Assembly: GCF_004362745.1 (NCBI RefSeq)
Contig: NZ_SNXY01000006.1
Coordinates: 1,550,001-1,614,000 of the forward strand
From: Oharaeibacter diazotrophicus
Lineage (GTDB): Bacteria > Pseudomonadota > Alphaproteobacteria > Rhizobiales > Pleomorphomonadaceae
Direction: 5' to 3'
DNA length: 64,000 nt
This document shows positions 1 to 64,000 of the stretch, piece by piece. The notes beneath the pieces are model-generated. The model was not told the DNA's origin. It saw only the letters and a program-made list of their open reading frames with translations, and did not search any database. Made by a program: the position numbers and the translations under genes. Position 1 is the stretch's first letter; each line of letters starts with the position of its first letter.

Positions 1-234
1 CGCGGCGACGCCCGCGACGACGGCGAAGCGGCGCACGCCTGGGCGGAGGCCCACGTGCCCGGCCTCGGCTGGGTCGGCTTCGACGTCGCCGAGAACCGCT
101 GCCCCACCGACGCCTACGTCCGCGTCGCCGCCGGTTTCGACCAGAACGGCGCGGCCTGGGTGCGCGGGGCCGACCGCGGCGTCGACCGCATGGCGACGAC
201 GAGCCGCGCCGTGATCCGCCGCCGGGACGGCTGA
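1..234 (+). CDS. Transglutaminase-like family protein, C-terminal end (partial)
   Basis: The reading frame is open from the first base and ends at TGA 232-234, so only the last 77 residues are present. The visible part has the His and Asp region of the transglutaminase fold: HAWAEAHVPGLGWVGFD, followed by a segment typical of the bacterial cysteine-protease-like transglutaminases. The catalytic Cys lies upstream, outside the window. In many alphaproteobacteria such a protein is encoded with an alpha-E protein, an ATP-grasp protein and the Anbu peptidase, a cluster proposed to make and remove peptide tags. Anbu follows here at 382 on the same strand, which supports the call. The substrate is unknown. 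Confidence 0.8.
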   Translation, partial: RGDARDDGEAAHAWAEAHVPGLGWVGFDVAENRCPTDAYVRVAAGFDQNGAAWVRGADRGVDRMATTSRAVIRRRDG

Positions 235-381
235 TCGGCGGGACATCCACGAATGGAGCGCTGACGACGGCGCGGGTCTCCTGTATGACCGGCCGTCGAT
301 GCCCCTGCCGCGCGGCGGCTCGGGCCGGGCGAAGACGGTGCGGGCCGAGGGGCCGGCGCCCGACCGGGGGGACGGGACGAA

Positions 382-1122
382 ATGACCTACTGCGTCGGCA
401 TCCTCGTGAAGGAGGGGCTCACGATGATCGCGGACACGCGAACCAACGCGGGTCTCGACAATGTCGCGCAGTACCGCAAGCTCCACGTCTTCGAGCGCCC
501 CGGCGAGCGCATGATCGCCATCGCCACCGCCGGCAACCTCGCGGTGTCGCAGTCCGTGCTGTCGCTGCTCAACGAGGGCATCCGCGACCCCGAGACCGGC
601 GAGCTCGAGACCATCCACACCCAGCCCTCGATGTTCCGCGTCGCCCAGTTCGTCGGGCGCGCGGTGCGCGAGGTGTTCCGCATCGACGGCCCGGCGCTCG
701 AGCAGTCCAACACCGCCTTCGAGGTCTCGATGCTGCTCGGCGGCCAGATCGCCGGCGGCCGGCTGCGGCTGTTTATGATCTACCGCCAGGGCAACTTCAT
801 CGAGGCGACCGAGGACACGCCCTTCCTCCAGATCGGCGAGCACAAATACGGCAAGCCGATCCTCGACCGCGCCATCAAGTTCGGCACCAACATCGAGGAG
901 GCGCTGAAGCTCGGCCTGATCTCGATGGATTCGACCATGCGGTCGAATCTCGGCGTCGGCATGCCGATCGACCTCGTCACGATCCGCCGTGACGCCGTCC
1001 AGCACGACCTGCTGCACCGGATCGAGCCGGGCGAGCCCTATTTCCACGACCTGCGCGAACGCTGGAGCGCCGCCCTGCGCGCCGCCCACCAAGGCATCCC
1101 GAAGCCGCCCTACAAGGGCTGA
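382..1122 (+). CDS. Anbu (ancestral beta subunit) proteasome-type peptidase
   Basis: A 246-residue protein of the N-terminal nucleophile hydrolase family. It begins MTYCVGI, so removal of Met exposes a Thr nucleophile. An Asp follows at the proteasome position 17 (MIADTRTNAG) and a Lys near position 32 (YRKL). Length and the internal segments (IATAGNLAVSQSV, LLGGQIAGG) fit Anbu rather than HslV, which is about 175 residues. ATG with the upstream GGGGGGACGGGACGAA supports the start. It follows a transglutaminase-like gene, the usual Anbu partner. Anbu is thought to act on peptides with the alpha-E and ATP-grasp proteins; the physiological substrate is not known. Confidence 0.88.
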   Translation: MTYCVGILVKEGLTMIADTRTNAGLDNVAQYRKLHVFERPGERMIAIATAGNLAVSQSVLSLLNEGIRDPETGELETIHTQPSMFRVAQFVGRAVREVFRIDGPALEQSNTAFEVSMLLGGQIAGGRLRLFMIYRQGNFIEATEDTPFLQIGEHKYGKPILDRAIKFGTNIEEALKLGLISMDSTMRSNLGVGMPIDLVTIRRDAVQHDLLHRIEPGEPYFHDLRERWSAALRAAHQGIPKPPYKG

Positions 1123-1149
1123 CGGCGCGCGTCCCCACGCCCGCGTCCG

Positions 1150-1557
1150 TCACGACGCCCGGCTCGTGGCGCCCTCCCCGGCGAGTTCGTCGAGGATCGG
1201 GCAGTCCGGCCGGTGGTCGCCGTGGCAGGCGTGGACCAGCCGCTTCAGCGTCGTGCGCATGCCCTGGAGTTCGCGGATCTTCGCCTCGATCTCGGCGATC
1301 CGCGTCTCGGCGAGGGCGCGGACCTCGCCGCTGGCGCGGTCGCGGTCGGCCCAGAGATCGAGCAGGGCGCGGCAGTCCTCGATGGTGAAGCCCAGCGAGC
1401 GGGCCCGGTGCAGGAAGGCGAGCTGGTGAACCTCGGCCTCGCCGTAGCGGCGGTAGCCGTTGCCCGAGCGCGGCGCCCGGAGGAGGCCGATCTCCTCGTA
1501 GTAGCGGATCGTCTTGGCCGGCAAACCCGAGCGCCGCGCCGCCTCGCCGATGTTCAT
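1150..1557 (-). CDS. cueR: MerR-family copper-responsive regulator (CueR/HmrR type)
   Basis: A 135-residue regulator. The N-terminal helix-turn-helix (MNIGEAARRSGLPAKTIRYYE) is standard MerR, followed by a dimerisation helix. The metal loop has Cys111 and Cys119 (CHGDHRPDC), the C-x7-C spacing that binds Cu(I) in CueR; the mercury and cadmium branches use other Cys patterns. The ATG at 1557 has GAGG and GGGAG immediately upstream; longer upstream starts would add a non-homologous tail. In the family it activates copA or copper oxidase genes by untwisting a promoter with a 19-bp spacer. No copper efflux gene is in this window, so its target must lie elsewhere. Confidence 0.88.
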   Translation of the reverse strand: MNIGEAARRSGLPAKTIRYYEEIGLLRAPRSGNGYRRYGEAEVHQLAFLHRARSLGFTIEDCRALLDLWADRDRASGEVRALAETRIAEIEAKIRELQGMRTTLKRLVHACHGDHRPDCPILDELAGEGATSRAS

Positions 1558-1813
1558 CTCCCGCCTCGCCCGCTTTCGACCATCCCCGATCATATGGTCG
1601 CGCGGCCGCCACTGAGAAGATCGCGACGCGCGCCGGGGGCATCCAGGGCGGTTCACCGCGGCGGTCGGGACGTCGCCTGCGCCTCCCTCGCGGTCTCGCT
1701 CCACGGGCGGGGAGGTGTCCCGTCGAGGGGGTGGCGAAGGATACGGCTCGTGAAACCCACTACACCGGCACCGCCCCCAGCCTCCACTTCGCCCCGAACC
1801 TCCCCACCGCGTC

Positions 1814-1948
1814 CCCTCCCCCCTGGAGGGGGAGGGACAGGGAGAGGGGGCCGACGCGCCGACGTCGGCCGAATCGGAGATGGAGCCGAGCGACGAACCG
1901 CTGCTCGTCTGCCCCCTCTCCCCAACCCTCCCCCTCCAGGGGGGAGGG
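1814..1948. repeat. Inverted pair of REP-like palindromes in a gene-free stretch
   Basis: The stretch 1558-2107 holds no convincing gene. Within it, bases 1814-1851 and 1911-1948 are near-identical 38-bp inverted copies (about three mismatches), each containing the palindrome CCTCCCCCCTGGAGGGGGAGG, separated by about 59 bases. This is the layout of a bacterial interspersed mosaic or small non-autonomous element. Bases about 1985-2107 are degenerate short tandem repeats (CCGACTG, CTACTGC units). Long open frames across this area are artefacts of high GC. Confidence 0.7.
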
Positions 1949-2107
1949 AGTCCGTCGAGTGTGTGGAAAGGGTGGAGGGAAGTCTCTGCCGCCCATCGAC
2001 AGCCGGACACCACCAACCGACAGACGGCCACCGACCACCACCCGCCGACCGCCGCCCACCGACTGCCGACTGCCGAAGCCCTACTGCCTACTGCCCACCA
2101 CCCCCGA

Positions 2108-2380
2108 TCAATGCACCCCGAACACCGCATCGACCTTCCGCCATTCGGACGGCCCGATCAGGCGCTTGTGCGCCACCTCGACGGAGTGCAGCGCGCCCTC
2201 GAGCCGGCTGCGCCAGAACGCCAGGAAGCGTTCGAGCTGGGGGAAGTCGGGGGCGAGGTCGTAGTCCTGCCAGACGTAGCTCTGCAGGATGCGGGGATGG
2301 TCGGGCAGGCGGTAGAGGATGTGCGCCGTGGTGAGCCCGTAGCCCTGGAGCTGCTTGCCGAAATCCGTCGTGGTCGCCAT
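2108..2380 (-). CDS. usg: Usg family protein
   Basis: A 90-residue protein recognised by the conserved run GYGLTTAHILYRLPDHP, then SYVWQDYDLAPDFP and ALHSVEVAHKRLIGP, which cover almost the whole Usg family (COG4911). Usg is a small alphaproteobacterial protein of unknown biochemical role, often near tryptophan or aspartate pathway genes; no such neighbours are seen here. The start MATTTDFGKQ at 2380 is chosen because the family begins there; an upstream in-frame start would add a proline/arginine-rich tail outside the family. It is likely a single-gene transcript, 164 bases downstream of the VWA gene's stop on the same strand. Confidence 0.85.
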   Translation of the reverse strand: MATTTDFGKQLQGYGLTTAHILYRLPDHPRILQSYVWQDYDLAPDFPQLERFLAFWRSRLEGALHSVEVAHKRLIGPSEWRKVDAVFGVH

Positions 2381-2544
2381 GCGTCGCCTCGCGTCTCGTC
2401 GAACGCCGGGCGGCGGTGGATGCGGGAGGAGCACCCCCTGCCCCCGACGCTCCGATGGTGCCGCAAAAGCAAATCCGAGAAAAGAGTTTTCTCAATCCAA
2501 TCAAGGTGTTGGCAGCATCGCCGAGGGAGTGCTGCCAAAGTCCC

Positions 2545-3768
2545 TCACGCCACCTGCCGGAGCCAGCGGCGCGGGTCGAAACGCTCGGCGGCGCTGCCGT
2601 CGAGGGCGCCGCAGAGGTCGGCGACGGCGGCGAGCGAGTGGATCGGCCGGAACTCGTCGACATGCGGCAGCATCGCGCGGATGCCGCCGGCCCGGGCCTC
2701 GAAGCCGTCGAAACGCAGCAGCGGGTTCAGCCAGATCAGCCGCCGGCACGAGCGGTGCAGCCGGTCGGTCTCACGGGCGAGACCGTCGAGGCCCTCGCGC
2801 TCGAGGCCGTCGGTGATCAGCAGCACGATCGGCCCGCCGGAGAGCACCCGGCGAGACCAGTCTCGGTTGAAGAGCCGCAGCGCCTCGGAGATCCGGGTGC
2901 CGCCGGACCAGTCCGGCACCGCCGCCGAGCAGGCCGCGAGCGCCTCGTCGGGATCGCGGGTGGCGAGCGGCCGGGTGACGTTGGAGAGGCGGGTGCCGAA
3001 CAGGAACGTGGAAACGCGCCGCCGTTCGGAAAGCGCGTGCAGGAAATGCAGGAACAGCCGCGAGTACTGGCTCATCGAGCCGGAGATGTCGACCAGCGCC
3101 ACGATCGGCGGGTGCACCGTCTTCGGCTCGCGGAAGGCGAGCGGGATGATGCCGCCGCCCGAGCGCAGCGAGGCGCGGATGGTGCGGCGGAGATCGATCT
3201 CGCGCCCGCGCGCCGTCGCCACCTTGCGCCGGGACGGCACCCGGTCGACCGGCAGCACCAGATCGCGGATGGCGCGCTTGGCGTAGAGGATCTCGTCGGC
3301 CGACATCTGCGCGAAGTCGCGCGCCTGCAGGATCTCCTTCTGCGAGAAGGTCATCCGGGCGTCGATCTCGATCTCCGGCTTCTCGACCACCCGGTCGGCC
3401 GCCGCCTCGCCGAACAGCGCCTTGGCGACGCGGTTGGCGCCCGCCTTGGGCGGCTCGGCCGGCGCGCGCGGCGGCGCCACCGGCGAGAGCATCGCGATCA
3501 GCTTCTGCACCAGCCCGCGCGCCCGCCAGAACGAGCGGAACGCCTCGTCGAACACAGCGTGGTGGTCGCGCTTGGTGACGAACACCGCGTGCAGGGTCCA
3601 GTAGAGATCGTCGCGCGAGCCGACGCCGGCCGCGATCAGCGCCTCGACGGCGTCGACCACCGTCGCCGGCCCCACCGGCAGGCCGGCGCGCCGGAGCACG
3701 CGGCCGAACAGCGCGACATTCTCGGCGAGCCGGTGCTCGCGCCAGGGATCGGCGCCGGGCGCGCTCAT
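2545..3768 (-). CDS. VWA domain protein, CoxE-like
   Basis: A 407-residue protein with an N-terminal helical region (LFGRVLRRAGLPVGPATVVDAVEAL) and a C-terminal von Willebrand A domain. The metal site is visible as DISGSMSQYS (DxSGS), followed by a TRISEALRLF segment and the LLITDGLE strand. It overlaps the MoxR gene by ATGA, so the two are translationally coupled, the usual arrangement for a MoxR ATPase and its VWA partner. Such pairs act as chaperones that insert metals or assemble complexes; in carboxydotrophs CoxD/CoxE mature CO dehydrogenase. No cox structural genes are present, so the client is unknown. Confidence 0.87.
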   Translation of the reverse strand: MSAPGADPWREHRLAENVALFGRVLRRAGLPVGPATVVDAVEALIAAGVGSRDDLYWTLHAVFVTKRDHHAVFDEAFRSFWRARGLVQKLIAMLSPVAPPRAPAEPPKAGANRVAKALFGEAAADRVVEKPEIEIDARMTFSQKEILQARDFAQMSADEILYAKRAIRDLVLPVDRVPSRRKVATARGREIDLRRTIRASLRSGGGIIPLAFREPKTVHPPIVALVDISGSMSQYSRLFLHFLHALSERRRVSTFLFGTRLSNVTRPLATRDPDEALAACSAAVPDWSGGTRISEALRLFNRDWSRRVLSGGPIVLLITDGLEREGLDGLARETDRLHRSCRRLIWLNPLLRFDGFEARAGGIRAMLPHVDEFRPIHSLAAVADLCGALDGSAAERFDPRRWLRQVA

Positions 3769-4679
3769 CCCGCCGCCGCCTTGCGCCGGACCTCCTCGAC
3801 CAGCCGGCCGACCTCGCCGTCGCGCACCTTGGCGATGTCGTCCTGGTACTTCAGCAGCACGCCGAGCGTGTCGGACACCGTTTCCGGGTCGAGCGCGAGC
3901 TTGTCGAGTTCGGCGAGCGCGGCGGCCCAGTCGAGCGTCTCGGCGACGCCGGGGGCCTTGAAGAGGTCGAGCGCGCGCAGCCCCTGCACGAAGGCCACCA
4001 CCTGGCGCGCCAGCGTCTCGGCCGCGCCCGGCACCTTGGTGCGCAGGATCGCGAGCTCGCGTTCCGCGTCCGGGTAGTCGACCCAGTGGTAGAGGCAGCG
4101 CCGCTTCAGCGCGTCGTGGATCTCGCGGGTGCGATTGGTGGTGATCACCACCAGCGGCGGCTCGGCCGCCTTGACGGTGCCGAATTCCGGGATGGTCACT
4201 TGGGCGTCGGCGAGCACCTCGAGCAGGAAGGCCTCGAAGGCCTCGTCGGCGCGGTCGAGCTCGTCGATCAGCAGCACCGGACTGCGGCCGTCGACGGTCG
4301 GCTCCAGCGCCTTCAGGATCGGCCGCTTGATCAGGAAGCGCTCGGAGAAGACGTCGCCGGCGATCTCCGCGCGGTCGCGGGTGCCGGCGGCCTCGGCGAT
4401 GCGGATCTCCACCATCTGGGCGGCATAGTTCCACTCGTAGACGGCGCTCGCCATGTCGAGGCCCTCGTAGCACTGCAGCCGGATCAGCGGCCGGCCGAGC
4501 GTCGCCGAGAGCACCTTGGCGATCTCGGTCTTGCCGACACCGGCCTCGCCCTCGAGGAACAGCGGCCGCCGCATCTTCAGCGACAGGAACAGCACCGTGG
4601 CGAGGGCGCGGTCGGCGACGTAGCCGCCGCGGCCGAGCAGGTCCAGCGTGGCGTCGATCGATTGAGGCAGGTCGGTCAT
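3765..4679 (-). CDS. MoxR-family AAA+ ATPase
   Basis: A 304-residue ATPase. The Walker A motif GEAGVGKT lies near residues 44-51, Walker B LLIDELDRAD near 136-145, and the sensor region has VVITTNRTREI. This is the MoxR branch of AAA+ proteins, which pair with VWA proteins; the VWA gene overlaps its stop by four bases. The first gene of a two-gene operon, it is preceded by a 116-base gap. In the family it hydrolyses ATP to remodel or activate a metalloenzyme or membrane complex. The client cannot be read from the window. Confidence 0.9.
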   Translation of the reverse strand: MTDLPQSIDATLDLLGRGGYVADRALATVLFLSLKMRRPLFLEGEAGVGKTEIAKVLSATLGRPLIRLQCYEGLDMASAVYEWNYAAQMVEIRIAEAAGTRDRAEIAGDVFSERFLIKRPILKALEPTVDGRSPVLLIDELDRADEAFEAFLLEVLADAQVTIPEFGTVKAAEPPLVVITTNRTREIHDALKRRCLYHWVDYPDAERELAILRTKVPGAAETLARQVVAFVQGLRALDLFKAPGVAETLDWAAALAELDKLALDPETVSDTLGVLLKYQDDIAKVRDGEVGRLVEEVRRKAAAG

Positions 4680-4795
4680 CGCGCTCCCGGTCGTCTCGGC
4701 TCCCCCGCCGGTCGGACGCCGGCGCTCGGGGAGTTATAGCACCGGCGGCGGCGTTGCCGAGGGGGCCGATGGTACGGAAGTCGCGCCGCCGCGAC

Positions 4796-5872
4796 TCACT
4801 CCAGCGGCCGCGGCTCCAGCCCGCGCCAGATCGAGAGCGCGTAGCCGGCCTCGGTCATGTCGCCCTTGCCGTCGAAGGAGACCGGGCCGATCGCCGTCGG
4901 CGTCGTCGACGCGGCGATCCGGCCGGCAACGGCCGCGCCGTCGCCGCCTTCCGTCGCCGCGGCGGCGTAGACCTGGAGCGCCGCGTAGGCCGCGAGCGCC
5001 GCGTTGCCGGGCTCGGCGCCGCGGGCGCGGAGCGAATCCGCCACCGCGCCGGCGCCGGGGGCGCGGGCGAGGTCGCGCGGGACGGCGAACACCACGCCCT
5101 CGGCGGCGTCGCCGGCGAGCGCCCGAAATTCGGCTAGCCCGAGCGATTCGTTGCCGATCAGCTCGGCCGAGAGGCCGCGGCCGCGGACCTCGCGGGCGAT
5201 CACCGCGGCGTCGGCCGGGAGCGCGCCCAGCACCACCGCGGAGACGGCGGCGTCCTGGAGCCGGCCGGCGAGCGTGATCTGGCTCTTCTCGCCGGGCGTG
5301 AAGGCCTCGGTGGTCACCGGCACGCCGCCGTCGTCGGCGTAGAGCTTGGCGGTCGCCTCGACGAGGCCCTGGCCGTAGACGCTGCCGTCGTGGACGAAGG
5401 CGACGCGCTTGTCGCGGAAGGCGGCGAGGAGATGGTCGGCGATCGCGCGCGCCTGCAGGTCCGAGCGCGGCGCCATCCGGAACACCGCCGGCCCGACTCG
5501 CTCGTCGGTGAAGCGCGGGTTGGTCGCCGCCGGCGAGATCAGGACGATGCCGGCGCCGGCGTAGACCTTGGCGGCCGCGAGCGCGGCACCGGTGCAGGCG
5601 TGGCCGATCACCACCGCGGCGCCCTTGCCGACCAACTGGTTGGCGACCGCCGAGCCGGTCTCGGGATCGCACTTGTCGTCGACCGCGACGATCTTCACCG
5701 GCTCGCCGGCGATGCCGCCGAGGTCGGCCGCCGCCTGCTCGACGCCGGCGCGGATCTCCGCCCCGACGGCGGCGAAGCTGCCGGACATCGGCCCGGCGAC
5801 GCCGACGATCACGTCGGCCTTCGCCGGGGCGGCGAGCGCGAGGAGGATCACGGCGGAGCGGACGAGGGTCAT
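4796..5872 (-). CDS. Branched-chain amino-acid ABC transporter substrate-binding protein (second, LivJ-like)
   Basis: A 358-residue periplasmic binding protein of the Leu/Ile/Val type I fold. A signal peptide (MTLVRSAVILLALAAPAKA) is followed by DVIVGVAGPMSGSFAAVG, the family's mature N terminus. It resembles the neighbouring LivJ in layout (NQLVGKGAAVVIGHACTG; ISPAATNPRFT; YGQGLVEATAKLY) but has diverged, so it may bind another ligand. It lies downstream of livJ but beyond a strong terminator at 5962-5998, suggesting a separate or read-through transcript. The ATG at 5872 begins exactly at the signal peptide; a longer frame would run through the terminator hairpin. Confidence 0.85.
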   Translation of the reverse strand: MTLVRSAVILLALAAPAKADVIVGVAGPMSGSFAAVGAEIRAGVEQAAADLGGIAGEPVKIVAVDDKCDPETGSAVANQLVGKGAAVVIGHACTGAALAAAKVYAGAGIVLISPAATNPRFTDERVGPAVFRMAPRSDLQARAIADHLLAAFRDKRVAFVHDGSVYGQGLVEATAKLYADDGGVPVTTEAFTPGEKSQITLAGRLQDAAVSAVVLGALPADAAVIAREVRGRGLSAELIGNESLGLAEFRALAGDAAEGVVFAVPRDLARAPGAGAVADSLRARGAEPGNAALAAYAALQVYAAAATEGGDGAAVAGRIAASTTPTAIGPVSFDGKGDMTEAGYALSIWRGLEPRPLE

Positions 5873-5961
5873 GGGTCCCGTGGCAGGTCGACGGCGGTGG
5901 CGCCTATCTTCCACGCCGGGCCGCCGGAGGAAACCGGATTCGACGCCGGCCGCGTCGGCGC

Positions 5962-5998
5962 AAAGAAAAACGCCCGCCCCGATCGCTCGGGGCGGGCG
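5962..5998 (-). terminator. Rho-independent terminator after livJ
   Basis: On the minus strand a perfect 12-bp stem (arms CGCCCGCCCCGA and TCGGGGCGGGCG, loop of four) is followed directly by TTTTTCTTT. It starts 26 bases after the livJ stop codon and is the clearest intrinsic terminator in the window. It closes the liv operon before the second binding-protein gene. Confidence 0.92.
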
Positions 5999-6023
5999 CG
6001 GCTTCATCCGCGAGGACGCAGGA

Positions 6024-7142
6024 TCACTGCATCATCTCGTAGGTGATCTTGCCCTCGGCGTTCTTCTTCCAGACGTACATCGTGTAGTCGGCGTCCTTGC
6101 GGTCGCCCTTCTCGTTGTACGCGAGGCCGCCGATGACGGTCTCGATGGTGTCGCCCTTGTGCAGCGCCTCGGCGACCGCCTGCGGGTCGGTCGAACCGGC
6201 CGCCTTGGCACCGGCCGCGACCACCTGGAGGGCGGCGTAGGAGTAGAGCGTGTAGGCCTCCGGCTCGAAGCCGGCGGCGCGGAACTTCTCGACCGCCGCG
6301 GCGGCGTTCGGGTTCTTGCGCGGGTCCGGGCCGAAGGTCATCAGGGTGCCCTCGACGGCCGGACCGCCGATGGCGGCGAACTCGTCGGAGGTGATGCCGT
6401 CACCCGACATGGCGGTGGCCTTGAGGCCGGCGTCCGCCGCCTGACGGATGATCAGGCCGCCCTCGGTGTGCAGGCCGCCCCAGTAGATGATCTCGACGCC
6501 GGCTTCCTTCATCTTGGAGATGAGGGCCGAGAAGTCCTTGTCGCCGATGTTGACGCCTTCGTACATCACCTCGGTGACGCCGGCGGCGTTCATCGCCTTC
6601 TTGGTCTCGTCGGCGAGGCCCTGGCCGTAGGGGGTCTTGTCGTGGAGGACGGCGACCTTCTTGTCCTTGAAGTTGGTCGCGATGTAGCCGCCCGCGACCG
6701 CGCCCTGCTGGTCGTCGCGACCGCAGGTGCGGAAGGTGTTCCACAGGCCGCGCTCGGTCAGCTTCGGGTTGGTGGCCGACGGGGTGATCACCATGATGCC
6801 GTTCTCGGCGTAGACGTCCGAGGCCGGGATGGTGACGCCCGAGTTGAAGTGGCCGATCACGAACTTGACGCCGTCGCCGACGAACTTGTTGGCCACCGAC
6901 ACGCCCTGCTTCGGGTCGGAGACGTCGTCGCCGTAGGTCAGGACGATCTTCTCGCCGTTGATGCCGCCGGCGGCGTTGATGTCGGCCGCGGCCTGCTCGG
7001 CGCCCTTCTGGAGCTGCGCGCCGAAGGCGGCGTTCGGGCCGGTGAGCGGGCCGGCGACGCCGACCAGGATGTCGGCCCAGGCCGCGCCCGAGAAGGCGAG
7101 GCCGGCGGCGAACACGACGCCGGTCAGAAGATGCTTCTTCAT
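6024..7142 (-). CDS. livJ: Branched-chain amino-acid ABC transporter substrate-binding protein
   Basis: A 372-residue periplasmic binding protein. The signal peptide is [19 protein letters not shown] and the mature part starts [19 protein letters not shown]. Conserved segments include [34 protein letters not shown] and [12 protein letters not shown]. It delivers leucine, isoleucine, valine or related amino acids to the LivHMGF importer encoded just upstream on the same strand. ATG at 7142 has a strong ribosome site (AGGGGAGA in CGAGGGGAGAATAAC). Separation from livF by DUF6867 and a small ORF is seen, and a strong terminator follows the gene. Confidence 0.93.
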
Positions 7143-7219
7143 GTTATTCTCCCCTCGTTAGGTTCAAACCACGTACTTTGTCCGCGGCCCACCGAGGCCG
7201 CCGGACAATCCCTGCCGTA

Positions 7220-7402
7220 TCACCTGCCCGAGACGGGGCAGGCGAACGAGAAGTTGCTTTGCGGACCGTCGCCGAGCGTGCGGATCGTCTCGACGGCGAA
7301 GTCGACGCTCGTGCGGATGCGCGCGCGGACGTTCCGCGACCCGACCTCGAGACCCACCGTCGAACGTGCCGGCTCCTTCGCCGAGGCATCATTCTTCGCC
7401 AC
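7220..7402 (-). CDS. Candidate small protein between DUF6867 and livJ
   Basis: A 60-residue reading frame with a GTG start at 7402, preceded by a good ribosome site (GAGGGAGAATCCT). The sequence begins VAKNDASAKEPARSTVG and ends FSFACPVSGR. About 90% of its codons end in G or C, as in the surrounding genes, which a random stretch would not be expected to show so evenly. No family was recognised, and there is no signal peptide or membrane segment. It sits in line with the liv operon, 78 bases upstream of livJ. It could also be a leader peptide or a coding remnant. Confidence 0.45.
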   Translation of the reverse strand: MAKNDASAKEPARSTVGLEVGSRNVRARIRTSVDFAVETIRTLGDGPQSNFSFACPVSGR

Positions 7403-7558
7403 AGGATTCTCCCTCGATCGACGTCCTCGAGAAGGGGTCCTCGGGGAACCCCAGGCCTCGGGTGACGTGCCGACGGGGAAGTTCCCCCATTTTTTCAGCG
7501 CTGTCACCCGGATTCGCGCGCCCGGCACCGGCCCATCCGGCGTGATGAGCGAAGTGCT

Positions 7559-7906
7559 TCAGGCCTTGGCGCGCCAGCCGAGGAAGCCGGCGCGCTCGTA
7601 GAGCCAGTAGTACTGCCGCACCATCATGCCCGTGCGGGTGTGGACGTAGCCTACGAAACCGATCGCCATCAGGACGATCGTGTCGACCGCGTAGTAGTGC
7701 AGCGACAGGAGCGTGCCGCCGAAGATCGAGAAATGGATGAAGCGCACGGCGACGCCGAGCACCATGAGGTAGAACACCAGCGCGCCGTAGGGCCGCCAGG
7801 TCGCGGCGCAGGCCCGGCCCGTCATCCACGCGCCGACGCCGCCGAGCACGAGGGTGATGAAGAAGAAGTAGAGGACCGAGCTTTCCTCGTAGATGATTCC
7901 CTGCAC
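7559..7906 (-). CDS. DUF6867-type small membrane protein in the liv operon
   Basis: A 115-residue protein with three hydrophobic segments: about residues 11-27 (VLYFFFITLVLGGVGAW), 40-55 and 74-88. It ends with an aromatic, positively charged segment (VRQYYWLYERAGFLGWRAKA). It matches the small DUF6867 membrane proteins found in branched-chain amino-acid transport operons of Hyphomicrobiales; their function is unknown. The GTG start at 7906 has a strong GGAGG 6 bases upstream, and the gene begins 11 bases after the livF stop, so co-transcription is likely. A role with the importer is inferred from context only. Confidence 0.8.
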   Translation of the reverse strand: MQGIIYEESSVLYFFFITLVLGGVGAWMTGRACAATWRPYGALVFYLMVLGVAVRFIHFSIFGGTLLSLHYYAVDTIVLMAIGFVGYVHTRTGMMVRQYYWLYERAGFLGWRAKA

Positions 7907-7917
7907 GGCTCGCCTCC

Positions 7918-9527
<1,610 letters not shown>

Positions 9528-9529
9528 GG

Positions 9530-11107
9530 TCAGCCGTGGCCTTCCTTCACGAGATCGCCCGAGATCGTCTTCCGCTCGAACAGGAAGGCGGTCGGCTCGC
9601 GCGCCGAGACGAAGCCGCGCGGCTTCCACACCATGATCACCACCATGGCGAGGCCGAACAGCAGCATGCGGAACTGGTCGGGGTTGAAGTCCTGGCCGAA
9701 CACCGCCTTCAGGAAGGCGAGCTCGCGCAGGAGCTCGGTGCCGCCGATCATCACCGCCGCGGCCACCGCGACGCCGATCATCGAGCCCATGCCGCCGAGC
9801 ACGACGATCGCCACGATCACCGCCGATTCCATGAACACGAAGGATTCGGGCGAGACGAAGCCCTGGCGCGCCGCGAAGAACGAGCCGGCGAAGCCCGCGA
9901 ACATCGCGCCGGTGGCGAAGGCCGTCAGCTTGGTGTTGGTGGTGTTGATGCCGAGCGAGCGGCAGGCGACCTCGTCCTCGCGCAGCGCTTCCCAGGCCCG
10001 GCCGATCGGCAGGCGGCGCAGTCTCAGCGTCACGTAGGCGGTGAGGAGGGCGAGCAGCAGGATCAGGTAGTAGAGGAAGATCTTGTAATAGGCCGAAGAG
10101 ATCGGCAGGTCGAACATCTTGGCGAAGCCGCCCGGGGAGGCGTCGAACGGGATGCCGAACAGCGTCACCTTCGGGATCGACGAGATGCCGGCCGAGCCGC
10201 CGGAGAAGTCCTTCCAGTTGATCAGGACGAGGCGGATGATCTCGCCGAAGGCGAGCGTCACGATGGCGAGGTAGTCGCCCCGGAGCCGCAGCACCGGAAA
10301 GCCGAGGATCACGCCCCACAGCGCCGCCAGGATGCCCGCCACCGGCAGGAGCACCCAGAAGCTGAGGCCGAAGGTCGTGGCCAGCAGGGTGTAGGAATAG
10401 GCGCCGACGGCGTAGAAGGCGACGTAGCCGAGGTCGAGCAGGCCGGCGAGGCCGATCACGATGTTGAGGCCCCAGCCGAGCATCACGTAGATCAGGATCT
10501 GAACGCCGAAGTTGTCGACCCACTTGATCGAGCCCTGGATGCCGAACAGGGCGAGCACGATCGCGGGATAGAGGAACAGGAACACGAGGCCGCCGCGCGA
10601 CACCCGCTTCTTGCGCGCCGCCTTGGCGAGGATCGCCGCCTCGTCCATCGGCGCGGCCGGCCGGCCCATCCAGCGGATCGCCGCCTCGAGGATGGCGGTG
10701 ACCAGCACGGCGAAGCCGAGCACGGTCGGCAGCCGCTCGATCGCGCCGGGGATCTCGTAGATCAGCGCATAGAGGACGAAGGTGGTGGCGAGCACGATCA
10801 GGAAGATCGGCAGCGCGCGCCGCGCCGTCTCGCCGAGGCCCGGACGCGCGCGGTCGAGCTTGCCGGCGGCGAGGCGCGGATAGACGAAGGCCTGCAGGAC
10901 GAACCGGCCGACCATCACGATCGCGACGATCACGAAGGCGGACAGCCAGCGGTTCTCGACGATGAGCTGGTTGTCCATGTTCTGCTCAGTCTTCAGGCCC
11001 ACCAGGGATCCGAAGATGCCGAGCGCGATGATGCCGGCGATCACCGCGTCCTTGCCCGCGCGGGCGAAGTCCGGAGCGGCGACCGGCTGCTTTGAGCTGT
11101 CGGTCAT
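9530..11107 (-). CDS. livM: Branched-chain amino-acid ABC transporter permease LivM, with N-terminal extension
   Basis: A 525-residue permease, longer than a minimal LivM of roughly 320-420. Residues 1 to about 190 form an extension with about four hydrophobic segments ([36 protein letters not shown] and others). The permease core follows, with [44 protein letters not shown] and the coupling segment [20 protein letters not shown]. Such an extended form is common in Rhizobiales. It forms the channel with LivH. The start at 11107 is 6 bases from the livH stop. Confidence 0.93.
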
Positions 11108-11112
11108 GGAAC

Positions 11113-12030
11113 TCAAACCTTCTCGACTTCCGGACGGCCGAGGATGCCCTGCGGCATGAAGATGAGGACGACGACGAGGATCGAGAACGCGGCGACGTTC
11201 TTGTAGTCGGCCGACACGTACTGGCCCCACAGCGTCTCGATGATGCCGATCAGGAGCCCGCCGAGCACGGCGCCCGGCAGCGAGCCGATGCCGCCGAGCA
11301 CCGCCGCCGTGAAGGCCATGATGCCGGGCGTGAAGCCGTCGGCGAAATGCACGACGCCGTAGTACATCAGGAACAGCGTGCCGGCGACGGCCGCGAGCGC
11401 GGCGCCCATCACGAAGGTCAGCGAGATCGTGCGGTCGACGTTGACGCCGAGCAGGCCGGCCATCTTGCGGTCCTGCTCGCAGGCGCGCTGGGCACGCCCG
11501 AGCGGCGTCTTCTGCACCACGTACCAGAAGGCGGCGAGCAGCACGGCCGTGACCACGATGATGATCAGCTGCTTCAGCGAGATCGTCACCGGATAGCCGC
11601 CGGCGTCCCAGAGCGTGAAGCTCTGCTGCACCATCGGCGGGATCGGCTTGTTGCGCGGGCCCTGGGCGACCTGCACGAAGTTGGACAGCAGGATCGACAT
11701 GCCGATCGCCGAGATCAGCGGCGCGAGGCGGAAGGATCCGCGCAGCGGCCGGTAGGCGACGCGCTCGATCGTCCAGTTCAGCAGCCCCGACAGCACCATC
11801 GCGATCACCATCACGAGGAGCAGCGCCAGCGCCACCGAGGAGATGCCGATCCAGGTGGTCAGCACCAGATAGAAGATCAGGGCGAGGAAGGCCGACACCA
11901 TGAACACGTCGCCATGGGCGAAGTTCACCATGCCGATGATGCCGAACACCATCGTGTAGCCGATGGCGATCAGGCCGTAGAGGGATCCGATCGTGATCCC
12001 GTTGATCAGCTGTTGGACGAAAACTTCCAT
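11113..12030 (-). CDS. livH: Branched-chain amino-acid ABC transporter permease LivH
   Basis: A 305-residue integral membrane permease, the expected LivH size. It begins [20 protein letters not shown], followed by [16 protein letters not shown] (the LivH signature), then [11 protein letters not shown], and a coupling segment [23 protein letters not shown] at 12030 is chosen because family members start at this point; the upstream in-frame ATG at 12087 would add 19 unconserved residues. It is the first gene of the operon, so the promoter should lie in 12031-12425. Confidence 0.94.
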
Positions 12031-12425
12031 ATGCGGGTGGCCCCCTGAAGCCGTGCGGCCGGCCGTCGTTCTTATTGATCGCACCATTCATGCGCGTGAT
12101 GAATCCATTAGCAGGCCACATGGATCGACACAACGCACTCCGCAGCATTCCCCTGCTTTGTCCAATGGTTTGGTGATAGTCGCCATAATGAAAGGGATTT
12201 CAGCGATTGTCGCTGAAATGGCGGATTGATGACGGTCGATTCACGTCGGGATGCCCTGTCCCGGTCGCATTTCCGCTATGCGTTTTCGGACTGGCGCATG
12301 CAAGGATTTTGCCGTCGCGTCGTTCGCGCACTAGATCTTTCGCCGCAGCGGCCCGATCCGCCGCAACGGGGCGTCAACGGTCGCGTGCGATGATCGATGC
12401 CGGAAGGGGTGGCGACGAGGTGGAC
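12031..12425. promoter_or_regulatory. Divergent control region between livH and a flavin reductase, with two inverted repeats
   Basis: This gene-free, relatively AT-rich stretch separates livH (minus) from the flavin reductase (plus). It holds a perfect 10-bp inverted repeat at 12197-12219 (arms ATTTCAGCGA and TCGCTGAAAT, 3-base spacer TTG) and a shorter one at 12086-12104 (arms ATTCAT and ATGAAT, 7-base spacer). Neither has a T tract, so operators are more likely than terminators. The binding protein is unknown. Confidence 0.6.
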
Positions 12426-12986
12426 ATGACGGCGATGCGGTGGATCCGACCCGAGGACATCGTGGCGGCGACGGACGCCGCGGGGCTGCCGCCCGTCGGC
12501 GGCCAGGCCTTCCGCGACTGCATCGCGCGCGTGCCCTCCGGCGTGAACATCGTCACCACGGCCGGCGTCGCCGGCACGTCGGGCTTCACCGCCACCGCGG
12601 TCGCATCGGTCTCGGACGACCCGCCGATGGTGCTGGTCTGCCTCAACCGGCGCAGTTCGCAGAACGAGACCTTGAAGGCCAACGGCCGCTTCGCGGTCAA
12701 CCTGCTGCCGGCCGGCGCCCAGCCGCTCGCCGACGCCTTCGCCGGCCGCACCGGCCTTTCCGGCGAGGCGCGCTTTTCCCACGGCACCTGGACGACGCTC
12801 GCGACCGGCGCTCCGGTGCTGGTCGGCTCTGTCACCAGCCTCGACTGCGTGCTCGCCGCGCTCGAGGAGGTCGGCACCCACACCGTCTTCTTCGGCACCG
12901 TCGTCGGCTGCAGCCTGACCCCGGTCTCCACCGCGGGCGGGCCGGAGATCCTGGTCTACCACGACCGCCACTACGCCGAGGTCTGA
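12426..12986 (+). CDS. Flavin reductase domain protein (FMN-binding, HpaC/RutF-like)
   Basis: A 186-residue cytoplasmic flavoprotein of the flavin reductase-like family. The conserved path is VPSGVNIVTTAG, SGFTATAVASVSDDPPMVLVCLN, ETLKANGRFAVNLL, and a final strand GGPEILVYHDRHYAEV. These enzymes use NAD(P)H to reduce FMN or FAD for a partner monooxygenase. No monooxygenase partner is adjacent, so the substrate system is unknown. The start at 12426 is chosen for its ribosome site (GAGGTG four bases upstream); earlier in-frame starts lack one. Confidence 0.85.
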   Translation: MTAMRWIRPEDIVAATDAAGLPPVGGQAFRDCIARVPSGVNIVTTAGVAGTSGFTATAVASVSDDPPMVLVCLNRRSSQNETLKANGRFAVNLLPAGAQPLADAFAGRTGLSGEARFSHGTWTTLATGAPVLVGSVTSLDCVLAALEEVGTHTVFFGTVVGCSLTPVSTAGGPEILVYHDRHYAEV

Positions 12987-13004
12987 AGCCCCGGCCGACG
13001 CTCT

Positions 13005-13038
13005 CCCGCGGCACCCCGGCGGACCGGGGCACCGCGGG
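13005..13038. terminator. Hairpin between convergent genes
   Basis: A long GC-rich hairpin (arms CCCGCGG-CA-CCCCGG and CCGGGG-CA-CCGCGGG, loop CGGA) lies midway between the stops of the flavin reductase (12986) and the minus-strand gene (13046). There is only a weak T stretch on the plus side. A bidirectional terminator fits the position. Confidence 0.55.
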
Positions 13039-13045
13039 CGTGGTT

Positions 13046-13543
13046 TCATTGCGCCGGCTTGATCGAGCCGAGGATCGCGGCGATCTCGGCGCCGTGGGCG
13101 TCCTGGTCGCCCTTGGAGCCCCAGTAGGTCAGCACCAGCAGCTTGCCTTCCTTCGGGCTGGTGAATGCGAGGCCGATCGTCACCGGACCGTCCTTGTCGG
13201 TGCCCTCCCACTCGATCGTGGAGGCCTTCAGGCCGTTGAATTCGGCCGTGCCCTCCTTCTGGGTCGCGGTGTCGACGGTCACGCCGGCGCCGCCGAGGTA
13301 GGTGATCGCGTCGGTCACCACCTCTTCGACGTTCTCGGCGTCGGCGACGTCGATGGCGAGATAGACCGCCTCGTCCGCCGAGGTGGCGTCGATGCCGCTC
13401 TCGGTCTCCTTGGGGCCCCAGTCGTCGGGAATCGTGATCGCGGCGACCGGATCGTCGCTCGGGAAGTTCAGGGTGGCGGCCTCGGCCGCGAGGCCGACGA
13501 GGGCCGTGGCGGCGAAGGCGGCGGCGGCGACGATACGCTTCAT
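13046..13543 (-). CDS. Secreted protein of unknown function
   Basis: A 165-residue exported protein. A clear signal peptide (MKRIVAAAAFAATALVGLAAEA) is followed by a mature domain starting ATLNFPSDDPVAAITIPDDWGP and ending LLVLTYWGSKGDQDAHGAEIAAILGSIKPAQ. The general pattern, with an N-terminal strand, a central VAAITIPDDW segment and a C-terminal amphipathic helix, recalls small periplasmic PsbP/DcrB-like proteins, but I do not claim membership. A strong ribosome site (GGGGGAGAG) supports ATG 13543. It is monocistronic by position. Confidence 0.7.
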   Translation of the reverse strand: MKRIVAAAAFAATALVGLAAEAATLNFPSDDPVAAITIPDDWGPKETESGIDATSADEAVYLAIDVADAENVEEVVTDAITYLGGAGVTVDTATQKEGTAEFNGLKASTIEWEGTDKDGPVTIGLAFTSPKEGKLLVLTYWGSKGDQDAHGAEIAAILGSIKPAQ

Positions 13544-13867
13544 CGTTGGATCTCTCCCCCAGGGCTGTCCGGGCTCCGGCGACGGTCGCTCGACCCGCTC
13601 GCTCCCACGGGGCTCCGGACAAGGCCGAGCATAGGCTGGCGATTGTTGCGAATCTCCGGCGCAATGACCTGACGATTAGCTGCTTTGTTTCCTCGAATCG
13701 CCCGGGATCGCGGGTGGCGGGCCGCCGCCCGGACGCGATCGCCCGGGACTCCCCCGGCGATCGCGGCGACGCCGCGGCGGACGGCGGCGGCAGGCCGAGG
13801 AGGCTCGCGCGCCGGACCGCCCTGGTGCACCCTCTTCCGCGACGCGCCCCACAGGAGCACCGACGCC

Positions 13868-14899
13868 ATGCGGACCGGCCCGCGCAACCTGATCACCGAC
13901 GTCGACGGTCTTTCCGTCGGCAACGCCGCCGACGGCGCCCTGCGCACCGGTGCCACCGTCCTCGTCGCCGACGCCCCCGCGGTCGCCTCGGTGGCGGTGA
14001 TGGGCGGCGCGCCCGGCACCCGCGAGACCGACCTGCTCGCCCCCGAGCAGACCGTGCGCGGCGTCGACGCCCTGGTGCTCTCCGGCGGGTCCGCCTACGG
14101 CCTCGACGCCGCCGCCGGCGTCGTCGCCGGCCTCGCCGCGGCCGGACGCGGCTTCCCGGTCGGCGCCGTCCGCGTCCCGATCGTGCCGGCGGCGATCCTG
14201 TTCGACATCGGCGCCATGGCGGGCGCACCTTTCCTTGCCGGCGCGGCCGACCCGCCCTGGCGCGCCCTCGGCCGCGCCGCGCTCGAGGTCGCCGGCGCCG
14301 ACTTCGCGCTCGGCAGCGTCGGCGCCGGCACCGGCGCCACCACCGCGGGCCTGCGCGGCGGGCTCGGCTCGGCCTCGACCCGCCTCGACGACGGCATCAC
14401 CGTCGGCGCCCTCGTCGCCGTCAACGCGGTCGGATCGGTCACCATGGCCGACGGCCCGCATTTCTGGGCCGCGCCCTTCGAGATCGACGGCGAGTTCGGC
14501 GGCCTCGGCCCGCCGCCGTCCCTGCCCGCGGGCGTGTCCTCCGTGCGGGTGAAGTCGGTCGACGCCCCGCTCGCCGCCACCACGATCGCGATCGTCGCCA
14601 CCGACGCCGACCTCAGCAAGGCCGAGGCGAAGCGCCTCGCCGTCGCCGCCCACGACGGCCTCGCCCGGGCGATCTGGCCGGCGCACACGCCCTTCGACGG
14701 CGACCTCGTGTTCGCCGTCTCGACCGGCCGCCGTCCGCTCGCCGATCGGGGGCGCGATCTCCTGGTGCTCTCGGCCGTCGCCGCGGCGACGCTGGCGCGC
14801 GCCGTCGCCCGCGGTGTCCACGCCGCCGCACCGGCCGACGGCGCCGGCCCGCCGTGCTGGCGCGAGCGCTTCGGAGGGCGCGGGGCGACGATCCGGTAA
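13868..14899 (+). CDS. P1-family (DmpA/L-aminopeptidase type) Ntn-hydrolase
   Basis: A 343-residue member of the P1 peptidase family, which matures by self-cleavage. Landmarks are LITDVDGLSVGNAAD, VMGGAPGTRETDLL, VLSGGSAYGLDAAAGV, GAGTGATTAGLRGGLGSAS, and the putative nucleophile region ATTIAIVATDADLSK. In many relatives the residue before the nucleophilic Thr is Asn (NTT); here it is Ala (ATT), so self-processing needs checking. The ATG at 13868 has AGGAG ten bases upstream; the longer frame from 13685 adds an arginine-rich non-family tail. The upstream stretch 13544-13867 shows no gene. Substrates are probably small peptides or amides. Confidence 0.85.
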   Translation: MRTGPRNLITDVDGLSVGNAADGALRTGATVLVADAPAVASVAVMGGAPGTRETDLLAPEQTVRGVDALVLSGGSAYGLDAAAGVVAGLAAAGRGFPVGAVRVPIVPAAILFDIGAMAGAPFLAGAADPPWRALGRAALEVAGADFALGSVGAGTGATTAGLRGGLGSASTRLDDGITVGALVAVNAVGSVTMADGPHFWAAPFEIDGEFGGLGPPPSLPAGVSSVRVKSVDAPLAATTIAIVATDADLSKAEAKRLAVAAHDGLARAIWPAHTPFDGDLVFAVSTGRRPLADRGRDLLVLSAVAAATLARAVARGVHAAAPADGAGPPCWRERFGGRGATIR

Positions 14900-14936
14900 G
14901 GTGCACGCAAGCCGGTCCGTGCTAGAAGCCCGGTCC

Positions 14937-15467
14937 ATGACCGCGTCCACCGCCCGCACCGGCCTCGTCCCCGCCCTCGGCGCCGCCTTCGGCCGCGCCC
15001 GCGGCGTGCTGCCGCTCGCGCTCGCTTTCGCTCCGGTGCACGCCGTCCTGATCGCCGCCGTGGTCGCGGTCTCGATCCTGTGGCGCGAGATCGGCTGGAC
15101 GCACCGTTCGCTCGTGGTGCTCGCCACCTTCGCCGCCGGCGGCGCGCTCGCCGGCCTCCTCGCCGTGCCCACAGCGGCCTTTGTCGCCGGCCACCGGCCG
15201 CGCTCGGCGCGCTTCGCGGCGATGTTCGTGGCCCTCACCGGCTTCACCGCCTGTTCGGTGCTCCTGATCTTCCTGATCGACTTCCGCCTGCTCGACGCCG
15301 ACTTCTGGAGCGACTTCCCGCATCCGTTCTGGCTGGTCGAGCTCGCCTTCACGGTCGCGACCGCCGCCTACACGCTGACCGCCTCGGGCCTGCCGCTGCT
15401 CTTGCCGCACGGGCTCCTGCTGCTGTTCGGGGCGGCCTGGTGGTTCGCGCGCCGTCCGCGCGGTTGA
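14937..15467 (+). CDS. Four-helix membrane protein of unknown function
   Basis: A 176-residue protein with about four hydrophobic segments: residues 22-42 (LPLALAFAPVHAVLIAAVVA), 53-75, 85-110 (AAMFVALTGFTACSVLLIFLI) and 132-170. It has no recognised domain. It lies between the P1 peptidase (37 bases upstream) and purB (64 bases downstream) on the same strand, so it may be co-transcribed with either. Codon use matches the neighbours, which supports it being a real gene. Confidence 0.65.
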   Translation: MTASTARTGLVPALGAAFGRARGVLPLALAFAPVHAVLIAAVVAVSILWREIGWTHRSLVVLATFAAGGALAGLLAVPTAAFVAGHRPRSARFAAMFVALTGFTACSVLLIFLIDFRLLDADFWSDFPHPFWLVELAFTVATAAYTLTASGLPLLLPHGLLLLFGAAWWFARRPRG

Positions 15468-15531
15468 GCCGCCCTCCCCGCTCTGCTACACCGCGCGGCA
15501 TTCCCGCCCCCGCCGAGCCCCGAGGCCGCCG

Positions 15532-16860
<1,329 letters not shown>

Positions 16861-16875
16861 GAGCGGGTTCGCGAA

Positions 16876-17058
16876 GTCCCGACCTGTTCGAGGGCGGGAC
16901 ACGCGGTGACGCCTGCGACGCGACCCTAGTCCTCGCAGAGGTCGTTCCAGGCCCTTGCGCAGGCATCGACGATCGCCGGCACGTCGGCGAAGACGCGGCG
17001 AGAGAGGTATCGTTCCTCCAGGTGGAGCCGGATGCGCTCGGCCGGGTTCAATCCCCGG
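16876..17058 (-). pseudogene. IS630-type transposase remnant, copy 1
   Basis: Reading the minus strand, the frame gives GLNPAERIRLHLEERYLS, then RRVFADVPAIVDACARAWND. This matches the C-terminal end of IS630-family DDE transposases, including the final catalytic Glu in NPAE. A TAG follows LCED, and no upstream transposase remains, so it is a dead fragment. Bases 16881-17034 are an ungapped near-copy of 19542-19695 in the same orientation. The remaining stretch up to 17279 holds no gene and probably contains the promoter of the foreign gene that follows. Confidence 0.8.
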
Positions 17059-17279
17059 GCGAATTATGGCAGGCGGGAGCAGCAGGGCGAATGGGCCGCC
17101 CAGCGCGCCGGCTACCCGCTATGCGACACTTGATAACCCCAACGCACTCGGGAATGATCCTTTTGTCGGCCTGCTGGACATCGCGGCCCGACGCGCGCCG
17201 GCCCAGCGTCGACCGACGGTGACCATAAAACCAACTGTATCGCGCTCTGGGATAAATCATTGTTATCAGGAGCTGTCAC

Positions 17280-19265
17280 GTGAATAAACTGGACATTATC
17301 GTATCGCCAGATGAAGTCGATGCGATGTTTAGAACTATACTTGGACGGCCAGCTGGGAACGCCGAATTTTGCAAAAAATTGTCGGCTGACAAAGTAACTA
17401 TTAATCAGCTAGTTGGTATGATACTGAAATCGAAAGAATTTCGATCGCGTTTTGAAGCTGACGTATCCGCAAGGCAGAAGGAAGTTGTTTTTAATTTCGA
17501 CTATAGGATACCGACCGACTTATCTGTCAATGACGTCAGCATCGACAGAGTGGCAATCATAGGATCATGTTTGTCCGATTTTTGGCGGAGGGAAATTGGC
17601 GCACTCAAGCGACCGTTCGAGTGCGATATGTATTACGTTGGGCAGCTACCGAAACAGCCGAACCGCCCAATCTCTGAATACGATTTTCAGATTGTTCAAA
17701 TACCGCTACGCGCGCTGATTCCAGACGCCAGCTTTGCAAAACTCGGTCAATTCGACAGCAAAGGTCACAGCGATCTATTTAAACATTCGTCCTCGACCCT
17801 TATTCGATACCTCGACAATTCAATGAGGTGGAACAAAGCACATGGCATACTGTCGTTCGTTATGACATTGCCTGTGCCACAACAAAATCTGGTCGGCCGA
17901 ACGCAGCCTCGCTTCGAGCTAAGTAATCCCGCCTTCTTCATTGAGAAACTCAACGAAGTCATCTGTCAGGAGATTTCCAAGTATCAGAATTGTTACGTGA
18001 TTGATTTCAATGAAATTTTATCCAGTTACGGCAAGAAATTCATTGTCGAAGATGTGATTGCCCAGTTCAATCACGGCTCAATTATAAACAACTATGATAA
18101 GCAATTTGACAAAAATCGAATTGAGCCGGCCACTCCGGCGACAACAATGTACTATACGGCTACAAAAGAAATCATATTGGCTACGTGGCATGAGATTATA
18201 TCATTGTACAGAATGGTTCGAGGGGTTGATGCAGTAAAGGCTGTTGTAATAGATCTCGACGACACTTTGTGGCGCGGTATCGTCGCGGAACTACACCCCG
18301 ATGAGATGCCGACTTCAGAGGGTTGGCCCAAAGGCTTTTGGGAGGCCCTTCTTATTTTGAAGCGGCGCGGCATCATGCTTGCCATAATCAGCAAAAACGA
18401 AGAAAAACGGGTTCTGGAGTGCTGGGATTCTATTCTGAAAGGTCAACTGAAGATTGACGATTTTGCAGTTCACAAGATAAATTGGGCGCCAAAATCAGAC
18501 AACATGAGAGAGATTCTCAATGCTCTCAATATTTTGCCGAACAGTGTTGTTTATATCGACGACAATCCAATTCAAAGAGCTGAAATCAAAGCGGCGTTTC
18601 CTGACATCAGGGTCCTAGGGGGAACACCTGCTCGATGGAGGCACATTCTCCTGCATTCGAGCGAAACACAATTCACAACCATTACACAAGAATCCACCAA
18701 GAAAACTGAAATGATAAAAGCACAAATTCAGCGTGAACAGGACAGAATGGAGATAAGCAGCGATGATTTCCTGGCCTCGCTGAACGTACAAGTTAAAGTC
18801 TCTGAAATCAGAGACACCAAGCACAGCAATTTTTCGCGCTCACTGGAACTTGTAAACAAGACAAATCAATACAACACAACGGGAAGACGATGGTCGTTCG
18901 AGGAAGTATCGAATAGTATCAATGAGGGTATGAGGATTTTTACATTTGATGTAGAGGATAAATATACACAGTACGGAGTCGTTGGGGTTGTATTTGTTCT
19001 AGGTGATACAATTGAACAGTTGGTTATGAGTTGTCGCGTGATGGGAATGGGAATAGAAGACACCATGGTTTCACATACTGCGCGTATAATAGTGTCCGAA
19101 AGCATGAATAATGGAGCCAAAGGCAGAATTGTAGAAACGGACCGTAATTCTCCCTGTCGAGACATATTCCTCAAGAATGGCTTTTCCTTCGAAGCGGGGG
19201 TTTGGACGGCCCCGTCGGATACGACGACATCGGTTCCATCTCATGTGACATTGGTGGTCTCTTGA
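17280..19265 (+). CDS. FkbH-like HAD-IIIC protein with an N-terminal DUF4214-like segment (foreign gene)
   Basis: A 661-residue protein. Residues about 8-58 (VDAMFRTILGRPAGN, KSKEFRSRF) resemble the short DUF4214-type segment of surface-polysaccharide enzymes. Residues about 85-300 form the FkbH N-terminal region (AIIGSCLSDFW). The HAD domain has DLDDTLWRG with Asp325 and Asp327 and a later acidic pair Asp427-Asp428 (YIDDNP). The C-terminal third is the GNAT-like part with LVNKTNQYNTTGRRW. FkbH proteins load glyceryl-type three-carbon units onto carrier proteins, or modify sugars in glycan clusters. GTG 17280 has AGGAG upstream. The gene is strikingly AT-rich and lies between IS630 remnants, with no carrier-protein or glycosyltransferase genes nearby. 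Confidence 0.85.
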   Translation: MNKLDIIVSPDEVDAMFRTILGRPAGNAEFCKKLSADKVTINQLVGMILKSKEFRSRFEADVSARQKEVVFNFDYRIPTDLSVNDVSIDRVAIIGSCLSDFWRREIGALKRPFECDMYYVGQLPKQPNRPISEYDFQIVQIPLRALIPDASFAKLGQFDSKGHSDLFKHSSSTLIRYLDNSMRWNKAHGILSFVMTLPVPQQNLVGRTQPRFELSNPAFFIEKLNEVICQEISKYQNCYVIDFNEILSSYGKKFIVEDVIAQFNHGSIINNYDKQFDKNRIEPATPATTMYYTATKEIILATWHEIISLYRMVRGVDAVKAVVIDLDDTLWRGIVAELHPDEMPTSEGWPKGFWEALLILKRRGIMLAIISKNEEKRVLECWDSILKGQLKIDDFAVHKINWAPKSDNMREILNALNILPNSVVYIDDNPIQRAEIKAAFPDIRVLGGTPARWRHILLHSSETQFTTITQESTKKTEMIKAQIQREQDRMEISSDDFLASLNVQVKVSEIRDTKHSNFSRSLELVNKTNQYNTTGRRWSFEEVSNSINEGMRIFTFDVEDKYTQYGVVGVVFVLGDTIEQLVMSCRVMGMGIEDTMVSHTARIIVSESMNNGAKGRIVETDRNSPCRDIFLKNGFSFEAGVWTAPSDTTTSVPSHVTLVVS

Positions 19266-19541
19266 AATCCGTGGACGCGTCCCCGGTTGCCCATCGAGTC
19301 GATCGGAGGCCCCCCCTCGGTAGCTCTGGCCACGAACCTTTCGGTTTCGTCTTGGGTTGATCGGATCGAGCCAGCCTGCCGGAGCAACCTGTCGCCCCCT
19401 GTGTCTCGAGCACCCGAGAGACACTTCCTCCGGCGGTAGATGATGGTTGCCTCGTCGGGAGTCCGCCTCGCCGGGCGCCAGAACAGCGATCGGCAGGCAT
19501 CGGGGCGGCTCGACCGTGTGACATCAACCTCGTGATGCTCG

Positions 19542-19695
19542 GACCTGTTCGAGGGCGGAACACGCGGTGAGGCTTGCGACGCGACCGTTGTCCTCGAAGG
19601 GGTCGTTCCCCGCCCTTGCGCAGGCAACGACGATCGCGGGGACGTCGGCGAAGACGCGGTGGAAGAGGTCGCGTTCCTTCAGATGGCGCCGGATG
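19542..19695 (-). pseudogene. IS630-type transposase remnant, copy 2
   Basis: The minus strand reads HLKERDLFHRVFADVPAIV, then VACARAGNDPFEDNGRVASL. This is the same IS630 C-terminal segment as copy 1, without the NPAE part. The two copies align base for base over 154 positions with roughly 15% differences, in the same orientation, about 2.66 kb apart. The invariant-looking AWN is changed to AGN. The stretch 19266-19541 between the foreign gene and this remnant has intermediate GC and no recognisable gene. Confidence 0.78.
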
Positions 19696-19702
19696 GCCGA
19701 AC

Positions 19703-19987
19703 CTACCCGCCGCCGCACAGGGTCTCGCACGGCACGCCGTCGTGGTCGCCGTCGAGGCGGCCGTCGCCGCAGACCTCGAGCCGGTAGCGCGCCTCGGCGC
19801 AGCTCGACATCTGCTTGCAGGTCTTGCGCGGCGTGCAAGAATACGCCTGTGCCAGCACCGTTCCAGCGGCGACGCAGGCCGGCGCCTCCGGCGCCGCGCC
19901 GCCGTCGGCGCAGTCCGGAGCCGGCGCTCCGCCCGCCGTGAGCGCGGCGGCGACCAGGAGGATCGAGGCGAACGGGAACGGGGACAT
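19703..19987 (-). CDS. Excalibur domain secreted protein
   Basis: A 94-residue exported protein. A hydrophobic signal (MSPFPFASILLVAAALTAGG) precedes a cysteine-rich C-terminal Excalibur domain: TCKQMSSCAEARYRLEVCG, then RLDGDHDGVPCETLC, in which DGDHDGVPCE is the DxDxDGxxCE calcium-loop signature. Such proteins are extracellular or periplasmic and often linked to nucleases or cell-wall functions; the role here is unknown. It begins 8 bases from the IS630 remnant, so it marks the right-hand boundary of that disturbed region. Confidence 0.82.
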   Translation of the reverse strand: MSPFPFASILLVAAALTAGGAPAPDCADGGAAPEAPACVAAGTVLAQAYSCTPRKTCKQMSSCAEARYRLEVCGDGRLDGDHDGVPCETLCGGG

Positions 19988-20103
19988 CGACGCGGCTCGG
20001 GCGCACGGGGCCTCCGGCCACCATCGGCGCACGCGATACCCGCATCAACCGACGCACTGCAATCCTAGATACATGATCCGGCCTTGCGCGGTGGTACCAG
20101 CCC

Positions 20104-21303
20104 TCACCGCGCCGCCAGCGTTCCCGCGATCCCGACCCCGGCCATCGCCGCCACCGCCCACGGCACCCCGCCCCAGCCGACCGTCTCCACGGTCGCGGCC
20201 AGGATCGGTGCGCCGGTGAGCGAGCCGACGTTGCCGAACTGCACGATCAGGCCGGACATCAGCGCGACGTCGCCGCCGGTCGAGCGCCGCGGCAGGCTGG
20301 CGAAGATCACCGAGCCGACCACGCCGCCGGCGGTGAAGAACACGGCGCCGACCGGCCCGAGCAGCCAGGGATCGGAGAGGCCCGCGAAAGCCGCCCCACC
20401 CGACAGCGCCATCACCGCGAAGGCGACCGCGGTCGCCGGCGCGTCGGCCGCGCCGACCCGCTGCATCACCCCGGCGAGCAGCGTGCCGAGGACGGCGAAG
20501 GGCGCGGTCGCCGACAGCACCAGGCCCGCCGTGGCCGGGGAGAGTCCTCCGACCTCGATCAGGTGGGTCGGCAAGAGCGCGATCAGGCCGACCTGGAGCG
20601 CCGCGAAGGCCATGAAGGCGACGCCGAGGCCGAGCGAGCGTGCCGAGCGGTAGAGCGACAGGTGCACCGCCGGTGCCGCCGCGGCGATTTCGCCGAGCCG
20701 GCGCCCGATGCCGCGGCCGACCGGCGGGTCGCGCGGGGCGACCGCGGCCACCACGGCCGCCACCGCCACCAGCGACGCCGCCGAGATCAGGAACATCGTC
20801 CGCCAGCCCCAGGCCGCGGTCGCGGCCGGGCCGGTCATGGCCATGATCGACACCGACACCGGCACGAAGGCGCCCCAGATCGCCAGCGCCGTGCCGCGGT
20901 CGCGCGGCGCGGCCGCCGCCGCCATCGCCGTCGGCGCCGCGGTGCAGATCAGGAGATAGCCGAGGCCCTCGACGATGCGCGCGGCGAGGAACGGCCCGGG
21001 CGCGGCGATCAGGGCCGTCGCGACGCCCGCGATCGCCCCGAGCAGCAGCGCCGCCACCAGCGTCCGCGCCGCCCCGAACACCCCGACGATCCGCCCGGCG
21101 ACGACGCCGAACAGCGCGCCCGTCAGCGACACCGCCGTCGTCGTCCAGCTCGCCGCGACGAGGTCGAGCCCGATGTCGCGCTGCACCTCGACCAGCGCGA
21201 CGCTCATCTTCGCCGTCTGGAACATGCCCGCGACGCCCGCCGCGAAGCCCAGCGCCACCATCCCCCAGCGGGTGCGCTCGGCCGAGGTGTCGATGGCGGT
21301 CAT
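20104..21303 (-). CDS. Major facilitator superfamily transporter
   Basis: A 399-residue inner-membrane protein with about twelve hydrophobic segments. The loop 2-3 MFS motif is recognisable as GALFGVVAGRIVGVFGAAR (GxxxGxxxDRxGRR-like, with some changes), and there is a P-rich turn between halves (AVAPRDPPVGRG). It is of drug/metabolite exporter type, but the substrate cannot be predicted. ATG 21303 has GGAG upstream. It is divergent from the tandem secreted-protein genes, and no dedicated regulator is beside it. Confidence 0.85.
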   Translation of the reverse strand: MTAIDTSAERTRWGMVALGFAAGVAGMFQTAKMSVALVEVQRDIGLDLVAASWTTTAVSLTGALFGVVAGRIVGVFGAARTLVAALLLGAIAGVATALIAAPGPFLAARIVEGLGYLLICTAAPTAMAAAAAPRDRGTALAIWGAFVPVSVSIMAMTGPAATAAWGWRTMFLISAASLVAVAAVVAAVAPRDPPVGRGIGRRLGEIAAAAPAVHLSLYRSARSLGLGVAFMAFAALQVGLIALLPTHLIEVGGLSPATAGLVLSATAPFAVLGTLLAGVMQRVGAADAPATAVAFAVMALSGGAAFAGLSDPWLLGPVGAVFFTAGGVVGSVIFASLPRRSTGGDVALMSGLIVQFGNVGSLTGAPILAATVETVGWGGVPWAVAAMAGVGIAGTLAAR

Positions 21304-21558
21304 GGTGCTCTCCGGGATCGGGACGCCCTTCTACCGGATCCCCGGCCCTGGGCGCCAATTCCGAATGCTGATGGATCGGGACGGCGCGGCGGATCGGTGC
21401 CACGCCGGTCCATGGACGATCGCGGGCGGCACGACCGGACGCCACATTATCGGGGCCGGACACCTTTTTGGTGTAGCTGAAGCAGAGGCAAGGGCATATG
21501 ATATTATGAATACCTGCTCGTCGCATCCGCGATCCCCGGCCCGGAAGCCCGCGGCGCC

Positions 21559-21658
21559 CCGACCCGGGTCGGCCCGTCGCAGGCTGGGAGTACCCGAGGG
21601 ACGACGGCTGCGGCACCCGCGACCTCGACAGCCCCTTGTTGGGCTGGCGCCTTCGAGG
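21559..21658 (+). promoter_or_regulatory. Structured mRNA leader, copy 1
   Basis: Three hairpins lie ahead of the ribosome site of the first PPC-like gene: 21559-21572 (arms CCGACC and GGTCGG, loop CG), 21585-21596 (TGGG and CCCG, loop AGTA) and 21623-21658 (outer CCTCGA and TCGAGG, inner CAGCCC and GGGCTG). The same three positions form hairpins in the second leader, with different loop sequences and lengths. The surrounding gap 21304-21678 has no gene. Confidence 0.5.
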
Positions 21659-21678
21659 CTGGACCGAGAGGTGACGTC

Positions 21679-23301
21679 GTGACAGCGAGAAACGCATCCT
21701 GGCGGGGATGGGTGAAACTGGCGCTCGGCGCCGCGGTGCTGATCGCGGGTACGTCGGCCGCCCAGGCCCGAACCCAGTTGTTCGCGGCCCGCAACGACGC
21801 CTTCGCCACGCCCCAGGAGTTGACCCCGGGGCCGCTGCTGAAGCCCGGCACGATCGACTACGCCTCGCGGGAACTCGGCGAGCCCCGGGTCTACCAGGAC
21901 GGCAGCATGCGCCGGACGGTGTGGTACCGTTACACGGCCCGCGCGACGGGCCGGGCGGTGGTGATGATCTCCAGCGGTGTCGAGCGCACCGCCGCCTTCC
22001 AGGTGGCGGTCTACACCGGCACGCGACTTGCGAGCCTGAACCGCCTCGGCCGGGCGCGCGCCGAAGGCACCGCGGAGGCGCCGGCGGCCGCGGTGTCGTT
22101 CCCGACCACCGCCGGGCAGGCCTACATGGTCCAGGTCGACGGGGTGCGGACCGAGGCGGAGTTCTACGGCGACTTCCTCGTCGGGGTGCAGCAGGTCGGC
22201 ACGCGCGGCGGTCTGGCCATGTTCCGCACCCGCCCGCTGTTCGTGGAGGAGGTGTGCTGCGACACCGCTCGCGTCTCCTACGTCGCCAACGGCTTTCCCG
22301 TCGCTGTGAAGCTGACGGCCGGCCTCGGCGACCTCACCGGCAAGCTGACGCTCACCTCCACCGACGACGATCTCGGGGTCGGCCAGGTGTCGATCGTCGC
22401 CCTCGCCAACGCGAAACCGAACTTCGCCGCCGGCACGGTGACGACCGGACGGCTCGACGTCGTCGCCGGACGAAGCCCCGCAGGGGACGTGCTCGGCCGG
22501 GCGTCGGCTCCGGTCACCGTGATCACGCCCGAACGCAAGTTGCATCCGATCGTCGGCATCAACTACCGTGACAGCGGCTTCAGCGTCCGCAAGAACGGCC
22601 TCGCCTCGACGCTCGCCGTGATCCGGAACACGTCCGGCGTCGATGCCGTCGGCTGTCGCTTCGAGCCGAAGACCGACAAGATCGCGACCACCTACGACCT
22701 CGAGGCGCGGGAGATCCTGAAAGATGGCGCGTTCGGCCCGAACAATCGGGTGTTCGACCTGAAGACCGGGGAAACGCGACACTTCCGGATCTCGCACCGC
22801 CCGACCGCCTGGGATCATTCGGAGTTGTACTTCATATGCGCAAACAAGGCGATGGACTTCGAGCGCTTCCATGCCTCGTCACTCGGCAATCAAGTCATAT
22901 TGTGGAAACAGGCACGCGTAAAAATAAGAATGGACTCCGACACTGAATTTGATGAGTACTTCATGGATCAACAGGAGGAACGCACGATTCACCTCGATAT
23001 CACCAATATTGGGGAGTATTCAGGAATATTCACACTGTCGATCCACGATGACTACACTCCAGGCAAAGCGATTCTCTCTGGAGTCTGTGTCGCCGAAGGC
23101 CGCAACGATTGCGAACCCGTGTCCGGTCCCCGCGAACTGGACTTTGACCTCGCGGTCGGCGAGACGCGGCGGGTGACGGCGACCGTGCGACGCGGGTTCG
23201 GAGAGGGTGGCCGCATCGTCTTCTCGGCATACACGAGTTACGCGCCACCAACGAAACTGGTGTCGGCCGGGAATGTCGCCGTCCTTTTGGTCCCGAAGTA
23301 G
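21679..23301 (+). CDS. Secreted PPC-like domain protein, tandem paralogue 1
   Basis: A 540-residue exported protein. The signal peptide (WVKLALGAAVLIAGTSAAQA) is followed at about residues 36-175 by a domain that looks like a bacterial pre-peptidase (PPC) beta-sandwich: NDAFATPQELTPGPLL, SRELGEPRVY, VWYRYTARATGRAVV, AVYTGTRLASLNRL, VSFPTTAGQAYMVQVDG. The remaining 360 residues, with the paired Cys of FVEEVCCDTARVSY and other Cys in GVDAVGCRF, FICANK and GVCVAEGRNDCE, are unassigned. GTG 21679 has GAGGTGA upstream. The downstream copy at 23650 is clearly paralogous. A short AT-rich patch occurs near 22830-23050. Confidence 0.75.
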   Translation: MTARNASWRGWVKLALGAAVLIAGTSAAQARTQLFAARNDAFATPQELTPGPLLKPGTIDYASRELGEPRVYQDGSMRRTVWYRYTARATGRAVVMISSGVERTAAFQVAVYTGTRLASLNRLGRARAEGTAEAPAAAVSFPTTAGQAYMVQVDGVRTEAEFYGDFLVGVQQVGTRGGLAMFRTRPLFVEEVCCDTARVSYVANGFPVAVKLTAGLGDLTGKLTLTSTDDDLGVGQVSIVALANAKPNFAAGTVTTGRLDVVAGRSPAGDVLGRASAPVTVITPERKLHPIVGINYRDSGFSVRKNGLASTLAVIRNTSGVDAVGCRFEPKTDKIATTYDLEAREILKDGAFGPNNRVFDLKTGETRHFRISHRPTAWDHSELYFICANKAMDFERFHASSLGNQVILWKQARVKIRMDSDTEFDEYFMDQQEERTIHLDITNIGEYSGIFTLSIHDDYTPGKAILSGVCVAEGRNDCEPVSGPRELDFDLAVGETRRVTATVRRGFGEGGRIVFSAYTSYAPPTKLVSAGNVAVLLVPK

Positions 23302-23529
23302 CGCCGGGACCGCCGTCGAAATGTCCCGACCTCCGACCGACTTGGCCATGGCCACCCGCCCACTTCGACCACGGCGACGGATCGGTGCCGGATCCGAGCG
23401 CCACGGCCGCGTGTCACATTTCAACGGCCGGAGACCCGGTCGGTGCAACCGTGGCAGCGGTGAAAACATGCGGTTCTTGAATTCTTTCTCGTCGCAGCCG
23501 CGATCCCCTGCTCGGATGCCCGCACCGCC

Positions 23530-23629
23530 CCGACCTTCGGTCGGCCCGTCGCGGGCGGGAAGCACCCGAGGGACGCCGGCTTGCGGGACCCCGCGACCTC
23601 GAACGCCCCGTCCGGCCGGGTCTTCGAGG
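23530..23629 (+). promoter_or_regulatory. Structured mRNA leader, copy 2
   Basis: This stretch matches the first leader in position and layout: 23530-23544 (CCGACC and GGTCGG, loop TTC), 23556-23568 (CGGG and CCCG, loop AAGCA) and 23597-23629 (CCTCGAA and TTCGAGG around a different inner hairpin, CCCG and CGGG). It precedes GAAAGGTGACATC-GTG. Stems are kept while loops change, which suggests a folded RNA. The intergenic stretch 23302-23649 has no other feature. Confidence 0.5.
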
Positions 23630-23649
23630 CTGGACCGAAAGGTGACATC

Positions 23650-25275
23650 GTGACCGCGAAAAGAACTTCCTGGCGTGGGTGGCTGAAACTGGCGCTTGGC
23701 GCCGCCGTGGTGATCGCGGCAACGGCCGCCGCCCAGGCCCGGTCCCAGTTGCTCGCGGCCCCCAACGACGCCTTCGCCACCCCGCAGGCGTTGACCTCGG
23801 GGCCGATGTTGAAGCCGGGCACCATCATCTACGCCTCGCGGGAACTCGGCGAACCCCGGGTCTACCCCGACGGCGGCATGCGCCGGACGGTTTGGTACCG
23901 CTACGCCGCCTCCTCGACCGGGCGTGCGGTACTGATGATCACCGGCGGCTTCACGCGGCCCGCTCCGTTCCAGGTGGCGATCTACACCGGCTCCAGGCTG
24001 GCGACCCTGAGCCGCGTCGCCCGGGTGCGCGCCAAGGCATCGGCGGAGGACCCCGCCGCCGCGGTGTCCTTCCCGACGACCGCGGGGCGGATCTACCTCG
24101 TCCAGGTCGACGGCGTGGTCGACGAGCGGACGTTCTACGGCGACTTCCTCATCGGCCTGCAGCAGGTCGGCGAACGCGGCGGTCTGGCGATGTTCCGCAC
24201 CCGCCCGCTCTTCGTGGAGGAGGATGCGTGCTGCGACAGCGATCGCATCTCCTACGTCGCCAACGGGTTTCCGGTCGCGGTGAAGCTGGCGGCCGACCTC
24301 GGCAGCCTGACCGGCAAGCTGGCGCTCACTTCCACGGAAGACGTGCTGGCGGCCGGGCAGGTGTCGAAAGTCACGCTCGCCGATGCCGATCCGAACTTTG
24401 CCGCCGGCACCGTCACGACCGGACGATTGACGGTCGTCGCCGGACGGGGGCCCGCCGGGGACGTGCTCGGCAGGGCGTCCGCTCCGGTCACCGTGATCAC
24501 CCCCGAGTACGAGCGGCATCCGGTCGTCGACGTCTACCATCTCGACACCAACTTCCGCGTCCGCGTGAACGCTCGCGCGTCGACCCGGACCAAGATCCGG
24601 AACACCTCCGACGTCGATGCCGTCGGATGCCGCTTCGAGCCGGACAAGCAGAGCGATTGGAGCGCCTACGACCTCCAGGCGCACGAGATCTTGCCGGGCG
24701 GCAAGACCGGAGCGGGCAATCCCGTATTCGACCTGAAAGCGGGAGAAACAAAGAACTTCGCGGTATCCTACCGTCCGCTGTACTGGGACATAGCTCATAT
24801 ATTCCTATATTGTGCAAATAAAGACATGAAGGTGAAGAACACGGTCAACGATACGTTTCGCGCCTGGGCAGATCTCGGAATTCCGGCCTTTGTCGAGCTG
24901 AGGCCGGATGCCGACACCGAGTTCGGCGAACTCAGGATGGGAAAATTCGAGACGCGGCTCGTCCATGTCGACGTGACGAACAGAGGCGAGTATTCCGGCG
25001 ACTTCAAGATGGAGATCCAGGACGATCGCTATCACGACAGAGCGGTCGTGACCGGGCTCTGCGTCGCGGAAGGCGTCGGCGACTGCAAGCTCACGTCCGC
25101 CAGGACCTACCTGATCTTCGACCTCGCCGTCGGCGAGACTCGCCGGGTGACGGCCGCGGTTCGCCACGGCGGCGGAGCGGGCGGCGAGATCGTCGTGAGA
25201 ATGGCCGTGAAGGACGATTCTCCGACCGGCCTCTCCACCATGGGGATGACCGGCATCCAGGTCGTTCCGAAATAG
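23650..25275 (+). CDS. Secreted PPC-like domain protein, tandem paralogue 2
   Basis: A 541-residue exported protein, colinear with the gene at 21679. The signal peptide is WLKLALGAAVVIAATAAAQA, then a PPC-like domain (NDAFATPQALTSGPML, VWYRYAASSTGRAVL, VSFPTTAGRIYLVQVDG), the shared CCDSDRISYVANGFPVAVKL segment and a diverged C-terminal third (RADADTEF-like DADTEFGELRM, GLCVAEGVGDCKLTS). Identity is high over the first 300 residues and falls sharply after. The homologous GTG at 23650 is chosen; an upstream ATG at 23581 would lie inside the hairpin leader. A role outside the cell is inferred from the signal peptide only. Confidence 0.75.
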   Translation: MTAKRTSWRGWLKLALGAAVVIAATAAAQARSQLLAAPNDAFATPQALTSGPMLKPGTIIYASRELGEPRVYPDGGMRRTVWYRYAASSTGRAVLMITGGFTRPAPFQVAIYTGSRLATLSRVARVRAKASAEDPAAAVSFPTTAGRIYLVQVDGVVDERTFYGDFLIGLQQVGERGGLAMFRTRPLFVEEDACCDSDRISYVANGFPVAVKLAADLGSLTGKLALTSTEDVLAAGQVSKVTLADADPNFAAGTVTTGRLTVVAGRGPAGDVLGRASAPVTVITPEYERHPVVDVYHLDTNFRVRVNARASTRTKIRNTSDVDAVGCRFEPDKQSDWSAYDLQAHEILPGGKTGAGNPVFDLKAGETKNFAVSYRPLYWDIAHIFLYCANKDMKVKNTVNDTFRAWADLGIPAFVELRPDADTEFGELRMGKFETRLVHVDVTNRGEYSGDFKMEIQDDRYHDRAVVTGLCVAEGVGDCKLTSARTYLIFDLAVGETRRVTAAVRHGGGAGGEIVVRMAVKDDSPTGLSTMGMTGIQVVPK

Positions 25276-25290
25276 ATCCGGCGCCGAACA

Positions 25291-25318
25291 CGTGACGGTC
25301 CGATCCGGGACCGTCACG
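25291..25318 (+). terminator. Hairpin after the second PPC-like gene
   Basis: A perfect 11-bp stem (arms CGTGACGGTCC and GGACCGTCACG, six-base loop GATCCG) begins 15 bases after the stop codon. There is no T tract, but position and stability suit a transcript end for the tandem pair. Confidence 0.6.
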
Positions 25319-25394
25319 AGACCGGAGCGCCGGCGGCGTGGCTCGCCATCGGGATCGCCTGCTCGCGCCGCGCCCTCGCGCCCGCCTCGCTCCT

Positions 25395-25934
25395 TCACCC
25401 GGGGAACATCTGCACGCCGAGCGGCCGCAGCACGCCGTCGACGATGCCGAGGCAGGACATGCTCTCCATGCCCTGGACGTAACAGAACACCGGGCCGTCG
25501 GCCTTGCGGATCGCCTCGTAGGCGTCGCGGTCGATGCCCTCCTCGGCCATGAACGGGAAGTCACCCTCGGTGGCGTCGGCGCCCTTCGGCCACTTCGGCA
25601 ATTCGTGGGCGCGCTGGTAGGCGCTCTTGGCCGGATCCGCCCATTCGGCGAGTGCGGACTTCATTTCGTCGGCGCCGGCGCGGCCCGCCAGCGTCGCGAC
25701 GTATCCCGCCGGCAGCGCCTCCTGGTGGACGATGTCGCCGGTCGGATCGCGCAGCACGATCACCGCCACCGCGCGGTCGCAGGTCGGCCCGCGCGTGAAG
25801 GCCTCGGCCGTGAAGTCGCCGGTCTCGCCGGTCTGCCAGGTACCCTGGAACTCCGCCTCGCACCCGGCCGCCGCCGTCAGCGTCGACGCCGCCAGCGCCA
25901 TCCCCGCCACGACCCACATCGCGAAAAGCTTCAT
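25395..25934 (-). CDS. Small secreted protein of unknown function
   Basis: A 179-residue protein with a signal peptide (MKLFAMWVVAGMALAASTLTAAA) and a mature part beginning GCEAEFQGTWQTGETGDF. Four Cys are present in the mature part (CEAEF, TCDRA, FCYVQG, SCLGIV), suggesting disulphides in the periplasm. No family is recognised. It is convergent with the tandem PPC-like genes and has no operon partner; the gap to murI is 152 bases. Confidence 0.65.
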   Translation of the reverse strand: MKLFAMWVVAGMALAASTLTAAAGCEAEFQGTWQTGETGDFTAEAFTRGPTCDRAVAVIVLRDPTGDIVHQEALPAGYVATLAGRAGADEMKSALAEWADPAKSAYQRAHELPKWPKGADATEGDFPFMAEEGIDRDAYEAIRKADGPVFCYVQGMESMSCLGIVDGVLRPLGVQMFPG

Positions 25935-26086
25935 CGCCCGCCCTCCGTCGTCCCGCACCGTCGCGCTGCGTCGGCTACCGCGGCCAGACGCCGGCCGGAA
26001 CCTCGGCGATCCGTCGCGCGCCGACAAGCCACCGAACGTCCGGGGCACCCCCGATTGCGCCGCCGCGTCCGCCGCGCGCGCCGCCC

Positions 26087-26896
26087 TCAGGCCGGCACGG
26101 TCGCCGCCGCGGCGAAGCTCTCCGCGGCCGGGAAGCCGAAGCGGGCGAGGAAGGCCGTCTCCGGCAGCCGGCCGGTGGCGAAGAAGCGGTTCGGACCGGT
26201 CGAATCGCCTGCGGCCCAGCCCTGCGCGGCCTCGGCGGTCACGACCGCCGTGCGTCGTGCGATCGCCGGCGCCGGGTCGATCCAGGTCACCGGCCAGGGC
26301 GCCAGCCGCCGCAACCGGTCAAGCACCAGCGGATAATGGGTGCAGGCCAGCACCACCGTGTCGGTGCGCCGGCCGTCCGCCTCGACGAAACAGGGCGCGA
26401 TCTCGGCCGCGAACGCCTCGTCCGGCACGCTCCGGCTGCCGTGGACGTCCTCGACCAACTCGGCGAGGCGCGCCGAGCCGACCAGCGTGAAGCGGCAGTC
26501 GCCGCCGTGGGTGGCGATCAGGTCGCGGGTGTAGTCGCGCTTCACCGTGCCCGGCGTCGCCAGCACCGAGACCATCCGGCTCCGGCTGGTCTCGGCCGCC
26601 GGCTTGACCGCCGGCACGGTGCCGACGATCGGCATGGGGAAGCGGGCCCTGAGCGGACCCAGCACCAGCGTCGAGGCGGTGTTGCAGGCGATCACCACCG
26701 CCGCCGGTGCCGAGGTCGCGACCGCGCCGCCGATCAGATCCACGACGCGCGCCACCAGCACGTCGGGCTCGAGCGCGCCGTAGGGGAACACCGCGGTGTC
26801 GGCGAGATAATGCAGGCAGGCCCCGGGCAGCGCGGCGGCGATCTCGCGCGCGACGGACAGGCCGCCGACGCCGCTGTCGAACACCAGGACGCGCAT
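26087..26896 (-). CDS. murI: Glutamate racemase
   Basis: A 269-residue enzyme that converts L- to D-glutamate for peptidoglycan synthesis. The N terminus VLVFDSGVGGLSVAREI is the family signature, the first catalytic Cys lies in VVIACNTASTLVL and the second in VVLACTHYPLV, and the Asp/Ser pocket residues are in the FDSGVGG loop. ATG 26896 is the homologous start; the upstream extension is not conserved. It is monocistronic and divergent from the MarR gene, 122 bases apart. Confidence 0.93.
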   Translation of the reverse strand: MRVLVFDSGVGGLSVAREIAAALPGACLHYLADTAVFPYGALEPDVLVARVVDLIGGAVATSAPAAVVIACNTASTLVLGPLRARFPMPIVGTVPAVKPAAETSRSRMVSVLATPGTVKRDYTRDLIATHGGDCRFTLVGSARLAELVEDVHGSRSVPDEAFAAEIAPCFVEADGRRTDTVVLACTHYPLVLDRLRRLAPWPVTWIDPAPAIARRTAVVTAEAAQGWAAGDSTGPNRFFATGRLPETAFLARFGFPAAESFAAAATVPA

Positions 26897-27018
26897 GTCC
26901 GCCTCCCCCGCTGCCGCGCCGCCCCGATTCGGCGCTTCCGTCGCCGCACGAGTGTAGCCGGCAATGCGGCCGGCCGGAGGCGGTTGCCGCCGCGGCGGAC
27001 GATCGCCTACCATGACGC

Positions 27019-27540
27019 ATGTCGAGAGCCCGGACAGTCAACGTGATCGGCGCCCTGGTGCTGGCGCTGTCGGACCGCGTGCAGGCCGCCGCCGCCGCCG
27101 AGGCGCCCGAGGACGGCGCCGCCGCCGCGGCGCTCGCCCTGCTCGCCCACGCCCCCGGCCAGCCGATCGAGCAGCTCCGGCGCGCGCTCGGCCTGTCCCA
27201 TCCCGGCGCGGTGCGGCTGGTCGACCGTCTCGTCGCCGACGGTCTGGTCGAGCGCCGCCGCGCGATCCACGACGGCCGCGCCGTCGCGCTCCATCTCACC
27301 GCCGCCGGCGACGGCGCCTGCGGCCGCATCCTCGGCGCCCGGGCCGACGCCCTCGGCGTCGCGCTCGCCAGCCTCGGCGAGGACGAACTCGCCGCCTTCG
27401 GCGACGTCGCGTCCAAGGTCCTGCGCCGTCTCGTCGAGGACGTCGACGACGCCTACCGCGCCTGCCGCCTGTGCGATCCCGTCGCCTGCACCGACTGCCC
27501 GGTCGCCGCCGAACTCGAGGCGCGCGCCGGGGCGGAGTGA
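27019..27540 (+). CDS. MarR-type regulator with a C-terminal four-cysteine cluster
   Basis: A 173-residue winged-helix regulator. The recognition region is IEQLRRALGLSHPGAVRLVDRLVADGLVERR, with a wing (IHDGRAVALHLTAAGD). The last 25 residues carry CRLCDPVACTDCPV, four Cys in a C-x2-C-x4-C-x2-C arrangement that could bind zinc or an iron-sulphur centre and is not part of a minimal MarR protein. Redox or metal sensing is inferred. The target is unknown; a YHS-domain gene lies convergent downstream. Confidence 0.82.
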   Translation: MSRARTVNVIGALVLALSDRVQAAAAAEAPEDGAAAAALALLAHAPGQPIEQLRRALGLSHPGAVRLVDRLVADGLVERRRAIHDGRAVALHLTAAGDGACGRILGARADALGVALASLGEDELAAFGDVASKVLRRLVEDVDDAYRACRLCDPVACTDCPVAAELEARAGAE

Positions 27541-27611
27541 CCGCGCGGTCCCGCACGGCCCCCGGGGGCACCGGCCGGATGCCCGGCGCCCCCGGCGCGT
27601 TCGCTCCGCGC

Positions 27612-28076
27612 TCAGCGGTAGACCTTGTCGAGCGTCTTCACGGTCGGCCAGTTGGCCTCGGCCTTGTGGCTGTTGTCGGCGACGTGCGCCTGGAAGGCGT
27701 CGCGCGCCTCGACGCTGAAGTTGACGTAGAGCTTGCCGTCGTTGATCGCGTAGGCGTAGGGGTCGATGTCGGCCTTGATGCCCTCGGTGACCGCGAAGGC
27801 GCAGTAACCGCCGTAGACCGGCACGTATTTCGCCGGCGCGGCGTCGAACAGGGCCTTGTGCTCCTTGCTGGCGAACTCGTAGGTCGCCCCGTCGTAGGTC
27901 GAGGCGATCGACGGGTCGCCCTTGGTCGGCTTGTGGTCGACGAAATAGGCGACCGGGTCGAAGCCGTGCAGCGCGACGCCGTCGACGAGGTTCTTGGCGG
28001 GCCCGGCGAGCGCCGGCACGGCGAGCGTCGCGAGCGTCAGGGCGGTCGCGGCGGCGCGGATCACGAAATGTCTCAT
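27612..28076 (-). CDS. Secreted YHS-domain protein
   Basis: A 154-residue exported protein. A signal peptide (MRHFVIRAAATALTLATLAVPALA) is followed by a YHS-type domain: LHGFDPVAYFVDHKPTKGDPS, TYEFASKEHKALFDAAPAKYVPVYGGYCAFAV, and NFSVEARDAFQA. The domain is associated with metal or small-molecule binding, often copper-related, but the ligand is not established here. ATG 28076 has CTGGAG upstream. Overlapping inverted repeats in the promoter (28093-28113) suggest regulation. Confidence 0.8.
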   Translation of the reverse strand: MRHFVIRAAATALTLATLAVPALAGPAKNLVDGVALHGFDPVAYFVDHKPTKGDPSIASTYDGATYEFASKEHKALFDAAPAKYVPVYGGYCAFAVTEGIKADIDPYAYAINDGKLYVNFSVEARDAFQAHVADNSHKAEANWPTVKTLDKVYR

Positions 28077-28092
28077 CGGTGTTCTCCAGAGC

Positions 28093-28113
28093 GGCATTTA
28101 TATGCCATGGGCA
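28093..28113 (-). promoter_or_regulatory. Overlapping inverted repeats upstream of the YHS gene
   Basis: Two small palindromes overlap: GGCAT-TTAT-ATGCC (28093-28106) and TGCC-ATG-GGCA (28103-28113). They lie 17-37 bases upstream of ATG 28076 in an AT-richer patch, where an operator or promoter would be. The binding factor is unknown; the convergent MarR gene is one candidate by proximity. Confidence 0.4.
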
Positions 28114-28220
28114 CATAAAAAGCCCGGGCAAACACGTTCAACTCACGCCTTCGGCATCGCGACGCCGTGCGCTCCGGGACGATCGGAATGAAGCCGGTGC
28201 GTTACGCGTGGCGCCGGCCC

Positions 28221-29051
28221 TCAGGCGCCGTCGCCCTCGCCGTCCTGCTCGTCGGGGCCCTCCCCCGCGGCCGGGGTCTGGGCCGGGCCCTTGACCTTGG
28301 TCGGGCGATGGGTGCGGCCCTCCAGCGTGGCGATCACGCCGCGCAGCGTGCGCACCTCCTGGGCGGTCAGTTGGGTGCGCTGGAAGATGGCGCGCAGGTT
28401 GCGCACCATGGTGTCCTTCTTCACCGTCGGGCGGAAGAAGTTGCGCTCCTCGAGCGAGGCCTCGAGATGCTCGAAGAGGTGCATCAGCTCCTCCTTGGTC
28501 GCCGGCGGCGAGCGCTCGGCCGGGCCGAACGGCAGGCCGACGTCCTCGCCCTCGAAGCCGGCCTTGCGCCACTCGTAGGCCACCACCAGCACCGCCTGGG
28601 CGATGTTCAACGAGGCGAACTCGGGCACCACCGGCAGGGTCAGGATCTCGTCGGCGAGCGCGATCTCGTCGTTGTCGAGGCCCCAGCGCTCGCGCCCGAA
28701 CAGGATGCCGCTCCTGACGCCGGCCGCGTCGAGCGCGCGCAGGTGGCGGCCGGCGTGCACCGGCCCGCGCACCTCCTTGGTGACGTCGCGGCTGCGCGCC
28801 GTCGTGGCGTAGACGAAGCCGAGGTCGGCGACCGCGTCCTCGAGCCGGTCGTAGACCTTCACCGCCTCGATCACGTGGAGGGCGCGGCTGGCGTTGGCGG
28901 CGGCCTTCTCGTTCGGCCAGCCGTCGCGCGGGCGCACGAGACGCAGCTCGGAGAGGCCGAAGTTGGCCATGGCGCGCGCCGCGCCGCCGATGTTCTCGCC
29001 CATCTGCGGCTCGCACAGGATGACGACGGGGGAGATGGCGGTCTCGGACAA
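28221..29051 (-). CDS. trmJ: tRNA (cytidine/uridine-2'-O)-methyltransferase TrmJ
   Basis: A 276-residue SPOUT methyltransferase that modifies the ribose at tRNA position 32. Motifs are ENIGGAARAMANFG near the N terminus, GILFGRERWGLDNDE, and the knot motif SLNIAQAVLVVAYEW. The C-terminal part has an acidic, proline-rich tail (GPAQTPAAGEGPDEQDG). The start is a TTG at 29051, since no ATG or GTG precedes the first strand SPVVILCEPQ; the ribosome site is weak. It is monocistronic. Confidence 0.9.
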   Translation of the reverse strand: MSETAISPVVILCEPQMGENIGGAARAMANFGLSELRLVRPRDGWPNEKAAANASRALHVIEAVKVYDRLEDAVADLGFVYATTARSRDVTKEVRGPVHAGRHLRALDAAGVRSGILFGRERWGLDNDEIALADEILTLPVVPEFASLNIAQAVLVVAYEWRKAGFEGEDVGLPFGPAERSPPATKEELMHLFEHLEASLEERNFFRPTVKKDTMVRNLRAIFQRTQLTAQEVRTLRGVIATLEGRTHRPTKVKGPAQTPAAGEGPDEQDGEGDGA

Positions 29052-29229
29052 GGGCGGGATTCCCGGACGTCGCGCGCTCGGGCGAGGCGCGGAAAACTCG
29101 GCCGGTCAGATAGGCGGCCCCGCCCCGGCTGTCCAGGGAAAACGCCCCTCGCGCGACGGCACGCGACGGGAGCGGGGCCCGCGCCGGTCTCCCGCCGCGG
29201 GCCTCGCCCTTGTCACACGTCCATCGCCG

Positions 29230-30621
29230 TCAGAACGGCGCGTCGATGTCGACCACGTCGATCAGCTTGTGATTGACGAACTCGCGGATGCCGAGCCCGA
29301 TCAGCTCGCGGCCGTAGCCGGAGCGGCGGACGCCGCCGAACGGCAGGTCGGCCTTCACCATGGTCGGGTGGTTGACGAACACCATGCCGGTCGAGATCCG
29401 CCGCGCCATCTCTTCGCCGCGCCGGGTGTCCGTCGTGAACACCGAGCCGCCGAGGCCGTAGGGCGAATCGTTGGCGATCCTCACCGCGTCGTCCTCGTCG
29501 CGAGCGCGGAAGATCATCGACACCGGGCCGAAGAACTCCCAGTAGCGCGCCGGGTTGTCGTCGGCGACGTTGGTCAGGATGGTCGGCTGCACGAAGGCGC
29601 CGGTCGTGGGCACCGCCGGCCCCACCGCCGTCGCGGTCGCGCCGTGGGCGACCGCCTCGGCGATCTTCTGGCGCACCTCGTCGGCCGCCTTCTGCGACGA
29701 CAGCGGCGCGAGCGTGGTGTCGGGCGACATCGGATCGCCGCAGCGCAGATCCGCGACGCCGGCGGCGTAGCGCTCGAGGAAGGCGTCATGGACCGCGTCC
29801 ACGACGATCATCCGCTTCGACGACACGCAGACCTGACCGCCGTTCCAGTGCCGGCCGAACACCGCCCACTTCACCGTCTTGTCGAGGTCGGCGTCGGCGA
29901 GCACCACGAAGGCGTCGGCGCCGCCGAGTTCCATGGTCGACTTCTTCAGCGCCTTGCCGGCCTGGGCCGCCACGATCGCGCCGGCGTCCTCGGAGCCGGT
30001 CAGCGCCACGCCGTGGACGCGCGGGTCGGAGATGATCGCCTCCACCTGCGAGCGCGTGGCGTAGAGGTTGCGGAAGGCGCCGTCGGGCAGGCCGGCCTCG
30101 CGCATCAGCGCGTCGAAGGCGGCGGCCGACTGCGGCACGTTGGAAGCGTGCTTCAAGAGCACCGTGTTGCCGGCCGAGAGCTGCGGCGCGATGATCCGGG
30201 CGATCTGGTAATAGGGGAAGTTCCAGGGCTCCACCGCCATGATCACGCCGAGCGGTTCGCACACCAGCACCGCGCGGCCTTCCGCCGGCGACTTCACCGG
30301 CAGCGCCTCGGGCTCCAGCAGCCGCTCGGCGTTGTCGGCGTAATACTCGAAGATCTCTGCCGACAGCTCGACCTCGGCCTTGGCCTCGACGAACAGCTTG
30401 CCCATCTCAAGCGTCAGCAGGCGGGCGAAGGCGTCGGCGTCGCGGCGCAGGATCGTCGCCGCCTGCCGCATCACCGCGGCGCGGTCGGCGAAGCTGGTGC
30501 GGCGCCAGCCCTGGAACGCGGCGTCGGCCGCGGCGATGGCGGCCTGCACCTCGGCGTCGGTCGCGTCGGGGAAGGTCTTCACCAGCTGACCGGTGAAGGG
30601 ATTGACGGTGGCATAGGCCAT
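29230..30621 (-). CDS. NAD(P)-dependent aldehyde dehydrogenase, succinate-semialdehyde type
   Basis: A 463-residue aldehyde dehydrogenase. The catalytic Cys265 lies in GGQVCVSSKR, the general-base Glu in TMELGGADAFVV, and the cofactor loop is ALTGSEDAGAIVAAQ. The motifs EPWNFPYYQ and PTMVKADLPFGGVRRSGYGREL fit the Sad/YneI branch of succinate-semialdehyde dehydrogenases, which oxidise succinate semialdehyde to succinate. GAGGAG upstream supports ATG 30621. An FNR/FixK-type box sits 167 bases upstream. Confidence 0.87.
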   Translation of the reverse strand: MAYATVNPFTGQLVKTFPDATDAEVQAAIAAADAAFQGWRRTSFADRAAVMRQAATILRRDADAFARLLTLEMGKLFVEAKAEVELSAEIFEYYADNAERLLEPEALPVKSPAEGRAVLVCEPLGVIMAVEPWNFPYYQIARIIAPQLSAGNTVLLKHASNVPQSAAAFDALMREAGLPDGAFRNLYATRSQVEAIISDPRVHGVALTGSEDAGAIVAAQAGKALKKSTMELGGADAFVVLADADLDKTVKWAVFGRHWNGGQVCVSSKRMIVVDAVHDAFLERYAAGVADLRCGDPMSPDTTLAPLSSQKAADEVRQKIAEAVAHGATATAVGPAVPTTGAFVQPTILTNVADDNPARYWEFFGPVSMIFRARDEDDAVRIANDSPYGLGGSVFTTDTRRGEEMARRISTGMVFVNHPTMVKADLPFGGVRRSGYGRELIGLGIREFVNHKLIDVVDIDAPF

Positions 30622-30787
30622 GATCGGTCTCCTCGGGATCGGGCGGCCCGCCCGCTCCCCGCGGGCGACCGGCCGCCGCGTCGCGCCGGCGGCGGATCCG
30701 GCCCGGCGACCGCTGTCGCCACCGCCGGTCCGCGCGTCGTTTGGCGCGACCCGGGGCGGACGCTAGGCCCGCCACCGCCGCCGTCGT

Positions 30788-30801
30788 TTGATCCGGATCA
30801 A
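30788..30801. promoter_or_regulatory. FNR/FixK-type operator
   Basis: TTGATCCGGATCAA is a perfect match to the FNR/FixK consensus TTGAT-N4-ATCAA. It lies in the gap 30622-30897 upstream of the aldehyde dehydrogenase gene and downstream of the truncated hemoglobin stop. Oxygen- or nitric-oxide-dependent control of the dehydrogenase is inferred. Confidence 0.65.
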
Positions 30802-30897
30802 CGCCGACCGAAGGGAGGAGGCGGCGGGCGGACACGTTCGCGCGATCGACCACGGCGCACGCCGATCGGCGACACGGGCGGTCGGTGCCGACCTCGG

Positions 30898-31305
30898 TCA
30901 GGCGGCGTCCTCGCGGTTCCTCATGTGGTGGGCGAGGCGCTCGATCTGCGGCAGCACCGCGGCGGTCACGGCCGGGGCGTGGATGGTCTCGTTCCAGGCG
31001 CGCAGAAAGCAGAGCAGCCAGCCGTCGATTTCCGGCCCCGAGATCGGCGCGCGCAGGTGGCGGGCGCGCAGCATCGGCGGGCCGTGCTTGTCGGTGAACA
31101 GCGGCGGGCCGCCGAGCCAGCCGGTCAGGTATTCGTAGAGCTTCTCCTCGGCCGCCTTCAGGCTGGGCGGGTGGATCGCCCGGCAGGCCGCCGCCTCCGG
31201 CAGCTCGTCCATCAGGGCATAGAAGCGCGCCACCAGCCGGCGGATCGCCGCCTCGCCGCCGACCGCCTCGTAGGGCGTCACCTGCACGCCGTCCGCATCC
31301 GACAT
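30898..31305 (-). CDS. Truncated hemoglobin, group II
   Basis: A 135-residue globin. The E-helix region [15 protein letters not shown] is typical of group II truncated hemoglobins; the proximal His is in [11 protein letters not shown], and the G8 Trp in DGWLLCF marks the group. It binds oxygen or detoxifies nitric oxide or peroxide. It is the upstream neighbour of the aldehyde dehydrogenase on the same strand, with a 276-base gap that holds an FNR/FixK-type box. Codon use matches the neighbours. Confidence 0.88.
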
Positions 31306-31568
31306 TCCCTGGCTCCCCGCGCTTCCGGCCCGTGCGAGCCCTGTCGCGCCGGCGCTCGTCCGTCAAGTCGGGACGCACCCGCATCCGGCCGCCGCAAGGT
31401 CTTTCGATATTCCCTTTACGTAAGCGTCATATCTGCGAAAGTCTTGGCACCGCACTCTATGATCCCGCGCTGCGACATGCTATCCGACCGCGGAAGACCG
31501 GCCCTCGGAAACCCGGCCGACATCCCGGCCGGCGGTCGTCCTCGAACAGTCGAAAGGTCGCGCGCCCC

Positions 31569-32780
31569 ATGTCGAAGATCAAGGTAGCCAATCCCGTCGT
31601 CGAGCTCGACGGCGACGAGATGACCCGCATCATCTGGCAGGCCATCAAGGACAAGCTGATCCATCCCTACCTCGACATCGACCTGCACTACTACGACCTC
31701 GGCATCGAGAACCGCGACAAGACCGAGGACAAGGTCACGGTCGAGTCCGCCGAGGCCATCAAGAAGTACGGCGTCGGCGTCAAGTGCGCGACCATCACGC
31801 CCGACGAGGCGCGCGTGAAGGAGTTCAACCTCAAGAAGATGTGGAAGTCGCCGAACGGCACGATCCGCAACATCCTCGGCGGCGTGATCTTCCGCGAGCC
31901 GATCATCGCCAAGAACGTGCCGCGTCTGGTGCCGGGCTGGACCAAGCCGGTCATCATCGGCCGTCACGCCTTCGGCGACCAGTACAAGGCCACCGACTTC
32001 GTCGTGCCCGGCAAGGGCAAGCTGACGATCAAGTTCGTCGGCGAGGACGGCCAGACGATCGAGCACGAGGTGTTCGACTTCCCGGGCGGCGGCGTCGCGA
32101 TGGCGATGTACAACCTCGACGAGTCGATCAAGGAGTTCGCCCGGGCCTCGATGAACTACGGCCTGATGCGCAACTACCCGGTCTACCTCTCGACCAAGAA
32201 CACCATCCTGAAGGCCTACGACGGCCGCTTCAAGGACATCTTCCAGGCCGTGTTCGACGCCGAGTTCGCCGACAAGTTCAAGGCGGCCGGCATTGTCTAC
32301 GAGCACCGCCTGATCGACGACATGGTCGCCTCCGCCCTGAAGTGGTCGGGCGGCTACGTCTGGGCCTGCAAGAACTACGACGGCGACGTCCAGTCCGACA
32401 CCGTCGCGCAGGGCTTCGGCTCGCTCGGCCTGATGACCTCGGTGCTGATGACGCCGGACGGCAAGACGGTGGAGGCCGAGGCCGCCCACGGCACCGTCAC
32501 CCGCCACTACCGCCAGCACCAGGCCGGCAAGGAGACCTCGACCAACTCGATCGCCTCCATCTTCGCCTGGACCCGCGGCCTCGCCCACCGCGCCAAGCTC
32601 GACGACAACGCCGAGCTCGCCCGCTTCGCGGCCACCCTCGAGAAGGTCTGCGTCGACACCGTCGAGGCCGGCTTCATGACCAAGGACCTCGCCCTCCTCG
32701 TCGGCGCCGACCAGGGCTGGCTCTCCACCACCGGCTTCCTCGACAAGATCGACGAGAACCTCCAGAAGGCCATGGGCTGA
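31569..32780 (+). CDS. icd: NADP-dependent isocitrate dehydrogenase
   Basis: A 403-residue enzyme of the TCA cycle, oxidising isocitrate to 2-oxoglutarate. The sequence is the homodimeric, eukaryote-like type found in alphaproteobacteria: [72 protein letters not shown] 31569 is the family start; upstream in-frame codons run through the promoter. That region contains an AT-rich palindrome TTACGTAA at 31416-31423. A hairpin terminator follows. Confidence 0.96.
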
Positions 32781-32791
32781 TCCCGTGCTCT

Positions 32792-32822
32792 CCGCCCGCG
32801 ACGGTTCCGCCGTCGCGGGCGG
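32792..32822 (+). terminator. Hairpin after icd
   Basis: A perfect 13-bp stem (arms CCGCCCGCGACGG and CCGTCGCGGGCGG, five-base loop) begins 12 bases after the icd stop. The T tract is absent, as is common in GC-rich alphaproteobacteria. Confidence 0.65.
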
Positions 32823-32961
32823 CATCCCGACCCGAACAATCGCGCGCCGTCGAGCCCGGCTCGCGGTATCTCCCCGCTCGGGCCACCCCTCGGCGTTGCG
32901 CCGTCCGGGGCACGCCGGCCGATCGGCCGCGCGACCGCCGCGCTTCCGCGGGCACCCCGGC

Positions 32962-33468
32962 TCACCCCGCCTGTCCGCCGCCCCCCTGCCCGGACCGCGC
33001 CTCGCGCGCCGGCAGCACGTATTGTCCGCGCGTCCGGTTCTCGAGCTTCTCGGCGGCCACCATGCGCCGGAGCCGCACCACCAGCGCCGACCGCTTCATC
33101 TCGAAGCCGGCACGGTGCAGGTCGCGGTAGAGATCCTCGACCGTCAGCCCGTTCCGCTCCCCGGCGAGCAGTTCGAGAATGGTCTCCTCGACGCCGAACA
33201 CCTGATCGGGCGCGATGTCGTCGGCGCGCGAGCCCTCGTCCGCTCGGCCGCCCTCCCAGCCCGAAGCCCCTGGTCCCGGTACCGGCCCCTCGCTCCGCGG
33301 CGGCGCGCGCCGCGTCAGCCGCGCCAGCACCCGCTCCATGTCCCGCACCAGCAGCTGCGCGTAGTCGGGGTTGAGTTCGGCGATCTCCCGGATCCCGTCG
33401 ACCACCGCGGCGAATCCCGCCTGGACCCTGCGCTCCGCCCGCTGGCCGATTTCGTCGAGCCCGATCAT
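32962..33468 (-). CDS. Unknown protein with a C-terminal winged-helix-like domain
   Basis: A 168-residue protein. The N-terminal half is helical (QRAERRVQAGFAAVVDGIREI, YAQLLVRDMERVLARL), followed by a proline/glycine-rich linker at about 82-105. The C-terminal part (VEETILELLAGERNGLTVED, ALVVRLRRMVAAEKLENRT, YVLPA) looks like a winged helix. The ATG at 33468 is preferred over 33528, because the intervening codons have many A/T third positions unlike the rest. Gene regulation is a guess only. Confidence 0.6.
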   Translation of the reverse strand: MIGLDEIGQRAERRVQAGFAAVVDGIREIAELNPDYAQLLVRDMERVLARLTRRAPPRSEGPVPGPGASGWEGGRADEGSRADDIAPDQVFGVEETILELLAGERNGLTVEDLYRDLHRAGFEMKRSALVVRLRRMVAAEKLENRTRGQYVLPAREARSGQGGGGQAG

Positions 33469-33675
33469 GACGCACCGGATGTTACTTGCGACGCCAACCG
33501 AGATAACACCGCGAACACCGAATCTCAATCAAGCCGTCAACACATCCTTAACAATACGACGAAGCATCATTCATCGCCTCGTATAACCATTTGTGATTAC
33601 GGCAATATTATCCGTTGCTTCGCCTTGTTTCACATCGTTCGATCTTGTGCGTCCAACGAACGCCGGATATGTTGG

Positions 33676-33690
33676 TTAACGTTCTGTTGA
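33676..33690 (+). promoter_or_regulatory. Possible CtrA-type site
   Basis: TTAA-N7-TTGA (TTAACGTTCTGTTGAC) matches the CtrA consensus TTAA-N7-TTAAC with one change. It sits 36 bases upstream of the gene at 33726, in an AT-rich region (33469-33725) that separates two divergent unknown genes. Confidence 0.4.
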
Positions 33691-33725
33691 CCACGAGCCG
33701 GCGGGCGCACTTGCGGGGGGCGATC

Positions 33726-34118
33726 ATGGATCTGACCGATTTCACGCTGGGCATGATGGTCGGCGCTGGGCTCGCCGCGGGCTGGAACATGCGCGACGTG
33801 GCGGCTCGAAGGGTCCGCAGGGGTTGGCTCACCCTTTCCGGCGAGGGCGAGTGCCTGATCGAGACCGGCCTCGTCCTCCGCCGCCGTCGCGGCGGCGACC
33901 TCTTGTTGCTGGGCCATCTCGGCCTGACTGCGCCCTCGCGCCGCGCCGAGAGCCTGCGGCGGCACCCGCGGCGGCGCTTCTTCTCGGTGCAGCATCACGC
34001 CGAGGGCCCCGCCTTGCGGATCTCCGAGATCCACGTCGACCTCTCCTGCCGCGGCCTCGGCCGCCTGCGCCTCACGCTCCTCGCCAGCCGCTCCGGGCGC
34101 AGAGCGCGTGACCGGTAG
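33726..34118 (+). CDS. Small protein of unknown function
   Basis: A 130-residue protein beginning MDLTDFTLGMMVGAGLAAGW. The N-terminal hydrophobic stretch may be a membrane anchor; the rest is basic and Arg-rich (GRLRLTLLASRSGRRARDR). No family is recognised. ATG 33726 has GGGGGGCGATC upstream and fits codon use; the in-frame upstream ATG at 33615 adds a region with irregular codon use. Its promoter region has a CtrA-like site. Confidence 0.55.
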   Translation: MDLTDFTLGMMVGAGLAAGWNMRDVAARRVRRGWLTLSGEGECLIETGLVLRRRRGGDLLLLGHLGLTAPSRRAESLRRHPRRRFFSVQHHAEGPALRISEIHVDLSCRGLGRLRLTLLASRSGRRARDR

Positions 34119-34130
34119 GCGCGGAACCGT

Positions 34131-35306
34131 TCAGGCGCCGGTCCCGTCGCCACCGTCGTCCGACACCACCGGCCGTTCCCCGTGCTCCTCGGCCGCCTCG
34201 CGGATGCGCCGGCCGATCTCGCGGCGCTTGTGCATCAGGTGGTGGAGGTCGTCGGCGTCGAGCACCAGGAGCCGCGCCGCCGTCACCGCCACCGAATCCG
34301 CCGAGCGGTGCGCCCGGCGCAGCACCGCGATCTCGCCGAAGAACCGGCCCTCGCCGAGGTCGATCCGCCCCTGCGGCAGGTAGACCGCGATCGTGCCGGA
34401 GACGATGAAGTACATCGAATGGGCGGGCTCGCCGGCATAGGTCACCACCGTGCCGGGCTCGACGTACTGGGCGCGCAGCAGCCGCATGACGTCGGCGATC
34501 TCGGCCGCGCCGAGTTCGGAGAACAGCGGCACCCGCGCCACCATCGACCACGTCACGACGAAGTCGCGTTGGCGGATCTCGCGGGCGAAGGCGGTGGCGA
34601 TGATGCCGACCGGCAGCGCGAACATGGTGAAGCCGATCACCATGGTGATCCCGGCGAGCAGCTTGCCCGCCGGCGTCACCGGCACCGCGTCGCCGTAACC
34701 GACCGTGGTCAGCGTCGTCACCGCCCAGTACATCGCGCCGGGGATCGAGCCGAACACCGCCGGCTGCGCCTCGCGCTCCAGCGCGTGCATCAGCGTCGCC
34801 GTGGCGATGACGAGCCCGAGCATGATGATCGCCGAGGCGAGGATCGCCCGGCGTTCCGTCGCGATCGCAGCCGCCAGCGAACGCATGCCGGGCGAGTAGC
34901 GCGCCAACTTGAGGAAGCGCAGCAGCCGGAACGCCGCCGCGAAGGCGACGTCGTAGTGGCCGTAGGCGGCGCCGATCAGCGGCGGCAGGATCGCTGCGAG
35001 ATCGACCAGCGCGAAGGGCTGCGCCGCGTAGCGCAGCCGTGCGCGCAGCGCGCCGAGCCGGCGCAGGTGCGGGTGGAGATCGGCCACCCAAAGCCTCAGG
35101 GCGTACTCGCCCACGAACAGCGCGACCGTGACCGCCTCGATCCACAGGAACACCGCGCCGTAACGCAGCGCAAGGTCCGGCACCGTCTCCAGCACCACCG
35201 CCGTGACGTTGCAGAGCACCAGGAGGATGATCGCCCAGTCGGCCAGCCGCGACGCCCGGTCGTCCGAGCTGCCGATCTCCAGGATCTCGAAGACGCGCCG
35301 TTTCAC
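34131..35306 (-). CDS. Cyclic-nucleotide-gated potassium channel (MlotiK1-like)
   Basis: A 391-residue inner-membrane channel. Six transmembrane segments are visible, with an Arg-rich fourth segment (FRLLRFLKLARYSPGMRSL), the K+ filter TTVGYGD between segments 5 and 6, and a C-terminal cyclic-nucleotide-binding domain with GEGRFFGEIAVLRRAHRSADSVAV (binding cassette FGE...RSA). This is the bacterial cAMP-gated channel type characterised in Mesorhizobium. The GTG start at 35306 lies in GGGTGGCGGG; no ATG precedes it in frame close by. It is convergent with the previous gene by 12 bases. Confidence 0.88.
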   Translation of the reverse strand: MKRRVFEILEIGSSDDRASRLADWAIILLVLCNVTAVVLETVPDLALRYGAVFLWIEAVTVALFVGEYALRLWVADLHPHLRRLGALRARLRYAAQPFALVDLAAILPPLIGAAYGHYDVAFAAAFRLLRFLKLARYSPGMRSLAAAIATERRAILASAIIMLGLVIATATLMHALEREAQPAVFGSIPGAMYWAVTTLTTVGYGDAVPVTPAGKLLAGITMVIGFTMFALPVGIIATAFAREIRQRDFVVTWSMVARVPLFSELGAAEIADVMRLLRAQYVEPGTVVTYAGEPAHSMYFIVSGTIAVYLPQGRIDLGEGRFFGEIAVLRRAHRSADSVAVTAARLLVLDADDLHHLMHKRREIGRRIREAAEEHGERPVVSDDGGDGTGA

Positions 35307-35707
35307 CCCGCCACCCCCAACCACCCGACATATGCCGGATTCCCGGCGACGGCGCGAGACCGGAAGGCCCCGGTGCGGATGGACTTTCGGAGATGCGGCG
35401 CATCCCCGCGCGTGGAGGGACGACCGGCCGTGGGGAATGAAGGTGAATGCCTCGGCGGGCGCATCCCCGAGCGCCGGGAGCCGAGGGCACCCGCTCGCCA
35501 CACGCACCGCCGCGTCGGGAGGACAGGACCGATGCGCCCGCGCGCGCGACCTCCCGCGCGAGGCCGGCAGCGCCGCCTCGGCGCTCCCGACAAGCGACCG
35601 CGAAGCCCACGTGCGCCCTTTCACCCGTCACCCTTTCAGGGCGGGCGGCGGTACCGTCGCCTCCCACTTGACCCTCGTTCAGGCAGGGCGACGGCCGGCG
35701 CAACCTC

Positions 35708-35927
35708 CTACCCTACTCCGCGTGGGGGTGAGGCGATGCCGAACGCAGCGGAGGTAGGCGGCTCCAAGGCCGGCTTGTCGACGGCCCGAGGCCGGCGGGT
35801 GGGGTCGGTCGGCACTGCCTCCGCGCCTCCCGCATCCACAGCCGCGAATGAGCATCGAACCCCACGGCCGCGGAGGCCACCCCACCCCGGCGCTCCGCAC
35901 CGACCCTCCCCACGAGGGGGAGGGTAG
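35708..35927. repeat. MITE-like element with imperfect inverted ends
   Basis: The gene-free stretch 35307-36111 contains a 220-bp segment whose ends are inverted copies: 20 bases from 35708 (CTACCCTACTCCGCGTGGGG) and the complement of those ending at 35927 (CTACCCTCCCCCTCGTGGGG) share 17 positions. Similar CCTCCCC/GGGGAGG palindromes occur near 1.8 kb. No transposase is present. Confidence 0.55.
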
Positions 35928-36111
35928 AGAAACGGCACCCCGCTCGCGACGACTGCCGGTCGGGCGGGAACTACCGCTCCGCTCGCGCACTTTGGACCCG
36001 CGCGCGGCGCGAGAACGGCGCAACGTCTTCTGCCGGAGTCGGCCCGGCCCTCCCCTCGGGGCGGAGACCCCGCGCGATCATCCTCGCGACGGCGGTTCCG
36101 CTTACCCGCCG

Positions 36112-38769
<2,658 letters not shown>

Positions 38770-39068
38770 GACCGCCCTGTCCACTCGCTCTCGGCCCGCC
38801 GTTCACCGGCGGTGCGCAATCCTCGTCGCCGCCGCCGTGCCGACCCGCCGGGTGCATCCCCGCGGTCCGCCGCCGCCCGCGCCCCAAGGGGACGGGACGG
38901 CCGGACCGGGCGGGAGGGCCCTCGTCGATCGGTCGCACGAACGGCAGGCGCCGCGGTCCGTCGAGGCCCGCGGCGCAACGTTCACGGCGTTTTATCCGTG
39001 GCGTTCCGGCCTGTCCAGGAGGACGAAGCGCACCGGGGCGCGGCCCGCCCCGGCGTTTCCGCCGGCCT

Positions 39069-40154
39069 TCAATCGAAGGTGGGCGGGGTACCCTCGGCGT
39101 CCGGCTCCGGCGTGCCCTGCATGATCGCGTTGGCGATCACGCCGGCGCTCTGGCGGATCGCCTGCTCGATCTCGTTGGCCGTCGCCGGGTTGTCCTTGAG
39201 GAACTGCTTGGCGTTCTCGCGGCCCTGGCCGAGGCGCTGGCTGTTGTAGGAGAACCAGGCGCCCGACTTCTCGACGATGCCGGCCTTGACGCCGAGGTCG
39301 ACCAGTTCGCCGAGCTTGGAGACGCCCTCGCCGTACATGATGTCGAACTCGACCTCCTTGAACGGCGGGGCGAGCTTGTTCTTGACCACCTTGACGCGGG
39401 TCTGGTTGCCGACGATCTCGTCGCGCGCCTTGATCGCGCCGACGCGGCGGATGTCGAGGCGGACCGAGGCGTAGAACTTGAGCGCGTTGCCGCCCGTCGT
39501 CGTCTCCGGGCTGCCGAACATCACGCCGATCTTCATGCGGATCTGGTTGATGAAGATCACCATGGTCTTCGAGCGCGAGATCGACGCCGTCAGCTTGCGC
39601 AGCGCTTGGCTCATCAGGCGGGCCTGCATGCCGGGCAGGCTGTCGCCCATCTCGCCCTCGAGTTCGGCCTTCGGCGTCAGCGCCGCCACCGAGTCGACCA
39701 CCAGCACGTCGATCGCGCCGGAGCGCACCAGCGTGTCGGTGATCTCGAGCGCCTGTTCGCCGGCGTCGGGCTGCGAGATCAGGAGGTCGTCGAGGTTGAC
39801 GCCGAGCTTGCGGGCGTAGACCGGGTCGAGCGCGTGCTCGGCGTCGATGAAGGCGCAGACGCCGCCGCGCTTCTGCGCCTCGGCGACGGTGTGCAGGGCG
39901 AGCGTCGTCTTGCCCGAGGATTCCGGGCCGTAGATCTCGACGATGCGCCCGCGCGGCAGGCCGCCGACGCCGAGCGCGATGTCGAGGCCGAGCGAGCCGG
40001 TCGGGACCGTCTCCACTTCGACGGCCTGGCCCTGGCCGAGCCGCATGATCGAGCCCTTGCCGAAGGCGCGCTCGATCTGAGACAGGGCGGCGTCGAGCGC
40101 CTTGGTCTTGTCCATGGAGGTTCCTTCGACGAGGCGGAGCGTGTTCTGCGACAT
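39069..40154 (-). CDS. recA: Recombinase RecA
   Basis: A 361-residue recombinase for homologous repair and SOS induction. The Walker A motif [18 protein letters not shown], the L1/L2 DNA loops ([24 protein letters not shown]) and the C-terminal acidic tail ([12 protein letters not shown]) are present. The ATG at 40154 is preceded by a LexA-type site at 40206-40220, so SOS control by LexA is expected. It is monocistronic, divergent from psuK. Confidence 0.97.
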
Positions 40155-40205
40155 GTCCGATCCCTTATTCCACGAGCGGCGGCGGCTTTCAAACTCGGAT
40201 CCAAT

Positions 40206-40220
40206 GTACGCATTTTGTTC
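40206..40220 (-). promoter_or_regulatory. LexA-type SOS box of recA
   Basis: GTAC-N7-GTTC differs by one base from the alphaproteobacterial LexA consensus GTTC-N7-GTTC, 52-66 bases upstream of recA. It overlaps a perfect 10-bp inverted repeat: ACGCATTTTG (40208-40217) and CAAAATGCGT (40253-40262). The gap 40155-40471 contains no gene. Confidence 0.6.
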
Positions 40221-40471
40221 CTGTTTGCAAGCGTGACCTCAACCATCTGAATCAAAATGCGTTCCCGCGCCGTGTCCATGGAACGTTCCGGCAATTTCGG
40301 CACTCCGCCCGGCCGGTCCGCACCCTCGCGCCGGCGGCCCCGGTCCCGCGGATCCGCCGCGACTCGCCCCGGCGCCGCGTCCGCCTCGCCGCCCCGCCTT
40401 GACGCCGCGGCGCCGGCGCGGCATGTCCCTCGCCGTCCGGGCGCGCCGCCGCCCCGAGGGGCGACCTTGCG

Positions 40472-41413
40472 ATGACCGACCATGCCTTCGATGCCGGCGC
40501 CGGCCCGCTCGTCTTCGTCGGCGGCTGCCACCGCGACGTCGTCGCCCGCACGCTCGACGCCTTCGAGCCCGCCACCTCCTGCCCCGGCGTGATCGCGGAA
40601 CGCCCCGGCGGCGTCGCCCGCAACGTCGCCGTGCTGGTGGCGAGCGCGGGGCTACCCGTCGGCTTCGTCGGCCGCGTCGGCGACGATCCGGCCGGCCGCG
40701 CCCTCGCCGACGCCCTCGCCGCCGCCGGCATCGGCCCGGTCGAACTCCGCGTCGACGCGGACGCGCGCACCGGAACCTACGTGGCGGTTCACGGCGCGGA
40801 CGGCGAACTCGTCGCGGGCGTCTCGGATCTTTCGATCTACGACCGCGTCACGCCGGCCGAGCTCGACGCCAGCCCGGCGCTCGCCGCCGCGGGGACCGTG
40901 TTCGCCGATGCCAACCTGCCGGTCGCCGCGCTCGCCGGGCTCGCGGCGCGCTTCGGCCCGCGCCTCGCCGTCGACGCGATATCGCGGGCGAAGGCGCCGC
41001 GACTCGCGGCCGTACTCGGCGCCGGCGCGCTCGTCTTCGTCAACCTGCCGTCGGCCGAGACGTTGGCCGGCCGGCCGCTGGCCGATCCCGCCGCGGCCGC
41101 CGCCGCGCTCGCCGGGCTCGGCGCCCGCCGCGCCGTCGTCACCGGCGGCGCACGGCCGGTCGCGGTGCTCGACGGCGGCACGGTGACGCTGCGCCCGGTG
41201 CCGGCCTGCCCGGTCGTCGACGTCACCGGCGCCGGCGACGCGCTCTCGGCCGGCACCCTCGCCGCCCTCGCCCACGGCCGCCCGCTCGCCGACGCGGTCG
41301 ACGTCGGCATTGCCGCCGCCCGCGCCGCGCTCGCCGGTGCGGGCGCCCTCGCCCGCCTGCCCGCCGACGTCGTCGCCGCCCTCGCCCCCTCCCTCGAAGG
41401 AGCCCGCCCATGA
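40472..41413 (+). CDS. psuK: PfkB-family kinase, probable pseudouridine kinase
   Basis: A 313-residue sugar kinase of the PfkB/ribokinase fold. The N-terminal signature region GGVARNVAVLVASAG and the C-terminal anion-hole motif VVDVTGAGDALSAGTL (GAGD with catalytic Asp) are seen. Function as pseudouridine kinase is inferred from coupling to psuG: its stop overlaps the psuG start by ATGA. It would phosphorylate pseudouridine to its 5'-phosphate, which PsuG then cleaves. Confidence 0.85.
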   Translation: MTDHAFDAGAGPLVFVGGCHRDVVARTLDAFEPATSCPGVIAERPGGVARNVAVLVASAGLPVGFVGRVGDDPAGRALADALAAAGIGPVELRVDADARTGTYVAVHGADGELVAGVSDLSIYDRVTPAELDASPALAAAGTVFADANLPVAALAGLAARFGPRLAVDAISRAKAPRLAAVLGAGALVFVNLPSAETLAGRPLADPAAAAAALAGLGARRAVVTGGARPVAVLDGGTVTLRPVPACPVVDVTGAGDALSAGTLAALAHGRPLADAVDVGIAAARAALAGAGALARLPADVVAALAPSLEGARP

Positions 41414-42315
41414 ACCCGCTGCTGACGCCCACCGCAGAGGTCGCCGCCGCGCTTTCCGCCGGCCGGCCGGTGGTCGCGCTCGAATCGACCATCGTCACCC
41501 ACGGCATGCCCTGGCCGGCCAACGTCGAGACCGCCCGCGCGGTCGAGGACGTCGTGCGCGCCGGCGGCGCGGTGCCGGCCACCATCGCGGTGCTGGACGG
41601 CCGGATCCGGATCGGCCTTTCGCCCGACGAACTCGAGGCGCTCGGCAAGGCGAACGGCGTGATGAAGCTGTCGCGCGCCGACCTCGCCTACGCCGTCGCC
41701 ACCGGCCGGCCCGGCTCGACAACGGTCGCGGCCACCATGATCGCGGCCGACCGGGCCGGCATCCGCGTCTTCGCCACCGGCGGCATCGGCGGCGTCCACC
41801 GCGGCGCGGAGGAGAGCTTCGACGTCTCCGCCGACCTCGACGAACTCGCCCGCACGCCGGTGATCGTGGTCGCCGCCGGCGCCAAGGCCATCCTCGACGT
41901 GCCGAAGACGCTCGAGGTGCTGGAGACCCGCGGGGTGCCGGTGGTCGGCTTCGGCACCGACGAGTTCCCGGCCTTCTGGTCGCGCCGCTCCGGCCTGAAG
42001 GCGCCGCTGACGATCGACGACGCCGCCGGCGTCGCCGCCTTCCAGCGCGCCCGCGAGGCGCTCGGGGTCGGCGGCGGCATGCTGGTCGCCAACCCGGTGC
42101 CCGCGGCCGACGAGATCCCGGCCGCGGAGATGGCCGATCACATCGCCGCGTCGCTCGCCGCCGCCGCGGCCGCCGGCGTCGTCGGCAAGGCGGTCACGCC
42201 CTTCCTGCTCGGCGACATCCTAGAACGCACCGCCGGCCGGAGCCTCGCCACCAACGTCGCGCTGGTGAAGAACAACGCCCGCGTCGCCGCGGCGATCGCG
42301 GTGGCGCTGTCGTGA
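41410..42315 (+). CDS. psuG: Pseudouridine-5'-phosphate glycosidase
   Basis: A 301-residue enzyme. Characteristic segments are VVALESTIVTHGMPWPANV, GVMKLSRADLAYAVA, FATGGIGGVHRGAEESFDVSADL and TPFLLGDILERTAGRSLATNVALVKNNA. PsuG splits pseudouridine 5'-phosphate to uracil and ribose 5-phosphate, using a Lys Schiff base and Mn2+. It overlaps psuK by four bases and the downstream acetyltransferase by four bases, so the three genes form one operon. Confidence 0.95.
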   Translation: MNPLLTPTAEVAAALSAGRPVVALESTIVTHGMPWPANVETARAVEDVVRAGGAVPATIAVLDGRIRIGLSPDELEALGKANGVMKLSRADLAYAVATGRPGSTTVAATMIAADRAGIRVFATGGIGGVHRGAEESFDVSADLDELARTPVIVVAAGAKAILDVPKTLEVLETRGVPVVGFGTDEFPAFWSRRSGLKAPLTIDDAAGVAAFQRAREALGVGGGMLVANPVPAADEIPAAEMADHIAASLAAAAAAGVVGKAVTPFLLGDILERTAGRSLATNVALVKNNARVAAAIAVALS

Positions 42316-42806
42316 GCGCGGACCCCGCCGCCGTCGTCGGCGTCCGGTTTCGCCGCGCCCACCGCGACGACGTTCCGGCGATCGTCCGGCTGCTCGCCGA
42401 CGACGCCCTCGGCGCCGGCCGCGAGCGCGTCGAGGATCCGCTGCCGGCCGCCTATCTCGACGCCTTCGCCGAGCTCGACGCCGATCCGCGCGAGACGCTG
42501 CTGGTCGCCGAGGACGTCGACGGCAGCGTGGTCGGCTGCCTCCAGCTCACCGAGACGGTCGGCTTGTCGAGCGTCGGCATGCGCCGCGCCACCATCGAAT
42601 CGGTCCGGGTCGCGGCGTCGCTGCGCGGGCGCGGCGTCGGGGCCGCGCTGGTCGGCCACGCCGTCGACATCGCCCGCGACAAGGGCTGTGCGCAGGTCCA
42701 GCTCACCAGCCACGTCTCGCGCCGTGACGCCCACCGCTTCTACGAACGGCTCGGCTTCACCGCCTCCCACGTCGGCATGAAGCTGGTGCTCCGCGGGCGG
42801 CCGTAG
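42312..42806 (+). CDS. GNAT-family N-acetyltransferase
   Basis: A 164-residue acetyltransferase. The acetyl-CoA-binding loop is VAASLRGRGVGAALVGHAV (RGxGVG), with the C-terminal core AHRFYERLGFTASHVGMKL. The GTG start at 42312 overlaps the psuG stop, so it is translated with the pseudouridine genes. The substrate is unknown. Its stop is 6 bases from the convergent P450 gene. Confidence 0.85.
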   Translation: MSADPAAVVGVRFRRAHRDDVPAIVRLLADDALGAGRERVEDPLPAAYLDAFAELDADPRETLLVAEDVDGSVVGCLQLTETVGLSSVGMRRATIESVRVAASLRGRGVGAALVGHAVDIARDKGCAQVQLTSHVSRRDAHRFYERLGFTASHVGMKLVLRGRP

Positions 42807-42812
42807 CCGACC

Positions 42813-44030
42813 TCACCACGCCACGTCGAGCCGTTCCAGGCCGTGGAAGTGGTAGCGGTCGGCGTAGACCGGCGGCGCGGCGAGGCGGAGGCCCGGCAGG
42901 CGGCGGAACAGCACCGGCAGCGCCGCCTGCAGCTCGAGCCGGGCCAGCGGTGCGCCGATGCAGAAGTGGATGCCGGCGCCGAAGGACAGGCTGGCGACGT
43001 CGGCGCGGTCCGGCAACAGCCGGGCGGGATCGGCGAAGCGGGCGGGGTCGCGGTTGGCGGCGCCGAGCAGGAGGCCGATCTCGTCGCCGCGGTTCAGCCG
43101 CGCGCCGGCGATCTCGACGTCCTCGAGGGCGTAGCGGGTGAACATGTGCAGCGGCGCGTCGTAGCGCAGCAGCTCCTCGCACAGCGTCTCGGTGCCCGCG
43201 GGGGTGGCGAAGGCGGCGGCGGTGTCGACGCCGGTCTCGAGCAGGGCCTTCACGCCGTTGCCGATCGCGTGCACGGTCGCCTCGTGGCCGGCGTTCAGCA
43301 CCAGGATGCAGGTGGTGACGAGTTCGTCGGTGGTCAGGCGCTCGCCAGCGGTCTCGGCGGCGATCAGGTGGCTGATCAGGTCGTCGGCCGGGCGCGAGCG
43401 GCGCTCTTCGACGTAGCCGCGCATGAAGGCGACGAAGTCCTCGGTTGCGGCGACGGCGGAGTCCTCCACCGCCCGCGTCCGGTTGAACTGGTACATCGCC
43501 ACCATGCGGTGCGACCAGTCGAGCAGCCGGTCCGACATCGCGGCGGGCACGCCGAGCAGTTCGGCGATCACGATCACCGGGATCGGCGTCGCGAAGCGCG
43601 CGAGGAGGTCGACGCGGCCTTCGGCCTCGAAGCCGTCGATCGCCTCTTCCGCGAGGGCGGCGATGCGCGGGCGCAGCCGCTCGACGGCGCGGCTGACGAA
43701 GGCGCGGTTGACGAGGCCGCGCAGGCGCGTGTGCACCGGCGGTTCGCGTTCCAGCAGCGAATGCGCCTCGACCGCGTAGAACGGCGCGAGATGCGCCGGG
43801 ATCTCCGGCCAGCCGAGTTCGGCCCGGCTCGCCACGTGCAGCACCTCGCGGCCGAAGCGGCGGTCGCGGAACAGGGCGCCGACCGCCTCGAAGCCGGTCA
43901 GGCACCACATGCCGTAGTCTTCCCAGAACACCGCCGGTCCGAGCGCCCGCATGCGCTCGTAGGCGGGATAGGGGTCCTGCACGAAGACGGGATCGGTCGG
44001 CGACTGGCGGAAGATCGGGCGCTGCGTCAT
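42813..44030 (-). CDS. Cytochrome P450
   Basis: A 405-residue soluble monooxygenase. The heme-ligand region is FGAGIHFCIG with Cys357, the I-helix oxygen-activating motif is LNAGHEAT, and the ExxR motif is ELLR in CEELLRYDAPL. It needs ferredoxin partners not found nearby. The size and absence of a membrane anchor fit bacterial class I P450s. Substrate unknown. ATG 44030 (MTQRPIFRQSPTDPVFV) is the homologous start. Confidence 0.92.
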   Translation of the reverse strand: MTQRPIFRQSPTDPVFVQDPYPAYERMRALGPAVFWEDYGMWCLTGFEAVGALFRDRRFGREVLHVASRAELGWPEIPAHLAPFYAVEAHSLLEREPPVHTRLRGLVNRAFVSRAVERLRPRIAALAEEAIDGFEAEGRVDLLARFATPIPVIVIAELLGVPAAMSDRLLDWSHRMVAMYQFNRTRAVEDSAVAATEDFVAFMRGYVEERRSRPADDLISHLIAAETAGERLTTDELVTTCILVLNAGHEATVHAIGNGVKALLETGVDTAAAFATPAGTETLCEELLRYDAPLHMFTRYALEDVEIAGARLNRGDEIGLLLGAANRDPARFADPARLLPDRADVASLSFGAGIHFCIGAPLARLELQAALPVLFRRLPGLRLAAPPVYADRYHFHGLERLDVAW

Positions 44031-44226
44031 GGCCCGTCGATAGCCGGCCGCCGGGGCGGCGTCCAGAGCCGCGCCGCCTGCAGCGTGCATATGGCGGAAA
44101 CACTTATGACATGATGATTTGCATCGGCATTGAACGTTCCTTAATGCGCCGGGACCATCGTTCGCGGACGGCACCGCCGGCGACACCGGCCGCCGCGGCA
44201 TTTCCCGGGGAGCTCTGCGGGGCGCG

Positions 44227-46200
44227 ATGACGGACGAGGCGGCCTTGGGCGTGGTACCCGAGCGCGTCGAGCAGGCGAAGGCGGCGGTGCGCTCCGTCCG
44301 CGAGATCGCGCCGCTCGCGCTCGTGATCGGTGGCGCCGTCTTCCTGCTCCTCGCGGATGCCATCGCCCTCCCCGTGCTCGGCGGCTGGTACGCGCTGCTC
44401 GCCGCCACCTACGCGGTCCGCTGGGGCGTGATCGACCACGCCCGGCGCTCGCTCGAGCGGGATCCCGAACGAGTGCTGCGCCTCGCCGTCGTCATGGCGA
44501 CGATCTCGGGGCTCGCCTGGGCGGTGGTGCCTTGGCTGGTGGTGTCGCGCGGCGACCTCGACCTGCGCGGCCTCGCCACCATCATGGTGCTGTTCAGTTT
44601 GGCGGCCAGCGTCGTCACGGTGAACACCGCCTATGCCCCCGTGACGATCTTCTTCGCGACGCCCTGCACGTTGTCGCTGGTCGCCGCCCTGTTCACGCTC
44701 GGGGATCCCGACGTCTGGATCCTCGACGTCGCGATCCTCACCTACGGCGCCGTGCTCGTCCGTTCGGCGCTGGTCGGCGAACGGCGCTACGTCGAGCACT
44801 TCCGCCTCGCGCTCGCGCAGGAAGCCGCCTCGCGCTCGCTCTCGGTCGCCGCCGGCGAACTCGAGCGCTCCAACGAGCGGCTGGTCCACCTCGTCGACCA
44901 CGACCCGCTCACCGGGCTCCTCAACCGCAGCGGCTTCGCCAACGACCTCGATGACCGCATCGCCCGGGCCGCGCTGCGCGGCGGCAAGGTCGCCCTGCTC
45001 CTGATCGATCTCGACAACTTCAAGGCGGTCAACGACAGCCAGGGCCATCCGGCCGGCGACACCGCGCTGGCCGAGACCGCCGCCCGCATCCTCGCCCTGG
45101 TGCCGGCCGGCGCCTCGGTCAGCCGCACCGGCGGCGACGAGTTCGCCGTCGCCCTCGGCGACGACGAGGCCGGCACCGTCGCCGACGGCCTCGCCCAGCG
45201 CCTGATCCACCACATGGCCGAGCCCTTCTCGGTCGCCGGTCAGCCGGTGGTGCTCGGCTGCAGCGTCGGCATCGCGGTCTATCCGGATCACGGCGGCGAT
45301 CGCCAGAGCCTCGTCTCCCACGCCGACATGGCGCTCTATTCCGCCAAGGACGCCGGCAAGGGCCGGCCCTGCCACTTCGACATCGACATGCTGTCGCGCC
45401 GCCACGCCCAACGCGTCGTCGAGCACGACCTGCCCACGGCGATGGACCGCCACGAGGTCGAGGTCCACTTCCAGCCGCAGGTCTCGCTGGTCGACGGTCG
45501 GCTGGTCGGCGTCGAGGCGCTGGTGCGCTGGCACCACCCGTTGATGGGCTGGATCGACCCGCCGGCGATCGTCGACGCCGCCCGCCGGGTCTATTCGGCC
45601 GCCCGCCTAACCGCCTACGTGCTCGAGGCCTCCGTCGCCGTCCGCGGTCTGCTCGCCGCCCACGGCTGGCGCGACATCCGCGTCGCCGTCAACGTCTCGC
45701 CACGCGACCTGCCGTTCTTCCCCCTGCCCGAACTGGTCGCCGAGATCGCCGGCGACGCCGTCGGCCGGGTCGACGGCATCGAGATCGAGATCACCGAGGA
45801 CGCGATGATCGACCTCGATCTCTGCGGCCCCAAGCTCGCGGCGCTCAGGCTGATGGGCGTCAAGATCGCCGTCGACGACTTCGGCACCGGCTTCTCCTCG
45901 CTCGCCTACATGAGCCGGCTCGAGGTCGACCGCATCAAGATCGACCGCCAGTTCGTCCACGACCTCGACGGCGACGGCCACAACCGCTCCCTTGTCCAGG
46001 CCGTCGTCGGGCTCGGCCGCTCGCTCGGCTGCGAGGTGCTCGCCGAGGGCGTCGAGACCGCGGCCATGGCCGCCCGCCTCGCAGAACTCGGCTGCGACAG
46101 CGGCCAGGGCTGGTATTTCGGCCGCGCCATGCGCGCCGACGAGCTCGACCGCTGGCTCGCCGACTTCGCCGCCGCCGCCCCCCGCCGCAGCAGGGCGTGA
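44227..46200 (+). CDS. Membrane-bound bifunctional diguanylate cyclase/phosphodiesterase
   Basis: A 657-residue protein. About residues 28-190 hold five or six hydrophobic segments forming a membrane sensory region. The GGDEF domain has an intact GGDEF site (residues 302-306), and the EAL domain has EAL at 430-432, VNVSPRD, EITEDAM, DDFGTGFSSL, IKIDRQF and VLAEGVET, so all metal-binding residues for phosphodiesterase activity look intact. Both making and breaking cyclic di-GMP are possible. A monocistronic position divergent from the P450 is seen. Confidence 0.93.
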   Translation: MTDEAALGVVPERVEQAKAAVRSVREIAPLALVIGGAVFLLLADAIALPVLGGWYALLAATYAVRWGVIDHARRSLERDPERVLRLAVVMATISGLAWAVVPWLVVSRGDLDLRGLATIMVLFSLAASVVTVNTAYAPVTIFFATPCTLSLVAALFTLGDPDVWILDVAILTYGAVLVRSALVGERRYVEHFRLALAQEAASRSLSVAAGELERSNERLVHLVDHDPLTGLLNRSGFANDLDDRIARAALRGGKVALLLIDLDNFKAVNDSQGHPAGDTALAETAARILALVPAGASVSRTGGDEFAVALGDDEAGTVADGLAQRLIHHMAEPFSVAGQPVVLGCSVGIAVYPDHGGDRQSLVSHADMALYSAKDAGKGRPCHFDIDMLSRRHAQRVVEHDLPTAMDRHEVEVHFQPQVSLVDGRLVGVEALVRWHHPLMGWIDPPAIVDAARRVYSAARLTAYVLEASVAVRGLLAAHGWRDIRVAVNVSPRDLPFFPLPELVAEIAGDAVGRVDGIEIEITEDAMIDLDLCGPKLAALRLMGVKIAVDDFGTGFSSLAYMSRLEVDRIKIDRQFVHDLDGDGHNRSLVQAVVGLGRSLGCEVLAEGVETAAMAARLAELGCDSGQGWYFGRAMRADELDRWLADFAAAAPRRSRA

Positions 46201-46242
46201 AACCGATCGCGCGAAACGCCGACGCGCCGCCACGGCGCGCGG

Positions 46243-46701
46243 TCACGGCCCTTGCGCCGGCTCCGGTTCGGGCACCGGTCGGCCGCGACGGTCGCCGAGC
46301 AGGCACGCGAGCCGGGCGCGCAGGACCTCGGGCCGGCGCGTCTCGCATTCCCACACCAGCACGACCCGGAAGCCGGCCGCCCTGAGCGCGCGGATCGCCT
46401 TGGCGTCGCGGCGGCGGTTGGCGGCGAGCTTCTCCGTCCAGAAGGCCCTGTTGGCCTTCGGGATCGTGGCGGCGCGACAGCCGGTGTGGTGGTGCCAGAA
46501 GCAGCCGTTGACGAACAGCGCCCAGCGCCGGCGCCGGTTGGCGAAATCGGGCCGCCCCGGCAGCCCGGCGACGTCGAGCCGATAGGCGAGGCCGAGCGCG
46601 CGCAGCATCCCGGCGACCAGCGTCTCCGGCGCGGTGCCGCGCCGCCTGACCCGCCGCATCAGGTCGCTGCGTTCGGGGCTCGACGGCGGCGGCCGGTTCA
46701 T
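46243..46701 (-). CDS. vsr: Very short patch repair endonuclease
   Basis: A 152-residue nuclease that repairs T:G mismatches arising from deaminated 5-methylcytosine. Conserved segments are MRRVRRRGTAPETLVAGMLRAL, LPGRPDFANRRRRWALFVNGCFWHHH (split: LPGRPDF, FVNGCFWHHHTGC) and FWTEKLAANRRRD, with C-terminal VLVWECE. The catalytic Asp is in GRPDF. Its ATG overlaps the dcm stop (ATGA), the classic dcm-vsr coupling. Confidence 0.9.
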   Translation of the reverse strand: MNRPPPSSPERSDLMRRVRRRGTAPETLVAGMLRALGLAYRLDVAGLPGRPDFANRRRRWALFVNGCFWHHHTGCRAATIPKANRAFWTEKLAANRRRDAKAIRALRAAGFRVVLVWECETRRPEVLRARLACLLGDRRGRPVPEPEPAQGP

Positions 46702-47846
46702 TCCGCGGCGATCCCCTGCGCCGCTCCGTCCATGCGCCCGAGATGGTCGCGCAGCCGGTCGAGGAAACCGGGTGCGAAACGCAGCGTGCCGCGGCCGGCG
46801 CGGCCGAGGAAGCCGCGGGTCGCCCGGCTCGACAGCGGCTTGCCCGGATGGGACAGGAACGCGGCGAGCGGCGGACGGTCGCGCCAGACCGGAAACGCCC
46901 CGATCGCGACGGCCCGGCGGTCGCGGCCGTCGGAGCGGGCGGCGCGCGGCCAGCGTCCGTCGAGGGGGCCGTCGCGCGCGGTGTCGTGGACGCCGGGCGA
47001 GGCGAGCCGACGCCCGACCCATTCGGCCACCGGCACCGTCACCGCGTTGCCGACCAGCGCCCAGCGCAGCGATCCGCGCGCCGCCGCCGTCGCCGGCTCG
47101 GTCCAGCCGGCCGGGAAGCCCTGCAGCCGCTCGGCGTCGCGGATGTCGGGCGTGACGACCCGCCCGTCCGGCAAGAGCACCGCCGGCGGCGAGGCGATGC
47201 CGACCGTCGATCCGTTCTTCAACGTCGGCACAGCGTCCGCCGCCCAGCCGAGACCGCGCACGCCCTCGGTCCAGTAGAAGCCGTGGGCGTGAGTGCCGAG
47301 CGCGGTGGTCGTCGCGGGCGGCGCGGCGTCGTCGGCGAACAGCACGCCGGCCGGATCGACGGCGGTCGTCGTCGCCACGAAGATCACCCGCTCGCGCCGC
47401 TGCGGCAGGAAGGCGAGCGAGTTGACCACCCGATAGGCCCAATGGTAGCCGCGCGCCTCGAAGGCCTCGACCAGCCGGGTCATCGCCCGCCCGCGGTCGA
47501 GATGGAGCATGAAGGAGACGTTCTCGAGCACCACCCACGGCGCCGGTCGGGCGTCGAGCAGCCGGAACACGTGGCCGACGAGGCCCGAGCGGCCACCGTC
47601 GATGCCCGCGGTCGTCCCGGCCTGACTGAGGTCCTGGCACGGAAAGCCGCCGACGACGAGGTCGACGTCCTCCGGCAGTCGGTCCAGCGCCGCCACGTCG
47701 CGCGCGACCGCAAGACCCGGGAAGCGCGCCGCCAGCACCGCCCGCGCCGGCTCCCAGATTTCGCACGCCAGCGCCGTCCCGTGCCCGGCCGCGGCGAGGC
47801 CGCGCTCGAAACCGCCGATGCCGGCGAACAGGCCCGCGACCCTCAT
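46698..47846 (-). CDS. dcm: DNA (cytosine-5-)-methyltransferase
   Basis: A 382-residue m5C methyltransferase. Motif I is LFAGIGGFERGL, catalytic motif IV GGFPCQDLS with Cys70, motif VI VVLENVSFML, motif VIII QRRERVIFVAT and motif X GNAVTVPVAEWVG. The target-recognition region lies between motifs VIII and IX; its sequence specificity cannot be read. Translational coupling with vsr is seen, and no restriction enzyme gene is adjacent, so it appears to be a solitary methylase pair. A C-terminal tail of about 75 residues follows motif X. Confidence 0.92.
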   Translation of the reverse strand: MRVAGLFAGIGGFERGLAAAGHGTALACEIWEPARAVLAARFPGLAVARDVAALDRLPEDVDLVVGGFPCQDLSQAGTTAGIDGGRSGLVGHVFRLLDARPAPWVVLENVSFMLHLDRGRAMTRLVEAFEARGYHWAYRVVNSLAFLPQRRERVIFVATTTAVDPAGVLFADDAAPPATTTALGTHAHGFYWTEGVRGLGWAADAVPTLKNGSTVGIASPPAVLLPDGRVVTPDIRDAERLQGFPAGWTEPATAAARGSLRWALVGNAVTVPVAEWVGRRLASPGVHDTARDGPLDGRWPRAARSDGRDRRAVAIGAFPVWRDRPPLAAFLSHPGKPLSSRATRGFLGRAGRGTLRFAPGFLDRLRDHLGRMDGAAQGIAAE

Positions 47847-47879
47847 GCCGCCTCCGATCCCGCCCTCGTCACCCCGCGC

Positions 47880-50417
47880 TCACTCCGCCAGCGTCTCCTT
47901 CACCGTCGTCGCCAACTGCTTGAGGCTGAAGGGTTTCGGCAGGAAGTTGAACTGCTCGTTCTCCGGCAGGTTCTTCTTGAAGGCGTCCTCGGCGTAGCCG
48001 GAGACGAAGATGATCTTGAGGTCCGGCCGGGTCTTGCGCAGCTCGCGCAGCAGCGACGGGCCGTCCATCTCCGGCATCACCACGTCGGAGACCACGAGGT
48101 CGATCCGCCCGTCGGTCTCCTTCATCACCTCGAGCGCCTCGGCGCCGGTGGAGGCCTCGTGCACGGTGTAGCCGCGCGAGGCGAGCGCCCGGGCGGCGAA
48201 GGCGCGCACCGCCTCCTCGTCCTCGACCAAGAGGATGATGGCGTTGCCGGTGAGGTCCGCCATCGGCGTCTGCTCGACCGGGCGCTTCGGCTGCGCCTCG
48301 GCGACCTGGACGTGGCGCGGCAGGAAGATCCGGAACGTCGTGCCGACGCCCATCTCGGAGTGGGGCCAGATGTAGCCGCCGGTCTGCTTGACGATGCCGT
48401 AGACCGTCGAGAGTCCGAGGCCGGTGCCCTTGCCGACCTCCTTGGTCGAGAAGAACGGCTCAAAGATCTTCTCGATGATCTCCTCGGGGATGCCGGTGCC
48501 GGTGTCCTCGACCTCGAGCACCACGTAGTCGGCCGCGGGCATGCCCTTGTAGCCGAGCGCGCCGACCTCGCCGGCCGGCAGGTTGAGCGTGCGGATCTCG
48601 AGCCGCCCGCCCTCGGGCATGGCGTCGCGGGCGTTGACCGCGAGGTTGATCACCACCTGCTCGAGCTGGTTGAGGTCGGCCATCACGGTCCACAGGTCCC
48701 GGCCGTGCACCATCCTCAGCTGCACCTTCTCGCCGAGCAGGCGGTCGAGCAGGATCGAGAGGTCCGAGAGCACGTCGGAGAGGTTCAGGACCTGCGGGCG
48801 CAGCGTCTGCCGCCGCGAGAACGCCAGCAGCTGCCGCACGAGGCCGGCGGCCCGGTTGGCGTTCTGCTTGATGTTCATGATGTCCTGGAAGGACGGATCG
48901 GTCGGCCGATGGTTGGCGAGCAGCAGGTCGGAGAAGCCGATGATCGCCGTCAGCACGTTGTTGAAGTCGTGCGCGACGCCGCCGGCGAGTTGGCCGATCG
49001 CCTGCATCTTCTGGCCTTGCGCGAACTGGGCCTCGAGGGCGCGCTGTTCGGTGGTCTCGAGCGCGTAGACCACCGCCACCTCGCCGTCGCCGGCGCCCTC
49101 CTCCACCGGCGAGACGAAGAAGCGCGCCGAGCGCGCCTTGTCGTCGGCGAGGCTGACGTCGATCGGCGGCACCTGACCCTGGCCGGTCAGCGCGCCCTTC
49201 AGCGCCTCGACCACCGCGAGCCGGTCGCGCTCGGCGACCACGTCGGTCAGCCGGCCGCGCGCCGCCGTCGGCTCCACCTTCAGGAACGAGCCGAAGATGC
49301 GCATGAACGGCGCGTTGGTGCGCCCGAGCCGGCCGTCCTTGTCGATGCCGGCGATCGCGACCGGCGTGTTGTTGAAGAAGCGGGCGAAGCGCACCTCGGC
49401 GGCGCGCAGCGATTCCGAGATGTCCTCGCCGGGCGAGCGGTTCAGCACCAGCGTCCGGCTGTCGCCGACCCCGCCGTCGGCGCCGACCGGCACCCGGTGG
49501 ATCAGTCGCACCGGCAGGCTCTGGCCGTTGCGCTTGACGAGGTCGAGGTCGACGATGCCGGTGCGCACCTCGCCGGGCGCGCCGCGCACGCCGTCGAGCA
49601 GCGCCGCGCCGTCGCCGGCCGCGAGATTGGAGAGGCCGATCCTGCCGGCCTCGAACTCGGCGAGGTCGTAGCCGAGCCAGTCGGCCAGCGTCGCGTTCAT
49701 GTAGACGATGTGGCCGAGCGCGTCGGCCGAGAAGAAGCCGGCCGGGGCGTGGTCGAGGAAGTTCACCGCGCGCTGCAGCGCCTGGAAGCTGTCCTCCTGC
49801 TCGTCGCGGTCGCGCGTGACGTCGGCGATCTGCCACACCGACAGCGGCCGCGCCGCGTCGGGTAGCGGGCGGACGCGGATGCGGTACCAGCGCGGCGAGC
49901 CGTCGGAACGGCCGATCGGATGGGCGAGCCGCACCTCTTCGCGGGCGCTGCGGCCCTCGCGGGCGGCCTGGGCGAGGCGGAAGATCACGTCGGCGGCGTC
50001 GGGGTCGCCCGAGAACACCCGCTCGACCGTGCGCACCTCGCTCGGCGTCTCCGCCCGGATCAGCCGGCCGTAGGCGGCGTTGGCGTAGACGATCCGGCCC
50101 TCGACGTCGGTCAGGCAGACGCCGTCGGTCATGGTGTCGAGGAAGCGCTTGGCGAGGGCGTGCTGGCGGTCGTTGCGGGCGCCGAAGCGGATCAGGCCGA
50201 TCGCGCCGGCGAACAGCGAGAACACGCCGACCACCGCCAGCAGCCCGAGCAGGCCGAGCACGTAGGGCTCGGCGCGCGAACGGTCGAGCATGGCGAACAC
50301 GCCGGCCGCGGCCACCAGCGACAACGCCAGGGTGACCAAGAGCCCGACGTTTCCGCCGCGCTCGGAGCGGTCCACGATCGGCGCCTCGACCGAGGGGGCG
50401 GCCTCGCTGTCGCTCAT
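47880..50417 (-). CDS. cckA: Hybrid sensor histidine kinase CckA
   Basis: An 845-residue kinase. Two transmembrane segments (about residues 24-42 and 54-76) precede PAS-type domains (for example [23 protein letters not shown]), the phospho-acceptor His483 in GGVAHDFNN, the ATPase motifs ([34 protein letters not shown]) and a C-terminal receiver with Asp778 in [12 protein letters not shown]. In alphaproteobacteria CckA feeds phosphate through ChpT to CtrA. That target has a site in this window (56990-57005). Confidence 0.95.
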
Positions 50418-50525
50418 CCTGTCGTCGTCCCGGCTCGCCGCATCGATTGTCGGACCGTCCCGGGCCTCGTGGGCGGGGCCTCCCGCCGGAGAATCGCCCG
50501 GGTTCTCGGTTCCATCAATAACGGT

Positions 50526-50556
50526 CCCCGCGCGGCGGGCAAAGCGCCGCGCGGGG
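50526..50556 (-). terminator. Hairpin after the DUF1501 gene
   Basis: A perfect 12-bp stem (arms CCCCGCGCGGCG and CGCCGCGCGGGG, seven-base loop) lies about 45 bases beyond the stop of the minus-strand DUF1501 gene. On that strand it is followed by ACCGTTATTG, a weak T stretch. It probably ends the DUF1800-DUF1501 transcript. Confidence 0.6.
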
Positions 50557-50600
50557 CCGGAACGCGCACTCCCCGGGGAAGTTCGGCTTTTCGGCCGACC

Positions 50601-51983
50601 TCAAGCCCCGTAGCGCTGGCGGTAGCGGGCGATCGCGGCTGCCGGCCGGAGCCCCGCGGCCCGGTAGGTCCCAGCCGCCGCCGCGAGGCGGGCGCCGCTG
50701 GTCGCCGACGGCTTGACGAGACCGGTCATCGCCGGCACGTCGGCGCTGCCGGGGAACACCGTCTCGTCGAGCACGTCCTTCGGCACGCCGATGTGGTCCA
50801 TCAGCACGCCCTTGAAGATCGCCCGGAGGTCGGTGGTCGGGGTCAGGTCGCTCTCCTCGTAGAGGTCCTTCTTGGCGATGCCCGGCCAGGTGCCCAGCAC
50901 CTTGCCGCCGGCGACCGAACCGCCCGCGAGCATCGCCACGGTGCCGACGCCGTGGTCGGTTCCCTTGGTGCCGTTGACGTGGACAGTGCGGCCGAACTCG
51001 GTCGCCATCACGATCACGGTGTCCTTCCAGACGTCGCCGACCGCTTCCTTGAAGTCCTTCAGCGCGATGTCGAGTTCGGCGAGCGCGTCGAACAGGTAGC
51101 CGGAGGTGACGCCCTGGTCGGAGTGGGTGTCGAAGTTGTTGACCGACAGCACCGCCATCCGCGGCCCGTCGGCGGCGGCGAGCAGTCGGCCGGCGCCGCG
51201 GAACGACTGCCGGAAGGTCGATACCCAGCCCGAGCCGTCGTCGACCTGCTCGGCGAGCGCGTCGGCCTTGAGGCCACGCTCGAGCGCGCCGGCGAGTTCG
51301 CCGTCGGTGTTGCGCAGCATCTGGACGACGCGGTCGGTCAGCGTCGCGTCCGGGTGCTGGAACCACGTCGGCGACCAGCCGAGCACCGGCGCGGGGCCGC
51401 GCAGCAGGAGCGGCGCCTCGCCGATCTGGATCGCGCCGCGGCTGACGATCGGCGAGCCCTGCGGCATCGCCGTCAGCAGCCGGTTCATCCAGCCGGTCGA
51501 GTTGGAGCCGAGACCGGGCAGGCCGTTCTCGAGATTGTCCTGGCAGTCGAAGTGCGAGCGGTTGCGCAGCGGCAGGCCGGCCGCGTGCACCACCGCGGCG
51601 TCGCCGGCCTTGAAGAGGTCGCCGAAGCCGGTCAGCGCCTTGTTCAGGCTGAAGAAGTCGTCGAGGCCGATCGACTGCGCCCGCGAGATCGCGATGTTGC
51701 CGCGCATCTCGTTGTAGGACCCGTCACCGTGCGGGATGACGGTGTTGATGCCGTCCATGCCGCCGCGCAGCACCACCACCAGGAGGCGCGGGTCGCCGGT
51801 GGCGGCCTCGGCCCAGCGCGGCACGAAGGCGGAGGAGAACAGGCCGGCGGTGATGCCGAGCGCGGCGCGCCGGCTCACCAGCAGGCGGGATTCGGCGCAG
51901 CCCTCGGTGGCGCGCCCGAGGACGGCGGAGGGGAGACCGAGGTCGGCCGGGCCGTGGTCGTGGTCGTGGTCGTGGCGGGACAT
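50601..51983 (-). CDS. DUF1501 family exported protein
   Basis: A 460-residue protein. It starts MSRHDHDHDHGPADLG, a His/Asp-rich run encoded by four in-frame hexamer repeats, followed by a twin-arginine signal (SRRAALGITAGLFSSAFVPRWAEA). The mature part has VVVLRGGMDGINTVIPHG, HFDCQDNLENG, NNFDTHSDQGVTSGYLFDAL and VMATEFGRTVHVNGTKGTDHG, the DUF1501 (alkaline-phosphatase-like) pattern. The pair with DUF1800 is widespread; both are thought to be exported, with an unclear role. It begins 7 bases after the DUF1800 stop. Confidence 0.9.
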   Translation of the reverse strand: MSRHDHDHDHGPADLGLPSAVLGRATEGCAESRLLVSRRAALGITAGLFSSAFVPRWAEAATGDPRLLVVVLRGGMDGINTVIPHGDGSYNEMRGNIAISRAQSIGLDDFFSLNKALTGFGDLFKAGDAAVVHAAGLPLRNRSHFDCQDNLENGLPGLGSNSTGWMNRLLTAMPQGSPIVSRGAIQIGEAPLLLRGPAPVLGWSPTWFQHPDATLTDRVVQMLRNTDGELAGALERGLKADALAEQVDDGSGWVSTFRQSFRGAGRLLAAADGPRMAVLSVNNFDTHSDQGVTSGYLFDALAELDIALKDFKEAVGDVWKDTVIVMATEFGRTVHVNGTKGTDHGVGTVAMLAGGSVAGGKVLGTWPGIAKKDLYEESDLTPTTDLRAIFKGVLMDHIGVPKDVLDETVFPGSADVPAMTGLVKPSATSGARLAAAAGTYRAAGLRPAAAIARYRQRYGA

Positions 51984-51990
51984 CTCGGGG

Positions 51991-53343
51991 TCACCTGCGC
52001 TGGAATTCGGAGGAGATCAGCAGGGTGGTGAAGCGCGCGTTGGCGTCGGGGGCGCCGGCGATCCGCCGCCGCGTCTCCTCCGACAGCGTCGAGCCGAACA
52101 GGAAGCGCGCAAGGTCGCTCGCCGAGTGCTTCGGCTTCCGGTTGAACACCTGATGGGTCATCATCGCGGTGTCGAGCCGGATCGTCATGCCGTCGGGGTC
52201 GAGCCAGTAGCTGCTCTCGTCGGCGTAGCCGTCGGGGGTCGGATGCTCCCAGGGCAGGTTGTTCATGGCCCGCAGCGGCTCGGTGACGGCCCAGCCGTTG
52301 TCCTTGTTGGGGAAGAAGCCGAGCGCGCGCATCTGCGCCACCGCCAGCTCGTAGGGCCGGCGCACCTTGCCGAGCGGCAGCGTGAACGCCTCGGGCAAGT
52401 CGAGCAGCGCCAGATAGGTCGCCTTGAGGTTGCCGCGGGTCTTGTAGAAGGCGTCGGCGACCGGCTTCACCATCGCCGGAGTCGGGTCGTCGGTGACGAA
52501 GTGCAGCACCAGCTTGAAGGCGATGTGCTCGGCGGTCTCGCGCGCGGTGGCGAGGTCCGTGAGCGCATCGAGGCCCTGCTTCATGCCCGCGCCGCCGTAG
52601 AGCTTGCCGCGCAGCTTGACGTGACCGGGCTCGTGCCAGCGGGTGCGGAAGATGAACTGGCCGTTGTTGGAGGCCTTGCCGCCGTTGTAGTGGTACTGGG
52701 CCTCCCAGCCGCGCACGAACGACCATCCGGTGATGATCTTGGCGAGCTGGGTGACGTCGGTCTCGTCGTAGCCGGCGCCCGAGCCGAGCGTGTGCAGCTC
52801 CATAATCTCGCGGGCGAGGTTCTCGTTGAGGCCGGCGTTCCAGTTCTTGCCGTCGATCGAGTTCGGCCCGATCGAATCGTCGTTGTCGAGATAGTCGATC
52901 ATCGCCGGATGCTGGATCGCGGCCTTGAGCATGGTCTGGAAGTTGCCGAGCACGTTGCGCCGGACCACCGCCCGCTCGAAATGGCCGAGCGTGCCGCGCA
53001 CCGTCTCGGACTTGTTGATCGACATCGAGAAGTGGTTGCTCCAGAACAGCACCAGCCGCTCCACGAAGCCGACCACCGGCCCGAGGTGCTTGCGCATCCG
53101 CGCCTCGAGCTCCACCGACCGGATCTTCTCGGCCTTGTCGAAGCCGAGCTGCGACAGCCGGCAGACGGTCGCGTAGCTCTGCAGCCGCGTGTCGGTGATC
53201 GACGCGATGTCCGGATTGTCGAGTTCCGCCTTCACCGCCGCGATCGGATCTCCGGCGATCTTGGAGAACCCGCCCGGCTTCGCCCCCAGTCCGAACCGCT
53301 GGAGCGCGATCCGGGCCTGCTGCGCCCTGCTCGTTGCAGCCAT
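51991..53343 (-). CDS. DUF1800 family protein
   Basis: A 450-residue protein. It begins MAATSRAQQARIALQRFGLGAKPG, and has FWSNHFSMSINKSETVRGTLG, ENLAREIMELHTLGSGAGYDETDVTQLAKIITGWS (split: NLAREIMELHTLG, DVTQLAKIITGWS) and NRKPKHSASDLARFLFG. These are the DUF1800 landmarks. The start at 53343 fits the family; a longer frame to 53463 covers probable promoter sequence. It is the first gene of a pair with DUF1501. In Rhizobiales the pair sits near flagellar genes, and here flhB lies upstream. Confidence 0.9.
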   Translation of the reverse strand: MAATSRAQQARIALQRFGLGAKPGGFSKIAGDPIAAVKAELDNPDIASITDTRLQSYATVCRLSQLGFDKAEKIRSVELEARMRKHLGPVVGFVERLVLFWSNHFSMSINKSETVRGTLGHFERAVVRRNVLGNFQTMLKAAIQHPAMIDYLDNDDSIGPNSIDGKNWNAGLNENLAREIMELHTLGSGAGYDETDVTQLAKIITGWSFVRGWEAQYHYNGGKASNNGQFIFRTRWHEPGHVKLRGKLYGGAGMKQGLDALTDLATARETAEHIAFKLVLHFVTDDPTPAMVKPVADAFYKTRGNLKATYLALLDLPEAFTLPLGKVRRPYELAVAQMRALGFFPNKDNGWAVTEPLRAMNNLPWEHPTPDGYADESSYWLDPDGMTIRLDTAMMTHQVFNRKPKHSASDLARFLFGSTLSEETRRRIAGAPDANARFTTLLISSEFQRR

Positions 53344-53540
53344 GTCCAACCCCCAACCCGAGCGACCGCCGCCGCACGCCGCGCGGCCGGTCGCTGACCG
53401 GGACACCCTGGTCCCTCCGATCGCCCCGGAAAGGTGACGAAAGGCTTTACGCCGTCCGTCCAACTACCAAGTCCCGGAACGTATTATCCCTGCGGCGAAC
53501 AATATGTCTCGCCCCTCTGCAAATCGTATTTAAGCGCCGG

Positions 53541-54617
53541 TTATTCCCGCCAGCGCGCTTTTTTCCTCAAATTCATGACGAAGCCGATGACTTCGGCGAC
53601 GGCGCGGTAATGATTTTCCGGGATCAGCTGGTCGAGTTCGGCGGTGGCGTACAACGCGCGGGCGAGCGGCGGATTCTCGACGATCGGAACCTTGTGCTCC
53701 ACCGCGAGCTCGCGGATCCGGAGGGCCACCTCGTCGACGCCCTTGGCGACACAGACCGGCGCCTGCATGCCGGTCTCGTATTTCAGCGCCACGGCATAGT
53801 GGGTCGGGTTGGTCACCACCACGGTCGCCGACGGCACCGCGGTCAGCATGCGCTTGCGCGCCCGCTCCATGCGCAGTTGGCGGATCTTGCCCTTGACCTC
53901 GGGGTTGCCCTCGGTCTGCTTGTGCTCCTCCTTGATCTCCTGCAGCGACATCCGCTGCCGCTTCAGCCAGCGCCAGCGCACCCAGCCGTAGTCGAGCACC
54001 GCCACGAAGAACAGCGCGGCGGTCATGGCGCCGAGCATGCGCACCGCGCTCGCCTGGGCGATGCCGAGCAGCACGGCGAGGTCGGTGGTGACGAGGCCGT
54101 CGAGCCGCTCGCGCTCGGGCCACAGCACCGCGGTCATCACCGCCCCGACCAGCACGATCTTGACGAGGCCCTTCACGAAGTTCATCAGCCCGTCGGGCGA
54201 GAACATCCGCTTCAGCCCCGACAGCGGCGAGATCTTCGAGAACTTCGGGATCATCTGCTCGGCCGAGAGCACCGGCCGATGCTGGATCATGTGGCCGATC
54301 ACGCCGCCGACCGCCAGGATCGCCAACGGCCCGACGATCGCCGTGCCGATCGCGAGGCCGAGCGTGCCGTAGAGCCGCCTGAGCCCGCCGCCGTCGACCG
54401 AGAGTTCGGCGGCGTGCTCCAGCAGGCCGCGCAGCGCCGGCAGGAGCGCGTGCGAGGCCGGCCCGCCGGCCATCGCCACCGTCAGGGTGATCGCGCCGAG
54501 GGTGAAGAAGGCGACCACCTCCTGGCTCTTGGCGACGTCGCCCTTCTCGTGCGCCTGTTCGAGCTTTCGGCCCGTTGGTTCTTCTGTCTTGTCCTCGTCG
54601 TCGCCGCCTTCGGCCAT
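53541..54617 (-). CDS. flhB: Flagellar export apparatus protein FlhB
   Basis: A 358-residue export-gate switch protein. It starts with a charged segment (AEGGDDEDKTEEPTGRKLEQA), has four membrane segments between about 32 and 215, and the self-cleavage site N270-PTH in VVVTNPTHYAVAL. A cytoplasmic C-terminal domain follows. FlhB controls the switch of export from hook to filament substrates. The last gene of the minus-strand flagellar operon, it is 10 bases from fliR. Confidence 0.96.
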   Translation of the reverse strand: MAEGGDDEDKTEEPTGRKLEQAHEKGDVAKSQEVVAFFTLGAITLTVAMAGGPASHALLPALRGLLEHAAELSVDGGGLRRLYGTLGLAIGTAIVGPLAILAVGGVIGHMIQHRPVLSAEQMIPKFSKISPLSGLKRMFSPDGLMNFVKGLVKIVLVGAVMTAVLWPERERLDGLVTTDLAVLLGIAQASAVRMLGAMTAALFFVAVLDYGWVRWRWLKRQRMSLQEIKEEHKQTEGNPEVKGKIRQLRMERARKRMLTAVPSATVVVTNPTHYAVALKYETGMQAPVCVAKGVDEVALRIRELAVEHKVPIVENPPLARALYATAELDQLIPENHYRAVAEVIGFVMNLRKKARWRE

Positions 54618-54627
54618 GTCCGGGCCC

Positions 54628-55392
54628 TCAGGGTGCGACGAGGCGCATCAGGCCGGTCTCGACGTGTCCGAGGTACCAGCCCATCATGGTGGTGGAGAGC
54701 AGCGCGACCAGCACCAGCCCGACGAAGATCGAGATCGGCATCGACAGGAAATACACCTGCAGCTGCGGCATCAGCTTGGAGAGCACGCCGAGCCCGAGGT
54801 TGAAGATCAGGCCGAACACCATGAACGGCGCCGAGATCTGCACGCCGACCTTGAAACTCTCGGCCGCCGTCATCAGCGCAGCGTCGCGCAGGTCCTCGAC
54901 AGGCAGCACGTCGCCGGGCGGGAACATCGCGTAGCTGTCGGCGATGCCGGCGAGCGCGACGTGGTGGAGGTCGGTGGCGAAGATCATCGCCATGCCGGTC
55001 AGTGAAATGAAGCTGCCGATGATCGCGCCCTGCTGGCCCATCGACGGATCCACGGTCTGCGCGAAGCCGAGGCCGACCGCCGAGGCGATCGAGGCGCCGG
55101 CGGTCTGCGCCGCCGACAGCAGCATCCGCGCGATCAGGCCGAAGGACAGCCCCACCAGCACCTCCGACACCATCGCCACCAGGAGCCGCGGCAGGTCGTC
55201 GGAAAGGCCCTGCGGCAGCCGGCCGGACAGGAGCGGATAGAACACCAGCGCCAGCATCAGCGCGAAGGCGAGGCGGATCCGCGACGGGATCGCCTGTTCG
55301 CCGAGCGCCGGCATCAGCATCACCAGTGCGCCGAGCCGGGCGAAGATCAGCAGGTAGAGGACCGTGACCTCCGGCAGGACGGTGACGGTCAT
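54628..55392 (-). CDS. fliR: Flagellar export apparatus protein FliR
   Basis: A 254-residue membrane protein of the export gate, with six or seven membrane segments. The start VTVLPEVTVLYLLIFARLGALVMLMP and QGAIIGSFISLTGMAMIFATDLHHVAL are typical of FliR. It assembles with FliP and FliQ into the helical pore. Its ATG overlaps the fliQ stop by four bases. Confidence 0.95.
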   Translation of the reverse strand: MTVTVLPEVTVLYLLIFARLGALVMLMPALGEQAIPSRIRLAFALMLALVFYPLLSGRLPQGLSDDLPRLLVAMVSEVLVGLSFGLIARMLLSAAQTAGASIASAVGLGFAQTVDPSMGQQGAIIGSFISLTGMAMIFATDLHHVALAGIADSYAMFPPGDVLPVEDLRDAALMTAAESFKVGVQISAPFMVFGLIFNLGLGVLSKLMPQLQVYFLSMPISIFVGLVLVALLSTTMMGWYLGHVETGLMRLVAP

Positions 55393-55652
55393 CCCGAGAC
55401 GATCCGCTCGGTGATCCGCGTCATGAAACCGGCGAGCGCGTCGGACATGAAGGGCAAGGTCAGCAGCAGCACCAGGAAGATCGTCAGGATCTTCGGGATG
55501 AACACCAGGGTCTGCTCCTGGATCTGCGTCAGCGCCTGCACCAGCGCCACCGCGAGGCCAACCACCAGCCCGACCAGCATGGTCGGCGCCGCGATCTCGA
55601 CCGTGACCCAGATGGAATCGCGGGCGATGTCGAGTGCCTCCGGCCCGGTCAT
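55389..55652 (-). CDS. fliQ: Flagellar export apparatus protein FliQ
   Basis: An 87-residue protein with two membrane helices (VTVEIAAPTMLVGLVVGLAVALVQALT, split: APTMLVGLVVGLAVALVQ; LTIFLVLLLTLPFM). The segment QALTQIQEQTLVFIPK is the family signature. It packs around the FliP-FliR pore. It overlaps fliR and begins 28 bases after fliE. Confidence 0.96.
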   Translation of the reverse strand: MTGPEALDIARDSIWVTVEIAAPTMLVGLVVGLAVALVQALTQIQEQTLVFIPKILTIFLVLLLTLPFMSDALAGFMTRITERIVSG

Positions 55653-55680
55653 GGCGTCGTCCCTTCCCCGCGGAGCGCCG

Positions 55681-56001
55681 TCAGATCGGCATCCGCATGA
55701 TCTCCTCGTAGGCGGAGATGACGCGGTCGCGCACCGAGACCATCGTCTCCAGCGCCACCTCGGTCTCGTTCACCGCCGTCACCACGTCGATCATGTCGGC
55801 CTTGCCGGCGAGCAGGTCGCGCTGCTTGCCCTCGGCGGCCCGGCCCTGGTCGACGACCTGCTGCACGCTGTCCTCCAGCATGGCGCCGAAGTCGACGCCG
55901 GCGCCGTCGGCCGCCGCAGTCTGCCCCTGCGACCCGCGATTCGCGAGCCTCGACATGGCGCCGTAGATGCCGGAGGCGTTGAGGGCGGTGGTGAGGGCCA
56001 A
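55681..56001 (-). CDS. fliE: Flagellar hook-basal body complex protein FliE
   Basis: A 106-residue rod-MS ring adaptor. The C-terminal part DMIDVVTAVNETEVALETMVSVRDRVISAYEEIMRMPI (seen as VVTAVNETEVALETMVSVRD and AYEEIMRMPI) is the FliE family core. The start appears to be TTG at 56001, with GGGAG eight bases upstream. It lies 58 bases after flgC and is part of the flgB operon. Confidence 0.93.
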   Translation of the reverse strand: MALTTALNASGIYGAMSRLANRGSQGQTAAADGAGVDFGAMLEDSVQQVVDQGRAAEGKQRDLLAGKADMIDVVTAVNETEVALETMVSVRDRVISAYEEIMRMPI

Positions 56002-56059
56002 GGCGGGTCTCCCGGGGAAGAGCGGTCACGAGGGGATGCGAAGGCGCGCCGACGATCGG

Positions 56060-56470
56060 TCAGCCCTTCAGGAGGTCGAGCGTGCGCAGCATCATCTGCC
56101 GCGTCGACGAGACCACGTTGAGGTTGGCCTCGTAGCCGCGCTGGGCGTCGCGCAGGTCGGTCATCTCGATCAGCGGCGTCACGTTCGGGTACTTCACCAT
56201 CCCCGAGGCGTCGGCGGCGGGATGGCCCGGCTCGTAGCGCATGTCGAAGTTGGAGCTGTCGCGGTCGACCTTGCCGAGTTCGGCGATGGTGGCGCCGAGG
56301 GTGCGGTCGAATTTCGCGTTCACCGTCGGGATCTTGCGGCGGTAGGGGTCGGCGCCCGGCGTCGCGCCGGTGGAATCGGCGTTGGCGACGTTCTCGGCGA
56401 TCACCCGCATCCGTCCCGTCTGCACCTTCATGCCGGCGGTCGAGACCTTGAGCGTGTTGTCGAACTCCAT
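56060..56470 (-). CDS. flgC: Flagellar basal-body rod protein FlgC
   Basis: A 136-residue proximal rod protein. It begins MEFDNTLKVSTAGMKVQTGRM, with the rod motif NVANADSTGATPGADPYRRK and a C-terminal LNVVSSTRQMMLRTLDLL helix. FlgC assembles with FlgB, FlgF and FlgG to form the rod. It is 14 bases after flgB. Confidence 0.95.
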   Translation of the reverse strand: MEFDNTLKVSTAGMKVQTGRMRVIAENVANADSTGATPGADPYRRKIPTVNAKFDRTLGATIAELGKVDRDSSNFDMRYEPGHPAADASGMVKYPNVTPLIEMTDLRDAQRGYEANLNVVSSTRQMMLRTLDLLKG

Positions 56471-56484
56471 GGTTCAAACCTCCG

Positions 56485-56901
56485 TCAACGCTTGCCGATC
56501 GCGGTCTTGAGCAGGCCGAGGCCGCGCTGGTACAGCGAGGCGGCGGCCTGGTAGTCCATCTGGTTCTGCGTCACCTTCATCATCTGCTCTTCGAGCACCA
56601 CCGCGTTGCCGTCCGGGGTGATCTCGTAGGCCGGCGCCTTCCGCCCCTCGGCGACCGGGGACCGGGCCGGCGCGCTGCCGCCGAGATGGCGCGGGTCGGT
56701 GGCGGCGAGGCGCACGCCCGCCGCGGCGTCGGCGCGCATGTCGGCGGCGACGCGGAAGAAATCGGGCGCCGTGACGTCGCGGCCGACGTAGCCGGGCGTC
56801 GAGGCGTTGGCGACGTTCTCGGCCAGGATCTTCTGCCGCTGCTCGTGGAAGCGCAGCTTCTCCTTGAGCGCCTGGAGAACCGGCATATCCGTCATCGACA
56901 T
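56485..56901 (-). CDS. flgB: Flagellar basal-body rod protein FlgB
   Basis: A 138-residue proximal rod protein, the first gene of the minus-strand flagellar operon. The rod motif LAENVANASTPGYVGRDV and the C-terminal helix YQAAASLYQRGLGLLKTAIGKR (as LYQRGLGLLKTAIGK) match FlgB. ATG 56901 (MSMTDMPVLQ) has GGAG nine bases upstream; a longer frame start at 56919 lacks a ribosome site. A palindromic CtrA-type site lies 90-104 bases upstream. Confidence 0.94.
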   Translation of the reverse strand: MSMTDMPVLQALKEKLRFHEQRQKILAENVANASTPGYVGRDVTAPDFFRVAADMRADAAAGVRLAATDPRHLGGSAPARSPVAEGRKAPAYEITPDGNAVVLEEQMMKVTQNQMDYQAAASLYQRGLGLLKTAIGKR

Positions 56902-56989
56902 CGTCCGACGCTCCTCCACGCACCCCGTCCCGCCGGCACGACTCGCCCCGGCCGGAACCGCCGGCAGGCAAGAATTGCCGCCCGTGTGG

Positions 56990-57005
56990 TTAACGGGTCG
57001 TTAAC
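56990..57005. promoter_or_regulatory. CtrA-type binding site between the two flagellar units
   Basis: TTAACGGGTCGTTAAC fits the CtrA consensus TTAA-N7-TTAAC exactly, and the sequence GTTAAC-N5-GTTAAC is palindromic, so it reads on both strands. It stands in the gap 56902-57270 between divergent flgB and fliO. CckA, encoded in the same window, leads to CtrA activation. Flanking it are two copies of GGCA[AG]GAATTGCC at 56967-56979 and 57120-57132. Confidence 0.75.
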
Positions 57006-57270
57006 GACGCCGTACGGCACCGGGCCGGCCGACCGGAAATTCGCCGGATTCCGCCCCGAGCCGTGGTCCGGCGACCGGTTGCGCGCTTGTCGGGCGCCGC
57101 CCGATCTGCAAGGAAGGGCGGCAGGAATTGCCGCACCGCCCCGAAGGCCCTCGCGAATGCGGATGCCGGGGCGCGGCGGTAGAACATGGTTACCGGCTCG
57201 GAAGACAATTCTTTAAAATTTGCCGATACTGATCTCTGACGAACCGGAATTCATCGGACGAGTGACGACG

Positions 57271-59106
57271 ATGCAGGACTTCCTCGTGAGTTGGTTTGGC
57301 ACGACGGGCGCGACATGGGCGCGGCTCGTCCTCGCCGTCGTCGTGGTGCTCGCGCTGCTGTTGGCGCTGCGCTGGGTGCTGAAGCACACCATGATCGGCT
57401 CGGGCCACGTCGTCGCCCGGTCCAAGCAGCCGCGCGTCGCCGTGCTCGACGTCGCCCCGGTCGACCAGCGCCGTCGGCTGGTGCTGATCCGCCGCGACAA
57501 CGTCGAGCATCTCCTCCTGATCGGCGGCCCGACCGACCTCGTCGTCGAGCAGACCATCTACCGCGGCCTGCCCGTCGGCAGCATGGGCCGGATGCCGGTG
57601 CCCGGCGCCGCCCCGGCCCAGCCGCAGCCTGCCGCCCAGAGCCAGACCGCATCGCCCGTCGCGCCCGCGCCGGCGGCCCCGATCGGCGCCGTGCCCGCCC
57701 GCCCGGCCGCCCCGCCCGTCGCCGAGGCGCCGGCCCCCGAGCCCGCCGCCGCCCGCCCGCGGCCGCAGGGCGGCCCCGTCCTCGCCGCGCCGGCGCCGGT
57801 CGTCGTCGCGCCGCCGGCCCAGACGCCCGTGCCCGCCGCGGCCGCCCGCGCCGACGTCCGCACCATCGGCCAGGGCCAGCCGCGCCCCGCCGCCCGCGAG
57901 ATCCGCCCGGTCCGGTCCGACGACCGCCCGGCCGAGAAGCCGGCCCGTACCGAGGCCGCCGCCCCGGCGTCGCCGGCGCCCGAGCCCGCGGCATCGGTGC
58001 CGCAGCCGGCGCCACAGCCCTACGTGCCGCCGGTCGCCGCCAAGCCCGAGTTCCACGCTGACCCGATCGCCCCGATCGTCGCGGCCGTGCCGGCCCCCGC
58101 CCCGGCGCCGGCCGAGACGCCCGCCCCGGCCGCGCCGGAACCCGGCTTCGACGACCTCGCCCGCCGCCTCGACGAGGCGCTGCGCGTCGACCTCGCCGAC
58201 GTCCACCCCGCGCCGAGATCCGAACCGCGCCTCGAGCCGGTGACGCGCCCCGAGCCGGTCGTCCGGGTCGAGCCGCCGCTCGCACGCCGCCCCGCCCGCG
58301 TCGAGCCGGTCGAGCCCGCCGAGCCGCCGGCGCCGATCCCCTACGTCCGCCCGACCCGCGGCCCCGCCGCCCGCCCGATCGACGAGGACCGCGCCGAGCC
58401 GATCGAGGCCGAGGCCGCGGCGCCGGAACCGGTGGCGTCCACGCCGAAGGAGCCCGCGCCGCGGCCGCCCGAGCCGGTCGCGCCGAAGGCCCCCGAGCCC
58501 GTCGCCGCCCGCCGTACCGAGCCGACCGGCGACGATCCCGCCCGCACCGCCCTCGGCGCCGCCGCGGCGTGGTTCCGCCCGCGCGCCGTCGAGCCCGCGC
58601 CCGAGCCGGCCGTGACCGCCGAGCCGCGCCCGGCACCGCAGCCTGCCGCCCGTCCCGCCCCCGTGACCGCCGCCGCCCGCCCGGCGCCGACGCCGGTCGT
58701 CCGTGCCCCGGAGCCGCCGGCCGCTGAGATCGTCCCCGAGCCCGAGGTCGAGACCGCGCCCGAGCCGGTCCGCGCCGCCGCTGCGGCTCCGGCCGCCGCC
58801 GCCGAGGCGCCGGCCCGCCCCGCCGCGTCCGCCGACCTCTCGGCCATGCTCGCCGACGACCTCGCCCGCATCCTCGACGACGAGGTCGCCAAGGCCGGCC
58901 CGGCGCCGGAACCCGCGGCGCCGTCGCCGGCCGCGCCCCAGGCCGCCCCGAAGGCCGCGGCGCCCGCACCCGCCAAGCCCGCCGCGCGCCCGGCTGCACC
59001 GGCCGCACCGGCCAAGGCCGACCCGGATTTCTCCTCCCTCGAGGACGAGATGGCCCGCCTGCTCGACGAACTCGCCGGCGACCTCAAGTCCGACAACCGT
59101 TCCTGA
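57271..59106 (+). CDS. fliO: FliO-like flagellar protein with a very long Pro/Ala-rich tail
   Basis: A 611-residue protein. Residues 1 to about 110 form the FliO part: a membrane helix (ARLVLAVVVVLALLLALRWVL) then a small beta domain (QPRVAVLDVAPVDQRRRLVLIRRDNVEHLLLIGG). FliO proteins are usually about 100-150 residues and help assemble FliP. From about 115 the sequence is low-complexity Pro/Ala/Glu, with short conserved-looking islands (FDDLARRLDEALRVDLADV; LSAMLADDLARILDDEVAKA; FSSLEDEMARLLDELAGDL). ATG 57271 is chosen over the TTG at 57220. It is divergent from flgB, with fliP downstream. Confidence 0.85.
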   Translation: MQDFLVSWFGTTGATWARLVLAVVVVLALLLALRWVLKHTMIGSGHVVARSKQPRVAVLDVAPVDQRRRLVLIRRDNVEHLLLIGGPTDLVVEQTIYRGLPVGSMGRMPVPGAAPAQPQPAAQSQTASPVAPAPAAPIGAVPARPAAPPVAEAPAPEPAAARPRPQGGPVLAAPAPVVVAPPAQTPVPAAAARADVRTIGQGQPRPAAREIRPVRSDDRPAEKPARTEAAAPASPAPEPAASVPQPAPQPYVPPVAAKPEFHADPIAPIVAAVPAPAPAPAETPAPAAPEPGFDDLARRLDEALRVDLADVHPAPRSEPRLEPVTRPEPVVRVEPPLARRPARVEPVEPAEPPAPIPYVRPTRGPAARPIDEDRAEPIEAEAAAPEPVASTPKEPAPRPPEPVAPKAPEPVAARRTEPTGDDPARTALGAAAAWFRPRAVEPAPEPAVTAEPRPAPQPAARPAPVTAAARPAPTPVVRAPEPPAAEIVPEPEVETAPEPVRAAAAAPAAAAEAPARPAASADLSAMLADDLARILDDEVAKAGPAPEPAAPSPAAPQAAPKAAAPAPAKPAARPAAPAAPAKADPDFSSLEDEMARLLDELAGDLKSDNRS

Positions 59107-59125
59107 GACGCGCCTCGGCGCGACC

Positions 59126-59159
59126 CGACGGGCCCGGCCGGCGACGGCCGGGCCCGTCG
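59126..59159 (+). terminator. Hairpin between fliO and fliP
   Basis: A perfect 14-bp stem (arms CGACGGGCCCGGCC and GGCCGGGCCCGTCG, loop of six) lies 20 bases after the fliO stop and is followed by CGTTTCG. It probably ends or attenuates the fliO transcript before fliP. Confidence 0.55.
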
Positions 59160-59286
59160 CGTTTCGAGGGAGAGCCCCACGCCGTCCACACCCCGTCACC
59201 GTCCACCGCCCCACCCGCCGCCCGAATCGCGGTAAACGGGGAGCGGACCCGGCCGAGAAGGCCGGACGAGGCGGCGGATCGGAGCC

Positions 59287-60132
59287 ATGGCGCGGACAGA
59301 CGCCGGCGCGGCGGCGGGCGGACCGGACGGTCCGGATCCCGGCGGCGGCCCGGCCCTCCAGGGAGATCGACAGGACGGCCGCGGGCGGCCCCACGCCCGG
59401 CGCACCGCCTTGGCCGCGGGCGTCCTCGCCGTCGGCTTCGCGCTCGCCGGCGCGGCGCACGCGCAGGACATCACCATCGGCCTCGGCCAGGGCACCACGC
59501 TGACCGAGCGCGGCGTCCAGCTGATCGGCCTGATCACGGTGCTGTCGCTGGCGCCGTCGATCCTGGTGATGATGACGAGCTTCACCCGGATCGTGGTGGT
59601 GCTGTCGCTGCTGCGCACCGCGATCGGCCTGCAGACCGCACCGCCCAACGCGGTGATGGTGTCGCTGGCGCTGTTCCTGACCGGCTTCATCATGGCGCCG
59701 ACGTTCCAGACCGCCTACGAGGACGGCGTCGCCCCGGTGGTCGCCGGCCAGATCCAACTGACCGAGGGCTTCGAGCGCGCCGTCGCACCGTTCCACGCCT
59801 TCATGCGCGCCAACGTCCGCGAGGCCGACCTCGCGCTCTTCATCGACCTCGCCCGCGAGGAGCCGCCGGAGGCGCCCGAGGACCTGTCGCTGCGCGTCCT
59901 GATCCCGGCCTTCATGATCTCCGAGCTGCGGCGCGCCTTCGAGATCGGCTTCCTGATGTACCTGCCCTTCCTGATCATCGACATGGTGGTGTCGTCGATC
60001 CTCATGGCGATGGGCATGATGATGCTGCCGCCGGCGACCGTGTCGCTGCCGTTCAAGCTGATCTTCTTCGTGCTGGTCGACGGCTGGTCGCTGCTCGCCG
60101 GCAGCCTGATCCGCAGCTACGGCGCCGGGTGA
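59287..60132 (+). CDS. fliP: Flagellar export apparatus protein FliP
   Basis: A 281-residue membrane protein. An N-terminal stretch of about 40 Gly/Pro/Arg-rich residues precedes the signal peptide (TALAAGVLAVGFALAGAAHA), so the true start may be shorter. The core has LAPSILVMMTSFTRIVVVLSLLR, NAVMVSLALFLTGFIMAPTF, LIPAFMISELRRAFEIGFLMYLPFLIIDMVVSSILMAMGMMMLPP (as IPAFMISELRRAFEIGF and VVSSILMAMGMMMLPP). FliP forms the core of the export gate with FliQ and FliR. It is separated from fliO by a hairpin. Confidence 0.95.
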   Translation: MARTDAGAAAGGPDGPDPGGGPALQGDRQDGRGRPHARRTALAAGVLAVGFALAGAAHAQDITIGLGQGTTLTERGVQLIGLITVLSLAPSILVMMTSFTRIVVVLSLLRTAIGLQTAPPNAVMVSLALFLTGFIMAPTFQTAYEDGVAPVVAGQIQLTEGFERAVAPFHAFMRANVREADLALFIDLAREEPPEAPEDLSLRVLIPAFMISELRRAFEIGFLMYLPFLIIDMVVSSILMAMGMMMLPPATVSLPFKLIFFVLVDGWSLLAGSLIRSYGAG

Positions 60133-60157
60133 TCCCGGCGCCGGCCCCGCCCCCTGG

Positions 60158-61036
60158 TCACGCCGCCCGGTTCGCCCGCGCGCTCACCAGCGGGAACACG
60201 GTGCGCCCTTCCACCATCGTTCGCGTCGACCCGCCGATCCAGATCCGGCCGCGGCCGTCGCGGTCGACGTCGACGCGGCCGGCGCGGCCGAGCCGGGTGC
60301 CCTGGGCGGCGCGGTAGGGCCCGTTCGCCCGGCCGGTGTCGTAGAGCCAGCCGGCGACCGACGCGTTGAGGCTGCCGGTCACCGGATCCTCGACGATCAG
60401 GCCGCGGTGGTCGCTGAAGAAGGCGCGCAGCTCGAAGGCCGCCTCGGCTCCCTTCGGATGCGCGCCGACGACGCCGACGTCGATCTTGCGCGGGTGGCCG
60501 CGCCGCGGCTCCAGCGCCAGCACCGCCTCGGCCGAGCCGAGCATGATGCCGAGCCAGCCCGGACCGTTGTCGATCCAGCGCGCGTCGACCACCGCGTCGC
60601 GGCCGATGCCGAGGAGGTCCAGCGCCTCGTCCAGTTCGGCGTCGGTCGGCTTGCCGGAGCGCAGCAGCGGCGGCGCGGCGAAGGCGAGGCCGCCGTCGGT
60701 GCCACGTCGGATCTCGACCAGCCCGGCGCCGCATTCCTGCACGATCCGGCGCGGATCGCGCGGCCGGCCGTTCTGCGTCAGCCAGGTGTGGCAGGTGCCG
60801 AGCGTCGGATGACCGGCGAAGGGCAGTTCGCCCGAGAGCGTGAAGATCCGCACCCGGTAGTCGGCCTCGGGCCGGGTCGGCGGCAGCAGGAAGGTGGTCT
60901 CCGAGAGGTTCAGCCAGCGCGTGATCGCCAGCATGTCGTCGGTGTCGAGGTCGGTCGCGTCGGTCACCACCGCCAGCGGGTTGCCGCTGAACGGGCGGGT
61001 GCCGAAGACGTCGACGAGATCGAGGCGATGGACCAT
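60158..61036 (-). CDS. PhzF family isomerase/epimerase
   Basis: A 292-residue protein of the PhzF/diaminopimelate-epimerase-like fold. The N terminus VDVFGTRPFSGNPLAVV, the Glu in LSETTFLLPP, the FTLSGELPFAGHPTLGTCHTW segment and the C-terminal EDPVTGSLNASVAGWLY are family landmarks. Substrate is unknown. It is divergent from a MocR-type regulator, with an operator-like region between them, so it is probably that regulator's target. Confidence 0.9.
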   Translation of the reverse strand: MVHRLDLVDVFGTRPFSGNPLAVVTDATDLDTDDMLAITRWLNLSETTFLLPPTRPEADYRVRIFTLSGELPFAGHPTLGTCHTWLTQNGRPRDPRRIVQECGAGLVEIRRGTDGGLAFAAPPLLRSGKPTDAELDEALDLLGIGRDAVVDARWIDNGPGWLGIMLGSAEAVLALEPRRGHPRKIDVGVVGAHPKGAEAAFELRAFFSDHRGLIVEDPVTGSLNASVAGWLYDTGRANGPYRAAQGTRLGRAGRVDVDRDGRGRIWIGGSTRTMVEGRTVFPLVSARANRAA

Positions 61037-61091
61037 GGCAAGGCACTCCGGATCGGACGGTCCCCGCGGGACCGGCACGCACCGTCCTAGC

Positions 61092-61137
61092 AAAGTGACA
61101 CACTTTGCCGTAAGGTGGAAAAGTGTACCGACACACT
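61092..61137. promoter_or_regulatory. Operator region between phzF-like gene and MocR regulator
   Basis: The 124-base divergent gap holds AAAGTG-ACA-CACTTT (61092-61106), a perfect palindrome, and a second related element at 61120-61137 with AAAGTGT and ACACACT arms. Both share AAAGTG...ACACACT. The regulator at 61161 is the expected binder, controlling both genes. Confidence 0.65.
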
Positions 61138-61160
61138 ATCGTCGCGGAACCTGATCCCCC

Positions 61161-62516
61161 ATGCGCCTCGCCTCCCCCTGGACGCCCCGCCTCGCCGGCT
61201 CCGGCCTGCCGCACGAGCGGCTCGCCGCGGCGATCGCCGAGGATCTCCAGTCCGGCGCGATCGCGCCCGGCGACCGCCTGCCGCCGCAGCGCGACGTCGC
61301 CTGGCGGCTCGGCCTCGCGGTCGGCACCGTCGGCAAGGCCTACGCCGCCCTCGAGCGCCGCGGCCTCGTCGAGAGCGTCCACGGCCGCGGCAGTTTCGCC
61401 GCCGGCCTCAAGACCGACGACGCCGGCCCGGCCGACCTCGCGGTCAACCGGCCGCCGCAGATGCTCGACGACCGCCTGCTCGCCGCCACCCTCGCCACCG
61501 TCGCCCGCCGGCTCGACGCCGACGCCTTCGGCGGCTACGCGCCCTCCGCCGGCCGGCCGGTACACCGGGCGATGATGGCGCGCTGGCTCGCCCGCCAGGG
61601 CCTGCCGGCCGCGCCCGAGACCGTGCTCCTGACCAACGGCGCCCAGCACGCCCTCTCCGTCGCGCTCGACCTCGCCTGCCCGCCGGGCACGCTGCTCCTC
61701 GTCGAGCGTTTCACCTATCCGGCCGTACCGCTGTTCGCCCGCCACCGCGGCGTCGAGGTCCGCGGCCTCGCCGTCGACGGCGAGGGCATGCGCCCCGACG
61801 CCCTCGCCGAGGCGCTCGCCGACGCCGCCCGCGCCGGCCGCCGCGCCGCGCTCTACCTGATGCCGACGGTGCAGAACCCGACCGCCGCCGCCATGGGCCC
61901 GGCGCGCCGGCGCGCCATCGCCGACCTCGTCGCCCGCCACGACGCGACCATCGTCGAGGACGAGGTCTACGCCGGCCTCGCCGAGGCGCCGCCGCCGCCG
62001 ATCGCCGCCCTGGCGCCGGAGCGCACGCTCCACGTCACCGGCCTCTCCAAGGTGCTGAGCCCCGGGCTCCGGATCGGCGCGCTGGTGGTGCCGCGCGCCC
62101 TCGCCGCCGCCGCCGCCGAGCGGGTTCAGGCCGCCTGCACGTCGGTGTCGGTGCTGTCCTGCCTGATCATGGAGACCTGGTTCGCCGACGGCACCGCCGA
62201 CGTCGTCGCCCGCGCCATCCGCGAGGAGGCCCGCGCCCGCCTCGCGCTCGCCCGCGCCAAGCTGCCCGACGCCAAATTCGCCGCCGGCGGCTACCATCTC
62301 TGGATGCCGATGCCCACCGCCGCCGCGGCCGAGTTCGTCGCCCGCGCCGCCGCGGCCGGGGTGCTTCTGATGTCGGCGCGCGCACCGCTCGCCGATCCCG
62401 CCGATCCCGTGGGCGGCGTCCGCGTCAGCGTCGGCGGCCCGGCCCGGCCGACGCTTGAGCGGGCGCTCGACGTGCTCGCCGGCCTGTCCGAGCCGCCCGC
62501 GATGGCGGCGATCTGA
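61161..62516 (+). CDS. MocR-type regulator (GntR winged helix fused to aminotransferase)
   Basis: A 451-residue fusion. Residues 1 to about 80 hold the GntR winged helix (HERLAAAIAEDLQSGAIAPGDRLPPQRDVAWRLGLAVGTVGKAY, seen as GDRLPPQRDVAWRLGLAVGT), then a linker and a class I aminotransferase-like domain with Lys297 in TGLSKVLSPGLRIG as the PLP-binding residue. MocR proteins sense pyridoxal phosphate or amino-acid derivatives. The divergent phzF-like gene shares its operator region and is the likely target. Confidence 0.92.
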   Translation: MRLASPWTPRLAGSGLPHERLAAAIAEDLQSGAIAPGDRLPPQRDVAWRLGLAVGTVGKAYAALERRGLVESVHGRGSFAAGLKTDDAGPADLAVNRPPQMLDDRLLAATLATVARRLDADAFGGYAPSAGRPVHRAMMARWLARQGLPAAPETVLLTNGAQHALSVALDLACPPGTLLLVERFTYPAVPLFARHRGVEVRGLAVDGEGMRPDALAEALADAARAGRRAALYLMPTVQNPTAAAMGPARRRAIADLVARHDATIVEDEVYAGLAEAPPPPIAALAPERTLHVTGLSKVLSPGLRIGALVVPRALAAAAAERVQAACTSVSVLSCLIMETWFADGTADVVARAIREEARARLALARAKLPDAKFAAGGYHLWMPMPTAAAAEFVARAAAAGVLLMSARAPLADPADPVGGVRVSVGGPARPTLERALDVLAGLSEPPAMAAI

Positions 62517-62621
62517 GTCCCGAGCCCTGCGAGGAGCACCCGACCGGGCGCCGGCCGGATGGCAGGAACCTCCCGCCGTCCCGGCTCGGCCGGGGCGTCG
62601 GGAGCCGGCGGAGACTCTTCC

Positions 62622-64000
62622 TCAACCCGCCGCGGGCGGTGCCGTCGGGGCGGCGGTGTTCTCGGCGCTGGTGCCGCCGCCGGCGCCGAGCGGCACGGCG
62701 GTGCCGTTCTCGATCAGCGCCGGGCGGTTGGGATCGCCGAGTTCGAGGTAGCGCTTGCGGTAGTCGTCGAGGAAGGCCTGCAGCGTGCCGACGTTGGCGA
62801 TCGACTTGACCACCTCCTGGAAGCTGCCGCCGGCCACCTGCATCCGGCTCGTCACCGCCTCGAAGGCGGCGCCGTTGGCGGTCTCGGCCATCTTCTTGGA
62901 ATACTTGGCGCGCAGCCGGTCGAGGCTGAGGCGGTCGCCGGCGAGCGTGAAGCTGATGCCGGCCTTCAGCACCTGCATCTGCTCGAGATCCGACAGCGGC
63001 AGCGGCTCGTTCCAGCGGCCGCCGAGCATGCGCTCGTACTGGTCGCCGGCGTCCTCGTAGCGGTCGTTCTCCCACAGGATGTCGGCGCGCAGGCGCTCGA
63101 TGTCGCCGCCGCGCAGCGGCTTCAGGAGGTCGAGCGCGAGGTCGGGCTTGCCGGTCTCGGCGAGCGCGCGCGCCTCCACCGAGCGGCGCTGGCGCTCGAT
63201 GCCGGCCGGCAGTTCGGACTGCCGGGTGCGGCTGAGGATCAGCAGCGCGCGGTCGGGGCGCTGGTCGAGCAGGTAGACCAGCGCGAGGTCGGCCGCCACC
63301 TGGGCGCGGGCGGCGCCGCGCAGGCGGTTCTCGACCTGATAGGTCAGCAGTTGCTGGGCCTGCGGCAGCAGGTCGACGTCGACCAGCCGCTCGGCCAGCT
63401 TGCGCACCATGGCGTCGCCGCGCCGGCCGTTCGGCGTCAGCTCGCGGAAGTCGTAGTAGAGCGCCAGCGCCTCGGTCGGCTTCATCTCGTCGGCTTTGCC
63501 GTCGAGGTAGAGCGAGGCGAAGGCGGCCTGCATCTCGTCCTGCATCAGCCGGGTGGTCTGGGCGTTCGGGTCGATCTGCATCGCCGAGCGCATCACCTCG
63601 AAGGCGCGGCGGTAGTTGCCCTTCTCGATCGAGTACTGGCCGAGCGTGCGCAGCGTGTTGAGCTCGATGTCGTCGCCGCGCCAGGCCACCGCCAGTTGCT
63701 CCAGGCGGTCGAGCGCCTGGTCGAGGGTGATCAGCCCCTCGCGGCGCTGCAGCAGCACCAGCCGGTAGGTCGCCTCGGCCGCCACCGGACCACGGCCGGT
63801 GCGCACCACGTTGGAAAGGATGCCGATGGCGTCGCCGGCGTGACCGTCGGCGTCGATGGCGCGGGCGTTGAGGAGGTCGAGTTCGGCGAGTTCGTCAGGC
63901 CTCAGCGCCTTCGGGTCGATTTCCGAGAGCAGCGTCCGCGCCTTGGCGTAGTCGTTGAGCTCGAGCGCGGTCGCCACCGACGCCAGCATGAAGCGGCGCT
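62622..64000 (-). CDS. Large helical-repeat protein, C-terminal part (partial)
   Basis: The frame is open past the right edge on the minus strand, so this is the C-terminal portion (at least 459 residues) of a larger protein. It is rich in TPR-like helical pairs (YAKARTLLSEIDPKALRPDEL, YSIEKGNYRRAFEVMRSAMQI, DIERLRADILWENDRYEDAG) and ends in a low-complexity Ala/Pro/Gly tail. No family can be named. It lies near fliP but is convergent with the MocR gene, so a flagellar role is not established. Confidence 0.7.
   Translation of the reverse strand, partial: RRFMLASVATALELNDYAKARTLLSEIDPKALRPDELAELDLLNARAIDADGHAGDAIGILSNVVRTGRGPVAAEATYRLVLLQRREGLITLDQALDRLEQLAVAWRGDDIELNTLRTLGQYSIEKGNYRRAFEVMRSAMQIDPNAQTTRLMQDEMQAAFASLYLDGKADEMKPTEALALYYDFRELTPNGRRGDAMVRKLAERLVDVDLLPQAQQLLTYQVENRLRGAARAQVAADLALVYLLDQRPDRALLILSRTRQSELPAGIERQRRSVEARALAETGKPDLALDLLKPLRGGDIERLRADILWENDRYEDAGDQYERMLGGRWNEPLPLSDLEQMQVLKAGISFTLAGDRLSLDRLRAKYSKKMAETANGAAFEAVTSRMQVAGGSFQEVVKSIANVGTLQAFLDDYRKRYLELGDPNRPALIENGTAVPLGAGGGTSAENTAAPTAPPAAG

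Follow-up and report, generated by a model that had tools for sequence, protein, structure and literature searches.

Leaders of two tandem PPC-like genes of Oharaeibacter diazotrophicus probably descend in part from a dispersed palindromic repeat

Two PPC-like genes lie in tandem in the genome of Oharaeibacter diazotrophicus, and each is preceded by a leader that closely resembles the other, which raises the question of what was copied along with the genes and whether it acts as an RNA. The sequence-only reading had proposed that the two leaders share three conserved hairpins and that they represent a new cis-regulatory RNA, possibly one bound by a CsrA-like protein. We followed up this proposal in the window, which is the whole 64,000-nucleotide stretch of DNA analysed here, in the remainder of the genome and in related genomes. 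The features discussed are listed in Table 1.

Table 1. Positions within the window of the leaders, their genes and hairpins, and the stretches related to repeat R1
Feature	Position	Strand	Remarks
Leader 1, conserved block preceding PPC-like gene 1	21507..21678	+	Shares 144-145 identities with leader 2
Leader 2, conserved block preceding PPC-like gene 2	23478..23649	+	Same alignments as leader 1
PPC-like gene 1	21679..23301	+	540 aa, GTG start
PPC-like gene 2	23650..25275	+	541 aa, GTG start
Hairpin 1, leader 1	21547..21584	+	Repeat hairpin C; loop CG
Hairpin 1, leader 2	23518..23556	+	Repeat hairpin C; loop TTC
Hairpin 2, leader 1	21586..21595	+	3-bp stem, loop AGTA; register differs from leader 2
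Hairpin 2, leader 2	23557..23567	+	3-bp stem, loop AAGCA; one-base shift of the 5' arm
Hairpin 3, leader 1	21623..21658	+	Position of repeat hairpin A
Hairpin 3, leader 2	23597..23629	+	Repeat hairpin A
Diverged R1 copy inside leader 2	23512..23632	+	24.5 bits to R1 positions 1-122 (E 1.7e-4 in window)
Equivalent stretch of leader 1, more decayed	21541..21661	+	Position carried over by alignment with leader 2
R1 copy without most of hairpin C	62518..62608	+	One base after stop codon ending at 62516; 45.3 bits, E 1.5e-9

The leader was duplicated together with its gene, as had been proposed. A pairwise alignment of the two leaders gave 145 identities in 168 ungapped columns and a MAFFT alignment gave 144 in 172 with six gap columns (about 84-86% identity overall), and the genes that follow encode paralogues with 63% protein identity. 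The similarity drops at position -172, from 145/168 inside the leader to 40/64 in the 66 nt upstream. Further upstream a weak homology was apparent by alignment score (-12, compared to a shuffle maximum of -24 in 200 shuffles), but the percent identity of that sequence (71/102, or 0.696) was not above that of the shuffles (mean 0.709). Leader 1 sits between divergent genes.

The products of the two genes gave few clues to their role. Neither window protein matched the PPC domain (PF04151) at E<=0.1, while two of the seven aligned members of the protein family did so (best E 7e-4); a paralogue with an in-frame stop (L009 of genome G018) was omitted from the protein alignment. Scanning a contig collection with the protein revealed one distant relative, from an Akkermansiaceae MAG, with 31% identity over residues 34-155, and no relative was found in a plasmid collection. 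The predicted structure had a mean pLDDT of 73 and the structure matches listed were mainly to beta-sandwich proteins of many domains (TM-scores normalized by query length 0.11-0.21); these matches are not informative as to the function of the PPC-like protein.

No genome other than its own yielded the leader in the sets searched. Among 20 genomes of the family it was present in one, its own (up to 38 candidates scored per genome), and among 297 genomes of the order it was again found in its own only (at most two candidates scored per genome), besides short matches of 28-54 nt at 39-44 bits in nine other genomes. As these align to differing segments of the leader, we attributed them to chance. 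The 400 nt upstream of the other paralogues, three in the same genome (C6:804320, 806240 and 563286), three in G018 and one in G010, showed no similarity to the leader.

Inspection of the three hairpins said to be shared by the leaders upheld the tip of hairpin 1 and the outer stem of hairpin 3 but not hairpin 2. The tip of hairpin 1 is CCGACC/GGTCGG in both copies, with the differing loops that had been described, and the outer stem of hairpin 3 (CCTCGA/TCGAGG) is identical in both leaders while its inner stem differs. Hairpin 2 has a GGG/CCC stem of only 3 bp, with its 5' arm one base out of register between the copies, and 3-bp stems with loops of 4-5 occur at 9.8 per 172 nt across the window. 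Perfect 6-bp stems with loops of 2-6 occur at 0.89 per 172 nt in the window. Taken alone, the hairpins are not more than would be expected by chance; hairpins 1 and 3 gain meaning only because they match those of a repeat family spread over the genome, as described below.

Nor did the leaders fold more stably than shuffled sequences. The full leaders of 172 nt had folding z values of -1.29 and -1.06, stretches of 186 and 189 nt had -0.98 and -0.66, and the part that holds the hairpins (112 nt) had -0.43 and -0.23. When the two leaders were compared over the 33 pairs of the three hairpins, there were no compensatory changes; 24 of the pairs were invariant, seven were unpaired in one copy and two were unpaired in both. 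Conservation of the proposed leader structure was accordingly not upheld. A search with Rfam found no matches at the gathering threshold in the window, and none up to E 5 in positions 21400-23700.

The repeat family, which we designate R1, consists of a palindromic unit of ~122 nt in which hairpins C, B, b and A follow one another. The model was built from 29 copies, after one of 30 (L041), whose hairpin A is shorter, was left out, and a search of the genome with this model returned 140 rows at E<=1e-3, 105 of which scored at least 60 bits. Compensatory changes were found in nine of the 42 pairs of the family, and the hairpins are stable (mean folding z -8.2 for the 29 copies). The genomic context was determined for 42 distinct copies drawn from 60 loci (L020-L079), which are among the best-scoring rather than a random sample and whose genes were called by our own script: 18 lay between convergent genes, 18 between tandem genes and none between divergent genes, with five that had no clear assignment and one inside an ORF call. 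The nearest stop codon was no more than 10 nt away in 30 of the 42, and the R1 copies examined are located at the 3' ends of genes, mostly directly behind a stop codon. By eye, several copies have ends that resemble TGATACC and GGTATGA. The spread of the family in the order is patchy. No Rfam family was matched by R1 in the loci tested; at a lax setting, six repeat-bearing loci (four of this genome and two of relatives) gave only two matches, to microRNA families, and these were far below the gathering scores and were taken as chance.

The similarity of leader 2 to this family extends from end to end. Model R1 matches leader 2 in order, including the stretches between the hairpins, and the hairpin order and non-palindromic linkers are shared. 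A blastn comparison of leader 2 to the 29 copies gave 58.1 bits over 109 columns, a score reached by none of 1000 dinucleotide shuffles; when 672 tiles of the window were scored in the same way, it was reached only by the tile of leader 2 itself and by two tiles over the copy at 62.5 kb. Searching the genome with leader 2 identified at least seven places (40 of 91 candidates scored). Two of these are the leaders themselves, and the remaining five, which scored 50-54.5 bits, are all rows of the R1 model. Leader 1 taken by itself gave a different picture. Its best blastn match to the 29 copies (48.2 bits) was above the maximum of 37.4 in 1000 dinucleotide shuffles, but it was to one copy, antisense, and over a self-complementary hairpin; the second-best copy (34.6 bits) was within the shuffle range, and positions 46171-46359 of the window matched the repeat at 46.4 bits, which is close to the score of leader 1. 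Model R1 recognized only hairpin C in leader 1, with 11.6 bits on the sense strand and 13.3 bits on the antisense strand. Homology to the repeat is thus clear for leader 2 and, through leader 2, holds for leader 1 also, while the match of leader 1 alone is weak. The leaders differ from the family in two respects: they lie 5' of genes, whereas the R1 copies examined lie at 3' ends, and much of their pairing has been lost (z of -0.2 to -1.3). The repeat part of leader 2 lies ~210 nt past the stop codon of PPC-like gene 1.

The reading as a new cis-regulatory RNA is not supported, since its hairpin part is a diverged member of a dispersed repeat family that is found at the 3' ends of genes. The history that we consider probable is that the hairpin-bearing parts of both leaders (Table 1) descend from the ~122-nt repeat, one copy of which would have landed upstream of an ancestral PPC-like gene, after which the unit of upstream sequence, leader and gene would have been duplicated in tandem. 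Much of the pairing has since eroded, leaving hairpin C with mismatches, hairpin B broken and hairpin A altered. We infer that capture of the repeat preceded the duplication, and that the leader today is most likely an ordinary 5' untranslated region, in which any residual hairpins would influence mRNA processing weakly at best.

The leaders differ at 23 of 168 positions, compared to 45 of 158 at four-fold silent sites in the first 300 codons (p 0.001). The count was limited to these codons because the paralogues resemble each other there; in the full-length gene, 77 of 222 such sites differ. An alternative count of 28/172 leader differences gave p 0.008, and the hairpin part alone (19/109 against the same 45/158) gave p 0.04. 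Since the leader has changed less than silent sites close by, a function of some kind is likely, and for the same reason neither the leader nor its hairpin part is simply decaying. The last 23 columns, which include the ribosome-binding stretch, differ at only two positions, the lowest of the six blocks counted. Selection would be keeping parts of the leader, this stretch above all.

These data may also be read without any role for the hairpins, with conservation due to DNA or translation signals, such as promoter elements and the ribosome-binding region, and the hairpins mere passengers of a GC-rich leader. The conservation of the last 23 columns fits such an explanation, as does the fact that perfect 6-bp stems are met in the window at the frequency given above anyway. 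A consensus scan, which covered promoters of the sigma-70 type alone, found no such site in the leaders, however, and the likeness of leader 2 to the repeat family goes beyond chance, and we regard this explanation as rather unlikely. The same kind of scan found no intrinsic terminator in the leaders.

Somewhat more doubtful is the idea that the captured repeat has turned into a working cis-regulatory leader, for example by offering RNase III or RNase E a place to process the mRNA, or through pairing of its 5' part with the stretch around the ribosome-binding site. The conservation of the leader above four-fold sites and the step in identity at -172 are consistent with this. When RNAalifold was applied to the two leaders it produced a different, long-range fold, in which both partners are changed in two of 49 pairs and one partner in four, and in which columns 14-18 pair with columns 168-172 near the start codon; on this model of two sequences, the leaders may hold a structure other than the three hairpins. 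In addition, PMC10969869 reports that Correia elements in or near leaders serve as promoters, as IHF sites and as RNase III sites. On the other hand, the leaders have no excess of fold stability, the pairs between columns 14-18 and 168-172 are invariant and hence uninformative, and no more than two sequences are compared, the genomes searched having yielded no relative that carries the leader. The fuller form of this idea, that a genome-wide 3'-end palindrome was captured 5' and that selection now keeps it as a regulatory leader of two tandem genes whose products are probably secreted, acting via RNA processing or via pairing near the ribosome-binding site, seems less likely still.

Convergence, given how common GTCGG/CCGAC hairpins are in the genome, could also account for the likeness of leader to repeat. 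In its favour, the match is largely self-complementary, and leader 1 matches both strands and matches well to only one of the 29 copies. We consider this improbable, since the match of leader 2 spans R1 positions 1-122 in order with the inter-hairpin stretches included, and since its score was reached by no shuffle and, in the window, by no tiles other than its own and the two over the 62.5-kb copy. Least credible is the proposal that the three hairpins are conserved and make up a regulatory leader of a new CsrA type: both leaders do contain GGA triplets (the loops of hairpins 1 and 2 being CG/TTC and AGTA/AAGCA) and hairpins 1 and 3 are partly common to the copies, but compensatory changes are absent, hairpin 2 is out of register, and a search with PF02599 found no CsrA gene in this genome, which is 99.96% complete. 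The same search was positive in three of 14 control genomes (E. coli, B. subtilis and T. maritima), and binding of the leader by CsrA itself was therefore rejected, unless an unrelated protein takes over that role.

Several known repeat systems invite comparison with R1. REPs are described in PMC3733652 as palindromic and intergenic, mostly between convergent or co-directional genes and downstream of coding regions, with some GTAG REPs that supply a stop codon. R1 resembles these GTAG- and CGTC-tagged elements in being palindromic and at gene 3' ends, but by that account a REP is a tagged palindrome of 20-40 bp (with stems of 8-9 bp in the CGTC families), whereas the R1 unit is ~122 nt with four hairpins. 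The RIME and AB/C palindromes of rhizobia are presented in PMC2573895 as repeated intergenic units conserved in sequence and structure, with function not established, and R1 is like them by this description only. Correia elements, described as MITEs that regulate from leaders (PMC10969869), share with our leaders a dispersed hairpin repeat beside a gene start, a likeness by placement only.

The supposed new riboregulator is thus replaced by a simpler history, in which a gene-end repeat was probably carried into a leader and copied with the genes. With its covarying hairpins, its tight link to stop codons and its patchy spread, the R1 family may suit the study of how palindromic repeats choose gene ends, and it may also show whether copies gain a function once they lie upstream of a gene.

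The two leaders are identical at 145 of 168 ungapped positions in a pairwise alignment (28 differences over 172 positions plus six gap columns by MAFFT) and precede genes whose products share 63% protein identity. This bears out the sequence-only reading that the leaders had been copied, and the two are genuine copies of each other. Directly 5' of the leader block (66 nt) only 40 of 64 positions are identical. A longer upstream comparison of the two loci scored -12, above all 200 shuffles (shuffle maximum -24), and by percent identity (71/102) it was not above the shuffles; because the score beats the shuffles though the identity does not, the copied unit probably reaches beyond the leader on its 5' side, with faster divergence there. 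Within PPC-like gene 1, a stretch of 46% G+C overlaps the 60-codon block of greatest paralogue difference. Further upstream, copies of a 154-bp direct repeat (87% identical) lie on both sides of a gene that looks like a recent arrival, with 44% G+C against 71% in the window and a product carrying a HAD-hydrolase domain.

Features of the window discussed in the text
Feature	Coordinates	Strand	R1 score
154-bp direct repeat, copy 1	16881-17034
Gene with HAD-hydrolase product	17280-19265
154-bp direct repeat, copy 2	19542-19695
Leader 1	21507-21678	+	hairpin C only
PPC-like gene 1	21679-23301
46% G+C stretch	22819-22968
Leader 2	23478-23649	+
Whole-model match in leader 2	23512-23632		24.5 bits, E 1.7e-4
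PPC-like gene 2	23650-25275
Hairpin after PPC-like gene 2	25281-25328		13.4 bits, E 0.09
Possible second diverged copy	46204-46299	-	15.5 bits
Clear repeat copy	62518-62608		45.3 bits

Three hairpins had been proposed at the same places in both leaders, and hairpins 1 and 3 are as described. The tip of hairpin 1 is CCGACC/GGTCGG in both, with loop CG in leader 1 and TTC in leader 2, and hairpin 3 has the outer stem CCTCGA/TCGAGG in both and a different inner stem. Hairpin 2 did not stand: the 5' arm of its 3-bp stem is one base out of register between the leaders, and the window holds about ten such stems per leader length. Among the 33 pairs of hairpins 1-3 no compensatory change was found between the leaders; 24 pairs are invariant, seven are lost in one leader and two are unpaired in both. 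Folding of leaders 1 and 2 was no better than that of dinucleotide shuffles (z -0.98 and -0.66), and a second test was again shuffle-like (-1.29 and -1.06; hairpin part only, -0.43 and -0.23), so that conservation of structure was not upheld. Unconstrained RNAalifold returned a different long-range fold; of its 49 pairs, 2 differ on both sides and four on one, which is weak with two sequences only.

A search of the O. diazotrophicus genome with leader 2 gave seven places from the 40 candidates scored of 91, namely both leaders and, at 50-54.5 bits, five further sites. These five are members of a large dispersed repeat family, and one of them used as query gave at least 46 matches from the 40 candidates scored of 282. 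We built a model, R1, from 29 aligned of 30 fetched copies (122 positions, 42 pairs; hairpins C, B, b and A in a row). In nine of the 42 pairs both partners have changed within this genome, and the 29 copies have a mean folding z of -8.2 (range -12.9 to -3.8). With the best 150 of 13,282 first-look candidates scored, R1 matched the genome in at least 140 rows (E<=1e-3). Of these, 105 reached 60 bits or above, and antisense echoes account for some of the weak ones. No Rfam match at threshold was found in the window, the leader region or the repeat-bearing loci tested, and text searches of the literature, where the repeat is not searchable by sequence, showed no description of it among the papers listed.

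After the clear copy, the best R1 match in the window is leader 2, over the whole model; the next two rows, both at 15.5 bits, are an antisense hairpin of leader 2 and the minus-strand site at 46 kb, a possible second diverged copy (46.4 bits by blastn). Against the 29 copies the score was 58.1 bits for leader 2 and 48.2 bits for leader 1; as a control, 1000 dinucleotide shuffles reached at most 37.4 bits, a value exceeded by leader 2 with at least 22 of the copies and by leader 1 with only one, in antisense (next-best copy, 34.6 bits). When 672 window tiles were scored, four were at or above the score of leader 1, two of them on the clear copy and the other two on the leaders, followed by a tile at 46171 (46.4 bits). 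The hairpin part thus matches a dispersed repeat, and the proposal of a new cis-regulatory RNA was not sustained. PPC-like gene 2 is also followed by a strong hairpin with weak repeat likeness, which starts 6 nt past the gene's stop codon.

The best-scoring 60 fetched loci gave 42 distinct copies, around which genes were called with a custom codon-usage script. Convergent genes flank 18 of the copies, co-directional genes another 18 and divergent genes none; five have one side uncalled and one is inside an ORF call. The nearest gene end is within 10 nt in 30 of the 42, most commonly at 1 or 4 nt, and the clear window copy begins one base past a stop codon. The repeat often carries or adjoins the stop codon of the preceding gene (TGATACC-like ends), a link that may hint at how sites are chosen. 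Its distribution among relatives is patchy: R1 was found at E<=1e-3 in 14 of 20 family genomes (best E 1e-15 or lower in eight, own included) and, under stricter filters and with at most 44 candidates scored per genome, in 4 of 81 order genomes; these four include the own genome and one from another family, which has 32 rows. In likeness, not as a class assignment, the repeat resembles REP palindromes, described as lying mostly between convergent and co-directional genes, 3' of coding regions, with some supplying stop codons (PMC3733652); the rhizobial RIME and AB/C palindromes, described as of unknown function (PMC2573895); and Correia elements, which can function as promoters or as sites for IHF or RNase III (PMC10969869). 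Both leaders are on the wrong side of the gene for this family, because leader 1 separates PPC-like gene 1 from a divergent MFS gene and the repeat part of leader 2 begins some 210 nt beyond the stop codon of PPC-like gene 1; both have lost much of the repeat's pairing.

A search for the leader in related genomes, suggested as a check on the proposed RNA, found it in its own genome only, among 20 family genomes and among 297 order genomes (at most two candidates scored per genome), apart from short 39-44-bit matches in nine of the latter. Near full-length relatives of the PPC-like proteins are encoded twice more in the same genome (C6:804320 and 806240), in G010, and by three tandem genes in G018, both genomes of relatives. 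The 400 nt upstream of these genes showed no likeness to the leader, so the leader is not general to the gene family. Of the tandem paralogues in G018 (L009, L013 and L016), L009 has an in-frame TAG, and the leaders of L013 and L016 are alike by eye and unlike those of the window. PF04151 was detected in two of seven aligned members of the protein family (best E 7e-4), with no match at E<=0.1 in either window protein; the PPC label is plausible. Binding by a CsrA-like protein found no backing, as CsrA (PF02599) was not found in a search of this genome that was positive in 3 of 14 control genomes.

Between the two genes, 45 of 158 fourfold degenerate sites within the first 300 codons are different (77 of 222 when all codons are counted). 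The leader has fewer differences (23/168, p 0.001; counted as 28/172, p 0.008), as has the hairpin part alone (19/109, p 0.04). The leader is therefore probably constrained as a whole, most at its ribosome-binding end (2/23), and the comparison does not single out the hairpins. Our analyses do not separate promoter, translation and RNA-processing roles; scanning the leaders for consensus sigma-70 promoters and terminators gave no hit of either kind.

The simplest history, in an order of steps that we infer, would be that one repeat copy was captured upstream of an ancestral PPC-like gene, that the unit of leader and gene was duplicated in tandem, and that the repeat then eroded with loss of pairing. 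Most likely the leaders stem from a dispersed repeat of gene ends, one copy of which was captured, was duplicated together with the gene and is eroding; a role as a working regulatory element is possible.
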